Below are positions 1 through 64,000 of a stretch of DNA of 64,000 nt, piece by piece. Source of the DNA: Mycobacterium sp. UM_CSW (GTDB taxonomy: Bacteria > Actinomycetota > Actinomycetes > Mycobacteriales > Mycobacteriaceae); assembly GCF_000455205.1 (NCBI RefSeq), contig NZ_AUWQ01000001.1, forward strand, positions 1 to 64,000, read 5' to 3'. Every line of letters starts with the position of its first letter. Within the stretch, counting starts at the first letter, position 1. A program made the translations under genes and the position numbers. Below the pieces are notes generated by a model. It saw only the letters and a program-made list of their open reading frames with translations, was not told where the DNA came from and did not search any database.

Positions 1-597
<597 letters not shown>

Positions 598-607
598 CGC
601 GCGCTCC

Positions 608-2128
608 TCAGGGCATGAACTGGCTCGTCTGAGCCACCAGATCAAACAGCGGTTGCGGCGCGACACCGAGCAGCACCGTCGTCGCCGCCGCCACGGCGAC
701 GGACACCGCGGTAATTGGCGCCGGCGAATGCAACTGCGGCGTATGCGAATTCGGTTCATGGAAGAACATCGTCATGATGACGCGGGCATACGCGAACGCG
801 GCTATCGCACTGCTCACCGCGCCGACGACAACGAGCCCGACCGCGCCCTGGCTCGCGGCGGCCTGAAAGATCGCGAGCTTGCTGACGAACCCGCTGGTGA
901 GCGGGATGCCGGCGATAGCCAGGAGGAAAAGCGACATTGCGCCGGCGACCACCGGCGACCGCCGCCCTAATCCCGCCCAGTGCAACGTTTCCGGCACTTC
1001 CTCGCCGTTCGGCTGCCGGATCATGGTGACCAACGAGAAGGCGCCCATCGTGCTGACCGAGTATGCGGCCAGATAGAACATCGTCGAGGCCAACCCGGCC
1101 TCGGTCCCGGAAAACCCGAGCAACAGGAACCCGACGTTGGCCACCGAGGAATAGGCGAGCAGGCGCTTGATGTCGGTCTGGGTCACGGTGAGCACCGCCG
1201 CGACGACCATGGTGAGCGCAGCCACTGCCCAGAGGACGGGCCGCCAGTCGAGAACTAGGTTGGGCAGGGCCACGTAACAGACCCGCGCGAGGGCGGCGAA
1301 CGCGGCTATTTTCGTCGCCGCCGCCATCAGCGCGGTGATCGGGGTCGGGGCGCCCTGGTACACGTCGGGAACCCACGAATGAAACGGGACCGCGCCGATC
1401 TTGAACAACAACCCGGCGATCAGCAACCCGACTCCGGTCAATGCCAGCGATGTCTGGCCGCCGCGGCCCGCCAGCGCGCCGCCGATACCCGAAAACGTCA
1501 GCGTCCCGGCGTATCCGTATAGCAGTGCGACGCCATACAAGAGCAGCGCCGACGAAAACGCGCCCAGGAGAAAATACTTCAGCGCCGCTTCCTGGGACAG
1601 CAACCGCTGGTGTCTCGCAAGGCCACACAGCAGATACAGCGGCAGCGAAAGCACTTCCAGCCCAACGAAGACCGTCAGCAGGTCCGCCGCCGAGCAGAAC
1701 ACCAGCATGCCGCCGACGGCGAGCATGAACAGCGGAAAGACCTCGGTCTGGATGATCCCGCGCCCCGCGAGCCGCCGCTCCTCCGGGACGCCGGGCACGG
1801 CGGAACCCTGGCGCGCGAAGGCGGCAAGGCGGTCCTGCGCGATCGGCGACAGGGCGGCCATGCCGAGCACCACGACGGCGCCCTGAAAGAACAACGCGGG
1901 CCCGTCGGCCATCACCGATCCCATGACGGCGCCGCCGCGCCGGCCGGCGACCAGAACCACCGCGGCGAAGGCCGCGACGAGGGCAGCTGAGGCCAAGGCG
2001 AGGTGCGCGGCATACCGACGGCCGCGGGGCAGCGCGGCCTCGACGACGACGCCCACGACGGCGGCGCCGAACACGATGAGCATGGGGGAAAGCCGCGCGT
2101 ACTCGACGCTCGGCACGCCAACGGTCAC
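608..2128 (-). CDS. nuoN: NADH-quinone oxidoreductase subunit N
   Basis: Antiporter-like membrane subunit of complex I and last gene of the nuo operon. The 506-residue polytopic protein has the proton-channel core, with KIGAVPFHSWVPD and the following PTPIT stretch containing the family's buried lysine and charged residues, then LLAYSSVANVGF. GTG start at 2128 overlaps the nuoM stop as GTGA, which supports this start. The C-terminal half (GLGRRSPVVAG, IPLTSGFVSK) is typical. Its 3' end is 10 bp from the convergent gap gene and I see no hairpin in that gap. Confidence 0.95.
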   Translation of the reverse strand: MTVGVPSVEYARLSPMLIVFGAAVVGVVVEAALPRGRRYAAHLALASAALVAAFAAVVLVAGRRGGAVMGSVMADGPALFFQGAVVVLGMAALSPIAQDRLAAFARQGSAVPGVPEERRLAGRGIIQTEVFPLFMLAVGGMLVFCSAADLLTVFVGLEVLSLPLYLLCGLARHQRLLSQEAALKYFLLGAFSSALLLYGVALLYGYAGTLTFSGIGGALAGRGGQTSLALTGVGLLIAGLLFKIGAVPFHSWVPDVYQGAPTPITALMAAATKIAAFAALARVCYVALPNLVLDWRPVLWAVAALTMVVAAVLTVTQTDIKRLLAYSSVANVGFLLLGFSGTEAGLASTMFYLAAYSVSTMGAFSLVTMIRQPNGEEVPETLHWAGLGRRSPVVAGAMSLFLLAIAGIPLTSGFVSKLAIFQAAASQGAVGLVVVGAVSSAIAAFAYARVIMTMFFHEPNSHTPQLHSPAPITAVSVAVAAATTVLLGVAPQPLFDLVAQTSQFMP

Positions 2129-3630
2129 TTCGCTGTCACCTCCGGGACGCTGGTCAGTGTGTGCGCGACGGCCGGATTGATCACGTCGAGAGCGACTTTC
2201 GGGTAGACGCCCAGCGTGAGCAGGAGCGCGATGAGCGGCGCCACGACCGTGACCTCACGCGGCACCAGGTCACGCAGGCGGTCGTCACCCGCCTTGACGG
2301 GGCCGGTCATGGTTCGCTGATACATCCACAGTATGTAGACGGCCGACAGCACCAGGGCGACGACCGCGGCGACCGCTGCTAGCGGGTAGCGCGTGAAGGT
2401 GCCGATCAGGACCAGGAATTCGCTGATGAAGGGGGCCAAGCCCGGAAGCGCCAGAGCCGAGAGCCCCGCCACGAGAAAGGTGCCCGCCAGCACCGGCGCG
2501 ACCTTCTGCACGCCGCCGTAGTCCGCGATCGCGCGGGTGCCCTTGCGCGACACCAGGAACCCGGCGATGAGGAACAGCGCGGCGGTCGAGACGCCGTGAT
2601 TGACCATGTACAGAGCGGAGCCGGACTCGCCCTGGCTCGTCATCGCGAAGATGCCCAAAATGATGAACCCGTAGTGGCTTATCGACGCGTACGCGATGAG
2701 GCGCATCAGGTCGCTCTGGCCGATCGCCACAACGGCGCTGTAGCCGATGCCGATCACCGCCAGGGTGGTGATCAGCGGCCGGAGATGTATTGCCGCGCCG
2801 GGGAAAAGCTGCAGGCAGTAGCGCAGCATCCCAAAGGTGCCGACCTTGTCCACGACGGCCATCATCAGCACGGCCGTCGCGGGTGTCGCCGACGTCGCCA
2901 CCCCGGGCAGCCAGGTGTGGAACGGCCACAGCGGTGCCTTGATGGAGAATGCCGTCATGAAACCGAGGAACAACAGCTGCTGCGCCACCGGATCCGTTGC
3001 GTGCGTGGCGCTCAGCAGGTCGCGGATGTCCAAGGTCGCTATCCCGGCCGCCGTCGCGAGCCCGTAAAGGCCGACGACCGCGGCGAGCATGACCAGGCCG
3101 CCTAAGAGGTTGTACAGCAGGAACTTCAGAGCGGCCGACGAACCTCGGGGCCCACCGAATCGACCGATCAGGAAATACAACGGGACCAACGTCGCCTCGA
3201 GGGCGACGTAGAAGAGCACGACGTCGAGCGCGACGAACGAGAGCAGCGCCAAGGATTCGACGGCCAGCATCAGCGCGACGTAGGTGTGGGTCGCCATTGG
3301 GCGATCGGCGGCGTCGATCCATCCCGCGACGATCAGCAACGGCACCAGCGCGGCGGTCAGCCCCACCAGCACGAGCGCGATGCCGTCGAGCCCGACCGCG
3401 TAGCCGGCCCCCAAAGCCGGTATCCACCGGTGAGATTCGACGAACTGGTATTGCGCACCCTCGCTGTCGAACCGAGCCACCAGCAAGGCGGCCAAGGCCA
3501 GGACGATCAGCGCCACACCAAGGCCCGCCCACTTCACCGCGGTTGGTCGGGAACGCGGCACAAGCGGCACGGTGCAGGCACCGATGGCGGGGGCCAGCCA
3601 CAGGGCGGTCAGCCACGGCAACTCACTCAC
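2125..3630 (-). CDS. nuoM: NADH-quinone oxidoreductase subunit M
   Basis: Antiporter-like proton-pumping subunit, 501 residues. The hallmark sequence [13 protein letters not shown] followed by HA-type TM residues is present ([19 protein letters not shown]). A longer open frame runs to 3720, but the GTG at 3630 forms a GTGA overlap with the nuoL stop and gives the expected N-terminus [14 protein letters not shown], so I place the start there; a GTG at 3633 is the adjacent alternative. The upstream extension is out-of-frame nuoL sequence. Confidence 0.94.
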
Positions 3631-5507
3631 CACGCCCTCACCACCAACACGGCGGCGACCGCCAGGACCGCACCGGCCAGCATGGACAGGGCATAGGAAC
3701 GCGCGAACCCGGTTTGCCACCGCCGCAAGCGAACCGACGCTCGGGTCGTCAGCGCCGCGACCGCTCCTACCACCCCGTCGATGCCCCGGTCGTCGATCTC
3801 CGTCAACGCGCGGGCCAGCTGCGCGCCGGGGCGCATGAAGACCCGTTCGTTGAACGCGTCACCGTAGAGGTCGTTACGGGCCGCGACGGTAAGAGCCGAC
3901 CCGGTCGGCGCCGGTGCGGGCACGGGGTTAGCCGCATACATGCGGCAGGCCACGGCGACGCCCGCGGCGACGACCGCCAAAATCACCGCGGTGACGATGC
4001 CGGCGGGGGGAGTGGCGTGAACAGCCTCATCAACGCCGGTGACCGGCTCCAGCCAGTGCCGCAGCGTCCCGCCGATCGCCAACGCGGCGCCGGACACCAC
4101 CGAGCCCACCGACAGCACGATCATCGGCCACGTCATCACCGCGACGGGCTCATGCGGCCGAACGCCTGTTGCCCAACGCTTTTCCCCGAAGAACGTCATC
4201 AGCATGACCCGGGTCATGTAGAAGGCCGTGACGCCCGCGCCCAGGATCGCCGCGCCGCCGAGCGCGAAACCCTCTGCGCCGCCGACGCCGAGCGCCGCCT
4301 CGATGATCCCGTCCTTGGAGAAGAAGCCGGCCAGCGGCGGCACGCCCAAGATCGCCAAATATCCCAGCCCGAAAGTCGTGAATGTGACGGGCAGGGCTGT
4401 GCGCAGCCCGCCGTAGCGGCGCATGTTCACCTCGTCGTTCATCGCGTGCATGATCGACCCCGCGCCGAGAAACAGCCCTGCCTTGAAAAACCCGTGCGTC
4501 AGTAGGTGCATGATCGCGACGACGTAGCCGGCCGGCCCCAATCCGGCGGCCAGTACCATGTAGCCGATCTGCGACATGGTGCTGGTCGCAAGCGCCTTCT
4601 TGATGTCGTCCTTCGCGCAGCCGACGATCGCGCCGAACATCAGCGTCACCGCGCCGACGACCGCCACGGCCGTTTGCGCCGTCGGGGCGAGGTTGAATAC
4701 GGGGCCCGACCGCACGATCAGGTACACGCCCGCGGTCACCATCGTCGCGGCGTGAATGAGCGCCGACACCGGCGTCGGGCCCTCCATCGCGTCGCCCAGC
4801 CACGACTGCAACGGAACCTGCGCGGACTTTCCGCAGGCGGCCAACAGCATCAGCAGGCCGAGCGCGGTCAGCGCGCCCGTGCCGAGCCGCGGTGCGCCGG
4901 CGAAGACGGCGGCGAACGAGACGGACCCGAGGTGGCCGAACATCATCATCACCGCGACGGCCAGGCCGAGGTCGCCGACCCGGTTGACCACGAAAGCCTT
5001 TTTGGCAGCGGTCGCCGCCGACGGCCTCTCCGACCAGAACCCGATCAACAGGTAAGAGGCCAGGCCCACGCCCTCCCAGCCGGCGTAGAGCCCCAGGTAA
5101 TTGTCGGCGAGCACGAGCAGCAGCATCGCGGCCACGAACAGGTTGAGATACGCGAAAAACCGTCGGCGTCCGGGATCCTCGGCCAGGTAGCCGATCGAGT
5201 AGACGTGGATCAGCGAACCGACGCCCGTGATCAGCAGCACGAAGCAGACGGACAGCTGGTCGAGCTGCAGACCGAAGTCCACCCGAAGCGCGGCCACCGG
5301 CACCCAGCAGAACAATGTCTCGTGGTCGACCCGGTGTTCGGCGTCGCGGCAGGCCATTTCGGCGAAAAGTGCCGTGCCCAACCCGAACGACGCGACCGCC
5401 GTCGCGCATGCCAGCAGATGGCCCCTCGCGTTCCAGCGACGGCCCGCGAGCAAAAGGATCGCGGCGCCCGCCAGCGGCAGCGCGATTACCGGCCACACCG
5501 GAGTCAT
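3627..5507 (-). CDS. nuoL: NADH-quinone oxidoreductase subunit L
   Basis: Largest antiporter-like subunit (626 residues), carrying the distal proton channel and a C-terminal lateral helix. Seen: [17 protein letters not shown] near residue 145, [20 protein letters not shown] with the channel Lys, then [19 protein letters not shown] at 5507. It is separated from nuoK by a 10 bp gap, one of the few places in the operon without overlap. Long antisense open frames over this gene are codon-bias shadows. Confidence 0.95.
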
Positions 5508-5517
5508 GTTGTCGGCC

Positions 5518-5817
5518 TCAGTGTTTCAGCACGCTGGCGTCGTCGACCGAGACCGAGCGACGGCTTCGGAAGATAGTGATGATGATGGCGAGGCCGACCA
5601 CCACCTCGCTCGCGGCAACGGCCATGGTGAAGAACGCCACCACCTGGCCGTCGAGGTTTCCATGCACGCGGGAAAACGCGACGAACGCCAGGTTGGTCGC
5701 GTTGAGCATGAGCTCAACGCACATGAACATCACGATCGCGTTGCGCCGCAACAGCACTCCCGCGGCGCCGATGGTGAACAACAGCGCGGACAGGTAGATG
5801 TAGTTCGCCGGGTTCAT
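5518..5817 (-). CDS. nuoK: NADH-quinone oxidoreductase subunit K
   Basis: Small three-helix membrane subunit, 99 residues, the usual family size. The second helix contains [14 protein letters not shown] with the conserved membrane Glu required for proton transfer, and the third contains [13 protein letters not shown] with a second Glu. The open frame extends upstream to 6195, but the ATG at 5817 gives the family N-terminus [14 protein letters not shown] and makes an ATGA overlap with the nuoJ stop, so the shorter form is annotated. Confidence 0.95.
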
Positions 5818-6617
5818 GATCGGCCGTTCTTTTCGGCGCCGTCCGCCCATGCGTCGACCCAGTCGGTGCCGACACTCGGTCCCGATGTCAGCAGGCGCAG
5901 ATGTGACTTTCCGGCGGTCCGCGGAGCCCGCGCGGGTACGCGTCGCGGCCGCAGTGTGGCGGACACCGACTGCGGCGCGGGGGAGCCGTCGGGAAGCAAC
6001 GCCGGTGTGTCGACGGCGTTGTGGCGGGCGTAGACGCCGGGGCCGGGCAGGGTGGTGGGGTGCCCACCGGGCCCGAACCGTTCCCGGGCAAGCTCCTGTT
6101 GCGTCTTGCGGGGCTCGAGCCGTTCCCGGTGCGCCAGCACCATCGCGCCCAGCGCCGCGGTGATCAGCAGCGCGCTGGTCAGCTCGAACGCCCACAGGTA
6201 GCGCGCGAAGATCAGCGCGGCCAGGCCCTGCACGTTGCCGCCGGCGTTGGCCTGCGTCAGGCCGGTGAACGGGGTCCCGGCGACGTTGCCCATCCCGGCG
6301 ATCAACATGATTCCGAAGCCGAGACCGACACCGATGGCCGCAATCCGCTGCCCTCGCAGGGTTTCTCGCAGCGACTCGGCGGAGTCGACGCCGATGAGCA
6401 TCAACACGAACAAGAACAGCATCATCACCGCGCCGGTGTAGACCACGACCTGAACGACGCCCAGAAACACGGCGTCCTGGGCGATGTAGAACAGGGCGAG
6501 AACGATCATTGTCATCGCCAGGGACATCGCGGAGTAGACCGCTTTCGCGGCCATGACCACGCCCAGCGCGCCGGCCACCGCGATGGCGGCGAGGACCCAG
6601 AACAGAACCGTGTTCAT
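5814..6617 (-). CDS. nuoJ: NADH-quinone oxidoreductase subunit J
   Basis: Membrane subunit next to NuoK, 267 residues. The five-helix core spans roughly residues 1-170, with [21 protein letters not shown] (the flexible TM3 region) clearly visible. Beyond residue 180 there is a long hydrophilic Pro/Arg-rich tail, as in other mycobacterial NuoJ proteins. The ATG at 6617 overlaps the nuoI stop as ATGA; the frame upstream of it reads antisense-like Arg-rich sequence and is excluded. Confidence 0.94.
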
Positions 6618-7042
6618 TGGCGTGCCTCCAGGAGCTTGTCCTTCCCCCAGATGAGGTCGGCGCGGGTGTCGCCCGCCATCTCGTACTCGTTTGTCATCGT
6701 CAGGGCCCGGGTCGGGCAGGCCTCGATACACAGGCCGCAGCCGATGCAGCGCAGATAGTTGATCTGGTACACCCGGCCGTAACGTTCCCCCGGCGAGTAC
6801 CTCAGTTCCTCGGTGTTGTCGGCGCCCTCGACGTAGATCGCGTCGGCCGGGCAGGCCCACGCGCACAGCTCGCAGCCGACGCACTTCTCCAGGCCGTCGG
6901 GGTAGCGGTTGAGCCGATGGCGGCCGTGATAGCGCGGGGCGACCGGCCCCGGCCGCTCCGGATACCGCTCGGTCACCGGTCGCTTGAACATCGAAGCGAA
7001 GGTGACGGCGAACCCGGCGATCCCCGCAAAGGCGTTAGGCAT
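6614..7042 (-). CDS. nuoI: NADH-quinone oxidoreductase subunit I (two 4Fe-4S clusters)
   Basis: Peripheral-arm ferredoxin subunit holding clusters N6a and N6b. Two complete 4Fe-4S motifs are seen: [12 protein letters not shown] (Cys54, 57, 60, 64) and [12 protein letters not shown] (Cys99, 102, 105, 109). With ATG at 7042 the protein is 142 residues. That is shorter than the M. tuberculosis protein as I recall it (about 211), because it stops soon after [14 protein letters not shown] and lacks the C-terminal tail. The N-terminus is also short, so an upstream start in the same frame (up to 7183) cannot be fully excluded, though that stretch overlaps nuoH and looks like shadow. Confidence 0.92.
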
Positions 7043-8252
7043 CGATTTCCTCCCGACGGATGACGAAAACCGGATCGAACGTGGGTCGGCCCGGCAACGG
7101 CGGCACCGGAAAACCGGGAGCCGGCGGCGCAACGTCGGATCGCTTCGCCCGCCTGCCAAGGACTTTCGCGGCAAGCGCAACACCCACGATCAGGCAGAGC
7201 TCACCGGCGCCGACGGCCCACGCCGACGTGCGCGCGCCGCCACCCAGGCCGCGTACCGTCGCGACGATCATCAGCCACACCAGCGAGATCGGGATCAGCG
7301 CCTTCCAGCCCAGCGCCATGAACTGGTCGTAGCGCATCCGCGGCAAGGTGCCGCGCAGCCAGATGAACAGGAAGAGAAAGCCCCATACCTTCGCGGCGAA
7401 CCACAGCGGCGGCCACCACGCGGCATTGGCGGCCGCCCAGGCGCTGATCGGCCATGGGGCGCGCCAGCCGCCGAGGAATGCCGTCGTGGCCAGCGCGGAA
7501 ACCGTTGTCATGTTGACGTATTCGGCGAGCATGAACATCGCGAACGTCAACGACGAATACTCCGTGTGGAACCCGCCGACCAATTCGCCCTCGGCCTCCG
7601 GCAGGTCGAACGGCGCCCGGTTGGTCTCGCCCACCATGGAGGTCAGGTAGATCAGGAAGGACGGCAGCAGCAACAGCACATACCAGACGCGGCCCTGGGC
7701 CGCCACGATGCCCGCGGTCGACATGGTGCCCGTGAAGAGGAACACCGTCGTGAACGACAGCGCCATCGCGATCTCGTACGAAATCACCTGCGCGGTGGAA
7801 CGCAGGCCGCCGAGCAACGGATAGGTGGAGCCGGACGCCCAGCCGCCGAGGACCAGCCCGTAGGCGCCGATGGAGGCGACGGCGAGCACGTAGAGAACAC
7901 CCACCGGAAGGTCGGTCAATTGCAGTGCCGTGCGGTGGCCCGCGACCGAAACGTCCGGGCCGAACGGGATGACGGCGAACGCCACGATGGCCGGGATCAC
8001 CGAGATGACCGGGGCAAGTAGGTACACGCCCCGGTCCGCGCTTCTCGGGGTGATGCCTTCCTTGAGCGCCAACTTGATGCCGTCGACCAGGCTTTGCAGC
8101 AGCCCGGCGGGTCCCACGCGGTTCGGGCCGCACCGCATCTGCATCCACGCCAGCACCCGCCGCTCGGCCAGGATCGCCACCAGGACGGTCACCAGCAGGA
8201 AGGCAAAGACGGTGACCGCCTTCGCGGTGACCAGCCACCAGGTATCGGTCAT
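7035..8252 (-). CDS. nuoH: NADH-quinone oxidoreductase subunit H
   Basis: Membrane subunit at the quinone-entry site joining the peripheral and membrane arms; 405 residues. Seen: the conserved [22 protein letters not shown] loop near residues 40-60, then [25 protein letters not shown] with the quinone-pocket acidic cluster. ATG at 8252 forms an ATGA overlap with nuoG. The 3' end overlaps the start of nuoI by 8 nt. Confidence 0.95.
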
Positions 8253-10549
8253 CTCGGCGCTCCGATCGTCACTACATCTCCAGCGGTCACGCCGAGCCGG
8301 TCGTGCACCTCCGAGGCGCCCGAATTCATCGGAAGCCACACCACCCGGTCGGGCAGGTCCGAAATCTCGAGCGGCAGCGTGACCGCGCCCCAATCCGTTC
8401 CCACCGTCACCGGGTCCCCTTCTGCCATACCGTTTTCCGACGCGGTCGCTGACGAGAGCCGGGCGACCGCCGTTCGCGCCGTTCCGGCCAGGTTCGGTTC
8501 GCCGTCCTGCAGCCGGCCGTTGTCAAGCAGCATCCGCCACCCGGCCAGGATCGCCCGGCCGGCGCCGGGGCTCGGCGGCGAGGCCGGGGGCGTCGCGGGC
8601 ATGTCTCGGCGCGGGCCCGCCCAGGTCCCGAGCCGGCGCATTTCGTCGCGCGCGGCGGCGGCATCGGGGAGGCCGAGTCCGACGCCCATCTCCGCGGCGA
8701 TCGCGCCGAGCACCCGCAGGTCGGTCAGCGCCCCGGAGTCGCCCTGCGCCGCCGCGAAGAACCGTTGTCGCCCTTCCCAACTGAGAAATGTCCCGGACTT
8801 TTCGGTGACGGGCGCGACCGGAAGTACCACATCGGCGTGCTCGGTGACGTCGCTGCGGCGCAGCTCCAGGCTGACCAGAAAGTTCACCCGCGACAGCGCC
8901 TCCCGGGCGACATGCGGTTTCGGCAGGTCCGCGACCTCCACACCGCCGACCAAAAGGGCATCCAGTGTGCCATCGATCGCGGCGGCCAGGATTCCCGAGG
9001 TGTCGCGGCCGGGCTGACCGCCGGGGCGGCCGCCGGGCAACAGATTCGGCAGCGCGCCGGCCTCGAGTGCGCCGCGCTCGCCCGCACGCCGCGGCACCCA
9101 CGCCACCCGCGCGCCGGTGGCATCGGCCAGCCGGCACACCGCCGAAAGTCCTCCGGGCACGGACGCCAGGCGTTCTCCGGCCATGATGACCGCGCCCGGT
9201 TGGCGCAGCTGGGCAGCCAGCCGCCCGCGATGCAGCTCGTCGAGGACGAGGGGCTCCGCACCGGGCGCGGCCCGCAGGAGCGTGCCCGCCATCTTGGTCA
9301 GGCCGCGGGTGGTGAACGGCGCGATCGAGTACACCGGCAGCCCGCGGGTGCGGGCGGCCTTGCGCAAGCGCAGGAAGACGATCGGTGATTCCTCCTCCGG
9401 CTCCAACGCCACGAGTAGGACGAGGGGCGCCGCCTCCAGGTCGTCGTATGTCACGGTCATCGGCCTGCCCGCGACGCGCGCCGCCAAGAAGTCGGCTTCC
9501 TCAGCGGAGTGCGGACGGGCGCGAAAGTCGATGTCGTTGGTTCCCAACGCCAGTCGGGCGAATTTCGCGTACGCATACGCGTCTTCCCAGGTGACGCGGC
9601 CCCCGGTGAGAACGCCGGTTCGCTTGTAGGCGTCGCGAAGCCCGGTGGCCGCGACCCGCAATGCGCGCGACCACGACGCCGGCTCCAAGGTGCCGTCGGC
9701 CCCGCGGATCAGCGGAGTCGTGATCCGGTCGGGTTGCCGCAGGTAGGTGAACGCCCAGCGTCCCTTGTCGCAATTCCACTCCTCGTTGACCTTCGGATCG
9801 TCGCCGGCCAAGCGGCGCAAGACTTTTCCGCGCCGGTGGTCGGTGCGTTGAGCGCAACCCGACGCGCAGTGCTCGCAGACGGTGGGGCTGGACACCAGGT
9901 CGAATGGACGCGCCCGAAACCGGTAGGAGCTGCCGGTGAGGGCGCCGACGGGGCAGATCTGCACGGCGTTGCCGGAAAAGTACGACTCGAAGGGCTCCGT
10001 CGCGTAAATGCCCACCTGCTGGTCCGCGCCGCGTTCCAACAGCTCGATGAACGGGTCGCCGGCGATCTGCTCGGCGAACCGGGTGCAGCGCGCGCACAAC
10101 ACGCATCGTTCGCGGTCCAGCAGCACCTGCGACGAGATGCTGACCGGCTTGGGATACGTTCGCTTCACGCCGCGAAAGCGGGATTCAACCCGGCCGTTGG
10201 ACATTGCCTGGTTCTGCAGCGGGCATTCCCCGCCTTTGTCGCACACAGGGCAGTCCAGTGGATGGTTGATCAGCAACAGTTCCATCAAGCCCTGCTGCGC
10301 GCTCGCCGCGGCGACGGACGTGTGCTGGGTTCGCACCACCATGCCGTCGGCCGCCGCGGTGGTGCACGACGCCATCGGCTTGCGCTGGCCCTCGACTTCC
10401 ACCAAGCACTGCCGGCAGGCCCCGACCGGCTGCAGCAGGGGGTGGTCGCAGAACCGCGGGATCTGGATGCCCGCGCACTCGGCGGCCCGGATCACCAACG
10501 TGCCCTTGGGCACCGTCACGCTGGTGCCGTCGACGGTGAGCGTTATCAA
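8249..10549 (-). CDS. nuoG: NADH-quinone oxidoreductase subunit G
   Basis: Large Fe-S subunit of the peripheral arm. The N-terminal ferredoxin domain has Cys34, 45, 48 and 62 (2Fe-2S N1b), followed by [19 protein letters not shown] (N5/N4 region) and [10 protein letters not shown], then a molybdopterin-oxidoreductase fold with CEHCASGC and the extra-cluster Cys set. Start choice: TTG at 10549 gives MITLTVDG at the domain boundary and a TTGA overlap with the nuoF stop, matching the operon's coupling style (766 residues). An ATG at 10606 would add 19 residues overlapping nuoF and is the main alternative. Confidence 0.93.
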
Positions 10550-11862
10550 GGCCGCACCGCCAGTTCGGGCGATTGCAGCATCGACTCGCGCGGGTCGAAG
10601 GGACATCCACCGGTGGTCAGGTGGGCGCGGTACTCGTCGGCGAAATGCTGCACCGACGACAGGATCGGGCTCGCGGCCCCATCTCCCAGCGCGCAGAACG
10701 ACTTTCCGTTCAGATTGTCCGCGATGTTCAGCAGCAGATTCAGGTCGTCGGTGGTTGCCGAGCCGGTCTCCAGCTGCTCGTAGATCTGGGTGAGCCAGTA
10801 CGTGCCCTCCCGGCACGGGGTGCACTTGCCGCATGACTCGTGTGCGTAGAACTGGGTCCAGCGGCGCACCGCGCGCACCACGCACGTGGTCTCGTCGAAG
10901 ATCTGAAGTGCCTTGGTGCCCAACATCGACCCGGCCGAAGTCACACCCGCGTAGTCGAGCGGAACGTCGAGGTGGTCGGCGGTCAGCATCGGGGTGGACG
11001 AGCCGCCGGGCGTCCAGAACTTCAGGCGATGCCCGTCGCGCACGCCGCCGGCGTGGTCGAGCAGTTCGCGCAGCGTGATGCCCAGCGGCGCCTCGTACTG
11101 GCCGGGCCGGTTGACATGGCCCGAAAGGGAATACAGCGTGAATCCCGGCGCGTCCTCGGTTCCCATCGAGCGGAACCAGTCGATCCCGTTGAGGATGATC
11201 GGCGGGACCGATGCCAGCGACTCGACGTTGTTGACCACGGTCGGGCACCCGTACAGCCCGGCTTCGGCGGGGAACGGCGGCCGCAGCCGCGGCTGGCCGC
11301 GGCGGCCCTCCAGTGAATCGAGCAACGCGGTTTCCTCACCGCAGATGTAGGCGCCCGCCCCTGCGTGCACCACCAGGTCCAAGCGGTAGCCGGAGCCGAG
11401 GATGTCCCCGCCGAGGAATCCCGCGGCGTAGGCCTCGGACACCGCCGTCTGCAGCCGGCGCAGCGCCGCAATCACTTCGCCGCGCAGATAGATGAATGCG
11501 TGCCGCGCCCGGATCGCGTAGGCGGCGATGATGGTGCCCTCGATCAGGACATGTGGCGTGGCCATCATCAGCGGAACGTCCTTGCACGTGCCCGGTTCGG
11601 ACTCGTCGGCGTTGACGACGAGATAGTGGGGTTTGGCGCCCGGGCCGTCGTCTTGCGGGATGAACGACCATTTCACGCCGGTCGGGAAACCGGCGCCGCC
11701 GCGGCCGCGCAGGCCGGAGCGCTGCACCGTGTCGATGACCTCGTCGGGCTCCATGGCCAGCGCCTTCTGCAGCGCCCGATAGCCGTCGTGCGCGCGATAA
11801 ACGTCGAGCGCCCACGACTGCGGGTGATCCCAGTAGCGGCTCAGCACGGGGGTAAGCGCCAT
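10546..11862 (-). CDS. nuoF: NADH-quinone oxidoreductase subunit F (NADH/FMN/N3)
   Basis: NADH-oxidising subunit, 438 residues, binding FMN and 4Fe-4S cluster N3. Seen: [16 protein letters not shown] (FMN/NADH glycine-rich loop), [12 protein letters not shown] (NADH site), [15 protein letters not shown], and near the C-terminus [13 protein letters not shown], which supplies three of the four N3 cysteines. The ATG at 11862 lies 1 nt past the nuoE stop; the open frame extending to 11940 is Arg-rich read-through of nuoE. Confidence 0.95.
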
Positions 11863-11863
11863 C

Positions 11864-12586
11864 TCAGTCCTCGCCTTCCAAACCGTGTGCGGCCATTCCC
11901 TTTTGCCGCGCGGCCTGTAGCCCGGCCACCGTCGCCGCACCCGCGGTCGTGCTGTCGGCGTGCTCGGGCGTGCAGCCCGCGAGGACCCGCTGGGCTTGGC
12001 GAAATGTGCAGAGCGGCGCGCCGCGACTCGGCGCGGGGGGGCGGCCGGCGCGCAGCGCGTCGACGAGTCGGCGCGCCGACGACGGGCTCTGGTTGTCGAA
12101 GAACTCCCAATTCACCATAACGACGGGGGCGTAGTCGCAGGCGGCGTTGCACTCGACGTGCTCCAGGGTGACCTGGCCGTCGTCTGTCGTCTGCCCGGGT
12201 TCAACGCCCAGATGCTCTTGCAGCGCAACAAGTATCGCGTCGCCGCCCATGACGGCGCACAGCGTGTTGGTGCAGACGCCGACGAGGTAGTCGCCGGTTG
12301 GGGTGCGCCGGTACATCGAATAGAACGTGGCCACCGAGGTGACCTCCGCGCCGGTCAAACCCACTTGAGCGGCGCAGAATTCGATACCGGCGGCCGTGAG
12401 GTAGCCGTCCTCGGCCTGGACCAAATGCAGCAACGGCAGCAACGCGGAGCGAATGTGCGGGTATCGCTTGATGATCTCGGACGCCTCGGCCGCCAGCCGG
12501 GCACGCGTTTCCGACGCATATGACCTTGGGCCGCCGAGGCCTTGCGGCTCGTCGGGTTTCGCGCCCAGCGGCAAAAACACCGTCAC
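11864..12586 (-). CDS. nuoE: NADH-quinone oxidoreductase subunit E (2Fe-2S N1a)
   Basis: Thioredoxin-fold subunit partnering NuoF and holding cluster N1a. The four ligands are seen at Cys105 and Cys110 (VCTNTLC) and Cys146 and Cys150 (ECNAAC). At 240 residues it has a C-terminal extension past the 2Fe-2S domain (Pro-rich, then [11 protein letters not shown]), as in other mycobacteria. The GTG at 12586 overlaps the nuoD stop as GTGA; the further in-frame upstream stretch is shadow of nuoD. Confidence 0.94.
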
Positions 12587-13875
12587 CGGTCGACCCCGCC
12601 CATCACCGGGTCTATGGAGGCGACCGCGGCGATGGCGTCGGCGATCATGCCGCCCTCGCACATGGCCCCCACGGCCTGCAGGTTGGTGAATGACGGATCG
12701 CGGTAGTGCACGCGGTAAGGGCGGGTGCCGCCGTCGGAGACCATGTGCACACCGAGCTCGCCGCGGGGCGATTCCACCGCGGTGTAAACCTGGCCGGCCG
12801 AGACGCGAATGCCCTCGGTGACGAGTTTGAAGTGGTGGATCAGCCCCTCCATCGATCGCCTCATGATCTTGGCGACGTGGCCGTGCGAGTTGCCCAGGCC
12901 GTCAGGCCCAAGCGCCAGATCCGCGGGCCACGCCAACTTCTTGTCCTGCAACATCACCGGGCCCGGGGAGAGCCGGTCCGCGCATTGTTCGACGACCCGC
13001 AGCGACTCGCGCATTTCCTTGACCCGGATCAGGTAGCGGCCGTAGGAGTCGCAGCGGTCGTCGGTGACGACGTCGAAATCGTAGGTTTCGTAACCGCAAT
13101 AGGGCTGCGCCCGGCGCAGGTCGTGCGGCAGCCCGGTGGCCCGCAGCACCGGACCGGTGATGCCCAGCGCGATGCAGCCGGTCAGGTCCAGGTACCCGAT
13201 GCCCGCGGTGCGCGCCTTCCATATCTGGTTCTCGTTGAGCAGGTTCTCCAGGTCGCGCAGCCGCCCGGGCAGCACCGCCAACAGGTCGCGCAGCTGCGGC
13301 ATGGCCTCGTCGGGCAGGTCGGCGGCCAGGCCCCCGGGGCGGATGTAGGCGTGGTTCATCCGCAGGCCGGTGATGGTCTCGAAGAGCGACAGGATGAGCT
13401 CGCGCTCGCGGAAGCCGAGAAACATCGCGGTCATGGCGCCCAGTTCCATCCCGCCGGTGGCCAGCGCCACCAGGTGGCTGGAGATGCGGTTGAGCTCCAT
13501 CAGCATCACGCGGATCACGTTGGCCCGCTCGGGGATCTCGTCGCTGATGCCGAGCAGCTTCTCCACGCCGAGGCAGTACGCGGTTTCGCTGAAAAACGGT
13601 GACAGATAGTCCATTCGGGTCACAAACGTCACACCCTGGGTCCAGCTGCGGAACTCGAGGTTCTTCTCGATGCCCGTGTGCAGGTACCCGATGCCGCAGC
13701 GCGCCGCGGTGACGGTCTCGCCCTCGATCTCGAGGATCAGCCGCAACACCCCATGGGTGGACGGATGCTGGGGTCCCATGTTGACCACGAGCCGCTGGCT
13801 CGCGTGCTCCTGGGCCGCGGCCACCACGCGGTCCCAGTCGTTGCCGCCGACGGCGACGAGCGTGTCGGCGGTCAT
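12583..13875 (-). CDS. nuoD: NADH-quinone oxidoreductase subunit D (49-kDa)
   Basis: Quinone-site subunit related to NiFe hydrogenase large subunits, 430 residues. The signature [13 protein letters not shown] is seen near residue 33, then [10 protein letters not shown] and [10 protein letters not shown]; the C-terminus ends [11 protein letters not shown] as in the family. ATG at 13875 shares its A with the nuoC TGA (TGATG), implying translational coupling. Confidence 0.96.
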
Positions 13876-14528
13876 CAGGTGTATGCCCTGCGCTCATCCG
13901 GTGGGGGGATGCTGGCCCCGTGGTATTCCACGGGGATGCCGCCCAGCGGGTAGTCCTTGCGCTGCGGATGGCCCAACCAGTCGTCGGGCATCTGGATCCG
14001 GGTGAGCGACGGGTGACCGTCGAAGATGATCCCGAAGAAGTCGTAGGCCTCGCGCTCGTGCCAGTCGACGGTCGGATAAACGGAGAACAGGGACGGGATG
14101 CGCGCATCCGCGTCCGGCGCGGCGACCTCCAACCGGACGCGCCGGTTGTGGGTTATCGACAGCAGCGGATAGACGGCATGCAACTCGCGGCCGGCGTCGT
14201 TCGGGTAGTGCACGCCGCTCACCCCCAGGCACAGCTCGAACCGCAGCCGGGGATCGTCGCGCAGCACCCTGGCGACGGTGGGCAGTTCCTGGCGGTGCAC
14301 GTGCAGCGTGAGCTCGCCTCGGTGAATCTCCACCCGCTGGATCGCGTAGGCGTAGCCGTGCTCGCCCAGCGCGGCGGCAAGCGCATCGACCACCGCGTCG
14401 AAGTGGCCGCCATACGGACGGGAGGCGCCGCCCGGAACCACGACCGGGTGGAGCAGCCGGCCGTAGCCGGAGGTGTCGCCGGTCCCGGCGACACCGAACA
14501 TTCCGCGGCGCTGGCCGCCGGTCGTCAT
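13875..14528 (-). CDS. nuoC: NADH-quinone oxidoreductase subunit C (30-kDa)
   Basis: Peripheral-arm subunit next to NuoD, 217 residues. The 30-kDa signature region [18 protein letters not shown] followed by [18 protein letters not shown] is plain around residues 150-190. The first ~45 residues are a poorly conserved Gly-rich leader. The ATG at 14528 overlaps the nuoB stop (ATGA). NuoC and NuoD are separate genes here, not fused as in E. coli. Confidence 0.95.
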
Positions 14529-15079
14529 CGCAGCAGCCCTTCGAGCTGGGCGGTCGGTTTCGCGGTCAGGGCGGCCTGTTCGGCTTCGGCGATGGCCTCT
14601 TCGCGGTTGACGCCCAGCGGCATCTGTTGAATCTTCTCGTGCAGCTTCAGGATTGCGTGCAGCAGCATCTCCGGGCGGGGCGGGCAGCCGGGCAGGTAGA
14701 TGTCGACCGGGACGACGTGGTCGACGCCCTGCACGATCGAGTAGTTGTTGAACATTCCGCCCGACGACGCGCACACGCCCATGGCCAGCACCCATTTCGG
14801 CTCGCCCATCTGGTCGTAGATCTGGCGCAGCACCGGGGCCATCTTCTGGCTGACCCGCCCGGCCACGATCATCAGGTCGGCCTGCCGCGGGGTGGCCGAG
14901 AACCGTTCCATGCCGAAGCGCGCGATGTCGAACCTCGGTCCGGCGGTTGCCATCATCTCGATCGCGCAGCACGCCAGCCCGAACGTCGCCGGCCACAGCG
15001 AGTTCTTGCGGACGTAGCCGGCCACCTTCTCGACGGTGGACAGCAGGATGCCACCGGGCAGCTGTTCTTCCAGGCCCAC
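14525..15079 (-). CDS. nuoB: NADH-quinone oxidoreductase subunit B (cluster N2)
   Basis: Subunit holding the terminal 4Fe-4S cluster N2, which passes electrons to quinone. The tandem cysteines Cys37-Cys38 (GLACCAIEM), Cys103 ([10 protein letters not shown]) and Cys132 (LPGCPPRPE) are all present. Length is 184 residues. The start is GTG at 15079 with a purine-rich stretch (AGAGTG) just upstream on the minus strand; 8 nt separate it from nuoA. Confidence 0.96.
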
Positions 15080-15087
15080 TCTTTACC

Positions 15088-15465
15088 TCAATCCCATGTC
15101 AGTCCGCCGCGGCGCCACACGTAGGCGTAGGCCACGAAGACCGTGAGCATGAACACCACCATTTCGACCAACGCAAATGTTCCGAGGGCGTCGTAGCTAA
15201 CGGCCCAGGGATACAAGAACACGATTTCGATGTCGAAGACGATAAACAGCATTGCGGTCAGGTAATACTTCACCGGGAACCGCTGTCCGGCCGTCGCGTG
15301 CGGGCCGCTCACCGGGGATTCGGTGGGCTCGATCCCGCATTCGTAGGCGGCCAACTTCGACTTGTTGTAGCGCCTCGGCCCGGCCACGCTCGCGATTCCG
15401 ACCGAGCCGACGGCAAAGGCGGCGGCAATCCCGCCGAGTACCAGGATGGGTATGTAGACGTTCAA
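15088..15465 (-). CDS. nuoA: NADH-quinone oxidoreductase subunit A
   Basis: First gene of the nuo operon: a three-helix membrane subunit of 125 residues. Seen: the loop YECGIEP with the conserved Cys, then [18 protein letters not shown], the second helix with its Asp/Glu pair, and the C-terminal [12 protein letters not shown]. Compared with the M. tuberculosis protein as I recall it, the Ser/Gly-rich loop after ECGIEP is a few residues shorter. The 263 bp upstream (to 15728) is the probable operon promoter region. Confidence 0.96.
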
Positions 15466-15535
15466 CTCGCTCCATGATCCGTCGTAATGCGGCCGCCTTC
15501 TCGACTGAGCGGGCGGCCGGGCGGTGACCGGGCTG

Positions 15536-15567
15536 CTGTGACGAACCGGGTCTGTGGCCCGTCACAG
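15536..15567. other. Imperfect inverted repeat upstream of nuoA
   Basis: The arms ctgtgacg (15536-15543) plus cggg (15547-15550) pair with cccgtcacag (15558-15567), with a small bulge and a short loop. It lies between the receiver-protein stop (15729) and the nuoA start (15465), about 70 bp upstream of nuoA. The outer arms CTGTGA/TCACAG resemble halves of a CRP-type site, but the spacing is too wide for the usual TGTGA-N6-TCACA form. It may be an operator or an RNA hairpin in the nuo leader. Nothing else clear is visible in 15466-15728. Confidence 0.35.
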
Positions 15568-15728
15568 TGACTTTCAACATAGCGTCGTTGGCGTCGGCGC
15601 ACGTGCTCGGGGTGGTGCTATTTGCCCGGTTTTAACGTCCCCGCATTTGGGCGAGTCGTCGCGGGGGTGCTGAGCACCCGCCCACACGGTCCACGGTTCC
15701 GTGTCGGCGCAGGTGAGAGCGGTGATTG

Positions 15729-16130
15729 CTAGTGGGCGGGGGCGCGGAGCAGGCCGAGCACCGTGCGGCCCAGCACGATGGGGTCCAGCGGATGCGGCAC
15801 GGCGGCGTCCGCGCGCGACCAGCTGGCCAGCCACGCGTCGTCGCGGCGGCCGGTGAGCACCACGATCGGCGGGCAGGTCTCGAGTTCGTCCCTGAGCTGT
15901 TTGGCGATGCCCATGCCGCCGGTGGGCGTCGCCTCGCCGTCGAGAATGGCCAAGTCGATGCCGCCCTCGTCCATCGTGCGGATCACCATGGGGCCGGTCG
16001 CCACCTCGACGTAGGTCAACTCGGGTAGGTCCGGGTGCAGGTGCTTGCCCAATGCGCGCATCACCCGTTCGCGGGTTTCGACGTTGTTGCTGTAGACGAG
16101 GATCCGCAGGGCGCTGCTGGAGTCGGGCAC
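15729..16130 (-). CDS. Atypical receiver-domain protein upstream of nuo (Rv3143-like)
   Basis: Stand-alone receiver domain, 133 residues, no output domain. It closely resembles what I remember of M. tuberculosis Rv3143, in the same position upstream of nuoA. The beta-3 Asp is kept (Asp64 in LAILDGEATP) and the switch Thr is in VVLTGR. However, the acidic pair after beta-1 is replaced by Ser-Asn-Asn (LVYSNN), and the beta-5 Lys position reads Ala (DAAVPHP). Mg2+-dependent phosphorylation is therefore doubtful. GTG at 16130 follows a TACCAT box by 6 nt. The 3' end is 263 bp from nuoA; a role in nuo expression is inference from position only. Confidence 0.85.
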   Translation of the reverse strand: MPDSSSALRILVYSNNVETRERVMRALGKHLHPDLPELTYVEVATGPMVIRTMDEGGIDLAILDGEATPTGGMGIAKQLRDELETCPPIVVLTGRRDDAWLASWSRADAAVPHPLDPIVLGRTVLGLLRAPAH

Positions 16131-16142
16131 GCTCAGATGGTA
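16131..16142 (-). promoter_or_regulatory. Leaderless -10 box of the receiver gene
   Basis: On the minus strand TACCAT (16142-16137) is followed by exactly 6 nt (CTGAGC) and then the GTG start. This is the TAnnnT-N6-start spacing of mycobacterial leaderless transcripts, so transcription probably begins at the G of the start codon. Confidence 0.5.
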
Positions 16143-16159
16143 CTGGTGGCGCGCAAGCC

Positions 16160-16696
16160 CTACCGGGTTGCCCGAACGAAGACCGCCTGCGCCGCCGCCG
16201 TTGCCGTCGCGCCGACCATGCCGAACCTGTTCCAGCCCAGGTTGAATTGGGACCGGTCGACCTTCGTTTCGCCCGAGATCCGAATCGAACCGTCCTCCAG
16301 CTCGGTAATCGTGACGGGCAGCGCCAGCGGGGCGGTGACGCCCTTGATTGTGAAGCTGGCGCGAAGTTCCGCGGCGTTGCCTCTGGTCGGGTTCACCCCG
16401 GTGACGACGACGCTGATCTCGGGGAAACGCTCGACGTCGAAGAAGTCGGCCGAGCGCAGGTGCTTGTCGCGGCGGCCGATGCCGGTGGACAGCGACGCGG
16501 CCCGGATGTCGACGCGGCCGAAAACGGCGCCCTTGCCGGTGAGCTGCCCGTCGCCGCTGAACTCGCCGAAGCGGCCCTTGACGTTCAGCAGGCCCCAGAA
16601 GTTTCTGACCTTGAAGGTGATGGTCGAGCGATCGGGAACCAGGTTCCACACGCCGGCCAGGTCGGGATCGCTCAGCAGCGTCTCCAGCGTCGTCAT
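16160..16696 (-). CDS. YceI family protein
   Basis: YceI-like lipocalin-fold protein, 178 residues, a family binding isoprenoid-type lipids. Seen: the typical opening VWNLVPDRSTITFKVRNFWG, the central RDKHLRSADFFDVERFPEI, and a terminal ETKVDRSQFNLGWN segment where the family has the DRxxFG motif. No signal peptide is visible at the N-terminus (MTTLETLLSDPDL), so it is probably cytoplasmic. A purine-rich SD (AGAAGGGGGG) precedes the ATG. The actual ligand cannot be told from sequence. Confidence 0.85.
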   Translation of the reverse strand: MTTLETLLSDPDLAGVWNLVPDRSTITFKVRNFWGLLNVKGRFGEFSGDGQLTGKGAVFGRVDIRAASLSTGIGRRDKHLRSADFFDVERFPEISVVVTGVNPTRGNAAELRASFTIKGVTAPLALPVTITELEDGSIRISGETKVDRSQFNLGWNRFGMVGATATAAAQAVFVRATR

Positions 16697-16730
16697 CGTC
16701 CCCCCTTCTGACTCGTGGCAAATCTAGCCG

Positions 16731-17132
16731 TTAGGCGAGCAACGGCGCGATCTCGGCGGGGTCGAAGTATTCGTCGATCCGATCGATGAGCCCGTCGGCG
16801 CCCACCCTGATCACGATGCAGACCCGCATGGAGATCGATTGGCCGGCATGGCCGGTGGCGTGCAGGATGTGCTGTTGCACGAAGCCCGCGACGGAGCCGT
16901 CATCGAAGAGCCGCCGGTCGAGGATTTCGTAGTGGCGCTCGGTGGTGGCGGTGATGAACCAGTCGATGACCCGCATCGCGCGGGCCTTGTCGTTATCGCG
17001 GCGCGCGCCCGTCCGCCAGACCGCGATGTCGTCGCTCCACAGTCGATCGACCGCGGGCACGTCGGTGTTCTCGATCGCCGCGAACAGGCGGTCGGCCACG
17101 TCGACGATGGTCTGTGCGGTGGCTGCGGGCAT
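16731..17132 (-). CDS. NTF2-like / SnoaL-type protein
   Basis: A 133-residue single alpha+beta cone-fold protein. The pattern is typical of SnoaL/limonene-epoxide-hydrolase relatives: VADRLFAAIENTDVPAVDRLWSDDIAVW, then HYEILDRRLFDDGSVAGFVQQHI, and a C-terminal IDRIDEYFDPAEIAPL. Such proteins act as small-molecule hydrolases or isomerases; no substrate can be assigned. It lies 68 bp downstream of the small-partner gene and may be the tail of the eight-gene catabolic operon. Confidence 0.75.
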   Translation of the reverse strand: MPAATAQTIVDVADRLFAAIENTDVPAVDRLWSDDIAVWRTGARRDNDKARAMRVIDWFITATTERHYEILDRRLFDDGSVAGFVQQHILHATGHAGQSISMRVCIVIRVGADGLIDRIDEYFDPAEIAPLLA

Positions 17133-17200
17133 GAGGGCTCCTATTAGTCCGATTGTCGGGTTCCTCCTCGCGCCCCAGCGCGGCGCGCATCGTCACCCTC

Positions 17201-17542
17201 CTAGTCCGATTGCTCGTATCCGGGATGCGCGATGGCCAGGCGGCGCCGGACCAGCGTGCGCAGGCAGGCGGTGACGGCGTTGGCGCGGCCGTCCAGCTCG
17301 CCGGCCCGGATCGCGGCGGCAAGCTCTTCCTCGTCGGCGAAGCCCAGGCCGGCCAGCGCCGCGCCGGCCTCCGCCTCGCTCTCGTCAAGCAGTTCGCGCT
17401 CGACGATGCGCAGCGCGTTCGCGGCGACCCTGGCGTGGAAGTTGACCTGCCCGGTGGTGGCCTCGCGGACGTCGGTTTCGAGGAACTCGGCCACCGCGGC
17501 GACGAGCTCGGCGGCGAGCGGTCGGCCGTATGCGCCGATCAC
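17201..17542 (-). CDS. Small all-helical partner of APH-type kinase (DUF6285-like)
   Basis: A 113-residue Ala/Glu/Arg-rich helical protein beginning VIGAYGRPLAAELVAAVAEFL and containing QVNFHARVAANALRIVERELL. I believe it belongs to DUF6285, a family I associate with genes next to phosphotransferase (APH-fold) genes. The GTG at 17542 overlaps the kinase stop by GTGA, so the two are translationally coupled. In size and position it parallels LvaB, the small protein needed with the kinase LvaA in the Pseudomonas levulinate pathway; homology to LvaB is inference. A subunit or activator of the neighbouring kinase is the most likely role. Confidence 0.7.
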   Translation of the reverse strand: MIGAYGRPLAAELVAAVAEFLETDVREATTGQVNFHARVAANALRIVERELLDESEAEAGAALAGLGFADEEELAAAIRAGELDGRANAVTACLRTLVRRRLAIAHPGYEQSD

Positions 17543-18537
17543 GCTGGCGCTCCTTCCAGCAGGTCGAGCAGGTCCCACTCCGTCTCGCAGACCCGGCGCC
17601 CGATCGTCGCCAGCTCCACCGAGCGGAACTCGCCGCTCAGGTGCCGCTCGGCCTGGTAGCGGCAGATGACACCCCAGCGCAGCGTGGCCAGCACCAGCCA
17701 CCAGTGAAACGCCACCCGGTCGACGCCGGCGGCGCCGGCCTCCTCGTAGGCGCGGAGAAAGGCCTCGATGCTGCCGAGGCCGCCGGCGGCCAGGCCGGCC
17801 GGGGCGCCGAACCGCCAGGCGCGGATGCAGAACCAGGCCAGGTCCTCGTACGCCTCGCCGAGGTGGACCAGCTCCCAGTCCAGGACGGCGGCCAGGTCGG
17901 ACCCGTCGACGATGAGGTTTCCCATCCGGTAGTCGCCGTGCACCAGAACGGGGCTCGACGGCTCGGATTTTTGCGGCCGGTTCGCCTCGAGCCAGCGAAA
18001 CGCCCACTCGAAGGTTGCGGTGGTGTCGCCCATGGCGTCGAGCCGCTCGCGCCACTGCGCGAGTTGGTCCTCGTGGGGGAGGCCGGGAATGTCCGGATCA
18101 GCGCGATGGATGGCGGCCAGCGCCCGCGCGCACTGGTGCAGCAGGCGAGTGCGGCCCGCGTGGCCGTCGGCGGCCTCGAGCTGGCGCTGGATGCGCCGGA
18201 CGATGGTCTCGCCGCCGATCGCGTCGCAGATCAGGAACGGATTGCCCAGGGCGGCAAGCGAATCGTCGGCGACCAGGATGTGGGGGACCGGCGCACCGGC
18301 CGCCGCGGCCGCGGCCTGGGCGCGTGCTTCGAGCTCCATGCCGGCGTGCACGTCGTCGGGCGGGCCGGTGCGCAGGATCAGCGAACGGCGTTGCTCGCCC
18401 GCGACGGCGTCGAACGCCCATGTGGTGCGGCTGGCGCCGCCGGTCAGCGCCCGCAGGTTCTCGATCGCCGGGGTCGCGCCGAGCGCCGGCTCCAGCACCC
18501 GGGCCAGCTTGCCGGCCAGTTCGCCGTTGTCGGTCAC
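17539..18537 (-). CDS. APH-fold phosphotransferase (acyl-CoA or hydroxyacid kinase candidate)
   Basis: Aminoglycoside-phosphotransferase-fold kinase, 332 residues. Seen: an N-lobe nucleotide loop LTGGASRTTWAF (31-42), the catalytic loop VHGDYRMGN with Asp202 and Asn207, and metal-binding DWE at 220-222. GTG at 18537 overlaps the acyl-CoA dehydrogenase stop (GTGA). True aminoglycoside kinases are rarely coupled to fatty-acid genes. The context (dehydrogenase upstream, small partner downstream) points instead to a LvaA/ACAD10-11-type kinase phosphorylating a hydroxyacyl-CoA. The substrate is not visible in sequence. Confidence 0.82.
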   Translation of the reverse strand: MTDNGELAGKLARVLEPALGATPAIENLRALTGGASRTTWAFDAVAGEQRRSLILRTGPPDDVHAGMELEARAQAAAAAAGAPVPHILVADDSLAALGNPFLICDAIGGETIVRRIQRQLEAADGHAGRTRLLHQCARALAAIHRADPDIPGLPHEDQLAQWRERLDAMGDTTATFEWAFRWLEANRPQKSEPSSPVLVHGDYRMGNLIVDGSDLAAVLDWELVHLGEAYEDLAWFCIRAWRFGAPAGLAAGGLGSIEAFLRAYEEAGAAGVDRVAFHWWLVLATLRWGVICRYQAERHLSGEFRSVELATIGRRVCETEWDLLDLLEGAPA

Positions 18538-19772
18538 TTGTGGCCAAACTTGAACAGCCGCTGCGCCACCCGCCGGATCTGGATCTCCTCGGCGCCTTCG
18601 GTGATCCGGTAGCGGCGGTGATGGCGGTAGATGTGCTCGAACTGCTCGTGGCGGCTGTAGCCGAGGCCGCCGAAGACCTGCATGGCCCGGTCGGCCGCGT
18701 CGCAGACCAGCCGGTTGGCGCGGTAATTGGCCATCGACACCTTGTCCGAGACCTCCATGTGGTGGTTTCGGTCCAGATGCCAGGCCGCGTATTGCACCAG
18801 CAGCCGCACCATCTGGGCCTCGGTCTGCAGCTCGGCCAGCGGCCACTGGACGGCCTGGTTGACCGACAGGGGCTTGCCGAAAACCATGCGGCTGCCGGCG
18901 TATTCGGCGGCACGGTCGATGCAGTATTGGGCGGCACCCAGGCTGCTCGCCGCCTGCCGGATCCGGTTCTCGTGCAGGAAGGTTTGCGCGACTTCCAGGC
19001 CGCGGTCGACTTCGCCGAGCACCCCGTCGGCGGGGACCCGCACGTCGGTCAACTCGACCTCGCCGTGGTCGGTGGGCATGTTGAACGTCCACCAGTAGTA
19101 GGGGACGCGGAACCCGGGCGCATCCGTCGGGACGAGGAACGCGGTGATGCCCAGCGCGGCCCCGGGTTCGCCGGAGGTGCGCGCGAAGATCAGGTCGTGA
19201 GTGGCCCGGTGCACCCCGGTGTTGAACCGCTTCGAGCCGTTGAGCACCCAGCCGTCACCGTCGCGTTCGGCCCGGGTTTCCAGCCAGGTCGCATCGGAGC
19301 CGTGCCGCGGCTCGGTCAGCCCGAACGCCATCGACCGTTCCCCGGTGATCAACGCCTCCGACCAGTCGCGGCGCTGCTCGTCGGTGCCGAAGCGCTCCAT
19401 CATGATCACCTGCGGGAAATTCCCGACAATCGACGACTCGTTCTGCAGGTCGTTGTGCAAACCAAGGCCCTTGTGCGCCAAGTGTTCCCGAATCACGGCC
19501 ATGTCCAGGTTGGTGCCGTCGCGGCCGCCCAGCGACGCCGGCAGGCCGTAGCGCAGCCAGCCCGCCTTGTCGGCGCGCCTGCGCATCTCGGCGAGCAGAT
19601 CTTCCCACTCGCGTGACGGGATGCCGTCGTTGTCCCAATCGGTGCGAGCATGCTCGCGGCGATGGTCGAAATACTGGATGTTGTCGCGTTCCAGCGGCTT
19701 GATCTCCGACTCGATGAACGCATCCATCTCGGCGAGCACTCCCGGAAGATGCTCTGGCAGAGTGAAATCCAC
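18534..19772 (-). CDS. Acyl-CoA dehydrogenase family protein paired with APH kinase
   Basis: FAD-dependent acyl-CoA dehydrogenase fold, 412 residues. Seen: FGLTEPRHGSDATWLETRAE in the FAD/substrate region, SMVFGKPLSVNQAVQWPLAELQT, MQVFGGLGYSRHEQFEHIYR, and C-terminal ITEGAEEIQ where Glu392 is at the catalytic-base position. GTG at 19772, 2 nt after the TetR stop. In ACAD10/11 and LvaC the dehydrogenase-fold domain acts on the phosphorylated acyl-CoA made by the partner kinase, and a similar role is inferred here. An ordinary alpha,beta-dehydrogenase is the alternative. Confidence 0.85.
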   Translation of the reverse strand: MDFTLPEHLPGVLAEMDAFIESEIKPLERDNIQYFDHRREHARTDWDNDGIPSREWEDLLAEMRRRADKAGWLRYGLPASLGGRDGTNLDMAVIREHLAHKGLGLHNDLQNESSIVGNFPQVIMMERFGTDEQRRDWSEALITGERSMAFGLTEPRHGSDATWLETRAERDGDGWVLNGSKRFNTGVHRATHDLIFARTSGEPGAALGITAFLVPTDAPGFRVPYYWWTFNMPTDHGEVELTDVRVPADGVLGEVDRGLEVAQTFLHENRIRQAASSLGAAQYCIDRAAEYAGSRMVFGKPLSVNQAVQWPLAELQTEAQMVRLLVQYAAWHLDRNHHMEVSDKVSMANYRANRLVCDAADRAMQVFGGLGYSRHEQFEHIYRHHRRYRITEGAEEIQIRRVAQRLFKFGHK

Positions 19773-19774
19773 GG

Positions 19775-20392
19775 TTACTCCTTTGTGCCGTAGAGGGTTT
19801 TCTTCCAGACCGTCGACAAGGTGGTGATGGCGTCGTGGTCGCTGATCTGAAGGTCCAGGCCCGACGGGCCCGCGAAGACGGTGGTGAAGTTCTCGAACAG
19901 CAGCGCGATCGCGGCCGCCGTGTGTTGGGGATTGAGCTCGGTTCCGTAGCCCTGCTGCTGCGCGCGGCGTACCGAGGCGGCGACGATGTCCATGCCGAAG
20001 CGCCGGAATTCGTTCTGTACGCTCGCGAAGCGCGGCTGGGTGGCCGCCAGCTGTGCCACGGCGATCATGATGCCGATGTTCTGCTTGAACATGTTCCAGT
20101 ACCCGGTGACCACCGACGTGAAGAACGCGTCGTCGTCGGGGGATTCGGGGAGCTCGAGGCGCAATCCGGGCGGCGCCACGACCTCGTGCAGAAACGACTC
20201 CGCGAGGGCGGCCAGCAGGTCTTCCTTGTCATCGAAATACCGGTAGAAGACGGCCGGTGACTTGCCCGCGGCCGAGGTGATGTCGGCCAGCGTGGTGCCG
20301 TGAAAACCGCGTTCGGCGAAAAGTTTCCGGGCGGCCTGCTCGATGGCCTGCCTGGTCTGGCGGCCCTTTGCGGTCAACGTGTCGGTCGGCAT
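19775..20392 (-). CDS. TetR-family transcriptional regulator
   Basis: A 205-residue TetR regulator. The N-terminal helix-turn-helix is clear: RQAIEQAARKLFAERGFHGTTLADITSAAGKSPAVFYRYFDDKEDLL (residues ~12-58). The C-terminal ligand domain is divergent. ATG at 20392 shares its A with the stop of the lyase gene (TGATG). It is encoded inside the operon it probably controls, so it likely autoregulates the eight-gene unit. A candidate operator half-palindrome is at 24788-24799, upstream of the first gene. Confidence 0.88.
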   Translation of the reverse strand: MPTDTLTAKGRQTRQAIEQAARKLFAERGFHGTTLADITSAAGKSPAVFYRYFDDKEDLLAALAESFLHEVVAPPGLRLELPESPDDDAFFTSVVTGYWNMFKQNIGIMIAVAQLAATQPRFASVQNEFRRFGMDIVAASVRRAQQQGYGTELNPQHTAAAIALLFENFTTVFAGPSGLDLQISDHDAITTLSTVWKKTLYGTKE

Positions 20393-21288
20393 CAGTTCCG
20401 GATTCGGTCGCCTGCGCGCAGCAGGGCGCTCGGCAGGTCGTGGCCGACAACGGATTTGGCGACCTCGGCCGCGGCGATGGCGGCCCGGAGGTCCACGTCG
20501 ACGTCGACACCGCTGTCGGTCAACAGGTAAACGAGGTCCTCGGTGGCGATGTTGCCGGTGGCGCCCGGGGCGAAGGGGCAGCCGCCCAGCCCGCCGGCCG
20601 ACGCGTCCAGCCGGGTGACCCCGGATTCGACGGCCGCGTAGGCGCTGGCCAACCCGGTGCCGCGGGTGTTGTGGAAATGGCCGCCTAGCGGCATGTCGCC
20701 GATCACCGGACGCAGTTGGGCGACGAGCGAACTCACCCGTCGCGGGGTGGTGGTGCCGATGGTGTCGGCGATGGAGAACCGGTCGATATGTTGTTCTTGG
20801 GCGGCCGCGGCGATCTCGAGCACCCGCCCGGGCGGCGTCGGCCCCTCGAACGGGCAGTCCCACGCGGTGGCGACGATGACCTCGACGGTGGCGCCGGCGT
20901 CGTGCGCGATGGCGACGATCTCCTCGATGTGCCTGGTGGCCTCGGCGCTGTCGCGCCCCACGTTGGCCTCGCTGAACGCGTCGCTGGCGGCCACCACGTA
21001 TTCGACGGAGCGCAGCCCCGCGGCGACCGCGCGCCGGGCGCCGTTGGGACTGGCCACGAGCGCGGAGAACTCGATGTCGGGGTAGTTGTGCAGGTGCGCG
21101 GCGACTTCGGCGGCATCGGCCATCGACGGCACCTTCGACGGCGACACGAACGCCGTGGCCTCGACCTCGCGCACCCCGGTGGCGGCCACCGCGGCCAGCA
21201 GCTCCAGCTTGGCGGCCAACGGGATTGGCATTTCGATCTGCAGGCCGTCGCGCAGGGCCACCTCGCGAATGTCGACGTGTTGTGTCAT
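20392..21288 (-). CDS. HMG-CoA lyase-like aldolase
   Basis: HMGL-type TIM-barrel lyase, 298 residues: cleaves 3-hydroxyacyl-CoA substrates (HMG-CoA to acetoacetate plus acetyl-CoA in the type enzyme). Seen: IREVALRDGLQIE (metal/substrate start), EATAFVSPSKVPSMAD, GHFHNTRG with metal-binding His204 and His206, and the signature GLGGCPFAPGATGN with the catalytic-loop Cys237. ATG at 21288 overlaps the CoA-transferase stop (ATGA). Substrate may be HMG-CoA or a longer 3-hydroxy-3-methyl-acyl-CoA. Confidence 0.88.
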   Translation of the reverse strand: MTQHVDIREVALRDGLQIEMPIPLAAKLELLAAVAATGVREVEATAFVSPSKVPSMADAAEVAAHLHNYPDIEFSALVASPNGARRAVAAGLRSVEYVVAASDAFSEANVGRDSAEATRHIEEIVAIAHDAGATVEVIVATAWDCPFEGPTPPGRVLEIAAAAQEQHIDRFSIADTIGTTTPRRVSSLVAQLRPVIGDMPLGGHFHNTRGTGLASAYAAVESGVTRLDASAGGLGGCPFAPGATGNIATEDLVYLLTDSGVDVDVDLRAAIAAAEVAKSVVGHDLPSALLRAGDRIRN

Positions 21289-22484
21289 AACACCCCCTCA
21301 GCCCTTAGTTCTTCGAGCTCCGCGGCCGTCTTGCCGAGCAACCCGATGTAGACGTCGTCGTTGTGTTGTCCCGGGCGCGCGGGGCCGGCGTAGCGGACGC
21401 CGCCGGGGGAGTCCGAGAGCACCGGGACGACGCCCGGTCCGAGCACGTTGCGGCCGACCCGTTCGTCGTAGTGCTCGACCAGCATGCCGCGGGCCCGCAA
21501 CTGCGGGTCGTCGACCACCTCGGCGACGGTGTTGATCGGCCCGGCGATCACGCCTGCGGCGGAAAGGGTTTCGATGATTTCGCCGGGCTGGCGGTCGGCG
21601 GCCCACGCGCCGATGATCTCGTCGAGTTCGTCCTGATTGCGGCCGCGGCCGCCGTGTGTGGCGAACCGGTCGTCGGTGGCCAGCTCCGGGCACCCCATCG
21701 CCTTGCACAGGCGCGCGAACACGGTGTCCTGGTTGGCGGCGATCACCACCCACGACCCGTCGGCGCTGCGGTAGATGTTGGACGGCGCGATGCCCTCCAG
21801 CCGGGTTCCCGACGGCCCGCGCACCACGCCGCCGACGTCGTAGTCGGGGATCGTGGATTCCTGGACCGCCAAACACGATTCGGTCAACGCAACGTCGACC
21901 ACTTGCCCGCGCCCGGTCACGCCGCGGCGATACAGCGCGGCCAGCGCGCCCTGGGCGCCGAACATGCCGGCCAGGCTGTCGCCGAGCGAGAGCGCCAGCC
22001 GCGGCGGCGGGCCGCCGGGGAATCCGTTGAGGTGCCGCAGCCCGCTGGCGGCCTCGGCCACCGACGCGTAGCCGGGCTTGTGCGCCTCGGGGCCGGTCTG
22101 CCCGTAGCCGGATACCCGGACCAGGATGATGCCCGGGTTGCGCTCGGAGAGCACGTCGTAGCCCAGCTCCCATTTCTCCAGGGTGCCCGGGCGGAAGTTC
22201 TCCACGACGATGTCGGATTTCGCGACGAGGTCGAGGAACAGCCCGCGGCCGCGTGGCTTTCGCAGGTCGAGCGTGATGGCGCGCTTGTTGCGCGCGTGCA
22301 CCGTCCAGAACACGTGGTGCCCGTCCACGTCGGCCTGGCCCCAGGTCCGCAGCGGGTCCGGCGCACCGGGGGGTTCCACCTTGACGACGTCGGCGCCCAT
22401 GTCGCCGAGCAGCCGGCCGGCGAACGGCCCGGCGATCAGGGTGCCGAGTTCCAGCACCCGGATGCCGTCCAGCGGGCCCGTCAC
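21285..22484 (-). CDS. Family III CoA-transferase (CaiB/BaiF type)
   Basis: CaiB/BaiF-type CoA-transferase, 399 residues, moving CoA between carboxylic acids through an aspartyl-CoA thioester. The catalytic Asp169 is seen in LSLGDSLAGMFG, exactly the family position. Also GIRVLELGTLIAGPFAGRLLGDMGADVVKVE at the N-terminus and NFRPGTLEKW. GTG at 22484 overlaps the hydrolase stop. It probably activates the organic acid that feeds the lyase and dehydrogenase encoded next to it. Confidence 0.9.
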   Translation of the reverse strand: MTGPLDGIRVLELGTLIAGPFAGRLLGDMGADVVKVEPPGAPDPLRTWGQADVDGHHVFWTVHARNKRAITLDLRKPRGRGLFLDLVAKSDIVVENFRPGTLEKWELGYDVLSERNPGIILVRVSGYGQTGPEAHKPGYASVAEAASGLRHLNGFPGGPPPRLALSLGDSLAGMFGAQGALAALYRRGVTGRGQVVDVALTESCLAVQESTIPDYDVGGVVRGPSGTRLEGIAPSNIYRSADGSWVVIAANQDTVFARLCKAMGCPELATDDRFATHGGRGRNQDELDEIIGAWAADRQPGEIIETLSAAGVIAGPINTVAEVVDDPQLRARGMLVEHYDERVGRNVLGPGVVPVLSDSPGGVRYAGPARPGQHNDDVYIGLLGKTAAELEELRAEGVL

Positions 22485-23656
22485 TCTTTGCTCGCGAAGT
22501 CGTGGCGGACCAGCCAGTCGGTGACGACGTCGACGGCGTGGCGCAGCTTGTCCCGCTGGTCGGGGCCGGCGTAATAGTGTGTGGCGCCGGGAATTTCGTG
22601 CATCTCCTTGTCCGGGTGCCCGATCGCCTCGTAAAGCCGTCGGGTGTGGCTGGGCGTGCAGGCGTCGTCGGCCAGGTTACCGATGACCAGCGCCGGGACC
22701 GCGAGGTCGCGCCCGCACGCCACCCCGTCGCCGCGGGCGTCGTTGTAGCTCCATTGCGACAGCCAGCCGCGCAGCGTCGAAAACCGGGCCAACCCGACCG
22801 GGCTCATGTTCACCAGTCGAGGATCGCCCAGGTAGCACGTTCCGGGGGTGCGTTCGTTGGGATCGACGGCCGGATCCAGCCAACGCGGGTCGGCCATGGT
22901 GCCGTGCACGACGAAGCAGAATTCGTCGTCGGGGCGGCCAGAGTCCCGCAGTTCGGCGAGCTTTTCCTTGACCCACGCGGTGATGCGCCGGTTGCGGTCG
23001 ATCTGCGCCTGCCGGTAACGGGCCAGAAATTCGTGGCAGTAGGGCGGCTGGTTGGGGTTGTCCGGGTTGTAGAGATCGAGCTCGGGATCGCGCTTGGTTG
23101 GGTCGGATTCGTCGAGGATCGACGCGTCCAGCCACTCGGTGAGTGTGCCGTGCCGGCTGATGTGCGCGGCGAGCAGCATGACGCCGTCGGCAGCGGGCAG
23201 GTCGAGCCGCGTCAGGTCGGGGCCGTCCCCGGACGGGCTCGACGTGATGGTCGCGTGCTGGGCCTGCTGCTGGTAGAACAGCGACAGCGAGCCGCCGCCG
23301 CTCCATCCGGCCAGCACCACCTTGGCGTAGCCCAGCCTCTTCTTGGCGTCCTTGATGCACTCGCCGAGATCCTCGACCACCTTCTCCATCAGCAGTCCCG
23401 AATCCGTGCCGCGGAACCGGCTGTTGCAGTAGATGACGTGGTGGCCCGCGCGGGCCAGCGCGTTGATCATCGGCAGGTAGGCGCCGCCACCGATGGGATG
23501 CATGAACACCAACACGGTGTCGGACGGCTTGTCCCTGGGCTTGAGCAGATAGCTTTCCAGAACCGTGATCTCGGCCAGCCCGCCGTACACGTCGCGCACC
23601 GCGGAATTGTTCTGGAACGCAACGAGATACGGGATGCGGTCGTATTCGTGTTTCAT
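22481..23656 (-). CDS. Alpha/beta-hydrolase
   Basis: Alpha/beta-hydrolase fold, 391 residues, without signal peptide. Seen: VFMHPIGGGAYLPM (oxyanion region), the nucleophile elbow LAGWSGGGSL with Ser119, the acid position near NLADDACTPSHTRRL, and the catalytic His in IPGATHYYAGPDQ. It is larger than a minimal hydrolase, with an insertion (residues ~150-250, DLYNPDNPNQPPYCHEF) forming a lid. Next to a homogentisate-dioxygenase-like gene it could hydrolyse a ring-cleavage product or an ester; substrate unknown. Confidence 0.8.
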   Translation of the reverse strand: MKHEYDRIPYLVAFQNNSAVRDVYGGLAEITVLESYLLKPRDKPSDTVLVFMHPIGGGAYLPMINALARAGHHVIYCNSRFRGTDSGLLMEKVVEDLGECIKDAKKRLGYAKVVLAGWSGGGSLSLFYQQQAQHATITSSPSGDGPDLTRLDLPAADGVMLLAAHISRHGTLTEWLDASILDESDPTKRDPELDLYNPDNPNQPPYCHEFLARYRQAQIDRNRRITAWVKEKLAELRDSGRPDDEFCFVVHGTMADPRWLDPAVDPNERTPGTCYLGDPRLVNMSPVGLARFSTLRGWLSQWSYNDARGDGVACGRDLAVPALVIGNLADDACTPSHTRRLYEAIGHPDKEMHEIPGATHYYAGPDQRDKLRHAVDVVTDWLVRHDFASKE

Positions 23657-24747
23657 CAGTGCTGCCCGAGGTCGTGCGCCAGCACCTCGGCCGACGGGGT
23701 CAGCCGCCGACGGGTGTCGACGGCGATGACCTGCCAGTCCACCCGCGAATGCTCGTCGAACTTGCGGCGCGCGCGTTCCCGCGCCTTCTCCGGCGCGCCG
23801 TGGTGAACCCCTTGCGGCGCATGGGTGATCAGGCCGGGCGGCATCGGGATGCCGTAGAGGGACCCGCCGTGGAAGAAGGCGATCTCGTCGTAGTCGACGT
23901 TGCGGTGATACCAGGGTGTGCGTTCGGTGCCGGGGACCCCCTCGGCAGGCTTGGGCAGGAAGTTCATCACGTAGACGCCGGTGGCCTGCATGAACAGATG
24001 CACGGTCGGCGGCAGGTGAACGCTGTCCGAAGTGACCACGTTGTAGTCGGAGATGTTGAAGGTGAACGGAAAGTTGTCACCGCGCCAGCCTTCGACGTCG
24101 ATCGGATTGTGTTGGTAGAACAGCGTTGTCGGGCCGCCCGCATGGATGAGCCGAATCTCGTACTCGTCGCGCCCGTCATCGTCGATCGGCTGCGGTTCGG
24201 GGATCGTGGCCTGCGACGGGTCGAACGGGAAGTGGCGGCCGAGCGCGCCGGGCGGCGGCACCCGGAACTCGTCGCTGGCCTCGATCATCAGCAGCGTCGT
24301 CTCGTTATCGGGCAGCTGCCGCCAGGTGCACGCCTTCGGGATGTAGAGCCAGTCGCCCTCCCTGTAACGCAGCGGCCCGAACTCGGTCTCCAGCAGACCC
24401 GCGCCGCGGTGCACGAAGCACAGCAGGTCGCCGTCGACGTGACGGACGTAGAAGGGCATCGGCTCGTGGCGGCGGCTCAACAGGATTCGGCAGTCGTCGT
24501 TGCTGAACATCAGCAGCGGGCCGCCGCCGGCGTCGGTGGCATCGCTGGGTTTCAGCTCTCCGGCGAGCACGTCGACCGGGCGCAGCGCGCCGACCGACCG
24601 ATAGGCGGTGGGGTCGTTGCGCCGGTACATGTTGGCGGTCCGCCCGGTGAATCCGCCCCGGCCAAGCTCGTCGTCCTTGAGCCCGTCGAGGTCGGCGTGC
24701 AGCCGCCGCGGCGTCTTGCCTTTTCGCAGGTGAACGAAGGATTCCAT
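23656..24747 (-). CDS. Homogentisate 1,2-dioxygenase-like cupin protein
   Basis: Bicupin related to homogentisate 1,2-dioxygenase, 363 residues (classical enzymes are about 430). The C-terminal iron site appears retained: His281 in TPWYHRN, Glu288 in YDEIAFF, and His309/His315 in THAPQGVHHG, matching the HRN / E / H pattern of the family. The first gene of the operon; ATG at 24747, and the longer frame to 24966 reads low-quality sequence. Shorter length and an operon of CoA chemistry suggest a substrate other than homogentisate. Iron-dependent aromatic ring cleavage is the family expectation, not proven here. Confidence 0.78.
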   Translation of the reverse strand: MESFVHLRKGKTPRRLHADLDGLKDDELGRGGFTGRTANMYRRNDPTAYRSVGALRPVDVLAGELKPSDATDAGGGPLLMFSNDDCRILLSRRHEPMPFYVRHVDGDLLCFVHRGAGLLETEFGPLRYREGDWLYIPKACTWRQLPDNETTLLMIEASDEFRVPPPGALGRHFPFDPSQATIPEPQPIDDDGRDEYEIRLIHAGGPTTLFYQHNPIDVEGWRGDNFPFTFNISDYNVVTSDSVHLPPTVHLFMQATGVYVMNFLPKPAEGVPGTERTPWYHRNVDYDEIAFFHGGSLYGIPMPPGLITHAPQGVHHGAPEKARERARRKFDEHSRVDWQVIAVDTRRRLTPSAEVLAHDLGQH

Positions 24748-24787
24748 GGGGCGACTCCTGGGCTCCGGCGGCGGCGGCAAAACTGAA

Positions 24788-24799
24788 AGTGACATTACT
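24788..24799. promoter_or_regulatory. Candidate operator upstream of the eight-gene catabolic operon
   Basis: AGTGACATTACT is an imperfect palindrome of the form AGTnAnnTnACT, sitting about 40 bp upstream of the first gene in an unusually AT-rich patch (24785-24820). It is a plausible site for the operon-encoded TetR regulator. The evidence is symmetry and position only. Confidence 0.35.
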
Positions 24800-24883
24800 T
24801 TTTGTTTTTGGGATGCACAAGGGGCGAGGGCTTCGTAGCTTTGGTCACATCCGCCCCGAGCGTCTCCCGGAGGAAGGGACACC

Positions 24884-24960
24884 CTTTGTGCCCGCCTCTC
24901 AGCGACAAGTTCCTTGGTGCAAGACCGGGCGCGGCCGTTGTCGCTGCGAGGCGGGCAAAG
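24884..24960. repeat. Imperfect long inverted repeat between fadB4 and the catabolic operon
   Basis: The left arm ctttgtgcccgcctctcagc continues to 24908 and pairs with the right arm 24938-24960, which reads ttgtcgctgcgaggcgggca then aag, giving about 22 matches over 25 positions and a 29-nt loop. It lies between the fadB4 stop (25012) and the next gene on the same strand (start 24747), so it could end fadB4 transcripts. No T-tract follows. It could also be a remnant of a dispersed element. Confidence 0.45.
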
Positions 24961-25011
24961 AGGCAATTCCTTCTCCGCTGCGGCCTGTGTGGCACACGTG
25001 AACGGAGTGCG

Positions 25012-25983
25012 TCAGTCGCGGATGCGCACCACGACTTTGCCCTTGGCCGTACGATTCTCGAGCGATGCGACCGCCGCGGCCGCCTGCTCCAGCGGGTAGA
25101 CCTCCGGCGTGGGGGCGGCCAGCTCGCCCGAGCTGAGCAGGCGCTCCAGGCCGGCCCACTGCTCGGCCAGCGCGTCCGGGTGGGTCGCGGTCCAGGCTCC
25201 CCAACCCACGCCCACGACGTCAATGTTGTTGAGCAGCAGCCGGTTCACCTTGACGGTGGGAATCTCACCGCCGGTGAACCCGATGACGAGCAGCCGACCG
25301 CCGGGCGCGAGCGAGCGCAGCGAATCGGTGAAGCGGTCGCCGCCGACCGGGTCGACCACCACATCGACGCCGCGGCCGCCGGTGAGTTCCTTGACGGCGT
25401 CCTTGAACCCCTCGGCCAGCACCACGTCGGTGGCCCCGGCGGCCGTCGCGACGTCGGCCTTGTCTTCGCTGCTGACGACCGCGATGGTGCGCGACGCCCC
25501 CAGCAGCGAGGCCAGCCGCAGCGTCGAGGTCCCGATCCCGCCCGCCGCGCCGTGCACCAGTAGGGTCTCGCCGTTGGCCAGGCGGCCGCGCACGGTCAGC
25601 GCGAAGTACACCGTCAGGTCGTTGAACAGCAGCCCGGCGCCCGCCTCGAAGCTCACGTTGTCCGGCAGCTTGAACACCCGGTCGGGCTGCACGACGGCCA
25701 CCTCGGCCATTCCGCCCGACAGCATCGTCAGCGCGACGACCCGGTCGCCGGCCTTGACGTGGATGTTGTCGGGGGCCGACCGCACCACGCCGGCGATCTC
25801 GGCTCCGAGCACGAACGGCGGCTCCGGCCGGTACTGATACAGACCGCGGGTCAGCAGCGCGTCGGGAAACGCCGCGCCGGCGGCGTGCACCTCGACGACC
25901 ACACCGTCCCCGGCTGGTTCGTCGACCTCCGCCACCTCGATCGCGTCTGGACCATCCAACCGAGTCACCCGTGCCGCCCGCAT
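25012..25983 (-). CDS. fadB4: Zinc-independent quinone oxidoreductase-like protein FadB4
   Basis: Medium-chain dehydrogenase/reductase of the quinone-oxidoreductase class, 323 residues, the same length I recall for M. tuberculosis FadB4 (Rv3141). Seen: an N-terminal GroES-like fold with GAEIAGVV, the Rossmann glycine motif LVHGAAGGIGTS, and VDPVGGDRF. The catalytic zinc cysteines of alcohol dehydrogenases are absent. Despite the FadB name it is not a hydroxyacyl-CoA dehydrogenase by sequence. It keeps its M. tuberculosis neighbourhood with fadE23/fadE24, except that a GNAT gene on the other strand is interposed. Confidence 0.88.
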   Translation of the reverse strand: MRAARVTRLDGPDAIEVAEVDEPAGDGVVVEVHAAGAAFPDALLTRGLYQYRPEPPFVLGAEIAGVVRSAPDNIHVKAGDRVVALTMLSGGMAEVAVVQPDRVFKLPDNVSFEAGAGLLFNDLTVYFALTVRGRLANGETLLVHGAAGGIGTSTLRLASLLGASRTIAVVSSEDKADVATAAGATDVVLAEGFKDAVKELTGGRGVDVVVDPVGGDRFTDSLRSLAPGGRLLVIGFTGGEIPTVKVNRLLLNNIDVVGVGWGAWTATHPDALAEQWAGLERLLSSGELAAPTPEVYPLEQAAAAVASLENRTAKGKVVVRIRD

Positions 25984-25997
25984 GGTCGGACAGCCTA
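25984..25997 (-). promoter_or_regulatory. Candidate leaderless promoter of fadB4
   Basis: On the minus strand TAGGCT (25997-25992) lies 8 nt before the ATG of fadB4. No Shine-Dalgarno sequence is visible between them, consistent with a leaderless or near-leaderless transcript. Confidence 0.4.
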
Positions 25998-26042
25998 ACG
26001 CCGGCTCGGAATCCGCCGGAAACCTGTCCATACCGGCGACGC

Positions 26043-26048
26043 TAACCT
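26043..26048 (+). promoter_or_regulatory. -10 box TAACCT of the upstream ORF and GNAT gene
   Basis: TAACCT fits TAnnnT and is followed by 6 nt (CACCTC) and then ATG at 26055. Transcription starting at that A would give a leaderless mRNA whose first cistron is the 21-codon ORF. Confidence 0.5.
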
Positions 26049-26054
26049 CACCTC

Positions 26055-26120
26055 ATGGAAACCGTTCGGCCGCCGATCACCGCCACCTCCTCGGTGCGGC
26101 TGGGCGCCCTCGCTCCTTGA
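26055..26120 (+). CDS. 21-codon leaderless upstream ORF, coupled to the GNAT gene
   Basis: ATG at 26055 opens a 21-residue frame beginning METVRPPITATSS and ending VRLGALAP, stopping at TGA 26118-26120. The A of that TGA is also the A of the GNAT ATG (TGATG), the arrangement that allows a terminating ribosome to restart. A -10 box is correctly placed for a leaderless start. The peptide has no recognisable domain; a role in translational coupling or attenuation is inferred. It is too short for standard gene callers. Confidence 0.5.
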   Translation: METVRPPITATSSVRLGALAP

Positions 26121-26641
26121 TGCGCGTCCGGGCCGCCACCGCCGCCGACGCCGCGGCGTGCGTCGACGTCTACCGGCCCTACGTGCTGGACACCGTCATC
26201 TCGTTCGAGACGGAGGTGCCGACCGTCGAGGAGATGGCGCGCCGAATCGCCGGCGCCCGTGAATGGCTGGTGCTCGAGGACGACGACGTCGTGACCGGTT
26301 ACGCCTATGCGCACCAATTCAATCCGCGCGCGGCGTACCGATGGTCGGTCGAGACGAGCATCTACCTCGCCCCGGATCGACTGCGCTCCGGCGGGGGTCG
26401 GCTGCTCTACACCGAACTGCTGCGCCGGCTCGCCGAACGCGGTTTCCGGCGGCCGTTCGCCGGCATCGCCCAACCCAACGAGGCCAGCAACGCGCTGCAC
26501 AAGGCGTTCGGCTTTCGGCCGGTGGGCTACTACCCGCGCGTGGGGTGGAAGCTTGGCGCGTGGCACGACGTCGAGTGGTGGCAGCTCGACCTGCTCGGCC
26601 CCGACGAGGATGCGGCTCCGCCGCGACCGATCGCTACTTGA
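26120..26641 (+). CDS. GNAT N-acetyltransferase, phosphinothricin-acetyltransferase type
   Basis: GNAT-fold acetyltransferase, 173 residues, strongly of the Pat/Bar (phosphinothricin / methionine sulfoximine) subgroup. Seen: VRAATAADAAACVDVYRPYVLDTVISFETE, VTGYAYAHQFNPRAAYRWSVE, and C-terminal VGYYPRVGWKLGAWHDVEWWQL. It transfers acetyl from acetyl-CoA to an amino group; natural substrates in this group include methionine sulfoximine-like compounds. ATG at 26120 overlaps the upstream ORF. Its 3' end overlaps the convergent fadE23 end by 8 nt. Confidence 0.88.
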   Translation: MRVRAATAADAAACVDVYRPYVLDTVISFETEVPTVEEMARRIAGAREWLVLEDDDVVTGYAYAHQFNPRAAYRWSVETSIYLAPDRLRSGGGRLLYTELLRRLAERGFRRPFAGIAQPNEASNALHKAFGFRPVGYYPRVGWKLGAWHDVEWWQLDLLGPDEDAAPPRPIAT

Positions 26642-27839
26642 GCTCCGCGGACGACAGCCCCAGCAGCCGCCGCGCGACCACCAGCTGCTGGATCTGTTGG
26701 GTGCCCTCGAAGATGTCCAGGATCTTGGAGTCGCGCGCCCACTTTTCCAGCATGGACTGCTCGGAATACCCTGCGGTGCCTGCCAATTCGACGGACTTGA
26801 GGGTGACGTCGCTGGCCATCCGCCCGGCCTTGGCCTTGCTCATCGAGGCCTCTTTGGAGTTGGGGATCTTGTTGTCGGCCTGCCACGCCGCGCGCAGCGA
26901 CAGCAGGTAGCTGGCCTCCCAGTCGGCCTCCATCCGCAGGAACTCCGCCGCGGCCGCGCTTTGGGCGTGTGAGGGCCTGTCGTAGGAGATCTCGACCCCG
27001 GCCTCGGTGAGGATCTTGCGGATCTCCTCCAGCGCGGCGCGGCCGACCCCGATGGCCATGGCGGCGACAATCGGGCGTGTGTTGTCGAAGGTCTCCATCA
27101 CCCCCGAAAAGCCCTTGCCGACCTCGATTTCGGGGTTGCCCAGCAGGTTGTCCTTGGGAATGCGGACGTTGTCGAACCGGATCGCCGCGGTGTCCGAACC
27201 CTTGATGCCGAGCTTGTGCTCCAGGCGTTCGACCGTGACGCCGGGATGTTCGCGCGGCACGATGAACGACTTGATCGCGGCGCGGCCCTGGGACTTGTCC
27301 AGCGTGGCCCACACCACGATGTGGGTGGCACGCGAGCCCGCGGTGACGAAGATCTTCTCGCCGTTGATGACGTACTCGTCGCCGTCGAGCTTGGCGGTGG
27401 TGGACACCGCCGCGGAGTCGGACCCGAAGCCCGGCTCGGTGATGGCCATCGCCGCCCAGACCTTGCCCAGGCGTTCCAGTTGTTCGTCGGTGGCGACCGC
27501 GGAGATCGCGGCGTTACCGAGCCCCTGGTAGGGAACCGACAGCATCATCGCGACGTCGCCCCAGCAGGCTTCCATCGTCTGCAGCAGCGCGGCCATGTTG
27601 GCGCCGTTGTGGTTTCGGTCCCTGTCCTCGTCCTCGTCGCGCAGCGCGTCGGCCCCGGCGAATGCCACCGATTCGGACGCGCCCTCGAAAAGACTGATCA
27701 GGGTGTCGAGCTCGACCGGGTAGGCGTGCTCCTTGAGGTCGTACTTGCGCGCGATCGGCCGCATCATCTCGGCGGCGCCCTGGTGGGTCTTGACGATCAC
27801 CGACTGCAGCTTGCGGGGCAGTTCCAGATTGATTGCCAT
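26634..27839 (-). CDS. fadE23: Acyl-CoA dehydrogenase FadE23
   Basis: Acyl-CoA dehydrogenase, 401 residues, the length I recall for M. tuberculosis FadE23. The N-terminus MAINLELPRKLQ fixes the start at 27839 although the frame stays open to 28664. Seen: ITEPGFGSDSAAVSTTAKLDGDEYVINGEKIFVTAG in the FAD region and C-terminal ILDIFEGTQQIQQ with the catalytic-base Glu378. It follows fadE24 after 32 bp on the same strand. Adjacent mycobacterial fadE pairs often form mixed tetramers, so FadE23-FadE24 may be one enzyme; that is inference. Substrate not evident. Confidence 0.92.
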   Translation of the reverse strand: MAINLELPRKLQSVIVKTHQGAAEMMRPIARKYDLKEHAYPVELDTLISLFEGASESVAFAGADALRDEDEDRDRNHNGANMAALLQTMEACWGDVAMMLSVPYQGLGNAAISAVATDEQLERLGKVWAAMAITEPGFGSDSAAVSTTAKLDGDEYVINGEKIFVTAGSRATHIVVWATLDKSQGRAAIKSFIVPREHPGVTVERLEHKLGIKGSDTAAIRFDNVRIPKDNLLGNPEIEVGKGFSGVMETFDNTRPIVAAMAIGVGRAALEEIRKILTEAGVEISYDRPSHAQSAAAAEFLRMEADWEASYLLSLRAAWQADNKIPNSKEASMSKAKAGRMASDVTLKSVELAGTAGYSEQSMLEKWARDSKILDIFEGTQQIQQLVVARRLLGLSSAELK

Positions 27840-27871
27840 GGTTGAACTTTCGGCTCGTTTTAGATGACGAC

Positions 27872-29281
27872 TCAGATGACGACAACGCCCTCGGCGACGC
27901 CGATGGCCCGCAGGTCGCGGTACCAGCGCTCGACCGGGTGCTCCTTGGTAAAGCCGTGGCCGCCGAGCAGTTGCACGCCGTCCAGGCCGATCTGCATGCC
28001 CTTGTCGGCGCCGAGCCGCTTGGCCAGCGCTGCCTCCCGGGTGAACGGCAGGCCCTGTTCGGCGCGGGCGGCGCCGCGCCAGGTGATCAGCCGCAGTCCG
28101 TCCAACTCGATGGCGATGTTGGCGCACATGAAGGCCACGGCCTGACGATGCGCGATCGGCTCGCCGAAGGCGTGGCGCTCCTTGACGTATGGGACGACGT
28201 AGTCGAGCACGGCGTGCGAAGTGCCGACCGCGAGCGCCGCCCAGCCGAGCCGGGACAGCGCGATCGCCTCGGAGTAATCCTCGTCGGAGGCCTCGTCCTC
28301 GCCCAGGCGGGCACCCAGCGGCACCGACACCCCGGACAGCTCGACCTGGCCCAGCGCCGCGGCGCGGATTCCCATGCTCGGATCCGCCTTGACGGTAAGG
28401 CCTTTGGCGGACGATTCGACGATGAACAGCGCGGGCTTGCCGTTCAGCTGGGCGCCGACGACGAACAGCTCGGCGTCGGACGCGGCGGGAACCAAAGACT
28501 TGACGCCGTCGAGCCGGTAGCCGCTCGGGGTGCGCACGGCGGTGGTCTTCAACCGGGTGGGGTCGAACAGCGGTTGCGGTTCGGCGATCGCCACGCAGGC
28601 CTGCGGGACGTTCTCGCCGGCGAACTCCTGCAGGTAGGTGGCCTGCTGGTCGGCGCTGCCCCAATGGGTCAAGGCCGCGGCGACGCCGCCGGGTGCCAGG
28701 ATAGGTAGCGCCAGGCCCATGTCGCCGTAGGCCAGCGCCTCGGCCGCCAGCACGTTGGTCACGCTGGAGCGGTGCGCGGCGATGCCGTCGAAGTCCTCGG
28801 GGATGTTGATCGCGGTGATGCCCAACTCGGCGGCCTTCGCGATCAGATCGGGCGGGTAGGTCGCGGCCTCGTCGGCGTCGTGCGCCGCGGGACGCAGCAC
28901 CTCCGCGGCGAACTCGTCGAGGGTCTCGACGATCATCTTCTGCTCGTCGTCGGGCGTCAGGTCGAAGTAGTCCTTGCCGCTGGACTTCAGCCGGGTCGGT
29001 CCGCCGCGCAGGTTCTGGACCCGCTTGAACTGGCGGGAAGTCGCCGCGGCGGTGGAGAAGACGGTCTTCGTGCCGTAGCGCAGGCCCCGGTTCAGTGGGT
29101 CGCGCAGGTGGTATTTGTCCAAAAACTCCAGGCCGACCAACGGGGTGAGCAGCGCCAGGGTGATGTCGATGCCTGTGCGCTTGTGCGGTTGCAGCCCGAC
29201 GCCGGTCTTGCGGCCGCGCCGCCGGATGCGTGAGCGAGTGTTTTCTGAAGTCTGTTTTGAACCGGAACGGGTGTCGGTCAT
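27872..29281 (-). CDS. fadE24: Acyl-CoA dehydrogenase FadE24
   Basis: Acyl-CoA dehydrogenase, 469 residues, with an N-terminal extension of about 90 residues (MTDTRSGSKQTSENTRSR, then a hydrophobic DITLALLTPLVGLEFLD segment) ahead of the fold beginning FDLTPDDEQKMIVETL. The C-terminus stops at AIGVAEGVVVI, right at the catalytic-Glu segment, so it is a short-ended member of the pair. The M. tuberculosis orthologue is known as isoniazid-induced. It is the first gene of the fadE24-fadE23 unit, with a perfect 20-bp palindrome 37 bp upstream. Confidence 0.92.
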   Translation of the reverse strand: MTDTRSGSKQTSENTRSRIRRRGRKTGVGLQPHKRTGIDITLALLTPLVGLEFLDKYHLRDPLNRGLRYGTKTVFSTAAATSRQFKRVQNLRGGPTRLKSSGKDYFDLTPDDEQKMIVETLDEFAAEVLRPAAHDADEAATYPPDLIAKAAELGITAINIPEDFDGIAAHRSSVTNVLAAEALAYGDMGLALPILAPGGVAAALTHWGSADQQATYLQEFAGENVPQACVAIAEPQPLFDPTRLKTTAVRTPSGYRLDGVKSLVPAASDAELFVVGAQLNGKPALFIVESSAKGLTVKADPSMGIRAAALGQVELSGVSVPLGARLGEDEASDEDYSEAIALSRLGWAALAVGTSHAVLDYVVPYVKERHAFGEPIAHRQAVAFMCANIAIELDGLRLITWRGAARAEQGLPFTREAALAKRLGADKGMQIGLDGVQLLGGHGFTKEHPVERWYRDLRAIGVAEGVVVI

Positions 29282-29317
29282 TTCAGCCTCTATCGATGGG
29301 CGTTGCGGATAAAACCG

Positions 29318-29337
29318 ATCTTACTCCGGAGTAAGAT
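29318..29337. promoter_or_regulatory. Perfect 20-bp palindrome (operator) upstream of fadE24
   Basis: ATCTTACTCCGGAGTAAGAT is perfectly self-complementary over 20 bp and lies 37 bp upstream of the fadE24 start. On the minus strand a TATCTT hexamer (-10-like) overlaps its left edge, so a bound repressor would occlude the promoter. No regulator gene is adjacent, so the binding protein (TetR-like by site shape) is encoded elsewhere. Confidence 0.7.
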
Positions 29338-29370
29338 AGATGCGACCGCCTGTTAACTAATTCACAAAGA

Positions 29371-30150
29371 CTAGGCCCGCAGGCGCGAAAGCACCTGCTC
29401 ATGCAGCAGTCCGTTTGTCGCCACGGCGCTGCCCGCGTGCGGGCCCGCGGTCCCGTCCAGGCCGGTGAACGTTCCGCCCGCCTCGCGCACCAGGATGTCG
29501 AGCGCCGCCAGGTCCCACACCGACACCTCCGGTTCGGCGGCGATGTCGACCGCCCCCTCGGCGACCAGGCAGTAAGAGAGGAAGTCGCCGTAGGCCCGTA
29601 CCCGCCACACCGCATCGGTCAGGCCGACGAAGCGATCGCGCAGCCCGCGTTGCGCCCATCCCGACAGGCTGGAGAACGACAGGCTCGCCGAATCCAGTTG
29701 TGCCACTGAGGAAACGGACAGCGCTCGGGGGGGACCGCCGTCGACCGCGGCGAACGCGCCGCGCCCACGCGCCGCCCACCACCGGCGGTGCAGCGCCGGT
29801 GCACTCACGACGCCGACCGACGATATGCCGTCCTCGAGCAACGCGATCAGGCTGGCCCACACCGGCACCCCGCGCACGAAATTCTTGGTGCCGTCGATCG
29901 GATCGATGATCCACTGCCGCCCGCTGAAGGTGGCGGTTCCACCGAACTCCTCGCCGGCGACGTCGTCGTCCGGCCGTTCGCGCCCGAGCACGTCACGCAG
30001 TTCGGTTTCGACCGCGCGATCGGCGTCGGTGACCGGGGTCAGATCGGGTTTGGTGTCGACGCGCAGGTCAAGCGCCCCGAACCGCGCGGAGGTCAGCGCG
30101 TCGGCGTGATCGGCCAACGCGAGTGCCAGCGCCAGATCGTCGTCGGTCAT
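29371..30150 (-). CDS. hisN: HisN-type inositol-monophosphatase-family phosphatase
   Basis: IMPase-fold phosphatase, 259 residues, matching M. tuberculosis Rv3137 in length and context; this subgroup supplies histidinol-phosphate phosphatase (HisN). Seen: [10 protein letters not shown] with the metal Glu, [19 protein letters not shown] with the metal-binding DPIDGT motif, and the C-terminal [18 protein letters not shown] (WDxA). ATG at 30150, only 22 bp from the divergent next gene. General inositol or nucleotide monophosphatase activity is the alternative. Confidence 0.88.
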
Positions 30151-30172
30151 TGAGCAGTCCTACCATGGCCGG
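30151..30172. promoter_or_regulatory. 22-bp divergent region with back-to-back leaderless promoters
   Basis: On the plus strand TACCAT (30161-30166) lies 6 nt before ATG 30173. On the minus strand TAGGAC lies 6 nt before ATG 30150. The two hexamers overlap in opposite directions, and the -35 regions would fall inside the opposite coding sequences. Neither gene has room for a Shine-Dalgarno leader. Confidence 0.5.
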
Positions 30173-30502
30173 ATGTGGGAATACGGTGTGCTGATTCTGC
30201 TCGTCGCGGTCCTGGGAGTGGCCCTTGCGCAGCGGTTCGCCCCGCGCGGCCCCCGCGGTGAGCTCGCGCACGGCACCCTCCTGGTGACGGGCGTCAGCCC
30301 GCGGCCGGACGCGACCGGCGAGCAGTACGTCACGGTCGCCGGCGTCATCAACGGACCCACGGTCAGCGAGCACGAGGTATATCAGCGCATGGCGGTCGAC
30401 GTCGACCACTGGCCGACCATGGGCCAGCTGCTCCCGGTGGTCTATTCGCCCACGAACCCCGACAACTGGCGGTTCGCTCCCGCCGAACCGCCGGCCGCGT
30501 AG
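30173..30502 (+). CDS. Small membrane-anchored protein of unknown function
   Basis: A 109-residue protein with one N-terminal hydrophobic helix (WEYGVLILLVAVLGVALAQ, residues 2-20), then a positively charged stretch and a beta-rich soluble part with VAGVINGPTVSEHEVYQ and LLPVVYSPTNPDNWRFAP. The last motif (YxPxNPxxWRF) is seen in mycobacterial proteins of this type. In M. tuberculosis a short gene sits at the same place beside PPE51. Orientation is probably helix in the membrane; function unknown. Confidence 0.75.
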   Translation: MWEYGVLILLVAVLGVALAQRFAPRGPRGELAHGTLLVTGVSPRPDATGEQYVTVAGVINGPTVSEHEVYQRMAVDVDHWPTMGQLLPVVYSPTNPDNWRFAPAEPPAA

Positions 30503-30505
30503 CGG

Positions 30506-31678
30506 TCACCCGCCCGCGGGCGGGCGCGTCATCACGGTGAGCCGGGTCCCGTAGCGCGGCAGGACGCCCGACGCCCGGGCCAACGTCCCCGCCGGCATCC
30601 CGGGAACACCCGGATAGCCGGAACCGGCCAGCTCGTCGGTGCCCGGAAGGGTGGTGAGGCCGGCGGGCTGCAGCGCCGAGACGCGGCTGGCCGACGGCAC
30701 CGACCAGCTGGCCGGCACCGACATCGGCCCGATCGCGTTGGCCCGCCCCATGCTCACCGTGATCGCGTTCGGTAATCCGCCGACCCCCGTCGCGGCGCCC
30801 TGCAATTGGCCGAGCCCTATCGGCCCGAGCGCGGGCGCGGGTGCCCCCAGGCCAGCGAGGTACGCCATATTCGCTTGGATGCCGAAGAGATTGGCTGTGT
30901 TACCGCTCAGCGACGCCGGGATCCCGGCCATGGTTCCGGTCCCGGAGATCGCCGTGTTCACGAGCTGGATGGAGTCGAGCACGCTGACGTTGTTCCAACT
31001 GGTGGGGCTGATTGGAATCGGGCTGAGATTCAGCAAGTTCTGCAGACCGTTGGAGATCTGCGTGCTAAACCCGAGCAGCGTGTCGTATAACTGCGACAGC
31101 GGGTCGCTGGCCGCCTGATTGGCCGCGGCGGTCTGCTCGTTCACGCCATCGGGGTTGGTGGTCTGCTGCGGGGCCGCAAAGGACGTCAATCGGGAAGCGG
31201 CCGCCGAGGTCGCGGCGTAGCCGTTCATCGCGGTGGCGTCCTGGGCCCACATCTCCGCGTACTGGGCCTCGGTGGCCGCGATCGCCGCGGTGTTCTGGCC
31301 GAAGAAGTTCGTCGCGATCAGCGCCTGTAGCTGCGCGCGGTTGACCGCGATCACCGGTGGGGGCACCGTCATGGCGAACGCCTGGTCAAACGCCGCGGCC
31401 GCCGCCCGCGCCTGCATCGCGGTCTGCTTGGTCTGCTGGGCGGTTATGGTCAGCCACTCGACGTAGGGAGTCGCCGCGGCGGTCATCGCTGCCGACGCCG
31501 GGCCGTGCCAGTGCAGCGTGGTCAGTGCCGAGAGCACCGAGCCATACGTTTCGGCCGTGGTGCCCAGTTCGGCGGACAGCGAGTCCCAACTTCCCGCCGC
31601 CGCCAAAAGCGACCCGGAACCCGGACCGCTGTACATCCTGGCGGAATTGAATTCGGGCGGAAAAAAGGCGTAATCCAT
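30506..31678 (-). CDS. PPE family protein, PPE51-like (PPE-SVP)
   Basis: PPE protein of 390 residues secreted by an ESX type VII system with a PE partner. Seen: Pro-Pro-Glu at residues 7-9 (FFPPEF), the WxG turn LHWHG at 55-59, the conserved helical bundle to about residue 180, and the SVP-class motif SVPASWSVPSAS in the C-terminal part. Length, N-terminus and location beside the HisN-type gene match Rv3136 (PPE51), implicated in outer-membrane uptake of small nutrients such as glucose and glycerol. No PE gene is next to it. Confidence 0.92.
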   Translation of the reverse strand: MDYAFFPPEFNSARMYSGPGSGSLLAAAGSWDSLSAELGTTAETYGSVLSALTTLHWHGPASAAMTAAATPYVEWLTITAQQTKQTAMQARAAAAAFDQAFAMTVPPPVIAVNRAQLQALIATNFFGQNTAAIAATEAQYAEMWAQDATAMNGYAATSAAASRLTSFAAPQQTTNPDGVNEQTAAANQAASDPLSQLYDTLLGFSTQISNGLQNLLNLSPIPISPTSWNNVSVLDSIQLVNTAISGTGTMAGIPASLSGNTANLFGIQANMAYLAGLGAPAPALGPIGLGQLQGAATGVGGLPNAITVSMGRANAIGPMSVPASWSVPSASRVSALQPAGLTTLPGTDELAGSGYPGVPGMPAGTLARASGVLPRYGTRLTVMTRPPAGG

Positions 31679-32078
31679 TGTCAGATCTCCCTTAAGGGTG
31701 TGCCGGGTGAACCGTGCCGAGCCCGAATCGGCACCTTTTCCGCCGCCGGCCCGTCGGCGGTGGTCATAAAAATGTAGGCGCCAGTCCGCGTTTCTACTGG
31801 AGTTTTAAGGCGAAAAGGCAAGTGGGTCATTGCGATAATGTGCGCCGGGTTTTGATACCTGAAAACGACCGAATTCGTTTATGGGGTCGGGCGCCCGCAG
31901 CGGAATCCGCGAAGCGATGCGGCATTGCGACGAAGGTGACCGTCTGCCCCGTCATCGATAGGGACCAATGGCCCCCATTTGTGAACCGAATGCCCCTGGG
32001 TTGCGGCGGTCTCCGCTCAATAGCGTTGGGTGGGACGAATCCGTGATTTGTCCCCTCTGATCAGCACAGGAGACCGCG
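31679..32078. other. 400-bp intergenic region between PPE51-like and universal-stress genes
   Basis: Apart from the SD of the PPE gene (minus strand, GGGAG) and the SD AGGAG before the stress gene at 32079, it holds a DosR-box-like site at 31961-31975. The base composition is lower in GC around 31760-31890 than in the coding regions. Short open frames across it show no plausible protein. I see no RNA gene. Confidence 0.6.
31961..31975 (+). promoter_or_regulatory. DosR/DevR-box-like site
   Basis: GGGACCAATGGCCCC matches the core of the dormancy-regulon box (GGGAC-N4-GGnCC type) and lies about 104 bp upstream of the universal-stress gene. The orthologous Rv3134c promoter in M. tuberculosis carries DevR boxes. 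This is a single clear copy; I did not find a second strong one. Confidence 0.5.
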
Positions 32079-32870
32079 ATGCTTCAGCCAGCCCCGACGG
32101 TCGTCGTTGGTGTCGACGGGTCGAAAACGGCCACCGATGCGGCGCGCTGGGCGGTCGACGAGGCGGTCAGCCGAGACATACCGCTGCGGTTGGTGTATGT
32201 GGTCGCGCCGCCGGATTCTCCACCACGCTGGGCCCATGACGGCCGACTGGCCGCGGCCCGCGCCGTGTTGCACGACGCTCGTCGGGCGGTCGAGGCGACC
32301 GGGCAACAGGTGAAGATCGAAGCTGAAATCCTTTGGGGCAGCCCGCTTGCCAAGCTAACCGAAGAGTCGAGGTCGGCGGCGATGATCTGTGTCGGATCCG
32401 TCGGACTGCGTCATGCGGCCCGTGGGGCCGGGTCCCTGTCGGCGAGCCTGGCCGCGTCGGCCCTCTGTCCGGTAGCCGTCATCCGCCGCCCGGCGGGCAG
32501 GCCGGCAACCGCCAAGCTCGACCGCGTCATCGTGCAGGCGGACAACGCGGTGGCGCTGCGCCATGCCTTCGAGGAGGCGATGCTGCGCCACGCGCCGGTG
32601 CTGGCGATCGCGGTGGCCGCGGGGGACGACGATGCCGACACGAAATGTTCGGCCGGAGCCCAACTGAGGCGGCGGATTGCGCGGTGGACTCGCTTGTATC
32701 CCGGCGTGCCCGTCGAATCCGCCGTCGTGCGCGGGTCGGTCGATCAATACCTGGCCGCCGACGGGGAGCGGGATCAGCTGTTCGTCACCGACGCGCGCAC
32801 CTGTTTCGACCTGTGCGGCGCGCATCACCCGGGAACCTCCGTTCTCGCCGCGCGTTCGAGCAACTTGTAG
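32079..32870 (+). CDS. Universal stress protein, Rv3134c-like (two USP domains)
   Basis: Tandem USP protein, 263 residues. The first domain starts [19 protein letters not shown] and has the ATP-loop-like [18 protein letters not shown] (residues ~108-125). The second domain (from [16 protein letters not shown]) lacks a clear glycine loop, ending in [17 protein letters not shown]. Length and gene order match Rv3134c, the first gene of the hypoxia-responsive Rv3134c-devR-devS operon. SD AGGAG precedes the ATG. DevR follows after 10 nt. Confidence 0.9.
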
Positions 32871-32880
32871 AGGCTTACGG

Positions 32881-33531
32881 GTGGGGACTCGGTTGGGCTC
32901 CGGAGGAGCGGCGTTAAGAGTATTTCTGGTCGACGATCACGAGGCGGTGCGGCGCGGCCTGGTCGATTTGCTTTGTGCGGACCCCGAACTCGACTGCGTC
33001 GGCGAGGCCGGATCCTTCGCCGAGGCGATGAACAAGATTCCCGCGGTCGGCCCCGACGTCGCGGTGCTCGACGACTGGTTGCCCGACGGCAACGGCATCG
33101 AGCTATGCCGAGAACTGTTGTCCTGCATGCTGGAGCTGCGCTGCCTGATCCTGACGTCGTTCACCTCCGACGAGGCGATGCTGAACGCGATCCTGGCCGG
33201 TGCCAGCGGCTATGTCGTCAAAGACGTCAAGGGAATGGAATTGGCCTGCGCCATCAAGGATGTGGGCGCGGGCCGGTCGCTGCTCGACACTCATGCCGCG
33301 GCGGCATTGATGACGAGACTGTGGTGGACCATCGAGAACAGCGACGAACTGTGGGCCTTCAACGAGCGGGAGCGAACGTTGCTCGGATTGCTCGGCGACG
33401 GCCTGACCAACCGGCAAATCGCCGACCGGACGCTGCTTGGCGAAGACGTCGTGAAAAACCACGTGTCGCGCCTGCTGGTCAAACTGGGGGTGTCCCGCCA
33501 GCCCAATCGGGCGTACCGCCAATGGTTTTGA
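32881..33531 (+). CDS. devR: Divergent, possibly decaying DevR/DosR response regulator, no devS partner
   Basis: NarL-family response regulator. The receiver is well kept: VFLVDDH, phospho-acceptor Asp64 (LDDWLPDG; equivalent of Asp54), TSFTSDE and YVVKDVKG. The output domain is altered: the recognition helix reads [13 protein letters not shown], with Asp where M. tuberculosis DevR has DNA-contacting Lys179. The last helix is replaced by [14 protein letters not shown], about 11 residues shorter and without the C-terminal threonines. The expected start codon (aligned to Met1) reads GCG; the nearest usable starts are GTG 32881, chosen for AGAGG 7 nt upstream, and TTG 32893. No sensor kinase follows. 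Confidence 0.75.
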
Positions 33532-33540
33532 GGTGCCGGG

Positions 33541-34911
33541 TCAGCCGTGGCTGATTCGTAGCATCTCGGCCACGCTCGGCAGCTTGACCCGGGGACGCCC
33601 GTGCGGCTCGCCGGCCGCTCGCTCGTGGCGATCGATGACCTCCCAGTGGGCCGACGTCACGACCTTCGGCTGCCGGGACTCCAGCCACTCGGCCAGCTTG
33701 TCGGCGTGGTCGTCGGGAAACTCCGCGAGCGCGCCCTGTTGTTTCGAGCCGGCCAGGTCGTTCAGCAGCGTGTCGACGGTGTCTTGGGAGTCCTTCTTAT
33801 TGGTACCGATCACACCGGTCGGCCCGCGCTTGATCCACCCGACGACGTACTCGTTGCGGCTGCCGTGCACGCGGCCGTCGGTGTTGGGGATGGTTGCGCT
33901 CTTGTCATCGAAAGGCAGCCCGGCCGTGGGCATTCCGCGGTATCCGACGGACCGCACCACCAACTGGGCCGGCAGTTCCTCTCGCTCGCCGGTGTCCTTG
34001 GCCGATACCCACCCGCTCTCATCGGTGACCAGTTCGTTGCGGCCCAACACGATGCTCTCGACCTTGCCGTCGCCCTTGATCTCGATCGGCGAAGTCAGGA
34101 AGCGGAAGACTATTCGGCGGTGGCCGGGGCGCGGCGCCCGCGCGGCGTAGTCGCGCAACACCTTGATGTTCTGTTTGGTCGTCTTGCCCGCCGCGGCCGC
34201 GTCCTCGTCGCTGATGCCCTCCAGCTGCGCCGGGTCAACGATCACGTCGACCCCCTCCAGATCCGCCAACTCGCGGAGCTCCAGCGTGGTGAACGCCGTC
34301 TGCAGCGGCCCGCGCCGGCCGACGACCACCACCTCCTCGACGCCGCACGGGCGCAGCGACTCCAGGGCGTGGTCGGCGATGTCGGTGCGGGCGAGCTCGT
34401 CAGGGTCGGTCACCAGGATGCGGGCGACGTCCAGCGCGACGTTGCCGTTGCCGATGACCACCGCCCGGGCGCCCGACAGGTCAGGGGTCGACGCCTCGAA
34501 GTGCGGGTGCGCGTTGTACCAGCCGACGAATTCGACGGCGGCCATGCTGCCCGGCAGGTCCTCGCCGGGGATCTTCAATGACCGATCCGATTGCGCCCCG
34601 ATGGCGTAGATCACCGCGTGGTAGCGCTCGGCGAGTTCGGCGGCGCTCACGTGCTCACCGACCACCACATTGCCGAAGAAGCGAAGGCGGGGGTCTTCGG
34701 CGGTCTTCTCGAATTGCTTGCTGATCGACTTGATCTTCGGGTGGTCGGGCGCGACGCCGGAGCGGACCAGACCCCAGGGCGTCGGCAGCATCTCGAGGAT
34801 GTCGATCGCCACGTCGATGTCCTCCGACGCGTCGGCCGCCTTGAGCAACGATGCCGCGGCGAAGAAACCCGACGGCCCGGAGCCAACAATCGCGACGTGA
34901 TATAAGCGCAT
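33541..34911 (-). CDS. fprA: NADPH-ferredoxin reductase FprA
   Basis: Adrenodoxin-reductase-type flavoenzyme, 456 residues, passing electrons from NADPH to ferredoxins that serve P450s and other partners. Seen: FAD-binding VAIVGSGPSGFFAAASLL (residues ~6-23), PTPWGLVRSGVAPDHPKIK, the NADPH-binding VIGNGNVALDVARIL, and the C-terminal VVGWIKRGPTGVIGTNKKDS. The length equals M. tuberculosis FprA (Rv3106). It converges on the devR gene with a 9-bp gap and diverges from prfB. Confidence 0.95.
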   Translation of the reverse strand: MRLYHVAIVGSGPSGFFAAASLLKAADASEDIDVAIDILEMLPTPWGLVRSGVAPDHPKIKSISKQFEKTAEDPRLRFFGNVVVGEHVSAAELAERYHAVIYAIGAQSDRSLKIPGEDLPGSMAAVEFVGWYNAHPHFEASTPDLSGARAVVIGNGNVALDVARILVTDPDELARTDIADHALESLRPCGVEEVVVVGRRGPLQTAFTTLELRELADLEGVDVIVDPAQLEGISDEDAAAAGKTTKQNIKVLRDYAARAPRPGHRRIVFRFLTSPIEIKGDGKVESIVLGRNELVTDESGWVSAKDTGEREELPAQLVVRSVGYRGMPTAGLPFDDKSATIPNTDGRVHGSRNEYVVGWIKRGPTGVIGTNKKDSQDTVDTLLNDLAGSKQQGALAEFPDDHADKLAEWLESRQPKVVTSAHWEVIDRHERAAGEPHGRPRVKLPSVAEMLRISHG

Positions 34912-35037
34912 CCTCGAGCCTTCTACTCGTGCCGGGCCGTGCGCGAGGGGGTTGAGCGTCGCGGTCCGGGCTGCACATACGGGTCACCTGATGCTAAACG
35001 CTGCGGCCCGGACGACGAGCTGAGCATTCGTCGCCGG

Positions 35038-35043
35038 TAACGT
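35038..35043 (+). promoter_or_regulatory. -10 box TAACGT upstream of prfB
   Basis: TAACGT is followed by 8 nt and then the GTG start of prfB at 35052; no Shine-Dalgarno is present, pointing to a leaderless or very short leader transcript. Confidence 0.4.
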
Positions 35044-35051
35044 GGGCGGCT

Positions 35052-36170
35052 GTGGAACCCGACCGTCAAGCCGACATTGCCGCCCTTGACTCCACCCTGA
35101 CCACGGTGGAGCGGGTGCTCGACGTCGACGGTCTGCGCAGCCGCATCGAGAAGCTCGAGCACGAGGCGTCCGATCCCAAATTGTGGGACGACCAGAGCAA
35201 CGCACAGCGGGTGACCAGCCAGTTGTCCCACGCGCAGGGCGAGCTGCGCCGCATCGAAGAGCTGCGCCAGCGCCTCGACGATCTTCCGGTGATGTACGAG
35301 CTGGCGGCAGAAGAAGGGGATGCCGCCAGCGGCATCGACGCGCTCGCCGAGGCCGACGCCGAACTCAAAGCGCTGCGCGCCGATATAGAGGCCGCCGAGG
35401 TGCGCACGCTGTTGTCGGGCGAGTACGACGAGCGCGAGGCGCTGGTAACCATTCGCTCGGGCGCCGGTGGCGTGGACGCGGCCGACTGGGCCGAGATGCT
35501 GATGCGGATGTACATCCGCTGGGCCGAGCAACACAAGTACGGCGTCGAGGTGTTCGACACCTCCTACGCCGAAGAGGCCGGGATCAAGAGCGCCACGTTC
35601 GCGGTGCACGCGCCGTACGCCTACGGCACGCTGTCCGTCGAACAGGGCACGCACCGGCTGGTGCGGATCAGCCCGTTCGACAACCAGAGCCGGCGCCAGA
35701 CTTCCTTCGCCGAAGTCGAGGTGCTTCCGGTGGTGGAGACCACCGACCACATCGACATCCCCGACGGGGACGTGCGAGTGGACGTCTATCGCTCCAGCGG
35801 TCCGGGCGGTCAGTCGGTGAACACCACCGACTCGGCGGTTCGTTTAACCCACATCCCAACGGGTATCGTCGTGACTTGCCAGAACGAAAAATCGCAACTG
35901 CAGAACAAGGTCTCGGCAATGCGAGTGCTTCAGGCAAAGTTATTGGAGCGCAAGCGATCAGAAGAGCGCGCTGAGCTGGACGCGTTGAAGGGTGAGGGCG
36001 GCAGCTCCTGGGGTAACCAGATGCGCTCCTACGTACTGCACCCGTATCAGATGGTCAAGGATCTGCGTACCGAGTACGAGGTGGGCAATCCGGCCGCCGT
36101 CCTGGACGGAGACATCGACGGGTTCCTGGAAGCGGGAATCCGGTGGCGCAACCGAAAAGATGACGACTAA
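35052..36170 (+). CDS. prfB: Peptide chain release factor 2
   Basis: Class I release factor recognising UAA and UGA, 372 residues. Seen: the stop-codon tripeptide SPF in [14 protein letters not shown], and the peptidyl-hydrolysis loop [16 protein letters not shown] with GGQ at 252-254. The reading frame is continuous from GTG 35052, so the programmed +1 frameshift used by many bacteria is absent, as expected in actinobacteria. It begins a run of co-directional genes to smpB; the next ATG (36160) lies inside its last codons. Confidence 0.96.
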
Positions 36171-37155
36171 CACCACTGTTCATGCATCGACCGCTTCGAT
36201 AAACGCGCTGGGCTGGCACGACTTCTGGCGCGGCGAAGCCGGCCAATGGATCATCACCCGCGGCCTGCGCATCGTCATGGTGCTGATCGCGGCCATGCTG
36301 ATGGCCCGCTTCGTCAACTGGGTGGCGCAGCAGGTGACGCGCCAGCTCACCGAGGGCTTCGCCGAAAGCGACGCGCTGGTGCGCTCGGAGACGTCCAAGC
36401 ACCGCCAGGCGGTGGCGTCGGTGATCTCCTGGGTGTCCGTCGTCATCATCGGCATCTGGGTAATGATGCAGATCGCCAGCATCCTGCAGTTTTCGGTGGG
36501 CGGACTCATCGCACCCGCCACCGTGGTCGGCGCCGCGCTGGGCTTCGGCGCCCAGCAGCTGGTCAGGGACCTGCTTTCCGGCTTTTTCATCCTGGTGGAG
36601 AAGCAGTACGGGTTCGGCGACCTGGTCACCCTCACCGTTGTCTCCTCGACGGAAGCCACCGGCACGGTCGAGAACGTCACGCTGCGCGTCACCCGCCTGC
36701 GTTCACCGGACGGCGAGGTGCTGACCATTCCCAACGGGCAGATCGTCAAGGTGGTCAATCTGTCGAAGGATTGGGCGCGCGCCGTGGTGGACATCCCGGT
36801 GTCGACCAGCGCCGACCTGAACCGGGTCTACGAGGTCTTGCACCAGGAATGCGACCGCGCCATGGAGAACCCGGTCCTCGGGGAATTGCTGTTGGATCCG
36901 CCGACCGTGATGGGCGTGGAAAGCATCCAGGTCGACACCGTCACCCTGCGCGTGGTGGCCCGCACCCTGCCAGGCAAACAGTTCGAGGTAGGCCGCCAGC
37001 TGCGTGTCATGGTCATTCGGGCACTGGCCCGCGTCGGCATCGTGACCGCGGCCGACGCGACGGTGGGCCTGGTCGAAGACCCGTCCGTCCCGGCCGCCGA
37101 AGCCGCCGAAGGGTCGGCCGATGGCAAAGTCGAAGACGCGGTGCAGCGGCGGTGA
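36160..37155 (+). CDS. MscS-family mechanosensitive channel (Rv3104c-like)
   Basis: Small-conductance mechanosensitive channel homologue, 331 residues. Three membrane segments occur in the first ~150 residues ([33 protein letters not shown]; the pore helix [34 protein letters not shown], rich in Gly/Ala as in MscS TM3). A soluble beta domain follows with [27 protein letters not shown] 36160 overlaps prfB out of frame by 11 nt. It releases solutes during osmotic downshock by family role. Confidence 0.9.
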
Positions 37156-37631
37156 AGTTGACCCTCAGCATCTTCGAGAAGCGCAGCGAGGAAAAGCAAC
37201 GACGACGCTGGAGCCACCTGTTCGGCGGCCGCATGCGCACGTCCACGCTGGTGCTGATCATCGCGTTCTTGGCGGTGTGGTGGGTCTACGACACCTACCG
37301 TCCGGAAGCGACCCCCAAGCCCCCGGCCCCGCAGGTGGTGCCGCCGGGCTTCGTGCCCGACCCCAACTACACCTGGGTCCCGCGCAGCCGCGTGCAGCAG
37401 CCGCCGGCCACCGTGACGGTCACGCCGACGCCGACCACGACCCCAAGCACCACCACGCCCCCGCCCGTCACGACGACGACCACCACGCCGCCGCCATTCC
37501 AGTTGCCCACGCCGCCGTGCCTGCTGCCGCCGCCCTTCTGCCCGCCCAGCACCAGCCCGACCCCGACGCCGTCGCAGCTACCCCAGCCCGGGCCCGGTCC
37601 GGTGCCGAGTTCCCCGCCGCCGGCCAGCTGA
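37152..37631 (+). CDS. Proline/threonine-rich membrane protein (Rv3103c-like)
   Basis: A 159-residue protein: a basic N-terminus with [19 protein letters not shown], one membrane helix ([18 protein letters not shown], ~30-48), then an extracytoplasmic tail that is almost entirely Pro and Thr (residues ~85-159, with poly-Thr-Pro runs). GTG at 37152 overlaps the channel stop (GTGA). The same gene order (mscS, Pro-rich protein, ftsE) exists in M. tuberculosis. The tail could span the cell wall; function unknown. Confidence 0.85.
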
Positions 37632-37657
37632 CTTGGTTCGCCAGCGAAATTCACGGC

Positions 37658-37663
37658 TACACT
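37658..37663 (+). promoter_or_regulatory. -10 box TACACT upstream of ftsE
   Basis: TACACT is followed by 8 nt and GTG-ATG (37672/37675), both in the ftsE frame. This suggests a leaderless internal promoter giving ftsEX independent expression from the upstream genes. Confidence 0.4.
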
Positions 37664-37674
37664 GGCGTGCCGTG

Positions 37675-38364
37675 ATGATCACCCTTGACAACGTCAGCAA
37701 GAAGTACAAAGCGTCGGCTCGTCCGGCGCTGGACGACATCAACGTCAAAATCGACAAGGGTGAATTCGTCTTCCTGATCGGCCCTTCGGGGTCGGGCAAG
37801 TCGACGTTCATGCGGCTTCTGCTGGCCGAGGAGAGCCCGAACACCGGTGACATCCGGGTATCGAAGTTTCACGTGAACAAGCTCCCCGGACGCCACGTAC
37901 CGAAGCTGCGTCAGGTCATCGGCTGCGTATTTCAGGATTTCCGGCTGTTGCAGCAAAAGACCGTGTACGAAAACGTCGCTTTCGCGCTGGAGGTCATCGG
38001 CAAGCGCCGGGAGGCGATCAACCGGACGGTGCCCGAGGTGCTGGAGACGGTCGGGCTGTCCGGAAAGGCCAACCGGCTGCCGGGCGAGTTGTCCGGCGGC
38101 GAGCAGCAGCGGGTCGCCATCGCCCGCGCGTTCGTCAACCGCCCGCTGGTGCTGCTGGCCGACGAGCCGACCGGCAACCTCGACCCGGACACCAGTAAGG
38201 ACATCATGGATTTGTTGGAGCGGATCAACCGCACGGGCACCACGGTGCTCATGGCGACGCACGACCACCACATCGTCGACTCCATGCGGCAGCGGGTAGT
38301 CGAGCTGTCGCTGGGCCGGCTGGTTCGCGACGAGCAGCGCGGCGTCTACGGGATGGATCGCTAA
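37675..38364 (+). CDS. ftsE: Cell division ATP-binding protein FtsE
   Basis: ABC ATPase of the FtsEX complex, which controls septal peptidoglycan hydrolases, 229 residues as in M. tuberculosis. Seen: Walker [10 protein letters not shown] (36-44), Q-loop VFQDFRLL, signature LSGGEQQR (139-146), Walker [12 protein letters not shown], and switch His196 in MATHDHH. ATG at 37675 gives the family N-terminus [12 protein letters not shown]; the in-frame GTG at 37672 is an alternative start. Confidence 0.96.
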
Positions 38365-39258
38365 GTGCGCTTCGGCTTCCTGCTCAGCGAGGTCCTGACC
38401 GGCCTTCGTCGCAACGTCACGATGACGGCCGCGATGATCCTGACGACCGCGATCTCGATCGGCCTGTTCGGCGGCGGGCTGCTGGTGGTCCTCTTGGCCG
38501 ACCATTCCCGCGCCATCTACCTGGACCGCGTCGAGACGCAGGTCTTCCTCACCGAGGACGTGTCTGCGAACGACCCGTCCTGCGGCACCAACCCGTGCAA
38601 GGCGCTGCGGGAAAAGATCGAAGCACGGCAAGACGTCAAATCGGTGCGCTTCCTCAACCGTCAGGACGCCTACGACGACGCGATCCGGAAGTTCCCGCAG
38701 TACAAAGACGTTGCCGGAAAGGATTCCTTCCCAGCCTCGTTCATCGTCAAGCTGGACAATCCCGAGCAGCACAAGGACTTTGACTCTGCAATGCAGGGAC
38801 AGCCCGGGGTGCTTTCGGTGCTCAACCAGAAAGACTTGATCGACCGCCTGTTCGCGGTCCTGGACGGGCTGAGCAAGGCAGCGTTTGCCGTCGCCCTGGT
38901 GCAGGCCGTCGGCGCGATCCTGTTGATTGCCAACATGGTCCAGGTGGCGGCGTATACGCGCCGCACGGAGATCGGGATCATGCGCCTGGTCGGCGCGAGC
39001 CGCTGGTATACCCAGCTGCCGTTCCTGGTCGAGGCGATGGTCGCCGCGGCGGTCGGTGTCGCGATCTCGGTCGCGGGGTTAATCCTGGTACGGGCAACGT
39101 TTTTGGACAACGCGCTGAACCAGTTCTACCAGGCCAACCTGATCGCACGGGTCGACTACGCCGACATCGTCTACATCTCGCCCTGGCTGTTTCTGCTCGG
39201 CGTGTCGATGGCCGCCTTGACCGCCTACGTGACGTTGCGCCTGTACGTACGGCGGTAG
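38365..39258 (+). CDS. ftsX: Cell division membrane protein FtsX
   Basis: Integral membrane partner of FtsE, 297 residues as in M. tuberculosis. One TM near residues 20-45, then an extracellular domain (~46-165) containing the Cys pair in SCGTNPC, then three more TMs, ending [13 protein letters not shown]. The extracellular domain binds and activates peptidoglycan hydrolases (RipC in M. tuberculosis). GTG start immediately after the ftsE stop, so the two are coupled. Confidence 0.96.
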
Positions 39259-39260
39259 CT

Positions 39261-39770
39261 GTGGCCAAGGACTCCCGCGGGGCCAAGGCGGCCGGCGACA
39301 AGCCCGGCAGCAAACGGATCGTGGCCACCAATCGCAAAGCGCGGCACAACTATTCGATCCTCGAGATTTTCGAGGCGGGAGTCGCTTTGCAGGGCACCGA
39401 AGTAAAGAGCCTGCGGGAAGGGCACGCCTCTCTGGCCGATGCCTACGCAACCATTGATGACGGCGAAGTCTGGTTGCGTAACTTGCACATTCCGGAGTAT
39501 CAGCACGGTAGCTGGACCAACCATGATCCGCGTCGCAACCGAAAGTTGTTGTTACATAGGCAACAAATCGACAGACTGGTCGGCAAGATACGAGATGGTA
39601 ACCTCGCCCTGATGCCACTGTCACTTTACTTCTCCGAGGGCAAGGTCAAGGTTGAGCTCGCGCTGGCACGAGGCAAGCGGGCCCACGATAAACGTCAGGA
39701 CATGGCCCAGCGCGATGCCCAACGCGAAGTGCTTCGCGAACTGGGGCGACGCGCCAAGGGCATGAACTGA
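39261..39770 (+). CDS. smpB: SsrA-binding protein SmpB
   Basis: tmRNA-binding protein for trans-translation, 169 residues. Seen: NRKARHNYSILEIFEAGVALQGTEVKSLREG, WLRNLHIPEY, and the basic C-terminal tail (RGKRAHDKRQDMAQRD) that enters the mRNA channel. GTG at 39261, 2 nt after ftsX. Its RNA partner ssrA is encoded 3 kb downstream in the same orientation. Confidence 0.96.
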   Translation: MAKDSRGAKAAGDKPGSKRIVATNRKARHNYSILEIFEAGVALQGTEVKSLREGHASLADAYATIDDGEVWLRNLHIPEYQHGSWTNHDPRRNRKLLLHRQQIDRLVGKIRDGNLALMPLSLYFSEGKVKVELALARGKRAHDKRQDMAQRDAQREVLRELGRRAKGMN

Positions 39771-40612
39771 TCGGGGCGGCTTACGCCCAGCTGTCGGCCG
39801 TTACGTACGGCGTCAGCGATTTCGTGGGCGGTGTGGCCGCTCGACGGGTAGCGGCGCTGCGAGTGATGCTCGTGGCCTACCCGGTCGAGGCAGTATTGCT
39901 CGGTCTGCTGGCCGTCGTGGTGGGCGGCCCGATTCAGTCCGGCGCGGTCGTGTGGGGCTGCTTGTACGGCGTCGGGATGGCGTTCGGGATGTGGGCGTTT
40001 TTCGCCGCGCTGGGCGCCGGCCCGATATCGGTGGTCTCTCCATTGGCCGCCGTGCTCAATGCCGCGGTACCGGTGGCGGTCGGTGTGGCGCTGGGGGAGC
40101 GGCCGGGTCGCGCGGCCTCATTGGGCGTGGTGCTGGCCCTGGTCGCCGTCATGCTGGTCAGCCGCGAAGCCGCGACCGAGGGAGTGACGCCGTATCGATT
40201 CACCCCGAAGGTCGCCTGGCTCACGGTGGTCGCGGGCTCGGCGATGGGGCTGAACCTGGTGTTTCTTCATCAGGCGCCGCACGAGACCAAACTCTGGCCG
40301 CTGGTGTTCGCCCGGCTGTCCGCCTCCGCGGTGGTCTTCGCGATGTCCGCGATGAGCAAGAACCTGAAGATGCCGGCCGGCAAGCCGCTGAAGCTGGCGC
40401 TGGGCGTGGCCGTGCTGGACATCTGCGCGAACGTGACCATGCTGCTGGCGCTGCACACCTGGCTGCTCTCGCTGGCCAGCATCTTGATCTCGCTGTACCC
40501 GGCGGCGACGGTCGTGCTGGCGATGGTGGTGCTGCGCGAGCGGGTGAGCCGATGCCAGGGCGTCGGCATGGTGATGGCCATGGGTTCCGTGGCGATGATC
40601 GCCGCAAGCTAA
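39767..40612 (+). CDS. EamA-family (DMT) transporter, probable CTG start
   Basis: Ten-helix drug/metabolite-superfamily transporter. The first standard start is GTG 39824 (262 residues), but the frame remains open upstream and reads IGAAYAQLSAVTYGVSDFVGG, which is the normal first EamA helix. The only initiator-like codon covering it is CTG at 39767, overlapping the smpB stop as CTGA. I therefore annotate the longer form (281 residues). Internal repeat symmetry of the two five-helix halves is visible (VSPLAAVLNAAVPVAVGVALGE and ILISLYPAATVVLAMVVLRE). Substrate unknown. Confidence 0.75.
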   Translation: MIGAAYAQLSAVTYGVSDFVGGVAARRVAALRVMLVAYPVEAVLLGLLAVVVGGPIQSGAVVWGCLYGVGMAFGMWAFFAALGAGPISVVSPLAAVLNAAVPVAVGVALGERPGRAASLGVVLALVAVMLVSREAATEGVTPYRFTPKVAWLTVVAGSAMGLNLVFLHQAPHETKLWPLVFARLSASAVVFAMSAMSKNLKMPAGKPLKLALGVAVLDICANVTMLLALHTWLLSLASILISLYPAATVVLAMVVLRERVSRCQGVGMVMAMGSVAMIAAS

Positions 40613-40633
40613 CGGATCGGCTCGCGATCGGCC

Positions 40634-40639
40634 TACTAT
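40634..40639 (+). promoter_or_regulatory. -10 box TACTAT, leaderless start of the next gene
   Basis: TACTAT, then 6 nt (CCGTCC), then ATG 40646; no Shine-Dalgarno. A textbook leaderless arrangement. Confidence 0.5.
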
Positions 40640-40645
40640 CCGTCC

Positions 40646-41491
40646 ATGGCCGACCGCCCCGTCACGCAGCTGGATAAATCCGACGTCCTGTCCGGGCTCT
40701 TCGCCGTGTGGGACTCCATCGACGCGCTGCTCGACGGGCTGCCGGAGGGCGATTGGCTGGCGCCGACGCCGCTACCGGGCTGGGACGTCAAGGCCGTGGT
40801 GTCGCACATCATCGGCACCGAGTCGTTCCTGGCCGGCATCGCGGCCCCGCAGCCCGATATCGACGTGTCGGCGCTCGACCACGTGCGCAACGACATTGGC
40901 GTGATGAACGAGTGCTGGGTGCGCCACCTCAGCGGGGAGTCGGGCGCGGAAGTGCTCGCCCGGTTCAGGGACATCACCGCCGATCGACGCAAGGCGCTGG
41001 CCGGCATGTCGGAAGAGGAGTGGAACGCGGTGATGCCGACGCCGGTGGGCCCGGAAACGTACGGCCGGTTCATGCGGGTGCGCACGTTCGACTGCTGGAT
41101 GCATGAGCAGGACATCCGCGAGGCGCTGTCGCGGCCGTCGTCCGAGAGCGAGCTCGTCGGGCCCGCGTCACAGCTTTCGCTCGACGAGATCGCGGCCACC
41201 ATGGGTTACGTGGTCGGCAAGCGCGGCAAGGCGCCCGACGGTTCGCGCATCCTGTTCGAGCTGACCGGCCCGGTGGCCCGCGACATTCGTGTCAGCGTCG
41301 ACGGTCGCGCCCAGCTGGTCGAGGACTTCGGCGGCCAGGACCCGACGGTGACGATTCGGCTGGACGGGCTGCAGTTCACCAGGCTGGCGGGCGGGCGTCC
41401 CATGTGCCCCGCGCGCGCCCAGGACATCGAGCTGGGCGGCGACAAAGACATCGCCAGGCAGATCGTTGAAAACCTCAATTTCGTGATCTAA
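40646..41491 (+). CDS. Maleylpyruvate-isomerase-fold, mycothiol-dependent-type enzyme (Rv3099c-like)
   Basis: DinB/MDMPI-fold protein, 281 residues. The N-terminal four-helix part has the metal-binding pattern: WDVKAVVSHIIGTESF with a His, and TFDCWMHEQDIREAL with His-x-x-Asp. The C-terminal sterol-carrier-like domain ends in TVTIRLDGLQFTRLAGGR. Homologues use mycothiol as cofactor for isomerisation or conjugation. Position after smpB matches Rv3099c. The exact reaction is unknown. Confidence 0.82.
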   Translation: MADRPVTQLDKSDVLSGLFAVWDSIDALLDGLPEGDWLAPTPLPGWDVKAVVSHIIGTESFLAGIAAPQPDIDVSALDHVRNDIGVMNECWVRHLSGESGAEVLARFRDITADRRKALAGMSEEEWNAVMPTPVGPETYGRFMRVRTFDCWMHEQDIREALSRPSSESELVGPASQLSLDEIAATMGYVVGKRGKAPDGSRILFELTGPVARDIRVSVDGRAQLVEDFGGQDPTVTIRLDGLQFTRLAGGRPMCPARAQDIELGGDKDIARQIVENLNFVI

Positions 41492-41639
41492 GACCATATT
41501 TGGCGCACGCGCGACAAGCGAAGCGACATCTCACACCCGGCGCGCGGGGGTTTGTTCTCCGGGGCCGATCGGGTAGCCGGAACTTACAGGCGCACCTCGC
41601 GCCGATATCAAAATCGTCAACGCCAGGAGGCCGACAGGA

Positions 41640-42602
41640 ATGACTGCACCCGACACCACCCGTTTGCTCGCGCAGCTGCGCACGCTGCTCGACTTGACCA
41701 ACACCGAGATCCAGATCGCGGAAACCCGCGTTGTCCAGGCGCGGACCGACGCCGTGCGCCGTGAGCTGTCGCAGAACGCGGCCAATGCCCGCAAGCGCGC
41801 CGAGTCCCTTGAGTCCGCGATCCGCAAGGTGGGGGGTTACCCCGACGTCATCGGTCCGTTCCTGGGTCGTGCCGCCGCGGCAGTCAAGGCGCTGACCGAG
41901 CAGGCGCAACCGTTCGACGAGGCGCTGCTGGGCGATCTCGCGCTCGAGGACCAGCTGTTGGACCGCGCTCGGTACCTCAAGGCGCTGGCCGTCGCCGCAA
42001 AGCGCCAGGACATCGAGAATTTGGCCGAGCGCCTGATCACTGCCCATTCGGCGACCGTGGACTGGCTCACGACCGTGCTGGCCGAGGACGCGCTTGGCGG
42101 GCCGGCCGCGCTGCGCCGCACGCCGCTGCAGGCGGCCGCCGGCACCGCGGTGAGGCTGGTCAACCTGCCGGCAGCGTGGTCGGCGCGGGGGGTCGACCGG
42201 ACCGTTGAGGCGATGCGCTCGGCGGGTCCGGCGTTCAACGACCTGGTCAAGCGGGGCGGCCACGCCGGCGAGATCGCGGCGAAGGCGCTGTCTGCTTCCC
42301 AGAGCGCGGCGCTGAAGGCCGCCGAGCGGGTCACCCGGTCCGAGGGGGCCGACGGGGCCGCCAGCGCCTTGCACTCGGGCCGGACGGCCGCCGGTGTCTT
42401 GGACGCAAAGGAGCTGCCGATCCGCAAGTACGACGACCTCAACGTCAACGAGGCGGTGGCCGCGATCAGAAAGCTGACGGACCCCAGCGACGTTCGGGCG
42501 ATCATCGCCTACGAGGAGGCGCACAAGAACCGGCAACGCATCGTTTCCGCTGCGCAGACCCACGTCGCCGCCATCGCGCAGGACGTCGTCGGCATCAAGT
42601 AA
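41640..42602 (+). CDS. Helical ferritin-like-type protein of unknown function
   Basis: A 320-residue, nearly all-helical, Ala-rich protein. The N-terminal ~150 residues form heptad-like helices (LLAQLRTLLDLTNTEIQIAETRVVQ) typical of ferritin-like bundles but with no clear di-iron EExxH pair. A low-complexity Ala region follows, then a C-terminal module YDDLNVNEAVAAIRKLTDPSDVRAIIAYEEAHKNR. That module resembles C-terminal helical motifs in several mycobacterial lipid-droplet or cell-surface proteins as I remember them. A good SD (AGGAGG) precedes the ATG. Possibly envelope or lipid associated; uncertain. Confidence 0.65.
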   Translation: MTAPDTTRLLAQLRTLLDLTNTEIQIAETRVVQARTDAVRRELSQNAANARKRAESLESAIRKVGGYPDVIGPFLGRAAAAVKALTEQAQPFDEALLGDLALEDQLLDRARYLKALAVAAKRQDIENLAERLITAHSATVDWLTTVLAEDALGGPAALRRTPLQAAAGTAVRLVNLPAAWSARGVDRTVEAMRSAGPAFNDLVKRGGHAGEIAAKALSASQSAALKAAERVTRSEGADGAASALHSGRTAAGVLDAKELPIRKYDDLNVNEAVAAIRKLTDPSDVRAIIAYEEAHKNRQRIVSAAQTHVAAIAQDVVGIK

Positions 42603-42608
42603 CCGATA

Positions 42609-42676
42609 CCCAAAAGCGCCGTCTCGGCACCGAGTACCCCCTGCAGTCGCCCGACCGGGGGGTACTCGGCTTTTGG
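42609..42676 (+). terminator. Nested hairpin after the helical-protein gene
   Basis: Inner stem ccgagtacccc (42630-42640) pairs with ggggtactcgg (42659-42669); an outer stem ccaaaag (42610-42616) pairs with cttttgg (42670-42676). No T-tract follows, as is common for mycobacterial hairpin terminators. It separates this gene from the tmRNA promoter region (42677-42787). Confidence 0.7.
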
Positions 42677-42787
42677 CGGTCGGGGCGGTCGGCGCGGGAA
42701 GTTAATTCCGTTGCCCGTTGTTGGTTACCGCGTACCATTGATTGTCCTGCCGAAAATCGGCGGGGATGCTCGAAGCAACAAAGACAA

Positions 42788-43152
42788 GGGGCTGAAAGGT
42801 TTCGACTTCGCGCATCGAATCAAGGGAAGCGTGCCGGTGCAGGCAAGAGACCACCGTAAGCGTCGTTGCAACCATATAAGCGCCGATTCACATCAGCGCG
42901 ACTACGCTCTCGCTGCCTAAGCGACAGCTAGTCCGTCAGACCGGGAACGCCCTCGACCCGGAGCCTGGCGTCAGCTAGAGGGATCCACCGGTGAGTCCGG
43001 TCGCGGGACTCATCGGGACATACACAGCGACTGGGATCGTCATCCTGGCTGGTTCGCGTGACCAGGAGATCCGAGTAGAGGCATAGCGAACTGCGCACGG
43101 AGAAGCCTTGAGGGAATGCCGTAGGACCCGGGTTCGATTCCCGGCAGCTCCA
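42788..43152 (+). ncRNA. ssrA: Transfer-messenger RNA (tmRNA, 10Sa RNA)
   Basis: One-piece tmRNA of about 365 nt, rescuing stalled ribosomes with SmpB and EF-Tu. The 5' end GGGGCTGAAAGG and 3' end CAGCTCC-A form the seven-pair acceptor stem (one G-U), and the T-arm reads GGGTTCGATTCCC. The tag frame is at 42882-42920. The 3' CCA is not encoded (genome reads CAC after the discriminator region), so it must be added after transcription. A terminator follows directly. Confidence 0.97.
42882..42920 (+). other. tmRNA tag-peptide reading frame
   Basis: Resume codon GCC followed by codons for the rest of the degradation tag ADSHQRDYALAA and TAA at 42918-42920. This tag is the mycobacterial form; the C-terminal LAA is the ClpXP/ClpAP-type recognition end. 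Confidence 0.95.
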
Positions 43153-43159
43153 CAACAGA

Positions 43160-43206
43160 AGAAAACTAGTCAGTATCGAAAGTCCTGGCTAGTTTTCTGT
43201 TTTTTA
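43160..43206 (+). terminator. Rho-independent terminator of ssrA
   Basis: Stem agaaaactag (43160-43169) with perfect complement ctagttttct (43189-43198), extendable to 14 pairs with one G-T, followed by gttttttag. It has both a hairpin and a T-run, unusual in a genome that mostly lacks T-tract terminators. Confidence 0.92.
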
Positions 43207-43281
43207 GCGGTGGTTCAGACGGTCGCATGGCGCGAATGACCCCCTAGGCCGTTGCGACCGGTGAAGCCTGCCCGCCTGCAC

Positions 43282-44283
43282 TCACCTGGCGATTTCAACA
43301 ACGCATTTCCCTAGCGTCGTTCGGGCCGCGACCCGCGTCAGCGCCGCGGGGACCTCGCCGAAAGGCACCGTCTCTAGGACGGTTCGGCGAAGTTCGCCGC
43401 GGTTCACCATGGCCGTCAGGCCGTGCAGAATTCCCTCAATGTGCTCTCGCGAATAGCCGGCGGCGAGGACTCCGACCAGTGACGTGTTGGTCAGCGTCAT
43501 CATCTGCACGTTGACGGTCGGCCACGTGCCGCTTGCAAATCCGACGGCGAGGTGCTTGCCGTCGCGGGCGAGTGCGCCCATCGCGTTTGTTCCTTGCACG
43601 CCGCCGACGGGGTCGAAAATCATGTCGACACCATGCCAATCGCTGAGCTCGCGTAGTACCTGGGCGAGCGGCCGTCCATCGGCGGCAATGTCGCCACTGC
43701 ACACCACCGCATCGTCGGCACCGTATGACCGGCAGAATTCGGCCCGGGACTCATCGCCCGCGACCGCGACGACCTCGGCCCCGAGCGCCTTGCCCAGCTG
43801 AACCGCGGCGATTCCACTGCCCCCGGCGGCACCGAGGACCACGAGCCGTTGGCCTGCCCGAAGCTGACCTCGGTCGACCAGCCCGATCCACGCGGTCATG
43901 TTGGGGATCCAAAAGCCAGCGGCGGCAACATCATCCATGGCATTGGGGATCGGGAGGACGGTGTCTGCCAAGGCGAGGGCCTCGCCGGCGAACGAGCCGT
44001 TGCCGTTCATGAAGTCGCTGACACCCATGACCCGGGTGCCGAGGGACAAGTCGACGCCGGAACCGACCGCGACAACCGTGCCGGCCAGTTCCTGTCCGGG
44101 TGTGAACGGCACCGGGGGCGTCAGCGGGTAGGTGCCGCGGCACATCAGGACGTCCGGCAATCCGATTCCTGCCGCGGATACCCGGACCTTCACCTGGCCC
44201 GGCCCCGGATCGGGGAGCTGCCGCTCCACCAGCCGCATGACTTCGGCGGGCTCGCCGGCCCCATCCACCTGCCACGCCTTCAT
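43282..44283 (-). CDS. Zinc-independent NADPH:quinone oxidoreductase-like protein (MDR)
   Basis: Medium-chain dehydrogenase/reductase without zinc ligands, 333 residues. N-terminus MKAWQVDGAGEPAEVMRLVERQLP, GroES part with GIGLPDVLMCRGTYP and PFTPGQELAGTVVAVG, and Rossmann LGAAGGSGIAAVQLGKALGAEVVAVAG. The frame stays open upstream to 44505, but that stretch is antisense to the dehydrogenase gene. ATG 44283 is divergent from the next gene with an 82-bp shared promoter region. It probably belongs to the same regulon; substrate unknown. Confidence 0.85.
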   Translation of the reverse strand: MKAWQVDGAGEPAEVMRLVERQLPDPGPGQVKVRVSAAGIGLPDVLMCRGTYPLTPPVPFTPGQELAGTVVAVGSGVDLSLGTRVMGVSDFMNGNGSFAGEALALADTVLPIPNAMDDVAAAGFWIPNMTAWIGLVDRGQLRAGQRLVVLGAAGGSGIAAVQLGKALGAEVVAVAGDESRAEFCRSYGADDAVVCSGDIAADGRPLAQVLRELSDWHGVDMIFDPVGGVQGTNAMGALARDGKHLAVGFASGTWPTVNVQMMTLTNTSLVGVLAAGYSREHIEGILHGLTAMVNRGELRRTVLETVPFGEVPAALTRVAARTTLGKCVVEIAR

Positions 44284-44317
44284 CGGAGTCCTCCGGTCGA
44301 CGGTATTGCCAACGACG

Positions 44318-44341
44318 ATCACACCATGATTACACTGTGAT
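44318..44341. promoter_or_regulatory. Candidate TetR operator between divergent genes
   Basis: Arms ATCACA (44318-44323) and TGTGAT (44336-44341) are perfect inverted repeats 12 bp apart. Inside, ATTACACTGTGAT (44329-44341) is a tighter imperfect palindrome. The -10-like TACACT (44331-44336) of the dehydrogenase gene lies within it. The site is well placed for the TetR regulator encoded in this operon (45657). Confidence 0.5.
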
Positions 44342-44365
44342 TTGATCGATTGGAAGGGGTCGAGG

Positions 44366-45667
44366 ATGGCGTGGGACTTCGAGACCGACCCCGAGTTCGA
44401 CGAGAAGCTTGCGTGGATGCGCGAATTCATCGACACCGAGGTCATCCCCCTCGAACCCATCCTCGCGGAGCTGCCTGCCTCGGAATGGGCGGCGGTCAAG
44501 CGCATGTTGCAGGACCGCGTGAAGTCCCAGGGCCTGTGGGGGATGTTTCTCGATCCCAGCCTCGGCGGTTCGGGCTCGGGTCAGCTCAAGCTCGCGCTGA
44601 TGTCGGAGATCATCGGCCGCTGCATGGTCTCGATGGAGTTGTTCGGCGTGCAGGCACCCGACAGCGGCAACATGGAGTTGCTCGCCCACGGCGCCGACGA
44701 AGCCCAGAAGCAGCGGTGGCTGTATCCGAATCTGCGCGGGGAGATCTCCAGCGCATTCGCCTTGACCGAGCCTTTCCTCGCTGGTGCCGATCCGACCGTG
44801 ATCGAAACCACGGCGGTGCTCGACGGCAACGACTGGGTTATCAACGGGCACAAGTGGTTCACCACCAATGCCTCGTGCGCCGACATCATTTTGGTTGTCG
44901 CCGAGACCGATCCGGCCGGTCGTCCGCATCGGCACGCCTCGATCTTCGTGGTGCCGGCGGGCACGCCCGGGTTGCAGATCCTGCGCGAGATTCCCACGAT
45001 GGCTCACCCGAATCCCGAGTTTGGCCGTCGCGGCAACCACGCTGAGGTGGTTTTCGACGATTGCCGCGTGCCCGGCGATCATCTGATCGGGGCCCGCGGC
45101 GAGGGGTTCCGGTTGGCGCAACAGCGACTTGGCGGCGGCCGCATTCATCATGCGATGCGCTGGCTCGGTCAAGCCCAGCGTGCCCTGGACATCATGGGGG
45201 AGCGGGCGGTGTCCCGGCGATCGCACGGCCGGCTGCTCGGCGAGCACCAGATGGTGCAGGACTATATCGCGCTATCGCACATGGAGATTCAAGCCGCGCG
45301 CCTGCTGACATTCCAGACCGCGTGGAAGATGGATCGTGACGGGGCCAGCGCGGTGCGCGCCGAGCTGGGCATGGTCAAGGCACATGTGTCCAAGGTGGTG
45401 CTGGCGGTGCTCGACCGGGCAATCCAGGTATGCGGAGCCTTGGGATATTCCGGCGATCTGCCCGTCGAGCAGTGGTACCGCATGACCCGTTTCGGTTCGA
45501 TCGGCGATGGCCCGGACGAGTTGCACAAGTCCGTGCTGGCGCGTCACGTTCTCAAGAAGTACCGACCCGTCGAGGGGTGGCCAACCGAGCACCTGCCCTC
45601 GCGTCGACCTGCCGCACAACGGAAATGGTCCGAATTGTGCGAGGCAGCAGGTGTACGTGCCCAATGA
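44366..45667 (+). CDS. ACAD10/11-like acyl-CoA dehydrogenase
   Basis: Acyl-CoA dehydrogenase fold, 433 residues. Seen: FALTEPFLAGADPTVIETTAVLDGNDWVINGHKWFTTNA, and the C-terminal GSIGDGPDELHKSVLARHVLKKY. In place of the common Y/F-E-G-T segment it has the G-D-G-P-D-E form characteristic of the ACAD10/ACAD11 subgroup, putting Asp381 at the catalytic-base position. A good SD (GGAAGGGG) precedes ATG 44366. The next genes are TetR, an APH-fold kinase and an SDR, all overlapping. It probably acts on a phosphorylated or 4-hydroxy acyl-CoA; this is inferred from ACAD10/11. Confidence 0.85.
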   Translation: MAWDFETDPEFDEKLAWMREFIDTEVIPLEPILAELPASEWAAVKRMLQDRVKSQGLWGMFLDPSLGGSGSGQLKLALMSEIIGRCMVSMELFGVQAPDSGNMELLAHGADEAQKQRWLYPNLRGEISSAFALTEPFLAGADPTVIETTAVLDGNDWVINGHKWFTTNASCADIILVVAETDPAGRPHRHASIFVVPAGTPGLQILREIPTMAHPNPEFGRRGNHAEVVFDDCRVPGDHLIGARGEGFRLAQQRLGGGRIHHAMRWLGQAQRALDIMGERAVSRRSHGRLLGEHQMVQDYIALSHMEIQAARLLTFQTAWKMDRDGASAVRAELGMVKAHVSKVVLAVLDRAIQVCGALGYSGDLPVEQWYRMTRFGSIGDGPDELHKSVLARHVLKKYRPVEGWPTEHLPSRRPAAQRKWSELCEAAGVRAQ

Positions 45668-46247
45668 GATAGAGCTCGACGCGCAGCAGATCGTGGCCGC
45701 CGCGGTGGAGATCCTGCACGAAGGCGGCCTCGATGCGGTGAGCATGCGCAACGTGGCCGGTCGGCTGGGCGTGACCCCGCCCCCGGTATACGCGCGGATC
45801 GGCAACAAGGACGCACTATTGGATGCGATCGCCGAGCACTTCCTGGCCGACCTCGCGCCTGCCGTGAAGCCCGACGAACCCTGGCCGGACTACGCCCGAC
45901 GCTGGACGCAGCAGATGCGCCGGCGCCTCACCAAGGCCGCCGACAGCGGGCTCTTTCTGCAGGTGAAGCGGCCGACATACCTGGAGGCAACCAGACCGCT
46001 GCTCAAATGCATGCGTCGCGACGGAATTTCGAAGGACGCAGCGGTGCGCGCGTGCCGGCTACTGACGTGGGCGACCGTGGGTTTCGTCGCCATGGATCAC
46101 CCCCCATCGGCCACACGGTCTCGACGACGGAACCGACTGGCCGGCAGTGACCCGGCCGGCGTGACGTCCGGCGAGATCGACGAATTGTTCACGGCCCACA
46201 TCGGATACCTCATCGAGGGCATCCGGCGCGACGAGGAAACGCGATGA
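45657..46247 (+). CDS. TetR-family transcriptional regulator
   Basis: A 196-residue TetR protein. HTH: DAQQIVAAAVEILHEGGLDAVSMRNVAGRLGVTPPPVYARIGNKDALLDAIAEHFL (residues ~7-62). The C-terminal domain is of the TetR_C type with MDHPPSATRSRRR and a final GYLIEGIRRDEE. GTG at 45657 overlaps the dehydrogenase end by 11 nt; GTG 45651 is an alternative. Likely the local repressor of this operon and of the divergent oxidoreductase. Confidence 0.86.
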   Translation: MPNEIELDAQQIVAAAVEILHEGGLDAVSMRNVAGRLGVTPPPVYARIGNKDALLDAIAEHFLADLAPAVKPDEPWPDYARRWTQQMRRRLTKAADSGLFLQVKRPTYLEATRPLLKCMRRDGISKDAAVRACRLLTWATVGFVAMDHPPSATRSRRRNRLAGSDPAGVTSGEIDELFTAHIGYLIEGIRRDEETR

Positions 46248-47275
46248 GCGCGCCGCCGGTCGATTTCGACATTCCCCGATTCGCCGCATGGTTGGCGGAA
46301 AGAACTGGCGAGCATGCCAATCTCGAGGTGACGGCGATTCGCGGGGGCGGTAGCTGCGAGATGTTCCGCGTCGACCGGCTCGGTGAATCGTGGGTGGTGC
46401 GGCGCGCCCCGCGGACCGCGGTGTCCGATACGGCCCACCAAGTCGTTCGCGAGGCGCGCATCATGGAGTCGCTGGCGGAACAGCGGGTTTCGGTGCCTCA
46501 CGTGCTGGCGTGGACCGAAGACGTCAGCGTCCTCGGGGCTCCGTTCTTCGTGATGTCCTTCGTCGACGGTGGCGTCATCCGCCGAAACGGATTGCCATCG
46601 CAGCTGCGCGACGACCCCGGCTCGCAGCGGCTGATCGGTGAGCAACTCATCGACACGCTCGTCGATCTGCACGCGGTGGACTGGACCAGGACAGTGCTTG
46701 CCGAGATATCGCGCCCGGCGGGCTTTTTGGACCGGCAGGTCGATCGTTGGATGACTCAACTCGACAGCTACCGGGTCCGCAGCCTCGCCGGCGTCGACGA
46801 CATCGCGCGCTGGCTGCAGACGAACATGCCCGAACACGGCGAACTGACCGTCATGCACGGCGACTACAAGGTGGACAACCTGATCTGGGCGCCGGCCGCG
46901 CCACCGAGGGTCGCCTGCGTCGTCGACTTCGAGATGACCACCGTCGGCGACCCGCTCATCGACCTGGCGTGGGCCATGATCTTCTGGCCAGAAGAGGGCA
47001 ACTCCATCGCCCTGGCCGCCCCGGGCACGCCCAACGGCATGGCGTCCGAATCCTGCCAGCCGCCTTCGGAATTGGTGAACCGCTACGCGGATGCCACGGG
47101 ACGCGACCTGTCCCTATTCGGGTGGTATCAGGCGTTCAGCGCGTGGAAGCTCGCCATCGTGCTCGAAGGTTCCTACGCAACGTTCCTTCGTGGTGAATCC
47201 CGCAACCCGCTGCACGAGCTATTCGGGCCTATCGCCGACCAACTCCTCCTGCGCGCCGAAAGGTTCGCGCAATGA
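46244..47275 (+). CDS. APH-fold phosphotransferase paired with ACAD10/11-like enzyme
   Basis: APH-fold kinase, 343 residues. N-lobe glycine-rich segment IRGGGSCEMFRVD (32-44) and VVRRAP with the possible ATP Lys-equivalent Arg, catalytic loop MHGDYKVDNLIW (Asp207, Asn212), and metal site DFE (228-230) followed by TVGDPLIDLAW. This HGDYxxDN / DFE-x-TxGDP pattern is the one of the ACAD10/11 kinase domain rather than of drug-resistance enzymes. ATG 46244 and its TGA overlap both neighbours by 4 nt. Likely phosphorylates a hydroxyacyl-CoA. Confidence 0.84.
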   Translation: MSAPPVDFDIPRFAAWLAERTGEHANLEVTAIRGGGSCEMFRVDRLGESWVVRRAPRTAVSDTAHQVVREARIMESLAEQRVSVPHVLAWTEDVSVLGAPFFVMSFVDGGVIRRNGLPSQLRDDPGSQRLIGEQLIDTLVDLHAVDWTRTVLAEISRPAGFLDRQVDRWMTQLDSYRVRSLAGVDDIARWLQTNMPEHGELTVMHGDYKVDNLIWAPAAPPRVACVVDFEMTTVGDPLIDLAWAMIFWPEEGNSIALAAPGTPNGMASESCQPPSELVNRYADATGRDLSLFGWYQAFSAWKLAIVLEGSYATFLRGESRNPLHELFGPIADQLLLRAERFAQ

Positions 47276-48036
47276 CCGATCCACTGTTCGACGTCAGTGA
47301 CCGCGTGGTGCTGATCACCGGTGGCAGCCGGGGCCTCGGCGCCGCGATGAGCCTCGGCCTCGCGCAGCGCGGGGCGCGGGTGATCGTCGCCAGTCGAAAG
47401 GTGTCAGCGTGCCAAGAACTCGCCGCCCGGATCACCGATGCGGGCGGTCACGCTCATCCGCTGGCCTGCCATGTCGGTCACTGGGACACGCTGGATGCCG
47501 TCGTCGATTCCGCCGCCGCGCGGTGGGGGCGGCTCGACGGCCTGGTGAACAATGCCGGGATGAGTCCATTGGCTCCGTCGCTGTTGGAGACCTCAGAGAC
47601 CTTGTTCGACAAGGTGATCGGCGTCAACCTCAAGGGGCCGACGCGCCTGACGGCGCTGGTCGCAACGGCCATGGCCCGCACCGGCGGCGGATCGATCGTC
47701 AACGTCAGCTCGCTTGCGTCGGTAAGACCCACGCCCGTCACCACGGTCTACGCCGCGGCCAAGGCGGGGTTGAACGCGCTGACCACCGCGACCGCCATCG
47801 AATACGCGCAAGTGGGTGTTCGAGTCAACGGAATCATCTGCGGAACCTTTGACACCGACGCGGCTTCGGGCTTCGTGCGGGACGCTGCACTCCTGCCTGA
47901 CATCCTGCGACCCATCGCACTGGGCCGGATAGGACGTCCTGACGAAATCGTCGGCGCCGTGATCTATCTGCTGTCCGATGCTTCGAGCTACACCACTGGA
48001 TCACTGATGACCGTCGACGGCGGCGTCGCTGTATGA
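47272..48036 (+). CDS. Short-chain dehydrogenase/reductase
   Basis: Classical SDR, 254 residues. Cofactor motif TGGSRGLG (16-23), NNAG (93-96), catalytic Ser147, Tyr160 and Lys164 (Y-A-A-A-K), and C-terminal SSYTTGSLMTVDGG. ATG 47272 overlaps the kinase stop (ATGA). In the kinase/dehydrogenase context it could oxidise or reduce the hydroxy/keto acid, as the SDR LvaD is proposed to do in the levulinate pathway; the assignment is inferred. Confidence 0.9.
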   Translation: MTDPLFDVSDRVVLITGGSRGLGAAMSLGLAQRGARVIVASRKVSACQELAARITDAGGHAHPLACHVGHWDTLDAVVDSAAARWGRLDGLVNNAGMSPLAPSLLETSETLFDKVIGVNLKGPTRLTALVATAMARTGGGSIVNVSSLASVRPTPVTTVYAAAKAGLNALTTATAIEYAQVGVRVNGIICGTFDTDAASGFVRDAALLPDILRPIALGRIGRPDEIVGAVIYLLSDASSYTTGSLMTVDGGVAV

Positions 48037-48198
48037 CGCGCTGGCCGCGATCGCGGCCCGTTGTTGATGCCGCGGGTGGGCCGTTCGGCTGAAGGACGTC
48101 GACATCAGCGAGGTCGCCGTCCTGGCCAAACTCGTGCTGCCCAGCTGACGATTTTGGGCGCACAATTGAAGGGCCTGTCTGAAACCCGGGAGTGCGCG

Positions 48199-48666
48199 AT
48201 GAGCGAGCAACAGTACGACTTTTTCGGCGAGATCTTCCAGCGGTACTTCGGACCAGCGATCGGCGCATATCCGCGAACCGGCGGAGCACTCGTCGATAGT
48301 TTGCTCACGCTCACTGACCACGTCCCGGATCGATTGGCGCAGAGCCGGCGCGCCGCAATGGCATGGGGCGAGACCGAGACCCCGAACGCCAGGGTCACCT
48401 CCGAACTCTTCGTGATCACCCAACACGGACTGATGTATGCGGTCGGGTTGACCGAGTCGCGCCGGGCGCTGTATTACCTGGCCACGCCGCCCGCGTTGTT
48501 CGATCCCTTCGTCGATCAGGTCGACACCGCCGAGTTGCGCGAAGGCGCGGCGGTTGCGGTGGACAATCGGTTCGGCCGCGACCTCGCATCCGCTCATCCG
48601 ATGGACGCTGCGCTGCGCCGGATACTCGATGAGCACCTTGCGCTGCGAGTGGGTCTGCCCGGTTAG
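48199..48666 (+). CDS. Hypothetical protein
   Basis: A 155-residue soluble protein starting MSEQQYDFFGEIFQRYFGPAIGAYPRTGG. It has a helix-rich first half and a beta-containing second half (ELFVITQHGLMYAVGLTES; ALYYLATPPALFDPF), with no Cys motif, signal peptide or membrane helix. I do not recognise the family. It starts 162 bp after the SDR, with a weak SD. The interval 48037-48198 holds a frame ending VAVLAKLVLPS-stop, possibly a remnant of another gene. Confidence 0.6.
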   Translation: MSEQQYDFFGEIFQRYFGPAIGAYPRTGGALVDSLLTLTDHVPDRLAQSRRAAMAWGETETPNARVTSELFVITQHGLMYAVGLTESRRALYYLATPPALFDPFVDQVDTAELREGAAVAVDNRFGRDLASAHPMDAALRRILDEHLALRVGLPG

Positions 48667-48730
48667 CTATTCGATTTCCGGCAGCTCCACCTTTGGTTGC
48701 CGCGGCCGACTTGGTCGGGTGCCGGCCCGA

Positions 48731-48736
48731 TAGATT
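48731..48736 (+). promoter_or_regulatory. -10 box TAGATT of the enoyl-CoA hydratase gene
   Basis: TAGATT, 7 nt, then GTG at 48744; no Shine-Dalgarno between. Leaderless-type promoter. Confidence 0.45.
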
Positions 48737-48743
48737 GCTAAGC

Positions 48744-49559
48744 GTGAGCGAGGACAGGGTCCGTGTGCGGGCCGCGGACAACGGCGTGGCAACGGCGACG
48801 ATGGTGCGCGCCGACAAACACAACGCGCTCGACCAAGCGATGTTCGAAGCCTTGGTGGACGCCGCGGAGAAGCTGGCCGGTGATACGTCGGTCCGCGCGG
48901 TCGTTCTGCACGGTGAGGGCAAGAGCTTCTGCTCGGGTTTGGACGTCGCGAGTTTCATGGGTGGCGAACGTGGCACCGGCGTCCTGTTGGACAGAGACCA
49001 GGACCGGCCCGCGAACCTCGCTCAGCGCGTGAGCTACGACTGGTCGTTGGTACCGGCGCCGGTCATCGCCGCGATCCACGGCAACTGCTTCGGCGGCGGT
49101 CTGCAGATCGCGCTCGGCGCGGACATCCGGATCGCGGCGCCGGACGCGAGGCTGAGCATCATGGAGATCAAGTGGGGCCTCGTTCCCGACATGGGCATCA
49201 CGCAGACACTGCCGAGACTTCTACCGATCGACGTCGCGAAGGAGTTGACGTTCACCGGCCGTATCGTTTCCGGCAGCGAGGGTTCCGAGCTCGGCTTGGT
49301 CACCCGGACAGCCGCGGATCCGCTGTCGGCGGCGCTGGCACTCGCGGGCGAGATCGCGCTGAAGTCACCGGATGCCGTCCGGGCCGCGAAGCGCCTCTAC
49401 AACGAGACATGGATGAGCGACGAACCCGCGACGGCTCTTGCGCGGGAATCAGTTCTGCAAAGGGGGCTGATCGGCACGCCCAACCAGATCGCTGCCGTCG
49501 TCGCCGGAATGTCCGGGGAGCAACCCGTCTTCGCCAACCCCGCAGCCGACCCCGCATAA
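48744..49559 (+). CDS. Enoyl-CoA hydratase/isomerase family protein
   Basis: Crotonase-fold protein, 271 residues. Seen: oxyanion-hole segments KSFCSGLDVASFM and AIHGNCFGGGLQIALGADIRIAAPDARLSIMEIKWGLVPDMGITQTLPRLL. The Met-Glu-Ile-Lys segment carries the family Glu, while the second catalytic position reads Asp/Met (VPDMG), as in isomerase-like members. It hydrates or isomerises an enoyl-CoA. GTG 48744 chosen because it follows a -10 box; the upstream frame (from 48693) is intergenic. Confidence 0.87.
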   Translation: MSEDRVRVRAADNGVATATMVRADKHNALDQAMFEALVDAAEKLAGDTSVRAVVLHGEGKSFCSGLDVASFMGGERGTGVLLDRDQDRPANLAQRVSYDWSLVPAPVIAAIHGNCFGGGLQIALGADIRIAAPDARLSIMEIKWGLVPDMGITQTLPRLLPIDVAKELTFTGRIVSGSEGSELGLVTRTAADPLSAALALAGEIALKSPDAVRAAKRLYNETWMSDEPATALARESVLQRGLIGTPNQIAAVVAGMSGEQPVFANPAADPA

Positions 49560-49584
49560 CCTCCCACGCGATCGGGGAGACGCG

Positions 49585-50493
49585 ATGAGCGCCGGCCTGT
49601 TCGGACTACTCGACGACGTCGCGGTCCTCGCACGACTCGCCGCCGCCTCCGGCCGCGCGACCGCCAAGGCCGCCGGGGTCGTCATCGACGACACCGCGGT
49701 GACGCCCCAATACGTCCACGGCATCGCCGCCGAGCGCGAGCTGCCGATCATCAAACGCATCGCGATCGGATCCCTGCGTAACAAGCTCGTGGTGATCCTG
49801 CCGGTCGCGATGCTGCTCAGTCAGTTCGCGCCGCGGCTACTGACCCCGGTCTTGATGCTCGGCGCCACCTACCTGTGTTACGAAGGCGCCGAGAAGATTT
49901 GGGACAGCATCCGCGGTCATGATGCCGACGCTCCGCCGGTCGCCGAGCACGAAGTGGTGAGCGGGGCGATCCGGACCGACATGATCTTGTCCGCCGAGAT
50001 CATGGTGATCGCCCTCAACGAGGTGGCCGACCAGGCGTTGGTGCCGCGGCTCATCATTCTCATCGTCGTCGCCTTGGTCCTCACCGTCGTCGTGTACGGC
50101 GTCGTCGCCGTCATCGTCAAGATGGACGACGTCGGCCTGCGCCTCACCGAGACCAGATCCCGAATCGGGCAACGGGTCGGCCGAGGTCTCGTCGCGGGGA
50201 TGCCCATGGTGCTCTCGGCGCTTTCAGCCGTCGGCACGCTGGCGATGCTCTGGGTCGGGGGCCACATACTGCTGGCGGGGAGCGACCGCCTCGGTTGGCA
50301 CCCGCCGTATGACCTGCTCCACCATGCCGAGGATCAGGTTCGCAACAGCGCCAAGTCTTTTGGTGCGGTGCTGGGCTGGTTGGTCGACACCGGAGTGTCC
50401 GCGGTGGTGGGACTGGTCGTCGGTTTCGTGGTCTTCGCGCTCATACGACTGTCCAAGCGGATCCGGACTGCTTTGTTCATCACCTTGGGCTGA
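49585..50493 (+). CDS. DUF808 family membrane protein
   Basis: A 302-residue inner-membrane protein of the DUF808 (YedI) family. N-terminus GLFGLLDDVAVLARLAAASGRATAKAAGVVIDDTAVTPQYVHG and RELPIIKRIAIGSLRNKL are the family signature. Five or so hydrophobic helices follow, with the loop GAIRTDMILSAEIMVIALNEV. SD GGGGAG precedes ATG 49585. Its 3' end overlaps the convergent pseudokinase gene by 14 nt. Function unknown. Confidence 0.88.
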   Translation: MSAGLFGLLDDVAVLARLAAASGRATAKAAGVVIDDTAVTPQYVHGIAAERELPIIKRIAIGSLRNKLVVILPVAMLLSQFAPRLLTPVLMLGATYLCYEGAEKIWDSIRGHDADAPPVAEHEVVSGAIRTDMILSAEIMVIALNEVADQALVPRLIILIVVALVLTVVVYGVVAVIVKMDDVGLRLTETRSRIGQRVGRGLVAGMPMVLSALSAVGTLAMLWVGGHILLAGSDRLGWHPPYDLLHHAEDQVRNSAKSFGAVLGWLVDTGVSAVVGLVVGFVVFALIRLSKRIRTALFITLG

Positions 50494-52075
50494 CTGCCCG
50501 CTGAAGCGTTACCTCGGAAATGTCGGAGTGGCTTTTCCCGCCAGTGCTGCCGAGGGTGCTTATCCACAGCACCACGACGGTCACCGGGGCGGGCTTGTTC
50601 ACGGAGATGACGTTGTGGCCGGGCCGCAACCCGGTTCGCGGGCTGAGTTCGGCGGTGTCGCTGAGCTTGGCGGGAGCCGCGCCCGCCGATGACCGTATCT
50701 GTGCAACCGTGCCGGTGCTGTCCAGGTCGACGGTCACGGCACTCAGCGATGTCGGTTCGGGAAGTTCCAACAGTAATCCGACCCCGTCCTTGAACTTTGG
50801 GAACGGTTCGGGGTCAAAGTAAGTGTCGGTCGACCACGCCGTGGCGGGATTACCGTCAATCGCCAGCCCGGCCGAGTTTGGGCTGTCCGGGGAGCCGCCG
50901 GGTGAAAAGACTGAGGCTTTGAGCGGCTTTACCGTTCCACTTCGTGCCGCAGGCGGAGGCGCTGCCGGCGACGCCGGACTCGGCGTGGTGGTCTGGAGTC
51001 CCAGCCTGTCCGGGTGCATCGCTGCGTCGGTGTTGACGGCGCCCACAATCCGACTGATTGCGCTAGCGAACGTCATCAACACGACGAGAACGACAGCCGC
51101 CGCTGTCCCTAGCATTGTTTTCAACAGCTGACGGCGCGCGTATTCGGCCTTTTCGGCCGGTCCGAAATTGCGAAAGCTGGCATAGCAGCCGGGCGGTGGA
51201 GGTAAGAGCAGCTCGCGAGTGGTGGAGGGCCCCGCGTAATTCTTGGCGTCGTCGCTGGCCTCACGCAGCAGCGTCGAAATCGTCTTGGCACTGCGGATGC
51301 CGTCGCCATCACGCACTAGCCCCGCGGCGGTGGATGAAATCAGGAACGGAACTTGCGGGTTGAGGACCGCGGGCGCTGGGATCAGGCCCTCTGCATCGGT
51401 TTCGACGCTCTCCCAATCCTCAACCGGGGCACCGACTTTGGAGGGCCAGCGGTTGACAAGCAATCCATACATGACCGCACCGATGCCCCGAAGGTCATCC
51501 CGCGGCGTTGTATTTGGCATGGTCGCCGGAAAAGCCAACACCAGGCGCCGGTCGACGCTGACGCGGATTCGCTCGGGATGGTCGATTGACAACGCGAAAC
51601 CTGCCCCGTGCACGACGTCGGCGGTCTCCGCCAGGGATAACACCGCGTCTGCGACCCCGACGGGCGACGGCTGCGTGCGGGCTACTTCTTTCAGCGTGGC
51701 ACCGCGCGTCCAGTCGGAAACAACTACTCCGCCGCACCAGTCGCGTCCCACATCAATTACCCTCGCCAAGCCCGGCGACTCGATGCCGCGCAGGCTTGAG
51801 GTGTTGGAAAGAATCGCGTCGACAGTGCTGGTCGGGAGCGAGTTCTCGGAGTCGACCACCGTGACGGCCAGATGTTGCCCCGTGACCGTGTCAGCGGCTT
51901 GCCAGAACTGAAGATGCGAAGATTTGCCGTAGAAGATCATTAGCCGAATCCGGCCGCCCGCGATCGTGGCACCGGCAACAAGGGGCGCCTTTTCTCGGGG
52001 CGAATACGGCTCTGCCCAGTAGCGAGGAATGTCAGTCGTCGGCGGATCAGGTGTAACCGGTTGCGTGGCGGTCAT
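50480..52075 (-). CDS. Solo MviN-type pseudokinase with extracellular discoidin-like domain
   Basis: 531 residues in three parts: a cytosolic pseudokinase domain (~35-275), one membrane helix (~318-342, KTMLGTAAAVVLVVLMTFASAIS), and an extracytoplasmic galactose-binding-like domain (~380-531, SAGLAIDGNPATAWSTDTY ... LLLELPEPTSLSAVTVDLDSTG). The kinase part has HLQFWQAADT, LSIDHPERIRVSVD and PRDDLRGIGAVMYGLLVNRWP, and lacks HRD and DFG. These are nearly the segments found after the lipid II flippase domain of mycobacterial MviN/MurJ (Rv3910), but no flippase helices are present. It is thus a free-standing paralogue of the MviN regulatory tail. Confidence 0.85.
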   Translation of the reverse strand: MTATQPVTPDPPTTDIPRYWAEPYSPREKAPLVAGATIAGGRIRLMIFYGKSSHLQFWQAADTVTGQHLAVTVVDSENSLPTSTVDAILSNTSSLRGIESPGLARVIDVGRDWCGGVVVSDWTRGATLKEVARTQPSPVGVADAVLSLAETADVVHGAGFALSIDHPERIRVSVDRRLVLAFPATMPNTTPRDDLRGIGAVMYGLLVNRWPSKVGAPVEDWESVETDAEGLIPAPAVLNPQVPFLISSTAAGLVRDGDGIRSAKTISTLLREASDDAKNYAGPSTTRELLLPPPPGCYASFRNFGPAEKAEYARRQLLKTMLGTAAAVVLVVLMTFASAISRIVGAVNTDAAMHPDRLGLQTTTPSPASPAAPPPAARSGTVKPLKASVFSPGGSPDSPNSAGLAIDGNPATAWSTDTYFDPEPFPKFKDGVGLLLELPEPTSLSAVTVDLDSTGTVAQIRSSAGAAPAKLSDTAELSPRTGLRPGHNVISVNKPAPVTVVVLWISTLGSTGGKSHSDISEVTLQRAVSPR

Positions 52076-52279
52076 CGCTTCGTCTCGCTCCCGCGGTGCT
52101 CATCGACCGCATCGGCCGGACGCGCACGGACGCTGATATTGGTCATCCATACATAGCCGGGGGTGGACACTCTTAAACCCTGTATTCGCAGGGGGCAGAG
52201 GTACTCGCAAACTTGCCCCTGACTCCGCGGCGCGGGCATAGGCTCAGGCTATTCGGCGATCGGTAATGGGAGCGGCTCG

Positions 52280-53470
52280 GTGTCGTATGTTGTTGCGTTG
52301 CCAGAGGTGATGTCCGCCGCGGCCACGGACGTGGCTTCGATTGGTTCGGTGGTCGCGACGGCAAACCGCGGCGTGGCAGGCGCCACCACGGAGGTGTTGG
52401 CCGCGGCCGAGGACGAGGTCTCCGCGGCGATCGCCGCCGTGTTCTCCGCGCACGGCCAGGGCTATCAGGCCCTCAGTTCGCAGGCGGCGGCCTACCACAA
52501 CCGGTTCGTGCAGGCCTTGAGCGGCGCATCCGGCGCGTACTCCGCCGCCGAGGCGGCCAACGCATCGCCTTTGGCGGCGCTCGAGCAGGCGCTGCTCGGT
52601 GTGCAGCAGGAAATCCAGCAGATCCCCACGGCGCTGGGGAACGGTGTCAGCCAGGGATTCGATGTTCTGTTCGCAGACCCGCATTCACCCCTGTTGGCGC
52701 TGCTTACCGGCGACAATCCGTTCACGGGCATCATCGGAACCAACAACCCGCCGCGGTTGTTGACGTTGCTGCTCGGAGAAACGGTGCAGCACACCACCTA
52801 TAACGGGATGCCCGTCGTGCAGATCACGCCGGCTCATCCGAACGGCGATTACGTGGTGGCCATTCATGGTGGCGCGTTCATCTTGCCGCCGTCGATCTTC
52901 CATTGGATCGACTACACGGTGATGGCCTATCAGACCGGCGCGACCATCGAGGTGCCGATCTACCCGCTGCTGCAGCAGGGCGGCACCGCCAACACCGTGG
53001 TGCCCAATATCGCCGGCCTCATCTCGCAGGAGATCACCCTGCACGGTGCCTCGCACGTCAGCGTGACCGGTGACTCCGCGGGCGGCAACCTCGCCCTGGC
53101 GGCTGCCAAATACCTGGTGGCCCACGGTCAACCGGTGCCGTCGTCGATGGTCCTGCTTTCTCCCTGGCTCGACCTGGCGCACGACGGGGGTCAGATCGGC
53201 AGGGTGTGGGCGGGCGGCCTTTCCATCACCGATCCCGAGGTGAGTCCGCTGTACGGGCCGCTGACCGGCCTGCCCCCGACATATGTCTACTCGGGCTCGT
53301 TCGATTCCCTCTACAACGAGACGCTTGCCCTCCAGCAAATAGCCCTGGCCGACGGGGCCCCGATGGGCTTCGTGCTTGCGCAGGGCCAAGTTCACGACTG
53401 GATTCTGCTGACCCCGACCGGCCCCCGTTACTGGGCGCAGATCGATCAGGAACTCGGTCTCGTGCACTGA
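52280..53470 (+). CDS. PE-domain alpha/beta-hydrolase (esterase/lipase)
   Basis: 396 residues: an N-terminal PE domain (1-95; Pro8-Glu9 in VALPEVM, Ala-rich helices, YxxxE-type AAYHNRFVQALSGAS end) fused to a hormone-sensitive-lipase-like esterase. Seen: oxyanion HGGAF (196-200), nucleophile Ser266 in VTGDSAGGN, Asp342 in SGSFDSLYNE and His372 in GQVHDW. The PE part directs ESX secretion, so the enzyme acts at the cell surface or outside, comparable to LipY and other PE/PPE hydrolases. GTG 52280. Substrate probably an ester of a fatty acid. Confidence 0.9.
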   Translation: MSYVVALPEVMSAAATDVASIGSVVATANRGVAGATTEVLAAAEDEVSAAIAAVFSAHGQGYQALSSQAAAYHNRFVQALSGASGAYSAAEAANASPLAALEQALLGVQQEIQQIPTALGNGVSQGFDVLFADPHSPLLALLTGDNPFTGIIGTNNPPRLLTLLLGETVQHTTYNGMPVVQITPAHPNGDYVVAIHGGAFILPPSIFHWIDYTVMAYQTGATIEVPIYPLLQQGGTANTVVPNIAGLISQEITLHGASHVSVTGDSAGGNLALAAAKYLVAHGQPVPSSMVLLSPWLDLAHDGGQIGRVWAGGLSITDPEVSPLYGPLTGLPPTYVYSGSFDSLYNETLALQQIALADGAPMGFVLAQGQVHDWILLTPTGPRYWAQIDQELGLVH

Positions 53471-53612
53471 CCTTGAGCCACGTAAGCGCGCGGGGGATTT
53501 AACTAGTCCATTGCGCTAGCTGGCCCGCCGTCGACGGCGGAATCCTCAGCAGCAGTACAAAGCAAGATCCGCTCACGGGAAATGTCGTCTCGCAGGCGGC
53601 CCTCTGAGCCAG

Positions 53613-54095
53613 TCACGGCCGGCTACGCGATGCCTGGTGGGCGCGGAAGCCCGGCCCGGGTTCGGGTGTCACATTGCGTGCGGTGATCTCGTCGCCGCAG
53701 TGCGCGCAGATGAGGCGGGGCTCGATGGACTCGCCACAGGTTTGGTGGCGCAGCACGATCGGTGGCCCGTCGGGGTTCGGCAAGTGCTCGTCACCCCACC
53801 GCATGAGCACGACGATCGCCCCGAAGAGTTCCCGTCCCGAATCGGTGAGCCGGTACTCGTGTCGCTCGGGATCCCGGGAATAGGGCACCCGGTCAACAAG
53901 GCCCACATCGACGAGCATCCGCAGCCGCGACGACAGCGTGGGCCGCGGAATGTTGAGGTTGCGCGCGAGCTGACCAAAGCGCTGCACCCCGAAGAACGCC
54001 TCGCGCAGGATCAGCAGCGTCCACCGCTCGCCCACCAATTCGAGCGCACGCCCGACCGACTCCCCTTCGAAGCGGTGGGACAGATCGGCGGCCAT
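53613..54095 (-). CDS. HxlR-family transcriptional regulator with C-terminal zinc-ribbon-like motif
   Basis: A 160-residue winged-helix HxlR regulator: VGRALELVGERWTLLILREAFFGVQRFGQLARNLNIPRPTLSSRLRMLVDVGLVDR (residues ~14-70), then the wing YRLTDSGRELF. The family usually stops near residue 115. Here a tail adds HQTCGESIEPRLICAHCGDEIT, with C-G ... C-x-x-C spacing that could bind zinc or sense redox state. Divergent from the redox cluster at 54176, with several operator-like repeats between; it likely represses both. Confidence 0.88.
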   Translation of the reverse strand: MAADLSHRFEGESVGRALELVGERWTLLILREAFFGVQRFGQLARNLNIPRPTLSSRLRMLVDVGLVDRVPYSRDPERHEYRLTDSGRELFGAIVVLMRWGDEHLPNPDGPPIVLRHQTCGESIEPRLICAHCGDEITARNVTPEPGPGFRAHQASRSRP

Positions 54096-54096
54096 A

Positions 54097-54153
54097 GTTC
54101 AATAACTGTACCCGGTTCAATTGCTGAACCATAGGTGGTAACGTAATTGAACC
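54097..54153. promoter_or_regulatory. Operator array in the hxlR / dehydrogenase divergent region
   Basis: Three related elements: GTTCAAT (54097-54103), the perfect inverted repeat GGTTCA-attgc-TGAACC (54114-54130), and ATTGAACC (54146-54153). The hxlR -10-like TACAGT (minus strand, 54110-54105) and a TAACGT for the forward gene lie among them, so binding would block both promoters. Confidence 0.75.
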
Positions 54154-54175
54154 ACTACAGCCACCGGGAGCCCCA

Positions 54176-55300
54176 ATGACTCATAGCGACACCGAGACCC
54201 TCGCCGAGAAGATCGCGTTGACGGCCGGGGAGATGTCGGCCGAGATCGACCGCGATCGCCGACTTCCGGACGAACTGGTAGCCCGGCTGCGCGAGGCCGG
54301 GCTGTTGCGCGCCACCATGCCGCGGGAGGTCGAGGCGCTGGAGCTGGCGCCCGGACCGGCGCTGCGGTGCGCCGAAGCGGTGGCGCGCGGCAACGCATCG
54401 GCCGGATGGTGCGTGTCGATCGCGATCACCAGCGCGCTGCTGGTCGCTTACCTGCCGGCGTCGAGCCGCGGCGAGATGTTCGGCGGCGGCCGGGGCGTCG
54501 CGGCGGGGGTGTGGGCGCCGCGCGGCAAGGCCCGGTCGGTCGACGGCGGGGTGGTGGTGTCCGGGCGATGGCCGTTCTGCAGCGGGATCAACCACGCCGA
54601 CATGATGTTCGCCGGCTGCTTCGTCGACGAGCAGCGCGTGCCCTCCGTCGTCGCGCTACCCAAAGACGACCTGCAGGTGCTCGACACCTGGCACACGTTG
54701 GGCCTGCGCGGCACCGGCAGCCACGACACCGTCGCCGAGGAGGTCTTTGTGCCGGCCGATCGCGTGCTCTCGGTGTTCGACGGGCCGGTGATAGACCGCC
54801 CGCTGTATCGCTTCCCGGTGTTCGGATTTTTCGCGTTGTGCATCGGTGCGGCCGCGTTGGGGAATGCGCGGGCCGCGATCGACGATCTCGTCGAGCTGGC
54901 CGGCGCCAAGAAGGGACTGGGCGCGACGCGGACTCTGGCCGAACGGGCGGCGACCCAGGCGGCGGTGGCGACCGCCGAGGCCACGCTGGGCGCCGCCCGC
55001 GCGCTGTACTACGAGGCAATCGAGGAGGCCTGGCGGGCCAGCCAAAATCCTGACGCGGTGCCGGTGGCAATGCGCAACCGGCTCCGGCTGGCGGCCACGC
55101 ATGCAGTGCGGACGTCGGCCGACGTGGTGCGCACCATGTATGACCTGGCGGGTGGCAGCGCGATCTATGACAGCGCACCCCTGCAGCGCCGGTTGCGCGA
55201 CGCGTTCACGGCCACCGCCCACTTCCAGGTCAACGAGGCATCGCGCGAGTTGCCCGGCCGGGTCCTGCTCGACGTGCCCTCCGACGCGTCGATGCTGTGA
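54176..55300 (+). CDS. Acyl-CoA dehydrogenase-fold flavin monooxygenase-type protein
   Basis: A 374-residue protein of the HsaA/IacA-like branch (flavin-dependent oxygenases with acyl-CoA dehydrogenase fold). Seen: LPDELVARLREAGLLRATMPREVEALELAPGPALRCAEAVARGNASAGWCVSI, SGRWPFCSGINHADMMFAG, and the C-terminal YDLAGGSAIYDSAPLQRRLRDAFTATAHFQV. The last segment replaces the Glu-type dehydrogenase end with the H-F-Q pattern of oxygenases. It would need reduced flavin from a partner. GTGA overlap with the next gene. Confidence 0.8.
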   Translation: MTHSDTETLAEKIALTAGEMSAEIDRDRRLPDELVARLREAGLLRATMPREVEALELAPGPALRCAEAVARGNASAGWCVSIAITSALLVAYLPASSRGEMFGGGRGVAAGVWAPRGKARSVDGGVVVSGRWPFCSGINHADMMFAGCFVDEQRVPSVVALPKDDLQVLDTWHTLGLRGTGSHDTVAEEVFVPADRVLSVFDGPVIDRPLYRFPVFGFFALCIGAAALGNARAAIDDLVELAGAKKGLGATRTLAERAATQAAVATAEATLGAARALYYEAIEEAWRASQNPDAVPVAMRNRLRLAATHAVRTSADVVRTMYDLAGGSAIYDSAPLQRRLRDAFTATAHFQVNEASRELPGRVLLDVPSDASML

Positions 55301-56262
55301 CCGGCATCGAAGTCGCCCTGCCGTTCTGGCTGGACCGGCCCGACGACGAGGCAATGGACGTTGCGCTGGCGGCGTCCGATGCGGGCTTCGACGCGGTGTG
55401 GATCGGCGAGATGGCCACCTATGACGCGTTCGCGCTCGCGACCGCGGTCGGGCTGCGCGCGCCCGGCATGACGCTGAAGATCGGGCCGCTGGCCGTTGGT
55501 GTTCGCGGCCCGGTGGGACTGGCGCTGGGTGTCAGTTCGGTCGCCTCCCTCACCGGTAGCCGGGTCGACATCGCGTTGGGGGCCTCCAGTCCGGCGATCG
55601 TGACCGGCTGGCATGACCGTGAATGGGCGCACCACGTCCCTGTCATGCGGGAAACCATCGAATGTCTGCGGGCGATATTGACGGGCACGCGCGTCGAGTA
55701 CAGCGGCCGGCACGTCGGCAGTCATGGGTTTCGGCTGCGCGATCCGCGTCCCGATACGCGAATTGCTTTGGGGGCGTTTGGGTCTGGCATGATCCGCCTG
55801 GCCGCGCGGCGCGCCGACGAGGTCGTGCTCAACCTCGCCTCGACGGCCCGCGTCGCCGGGGTTCGTGAGGCGATCGACGCCGCAGCCGCCGCTGCCGGGC
55901 GCCCCGCCCCGCGCCTGACGGTGTGGGTGCCCGCCGCGCTCAACCCCGGTGCCGCCGCGCACGCCCAGCTGGCCGCTCAGCTGGCGGTATATCTCGGCCC
56001 GCCCGGCTACGGGGAAATGTTCAGCGCCTTGGGCTTTGCCGACCTCGTCGGCAAGGCTCGTGCCGGTGCCACCCGCCGCGAACTCGCCGCAGCCATTCCC
56101 GTCGAATTGCCCGACCGGGTGGGCGCATTGGGGACCGCCGATCGAGTCGCCGAACGGCTCGACGCCTACCGCGAAGCCGGCGCCGACTGCGTCGCGGTGG
56201 TGCCCTCGACCGCCGAAGACCCGGGCGGACGGGAAACCCTCGGCGCTATCCAGAAGAGGTGA
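55297..56262 (+). CDS. LLM-class F420-dependent oxidoreductase
   Basis: Luciferase-like TIM-barrel oxidoreductase, 321 residues, of the actinobacterial F420-dependent type. Seen: EVALPFWLDRPDDEAMDVALAASDAGFDAVWIGEM, TLKIGPLAVGVRGPVGLALGVSSVASLTGSRVDIALGASSP, HVPVMRETIECLRAIL and DRVAERLDAYREAGADCVAVVP. GTG 55297 overlaps the upstream stop. F420 rather than FMN is inferred from the subgroup and host. It sits in a three-enzyme redox operon. Confidence 0.82.
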   Translation: MTGIEVALPFWLDRPDDEAMDVALAASDAGFDAVWIGEMATYDAFALATAVGLRAPGMTLKIGPLAVGVRGPVGLALGVSSVASLTGSRVDIALGASSPAIVTGWHDREWAHHVPVMRETIECLRAILTGTRVEYSGRHVGSHGFRLRDPRPDTRIALGAFGSGMIRLAARRADEVVLNLASTARVAGVREAIDAAAAAAGRPAPRLTVWVPAALNPGAAAHAQLAAQLAVYLGPPGYGEMFSALGFADLVGKARAGATRRELAAAIPVELPDRVGALGTADRVAERLDAYREAGADCVAVVPSTAEDPGGRETLGAIQKR

Positions 56263-56265
56263 ATT

Positions 56266-57282
56266 TTGACGCTCATCAACACCCAATGCCGCCTGGCCGC
56301 GCGTCCGAGCGGCCTGCCCAAGCCGTCGGATTGGCAGATCACCGAAGAGCCCGCCGGAAGTCCCGCGGACGGCGAGTTCCTCGTGCGCGTCGAGTACTTG
56401 TCGGTCGATCCGGCGATGCGGACGTGGATGAACGCGGGGCGGTCATACGTGCCGGCAGTCGGGATCGGCGAGGTCATGCGTGCTGGCGGCATCGGGCGCG
56501 TGATCGATTCGCGTAACGGGGATTTCGCGGTCGGCGACGAGGTGTATGGCATGTTCGGGGTGCAGCGCTACGCGCTCTCCGATGGGGCCGGCGTAACCTC
56601 GGTCGACACCACCCTCGCGCCCGCTCCGGTGCATCTCGGCGCCCTCGGCGGCAGCGGACTGACGGCCTACTTCGGGCTACTCGACGTTGGTCGCCCGCAG
56701 CCGGGCCAGACGGTCGTCGTCTCCGGGGCCGCCGGTTCGGTGGGCAACATCGTCGGGCAGATCGCCCGGATCAACGGTTGTCGGGTGATCGGCATCGCCG
56801 GCGGCGCGGACAAGTGTCGTTGGCTCGTGGAAGAGCTCGGATTCGATGCCGCCATCGACTATAAGGCCGGCGACCTTCGTGCGGAGCTGAAGACGCACGC
56901 TCCCAACGGCATTGACGTCTTTTTCGACAACGTCGGGGGAGAGGCCCTGGAGGTCGCGCTGTCCCGGCTGGCGCGCGGCGCGCGTGTAGTCATCTGCGGG
57001 GCTGTTTCGCAGTACAACACCGCGAGCGAACGCCGCGGCCCGGCGAACTACATGCAGCTGCTGGTCGCGCGGGCATCGATGACCGGCTTCGTCGTCTTCG
57101 ACTATGCCGATCGATACGGCGAAGCCGTTGCGCAGCTGGCGAATTGGCTTCGCAGCGGCGAGTTGAGTTCGCGTGAGCAGGTCATCCACGGCGACGTCGG
57201 CAACTTTCCCGAGGTCTTGTTGGCGTTGTTTCGCGGGCATAACACCGGCAAACTGGTTCTCGCGCTCGACGGCCCTCGCTAG
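56266..57282 (+). CDS. NADP-dependent oxidoreductase, leukotriene-B4-12-hydroxydehydrogenase type
   Basis: MDR superfamily alkenal/one oxidoreductase type, 338 residues. N-terminal CRLAARPSGLPKPSDWQITEEPAGSPADGEFLVRVEYLSVDPAMRTWM is the family signature, followed by VVSGAAGSVGNIVGQIARINGCRVIGIAGGADKC and GIDVFFDNVGGEALEVAL. It reduces activated double bonds with NADPH. TTG start at 56266, 3 nt after the upstream stop. Probably the third enzyme of the HxlR-controlled unit. Confidence 0.87.
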   Translation: MTLINTQCRLAARPSGLPKPSDWQITEEPAGSPADGEFLVRVEYLSVDPAMRTWMNAGRSYVPAVGIGEVMRAGGIGRVIDSRNGDFAVGDEVYGMFGVQRYALSDGAGVTSVDTTLAPAPVHLGALGGSGLTAYFGLLDVGRPQPGQTVVVSGAAGSVGNIVGQIARINGCRVIGIAGGADKCRWLVEELGFDAAIDYKAGDLRAELKTHAPNGIDVFFDNVGGEALEVALSRLARGARVVICGAVSQYNTASERRGPANYMQLLVARASMTGFVVFDYADRYGEAVAQLANWLRSGELSSREQVIHGDVGNFPEVLLALFRGHNTGKLVLALDGPR

Positions 57283-57317
57283 GGCTCGATTATTGGCACA
57301 TTGTTCCGGGAGGCGCG

Positions 57318-57671
57318 ATGACTGCTGCTGTCGATCCATCGGTGCCGCCCAGTGGGACCGGCTGCGCCGAGTGTGATGCCACCGGCGGCTGGTGGGTGCA
57401 CCTGCGGCGGTGCGCCGCCTGCGGCAACGTCGGTTGCTGCGACGATTCGCTGGCACGGCACGCGACGAAGCACTGGCGAGAGAGTGGGCACCCGATCATC
57501 CGATCATTCGAGCCGGGCGAGGATTGGTTTTGGGACTACGAGGCCAATGACTACTACGAGGGTCCCCAACTCTCCCCGCCGGAATGCCGTCCCCGGGACC
57601 AGACGGCCCCAGGTCCCCGCAATCGGGTGCCGCGCAACTGGGCCGAACTGCTCCGTCAGCAACACGACTGA
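57318..57671 (+). CDS. UBP-type zinc-finger protein
   Basis: A 117-residue protein composed mostly of a UBP-type zinc finger, a fold better known in eukaryotic deubiquitinases. Zinc ligands: CAECDATGGWWVHLRRCAACGNVGCCD, then HATKHWRESGHPI. A short acidic and Trp-rich tail follows (DWFWDYEANDYYEG), which in bacteria often accompanies this domain. Role unknown: mycobacteria have no ubiquitin, though they have Pup. SD GGAGG precedes ATG 57318. Confidence 0.85.
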   Translation: MTAAVDPSVPPSGTGCAECDATGGWWVHLRRCAACGNVGCCDDSLARHATKHWRESGHPIIRSFEPGEDWFWDYEANDYYEGPQLSPPECRPRDQTAPGPRNRVPRNWAELLRQQHD

Positions 57672-57705
57672 GCCCCACAGTCAGCGGCTGACCCGCGATG
57701 AAAAT

Positions 57706-59424
57706 ATGGGTCCAATGATCCTCGCCATCGACCTGGGCAAGACGTCGTGTCGCGCCTGCGGCGACGGCCGGAGGACCGAGGGGGCGGGCGCGCCCGGCCT
57801 CGCGACGCCCGGCGGCGTGCGGGCCGCGGAGGCGGCGATCCTCGCCGTCGCGCGAGATTTCCGACCGGTCGACGAGGTGATCGTGGGGGCCGCCGGGGCG
57901 CTGAATGCGCCGGCCGCGGCGCGCGCGCTGGCCGAGTCGCTGCTGACGTCGCTGCGGGCCGAGCGGGTCGCCGTGACAGGTGACAGCGTGATCGCCCACG
58001 CGGGCGCGCTGAACGGCAAGCCGGGCGTCGTGCTGGTCGCCGGGACCGGAGTCGTGGCGCTCGCGATCGGCGCGGACGGCGCGCTGCGCACCGCCGACGG
58101 CTGGGGCCCGTGGCTGGGCGACGAGGGAGGCGGCGCGTGGATCGGCGCCGCGGGCCTGCGCGCGGCGCTGCGCGCCCACGACGGCCGCGGCCCGTCCACC
58201 ACGCTGCTGGACGCCGCCCGCGCCCGATTCGGTGCGCCCGAATCGTGGCCGGCGCAGCTCACTGACGCGGCGGCGGTCGCGTCGTTCGCGCCCGCCGTCC
58301 TCGCCGCGCAAGACGACCCGGTGGCGTCGGCGATCGTCGGCGCCGCCGCCGAGTCGCTTAGCGCGACCGCCCGCGCGGCCGGGGATGGGCCGGTCGCGAT
58401 GGTCGGCGGCCTGGCGGGGGTGGAAGCGCTGCGTAAACAGCTCGACTTGATCCCGGCCGCCGGCGACGCGCTCGACGGCGCGCTGCGGCTCGCCGCGATT
58501 CACGAGCCGCACGTGATCCGCGTGCAGGCGGCCGCCCCCCGGAACGGGCTCGACGCGCTCGCCACCGAGGGTTCCCGACCCGGCCTCGACGACCTGGACC
58601 TGAGGCCGATCGGCGAGGTCGTGGCGCTGCTCGTCGCCGCCGAGGGCGAGGCGCACGCAGCGGTTGCGGCGGCGGTCCCGCGGATCGCCGCGGCGGCCGA
58701 AGCCATCGTCGCGCGGCTCGAGCGGGGAGGCCGCCTGATCTATGTCGGGGCCGGGACACCCGGACGCCTGGGTGTGCTCGACGCCGCCGAGTGCAAGCCG
58801 ACGTTCGGCACCGACCTCGTGCGTGGCGTAATCGCCGGCGGGAGCGCGGCATTGACCGAGGCGATCGAGGGTGCCGAGGACGCGTTCGACCCCGCCGATC
58901 TCGCCGATCTCAGCGCCGCCGACGCGCTGGTCGGGATCACGGCGTCGGGCCGGACACCCTACGTGCTGGGGGCGCTCGAGCATGCGCGAGCGGTGGGAGC
59001 GCTGACGGTCGCGATCGTCAACAACCCGGGCAGCGAGGCGTCCGCCGACATAATGGTCGAGCTGTTGACCGGACCGGAGGTGCTCGCCGGCTCGACCCGG
59101 CTGACCGCGGGGACGGCTCAGAAGGTGGTGCTCAACGCGCTTTCGACCAGCGTCATGATCGCGCTCGGCAAAGCCTACGGGCCGCGGATGGTCGATGTCC
59201 GCACCACCAGCGCCAAGTTGCGTCGCCGCGCCGTGCGCATCGTCCGCGACGCGGCCGGGGTCGACGAAGAGGCCGCGGTCGCCGCGCTCGCCGCCGCGGG
59301 CGGCCACGCCAAGACCGCGATCGTCACGCTGCTCGCCGGCGTCGACGCGGCCGAGGCCGCCCGTCGGCTCGACCGGGCCCGCGGACGCGTGCGGGACGCG
59401 CTCATTACGGGTGCGCCGCAATGA
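57706..59424 (+). CDS. Kinase-MurQ fusion: sugar kinase plus N-acetylmuramic acid 6-phosphate etherase
   Basis: 572 residues, two fused enzymes. Residues ~1-270: BadF/BcrA-type ATPase (N-acetylhexosamine kinase) with AIDLGKTSCRA, TGDSVIAHAGAL containing the catalytic Asp93, VAGTGVVAL and VGGLAGVEAL. Residues ~280-565: MurQ, with LIYVGAGTPGRLGVLDAAECKPTFG (catalytic Glu362; P352 where Ser is usual, K364 where Pro is usual), EGAED at 388-392, ITASGRTPYV, and TRLTAGTAQKVVLNALSTSVM. Together they would phosphorylate MurNAc and remove its lactyl ether to give GlcNAc-6-phosphate. ATG 57706; ATG 57715 is an alternative. A beta-lactamase-like lipoprotein gene follows after 55 bp. Confidence 0.85.
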   Translation: MGPMILAIDLGKTSCRACGDGRRTEGAGAPGLATPGGVRAAEAAILAVARDFRPVDEVIVGAAGALNAPAAARALAESLLTSLRAERVAVTGDSVIAHAGALNGKPGVVLVAGTGVVALAIGADGALRTADGWGPWLGDEGGGAWIGAAGLRAALRAHDGRGPSTTLLDAARARFGAPESWPAQLTDAAAVASFAPAVLAAQDDPVASAIVGAAAESLSATARAAGDGPVAMVGGLAGVEALRKQLDLIPAAGDALDGALRLAAIHEPHVIRVQAAAPRNGLDALATEGSRPGLDDLDLRPIGEVVALLVAAEGEAHAAVAAAVPRIAAAAEAIVARLERGGRLIYVGAGTPGRLGVLDAAECKPTFGTDLVRGVIAGGSAALTEAIEGAEDAFDPADLADLSAADALVGITASGRTPYVLGALEHARAVGALTVAIVNNPGSEASADIMVELLTGPEVLAGSTRLTAGTAQKVVLNALSTSVMIALGKAYGPRMVDVRTTSAKLRRRAVRIVRDAAGVDEEAAVAALAAAGGHAKTAIVTLLAGVDAAEAARRLDRARGRVRDALITGAPQ

Positions 59425-59479
59425 AATCCGCTTCCTTGACAAGCCTTGCTGTCGGACCCAACATCATGGCGGGATCAAC

Positions 59480-61012
59480 ATGAAGCGCATGCGAAGGGCC
59501 ATCGCCGTCGGAGCCGTCGTACTCGTGGCGGGTTGCTCGCATGCCCATGTATCGCAGACGGCGGTAATCGGCAGTTCGCAGCCACCGCCGACGACGCCGG
59601 CGCCGTTGCCCGCCGCGGCTCCCGCGCCCAGCTTCCCAACCCTCTCCAAACCGCCCGACGCGGCCCCGGCACCTGATTTCGCAACGGTTTCCAAGCTGAT
59701 CAACGACGCGATTGCCGCGAACAGGCTGCCCGGTGCCGTGGTCGTGATCGGGCACGCCGGACAGGTCGTCTTCCACCAGGCGTACGGCTCGCGCAAACTC
59801 GCCGGTGAACCCGGGCTGGACGGATCGCCCGCACCGGCCGAGCCGATGACCGAGGACACGCTCTTCGACATGGCGTCCCTGACGAAGATCCTGGCGACAG
59901 CCCCTGCCGTCATGCAGCTCTACGAACAAGGCAAGGTTCAGTTCGACGACCCGGTGCAGCAGTACCTGCCTGACTTCAACGCGACGGACGACCCACGGCG
60001 CGCAAAGGTAACCGTTCGCATGTTGCTGACGCACACGTCGGGCGAAACGGGCGACGTCGAACTCAAAGATCCATGGGGACTGGACGAAGCGAACAAAGCG
60101 GAAGGCATCCATCGCGCGCTCACGACGCCGCTGGAGTCGGAACCCGGCGGGGTCTTCCGCTACTCCGACATCAACTTCATCCTGCTCGGTGCGCTGATCG
60201 AGAAAATCACCGGCGAGGCGGAAGACGATTACGTTGCCGAACACGTGCTCGCACCTCTTGGCATGCAAGACACCCGCTACCTCCCCGCGGACAAAGCCTG
60301 TGGCCCGCACACGGTCCGGGGAGCCGCGATTGGATGGGCCGGCCCGTCAACTCCGAACGGATGTCCCGCGGGCGCGTGGAGCATGGACCTCTTGCCGCGC
60401 ATCGCGCCGACGGCGCGCGACGAAGATGGCCGGGCCGATCCAGGCAAGAATCCCGATCTCGATTACCTGATTCGGGGCACCGTGCAGGACACGACGGCGC
60501 GGCGCATGGGCGGAGTGGCCGGGCATGCCGGGGTTTTTTCGACGGCGCACGATGTGGGCATCTACGCGCAGGCGCTGCTCGATCGGCTTGCGGGCCGTCC
60601 CAGCGAATTTCCCTTGGCGCAAACGACTTTGGAGTTGATGACCACTCCGCAGCAGCCGGGCCATACGCCCCAGCAGCTCCAGGCGGCCAACGACGCCGCC
60701 CGCCAAGCCCTCGCAATGCGGCGAAGCCCCGCATATCCGCTGCTCGCCGCGCGCTATCCGGCGATCGCGGGCCAAAACCTGCGCGGCTTTGGCTGGGATA
60801 TCGATACGCCCCTTTCGATGGCGCGGGGCATGATCTTTCCGATCGGCAGCTTCGGCCACACCGGGTTCACCGGAACCTCACTCTGGCTTGACCCGCGCTC
60901 CGATACCTACGTAGTTCTGCTCGCCAACTCGATCCACACGCGGGGCAGTGAACCGATCTCGGATTTGCGCGGCGAAGTGGCGACGGCGGCGGCGCGGGCG
61001 TTGGGTCTTTAA
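59480..61012 (+). CDS. Serine beta-lactamase-like (class C fold) lipoprotein
   Basis: 510 residues. Lipoprotein signal MKRMRRAIAVGAVVLVAGC with Cys19, a Pro/Ala-rich linker to ~65, then a beta-lactamase/esterase (AmpC-EstB) fold with S-L-T-K (Ser133, Lys136) and Tyr228-Ser-Asp230. Near the C-terminus SFGHTGFTGTS provides the third motif (HTG). B. subtilis has the same type of protein (YbbE/AmlB) in its murQ operon, so a role in peptidoglycan turnover rather than drug hydrolysis is likely. Located on the outer face of the membrane. Confidence 0.87.
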   Translation: MKRMRRAIAVGAVVLVAGCSHAHVSQTAVIGSSQPPPTTPAPLPAAAPAPSFPTLSKPPDAAPAPDFATVSKLINDAIAANRLPGAVVVIGHAGQVVFHQAYGSRKLAGEPGLDGSPAPAEPMTEDTLFDMASLTKILATAPAVMQLYEQGKVQFDDPVQQYLPDFNATDDPRRAKVTVRMLLTHTSGETGDVELKDPWGLDEANKAEGIHRALTTPLESEPGGVFRYSDINFILLGALIEKITGEAEDDYVAEHVLAPLGMQDTRYLPADKACGPHTVRGAAIGWAGPSTPNGCPAGAWSMDLLPRIAPTARDEDGRADPGKNPDLDYLIRGTVQDTTARRMGGVAGHAGVFSTAHDVGIYAQALLDRLAGRPSEFPLAQTTLELMTTPQQPGHTPQQLQAANDAARQALAMRRSPAYPLLAARYPAIAGQNLRGFGWDIDTPLSMARGMIFPIGSFGHTGFTGTSLWLDPRSDTYVVLLANSIHTRGSEPISDLRGEVATAAARALGL

Positions 61013-61019
61013 GGGGCCT

Positions 61020-61754
61020 TCAGGTCCGCTCGAAATGTTGATAGTCGAGGGGAGCGGACCACTCGCCACCCCACCGCCAACCACGGTCGGTGAAGGCACG
61101 CACCGCCGGGTCGCCGATATGAAGGAGTCCCGGGTCGGTGCGGGTGCGATCCAAATAAGCCGCGGCGTTCCGCGGTTCGAAATACCCGTTGGCGTAGAGG
61201 CATGGGTTGACGAGCGTGTTGATATCGATAGCCCGCCCGTAAGCGTGCGGTGACCATTCATTGGTTCCGGGGATGAGTCGGCAATTGAACGCCGACGTGT
61301 TGTTGTCCTCCATCGACAGCTCGTCGTCGGCGTCCGAATAGTGGTCGACCGTCTGCATTTTCTCGATCGGATAGCCCAGCCGGTAAAGCTGCTCGAAGAT
61401 CGCGATGACCTCCGGCGCCAGCTCCTGATGCACGACGAGCTGGCCGCGGTGGGTCTGGCCGTCGAAACCGAGGTAGTCGACGTCGAGCCGTCGCAGCTGC
61501 TCGGGCTCGACGGGACAACCCGGCCGCCAGGTCGCGCCGAGTTCTGCGGCGGTGACCGGCTCTACCGTCGCACCCGCGGGTGCCGGCGACGCGCTCGCCG
61601 GCGACGGCGCGGGGGGTGACGACGACACGGCCGCCGACCACGACGGAGACGATGTGGCCGCATGCGGTGGCGGCGCGGCGGTGCATTGCACTAGCACGAC
61701 GCCGGCCGCGAGCACTTCCGCCAATACGGCACAGGGCCGCTGGAAGGGCGTCAA
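61020..61754 (-). CDS. M15-family D-Ala-D-Ala carboxypeptidase-like exported protein
   Basis: 244 residues with TTG 61754: an N-terminal hydrophobic signal (VLAEVLAAGVVLVQC), a Ser/Pro/Ala linker (~30-65), and an M15-type zinc peptidase domain. Zinc ligands: His170 and Asp177 in SPHAYGRAIDIN, His241 in QHFERT; also SMEDNNTSAFNCR, typical of the group. The -1 residue before Cys24 is Gln, so lipidation is doubtful. The frame is open to 61874 and the start is uncertain. It faces the lipoprotein gene end-to-end (7 bp gap). Confidence 0.82.
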   Translation of the reverse strand: MTPFQRPCAVLAEVLAAGVVLVQCTAAPPPHAATSSPSWSAAVSSSPPAPSPASASPAPAGATVEPVTAAELGATWRPGCPVEPEQLRRLDVDYLGFDGQTHRGQLVVHQELAPEVIAIFEQLYRLGYPIEKMQTVDHYSDADDELSMEDNNTSAFNCRLIPGTNEWSPHAYGRAIDINTLVNPCLYANGYFEPRNAAAYLDRTRTDPGLLHIGDPAVRAFTDRGWRWGGEWSAPLDYQHFERT

Positions 61755-61899
61755 TGGAGATGAATCCTCACCGTTATCCCGGACAAGTCCGGTGCCAACG
61801 CTACCGCGGACGGAAATCGCAGCCTGTGCTACAGCAGAAGTGGGTAAACAACCGGCATCAGCTTGGCCAATCACGTCAGTAATCGGAAGGTGGCATCGG

Positions 61900-62256
61900 A
61901 TGCCTGGTCATGAAGGGGGCCGATGGGACGTCGGCACCAAGGACGACGCGGTCTACCTCGAGCGCGTCTCTGAGAGCGACGAGCGGTTATTCGACGACTT
62001 GTTAGCGGCCGACGAGGCCCGCGAATTGAGTGGGCTATTGACGAAATACGCAGACAAGCTCGACAAGTCCAAGGACGCCGGCAAATCCGAGGACTCCGAT
62101 AAGTCGGAGGACTCGGACAAATCCGACGACTCGGACAAATCCGACGACTCGGGAAAGTCCGACGACTCCGACAAGTCCGAGGACTCCGACGCGTCCGACG
62201 ATTCCGACCAGTCGGACGACTCCGAGGACGGCGACGAGCAAGAAAAGTCCGGCTGA
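61900..62256 (+). CDS. Acidic protein with Ser/Asp/Lys hexapeptide repeats
   Basis: 118 residues: a small N-terminal region (DDAVYLERVSESDERLFDDLLAADEARELSGLLTKYADKLDKS) followed by eight hexapeptides of the form DKS(D/E)DS at residues 61-108, then a short acidic tail. No signal peptide or membrane segment is seen. Very acidic and presumably disordered; repeats might bind cations. I do not recognise a family. It diverges from the M15 peptidase gene and is followed by the K+ channel gene on the other strand. Confidence 0.6.
   Translation: MPGHEGGRWDVGTKDDAVYLERVSESDERLFDDLLAADEARELSGLLTKYADKLDKSKDAGKSEDSDKSEDSDKSDDSDKSDDSGKSDDSDKSEDSDASDDSDQSDDSEDGDEQEKSG
62080..62223 (+). repeat. Eight 18-bp tandem repeats within a coding sequence
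   Basis: Eight near-identical 18-nt units encode GKSEDS, DKSEDS, DKSDDS (twice), GKSDDS, DKSEDS, DASDDS and DQSDDS. The unit length keeps the frame; copy number could vary between strains by slippage. Confidence 0.85.
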
Positions 62257-62282
62257 GCGGCCCTATCGAGCGTGCGGGGCCT

Positions 62283-64000
62283 TTAAACCTCTGTCTCCTG
62301 CGCCCATCGCGGCCGGCGCGGTTCCCGGCTGTGCGGCGAGCGCGCCGCGGCGAGTGTCGCCGCAGTCCCGCCGTTGATCGCGGTAAGCGGCGGCGGCTGG
62401 CCCTTACGCAGCGTCGCGATCAGCTCGCGGTACGGGCCGATGAGGTAGACGGTGTCGCCCGCCTGCAGGCGGGCGTCGCGGCGGGGGCGCAGCCTGACCG
62501 GTCCTTCCGGCCGGATGATCGCGATCACGCGCGTTTGCGTCGACATGTGCATCATCGTCAGTCCGTCGAGCTCGCTGCCCTCCGCCACAAGCATCCCGCC
62601 CACCATGAACGAGCGCTGCCCGACCCAGAACGTCCCCAGCACCTGCAGGCCCATCGCGGCGCCGATGAACCAGGGGGCCGCCAGGTCGACGATCGACCGC
62701 ACGTTTTCGAAGCCGAACCGCCGATTCACCGCGGTGCCCAGCGCCCGGCCCTGAACGCGCATCACGATCGGCGTCTTGGTATCGGATCCGAGGATCTCGA
62801 GCAGCACGATCCCGGTCTCGATGTTCTCCATGTCGTCGCTGGTCACCACCGCCACTCCTCGGGCGCGATCGACGCGCGCCGACTCCAGCGTCTGGCGCAT
62901 CGCCGGATCTCCGAAGATCACTGGGACGTCGAGTTCCGCAGCGGTCGACAGGAAGCGGTTGTTCTCGTCGCTCTCGATGACCAGGACGTCATATCCGGCC
63001 GCGGCCAGGTCGCTCACGACGCGGATGCCGACGGAACCCAGCCCGATGACGACGACGTGGTCGCGCATTTGCCGGGCTCGCCGGAGTCCGGCCAACTGGA
63101 CGAAGCGGCGCGAGAGCAGCAGGTCCGCTAGGAACGCGACGAGGATGGCCGTGACGATCGCGCCGCTGAACATCAACCCCACAGCGAACAGCCGAAGCCA
63201 AACGGGTTGTTGGGTGAAGTTGAATTCGCCGTAGCCCACGGTGGTAATCGTCTCGGAGGTGAAGTACAGGGCGTCGATCCACGACATCCGCGGGTTCCGG
63301 TAGGCGAAGTGCACCACGGCTGTCGAACCGAGCGTGAGGAATAGCGCGAATCCCAACGAGGGATAAAGCATCGGGTTGATGTCGTCGCGCATGGCGCGCG
63401 TGGCATCGATGATGCGCCGCACCCGGGAGTGGCGAGAGCGCGTCGCGGTCGCGGGGGGCACCTTGATCCCCCGGGCTTCCAACTCGTCCTTGACGCCGAT
63501 CATCGACGTCCAGTCGCCGGCGTAGACCCGCTGATCCCGTCCGGGGCATGGCACCACCTCGCCGGGGGCGGGTGACTTCTTGCCGTGGACCACCGCCACC
63601 GGTGCCAGGTCGCCGTATATCTCGCGCAGTGTCCCGTCGTGCGGTGCCTCGGCTCCCCAGACGACGAATTCGATACCGGCCGTGTCGAACTGGTGCGCGT
63701 TGCGCGAAAGGACCGCCTCGACGAGCGATGGCGTCGCCAGCTCGGCGACGTCCAGGATCGCGCCGGGGCCGTTGACGGTCGACACCGCTTCGCGCAGCAC
63801 GTCATTGGCCAGCCGCGCCACCACGCGGACGTCCGGGCTGTATTGCCTTGCCAGCAATGCGATTTCGAGATTTATCGCGTCGTTTGGCCCGGCGCAGACG
63901 ACTGCCCGCGCGCGATGTACTCCGGCACCGAGCAGATCGGCGGCGGTGCTGATCTTGATGATCCGCGCGCCGGCGCCTCGCAACTCCTCGGCGATGGTTC
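62283..64000 (-). CDS. Two-RCK potassium channel / TrkA-N protein, 5' end outside window
   Basis: At least 572 residues. Order: a first Rossmann (RCK/TrkA-N) domain whose start lies beyond 64000, two membrane helices flanking a K+ selectivity filter (TTVGYGEF), a second TrkA-N domain (HVVVIGLGSVGIRVVSDLAAAGYDVLVIESDE with FGDPAMRQTLESARVDRARG), and a C-terminal TrkA-C domain (RLQAGDTVYLIGPYREL). A pore between two RCK domains with the first one N-terminal is unusual relative to the common pore-RCK layout. Likely K+ channel gated by nucleotide. Confidence 0.87.
   Translation of the reverse strand, partial: TIAEELRGAGARIIKISTAADLLGAGVHRARAVVCAGPNDAINLEIALLARQYSPDVRVVARLANDVLREAVSTVNGPGAILDVAELATPSLVEAVLSRNAHQFDTAGIEFVVWGAEAPHDGTLREIYGDLAPVAVVHGKKSPAPGEVVPCPGRDQRVYAGDWTSMIGVKDELEARGIKVPPATATRSRHSRVRRIIDATRAMRDDINPMLYPSLGFALFLTLGSTAVVHFAYRNPRMSWIDALYFTSETITTVGYGEFNFTQQPVWLRLFAVGLMFSGAIVTAILVAFLADLLLSRRFVQLAGLRRARQMRDHVVVIGLGSVGIRVVSDLAAAGYDVLVIESDENNRFLSTAAELDVPVIFGDPAMRQTLESARVDRARGVAVVTSDDMENIETGIVLLEILGSDTKTPIVMRVQGRALGTAVNRRFGFENVRSIVDLAAPWFIGAAMGLQVLGTFWVGQRSFMVGGMLVAEGSELDGLTMMHMSTQTRVIAIIRPEGPVRLRPRRDARLQAGDTVYLIGPYRELIATLRKGQPPPLTAINGGTAATLAAARSPHSREPRRPRWAQETEV

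Follow-up and report, generated by a model that had tools for sequence, protein, structure and literature searches.

The window analysed here, a 64,000-nucleotide stretch of DNA from Mycobacterium sp. UM_CSW, contains on the plus strand a gene of 572 codons (57706..59424, with the ATG at 57706 as assumed start and the stop codon at 59422-59424) in which a putative MurNAc kinase is joined to MurQ, the MurNAc-6P etherase. The first 270 residues (57706..58515) form a sugar kinase domain of the BadF/BcrA type, which scored above the cut-off of PF01869 and whose ASKHA fold was confirmed by family models and by fold alignment with solved NagK/MurK relatives; with the NagK_SO3507 equivalog NF046058 it reached 56 bits against a cut-off of 370. 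The DxGxT motif is located at D9-T13, and D93 was assigned by alignment as the catalytic Asp. A linker with weak conservation and low model confidence (residues 271-281, 58516..58548) leads into the MurQ domain (residues 282-566, 58549..59403). This etherase half has the SIS fold of MurQ, with 4lzj and 4s12 as matching structures, and scored 335.9 bits with NF003915 (cut-off 168), 306.2 bits with NF009222 (cut-off 255) and 302 bits, barely at the cut-off of 302, with TIGR00274. Its catalytic glutamates are E362 and E391, which by alignment we take to be equivalent to Glu83 and Glu114 of E. coli MurQ. An earlier note on this DNA had placed a kinase (residues 1-270) and MurQ (280-565) in one frame. 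This was borne out, and neither domain has lost its catalytic residues.

The next gene, 55 nt downstream on the same strand (59480..61012), encodes a lipoprotein of the class-C beta-lactamase/PBP4B family (PF00144) with the motifs S133-L-T-K, Y228-S-D and H460-T-G and a VAGC lipobox (by eye). Its best NCBIfam model, PBP4B, stayed under the cut-off with 148.1 against 385. It is followed on the minus strand by a convergent gene for an M15-type D,D-peptidase (61020..61874; PF13539; H210, D217, H280), for which the start of the longest ORF was used and the true start is uncertain.

The kinase-MurQ fusion is genuine. A survey of the genus for this gene order, as proposed in the earlier note, found the same protein over its full length in 63 of 396 Mycobacterium genomes, with partial matches in 11 more, which speaks against a frame break or a sequencing accident; roughly one sixth of the sampled Mycobacterium genomes carry the fused gene. 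MurQ scored above the cut-off in the very same 74 genomes and below it in the other 322, and a free-standing MurQ was not seen in any of the 396 (three or up to five candidates scored per genome). Two of the 63 end-to-end rows contain a TAA; their open frames are 569 and 590 aa long, so the TAA probably lies where the alignment overshoots the gene end. The partial matches include contig ends, an assembly gap in M. parascrofulaceum (562 N, L119) and a frameshifted draft contig. Among the named records both domains share one frame at 54 of the 55 mycobacterial loci carrying both. The sole broken frame is the draft contig from Mycobacterium sp. E1747 (L104, 3154-4855). Carriers with species names include M. 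szulgai, angelicum, gordonae, asiaticum, scrofulaceum, colombiense, celatum, shimoidei, kyorinense, fragae, interjectum, intermedium, palustre, paraense, europaeum, alsense, arosiense, vulneris and Ca. M. methanotrophicum, all of which we take to be slow growers.

Two genomes show unusual remains of the gene. In G097 only about the first 95 codons are left (L211 1985-2281; G097:C2:518484-518789) and MurQ was not found above the cut-off in this genome, which points to gene loss. In G393 the lipoprotein and M15 genes separate the fused gene from a second, partial kinase start (codons 2-107; L212 7749-8078), which lies downstream at a distance of about 5.8 kb.

Residue conservation was read from 50 full-length relatives out of the 59 mycobacterial loci examined, with the window sequence excluded. 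D9, G11 and T13 of the kinase as well as both E362 and E391 are kept in 50/50, and D93 in 49/50, the remaining one being a gap. In the same alignment the linker block 261-280 has a mean identity of 0.69 and the block 201-220 is lower still (0.63). In six pairwise comparisons dN/dS was 0.10-0.16 in MurQ, 0.21-0.33 in the kinase and 0.14-0.79 over residues 258-290; purifying selection acts on both domains. In the predicted structure the pLDDT is below 50 at residues 278-280 of the linker and at residues 133-137 of the kinase, and the pTM of the fusion model is 0.57, the mutual placement of the domains being unsure.

Beyond Mycobacterium, the sampled genomes have kinase and MurQ as separate genes, with one fused exception. 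MurQ was above the cut-off in 112 of 249 genomes of the order, where a one-frame match over both domains was confined to six Mycobacterium genomes (the host among them) and G433, a member of another family. The class sample of 296 genomes gave 113 matches, four of which spanned both domains, all from Mycobacterium, and at the 17 non-mycobacterial loci carrying both domains these were never in one frame. For G433 (L165 / L179) Pfam confirmed both domains; its MurQ half is 54% identical, and the kinase half diverges more. Other long frames from further families of the order resembled MurQ fusions at first sight and were rejected: six of the seven frames scanned (502-919 aa), namely L158, L159, L160, L162, L164 and L166, had no Pfam domain in front of MurQ, the seventh being the genuine fusion L165. 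Rows whose match started only at residue 123 or later, thus inside the kinase, were excluded as fusions, among them G441 (= L166).

Kinases with 40-54% identity to the fused one lie near an unfused MurQ in 16 loci, which had been retrieved using patterns from both domains. The two genes are divergent in all 11 loci of Streptomycetaceae and arranged in tandem, kinase first, in the three of Microbacterium and the two of Plantibacter. The latter arrangement also occurs in L123, from a MAG with the label Gammaproteobacteria; here the stop codon of the kinase and the start codon of MurQ overlap in ATGA. The joining of such an overlapping kinase-murQ pair would be a simple route to the fusion. In loci of the order a kinase match was present near MurQ in 3/12 (L144-L155) and 2/20 (L156-L175, including the fused L165), and within flanks of about 1.5 kb it was absent from five further loci (L180-L184) and from 16 class loci (L185-L200). 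The MurQ tree, with 80 of 136 usable rows, united the mycobacterial domains in one clade (14 rows, 100/100) on a long stem of 0.42, next to L123 (100/84) and then the fused G433 (97/74, long branch). This clade stands apart from L144 and L145, the MurQ sequences from two further genera of Mycobacteriaceae, which cluster with Streptomycetaceae and others. A clear sister group of the fused kinases did not emerge from the kinase tree (42 rows).

Judged from sequence, we give a probability of about three in four to the explanation that the protein is a bifunctional MurNAc kinase/MurNAc-6P etherase, which would act in the cytoplasm in muramic-acid salvage and yield GlcNAc-6P and D-lactate. We infer that MurNAc is the substrate and that both halves are catalytically active. 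MurNAc released by extracellular hydrolysis would be imported by some carrier and phosphorylated at O6 with ATP by the N-terminal kinase, and the C-terminal MurQ domain would remove D-lactate from the resulting MurNAc-6P to leave GlcNAc-6P. NagA would then form GlcN-6P, which may return to wall synthesis via GlmM/GlmU, a route proposed because no classical NagB reaches the cut-off. The fusion would ensure equal amounts of both halves and might keep less MurNAc-6P free. A coupling of phosphorylation to lactyl-ether cleavage, as the earlier note had suggested, would be the natural reading of two domains in one frame with intact catalytic residues. On the other side weigh the score with the NagK equivalog far under its cut-off, the TIGR00274 score right at the line, the unsure placement of the domains, the sugar pocket discussed below and the many loci in which MurQ has no kinase match nearby.

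The gene content of the host was searched for the other steps of the pathway. Above the cut-off in this genome (6.39 Mb, 99.99% complete) were NagA and an enzyme of GH3, the family to which LpqI belongs. AnmK was not detected in it, a PTS EIIC gave no match and hence no E. coli-type MurP was recognised, and classical NagB reached 26.8 bits against a cut-off of 236.9. Three BadF matches included one above the cut-off. As there is neither a PTS permease nor AnmK and only a single BadF kinase above the cut-off, the search over these three families revealed no source of MurNAc-6P besides the fused kinase. According to PMC6016474, mycobacterial NagA is active on GlcNAc6P and inactive on MurNAc6P, so a lactyl etherase must act before NagA. 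S. coelicolor, which has no MurP, builds up MurNAc-6P upon deletion of murQ (PMC5061867), which indicates that a MurNAc kinase exists in such pathways. In M. smegmatis, MurQ was shown genetically to serve MurNAc use, and the rescue of glmS depletion by MurNAc requires it (PMC13041923).

The kinase half could instead be a GlcNAc kinase or a broad hexosamine kinase. In this case the fusion would not link consecutive steps but join two reactions that supply NagA in parallel, one from GlcNAc and one from MurNAc-6P, both to GlcNAc-6P. Among solved structures, the best relative of the kinase domain is a probable N-acetylglucosamine kinase, and the MurK of C. acetobutylicum is named for both sugars, MurNAc and GlcNAc. 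The sugar pocket was mapped by equal spacing on T. forsythia MurK, whose residue numbers are higher by two throughout (95 against 93 for the catalytic Asp, 141 against 139 for the second Asp). On this mapping the lactyl pocket S133-P134-L135 corresponds to D131-G132-W133, in a region where the pLDDT is below 50 at 133-137, and N119, the ligand of the C4-OH, corresponds to V117. Both D131, an acidic residue near the expected position of the lactate carboxylate, and V117 depart from the MurNAc pocket and favor the GlcNAc reading. Against this reading, the host genome revealed no further source of MurNAc-6P among BadF kinases, AnmK and PTS permeases, and a similar kinase lies near murQ in some other actinobacteria. 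In addition, position 94 of T. forsythia MurK maps by equal spacing to G92, which is Ser in several relatives, so that the Asn that blocks MurNAc according to the MurK paper (PMC10465942) is missing. This rule is not strict, since the MurK of C. acetobutylicum carries that Asn, and the same paper states that MurNAc binding cannot be identified by sequence analysis. On balance we consider a GlcNAc kinase unlikely.

A second alternative, raised in the earlier note, concerns the etherase half, whose substrate would now be N-glycolyl-muramic acid 6-phosphate, derived from the mycobacterial wall sugar. The separate mycobacterial MurQ clade with its stem of 0.42 would fit such a shift, and so would the replacement of the usual Pro at position 364 by G or A in 46 of the 50 relatives. 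The share of disaccharides carrying N-glycolyl in M. smegmatis ranges from 46 to 99.6%, depending on growth (Table 1 of PMC12617635). The earlier note had singled out P352 and K364 as possible markers of substrate, which did not hold. Position 364 is G in 27, A in 19 and K, V, R and E in one relative each; position 352 is P in 46, S in three and A in one. P352 also occurs in three unfused MurQ of Microbacterium, and K364 in one unfused MurQ of Bacillota. Furthermore, with N-glycolyl-GlcN-6P mycobacterial NagA showed only low activity and kinetic values were not obtained (PMC6016474), so that an N-glycolyl route would stall one step later. An N-glycolyl signature at 352/364 was rejected on the conservation counts and the NagA data, and the shift itself appears very improbable.

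GKRP is a relative of MurQ and regulates glucokinase, and by analogy the MurQ half could be a phosphosugar sensor which regulates the kinase. The retention of both catalytic Glu in 50/50 relatives and the 47% identity to solved etherases in the fold alignment make this extremely doubtful. Finally, a decaying or unused gene retained by chance could be suspected from the 322 of 396 genomes with MurQ under the cut-off and from the remnant of about 95 codons in G097, but genomes that keep the gene mostly have an unbroken frame and show low dN/dS, and this explanation has next to no credibility.

The bifunctional salvage enzyme which we prefer is composed of parts that are each known already. Its etherase half resembles the MurQ proteins of E. 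coli, H. influenzae (4LZJ, 47% identity in the fold alignment) and S. coelicolor (SCO4307) in family models, SIS fold and both catalytic Glu; it differs in being fused behind a kinase and in the replacement of Pro at 364, mostly by G or A. The kinase half shares PF01869, the ASKHA fold, DxGxT and the catalytic Asp with C. acetobutylicum MurK (8ZO3), the C. violaceum kinase (1ZC6) and T. forsythia MurK (8OQW), but it is only 22% and 17% identical to the two MurK proteins, respectively, in the fold alignment and has a different sugar-pocket loop. M. smegmatis MurQ (MSMEG_0193), compared by description only, belongs to the same genus and has the same proposed step. PMC13041923 treats MurK and MurQ under separate names, contains no mention of a fusion and states that MurQ is restricted to M. 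smegmatis among mycobacteria. This generalisation is true for the species tested by those authors and not for the genus (74/396 genomes), and the main value of our finding is in correcting it rather than in a novel type of enzyme. Neither a MurK-MurQ fusion nor its spread among species said to lack MurQ was found in the titles and abstract openings searched, a coverage that excludes most of the subscription literature. The carrier species provide models in which the route of MurNAc salvage may be complete, and the fusion lends 'Rosetta stone' support to a role as MurNAc kinases for the separate BadF proteins encoded close to murQ in some actinobacteria. In agreement with the earlier note, M. 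tuberculosis is described as lacking murQ in PMC6572805. A wider scenario, in which slow-growing mycobacteria evolved a single-chain enzyme from MurNAc to GlcNAc-6P with hand-over from kinase to etherase and acceptance of the N-glycolyl form, and later lost it in several lineages, so that M. tuberculosis needs a different lactyl etherase, seems to us distinctly unlikely.

The description of the region as a cell-wall recycling locus in the earlier note was borne out weakly. The lipoprotein is adjacent and the M15 gene convergent in the window, but the association is loose: of 59 mycobacterial loci, 13 have an orthologue of the lipoprotein near the fusion, one more has a 27% paralogue there, and 10 have the M15 gene, many views ending at contig ends. 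In 198 genomes of the genus (taken to be G000-G197) the lipoprotein was matched at E <= 1e-80 in 143, mostly without MurQ; 30 of the 31 MurQ-positive and 113 of the 167 MurQ-negative genomes had it, the split being read from result tables. A dedicated operon was rejected on these data. The lipoprotein is a possible, not dedicated partner of the fused enzyme, and the M15 peptidase a weak candidate.

MurQ also stands near a secreted class-C-type serine hydrolase in the murQ operons of E. coli and B. subtilis, AmiE of the latter presumably having this fold. The operons are murQP-yfeW (PBP4B) and murQRP-amiE-nagZ, respectively (PMC5061867); in contrast to them, the host has no PTS permease and the lipoprotein neighbour is widespread without MurQ. 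A related protein of the class-C beta-lactamase family (30-38% identical) was found in the region of unfused MurQ in 7/20 other Mycobacteriales loci (L157, L158, L161, L168, L171, L174 and L175) and in L123, against a background of one non-orthologous match to the family in 899 kb of mycobacterial loci. It was absent near MurQ from 11 Streptomycetaceae, five Microbacteriaceae and two Bacillota loci. The association of MurQ with the lipoprotein family thus recurs in other groups, yet is loose in Mycobacterium.

Immediately upstream of the fused gene, at 57318-57671, lies a small Cys/His-rich ORF with the look of a UBP-type zinc finger (by eye), which gave no NCBIfam match and was near the fusion in 1/59 loci. 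Further upstream (52280-56262) follow in a row LipY (NF052352, 638.7 bits), an HxlR-type regulator (by eye), an HsaA-like oxygenase (below the cut-off) and an F420-dependent oxidoreductase of the Rv3093c family. This order presumably resembles Rv3097c-Rv3093c of M. tuberculosis, which would allow the fusion site to be compared with a genome lacking the gene.
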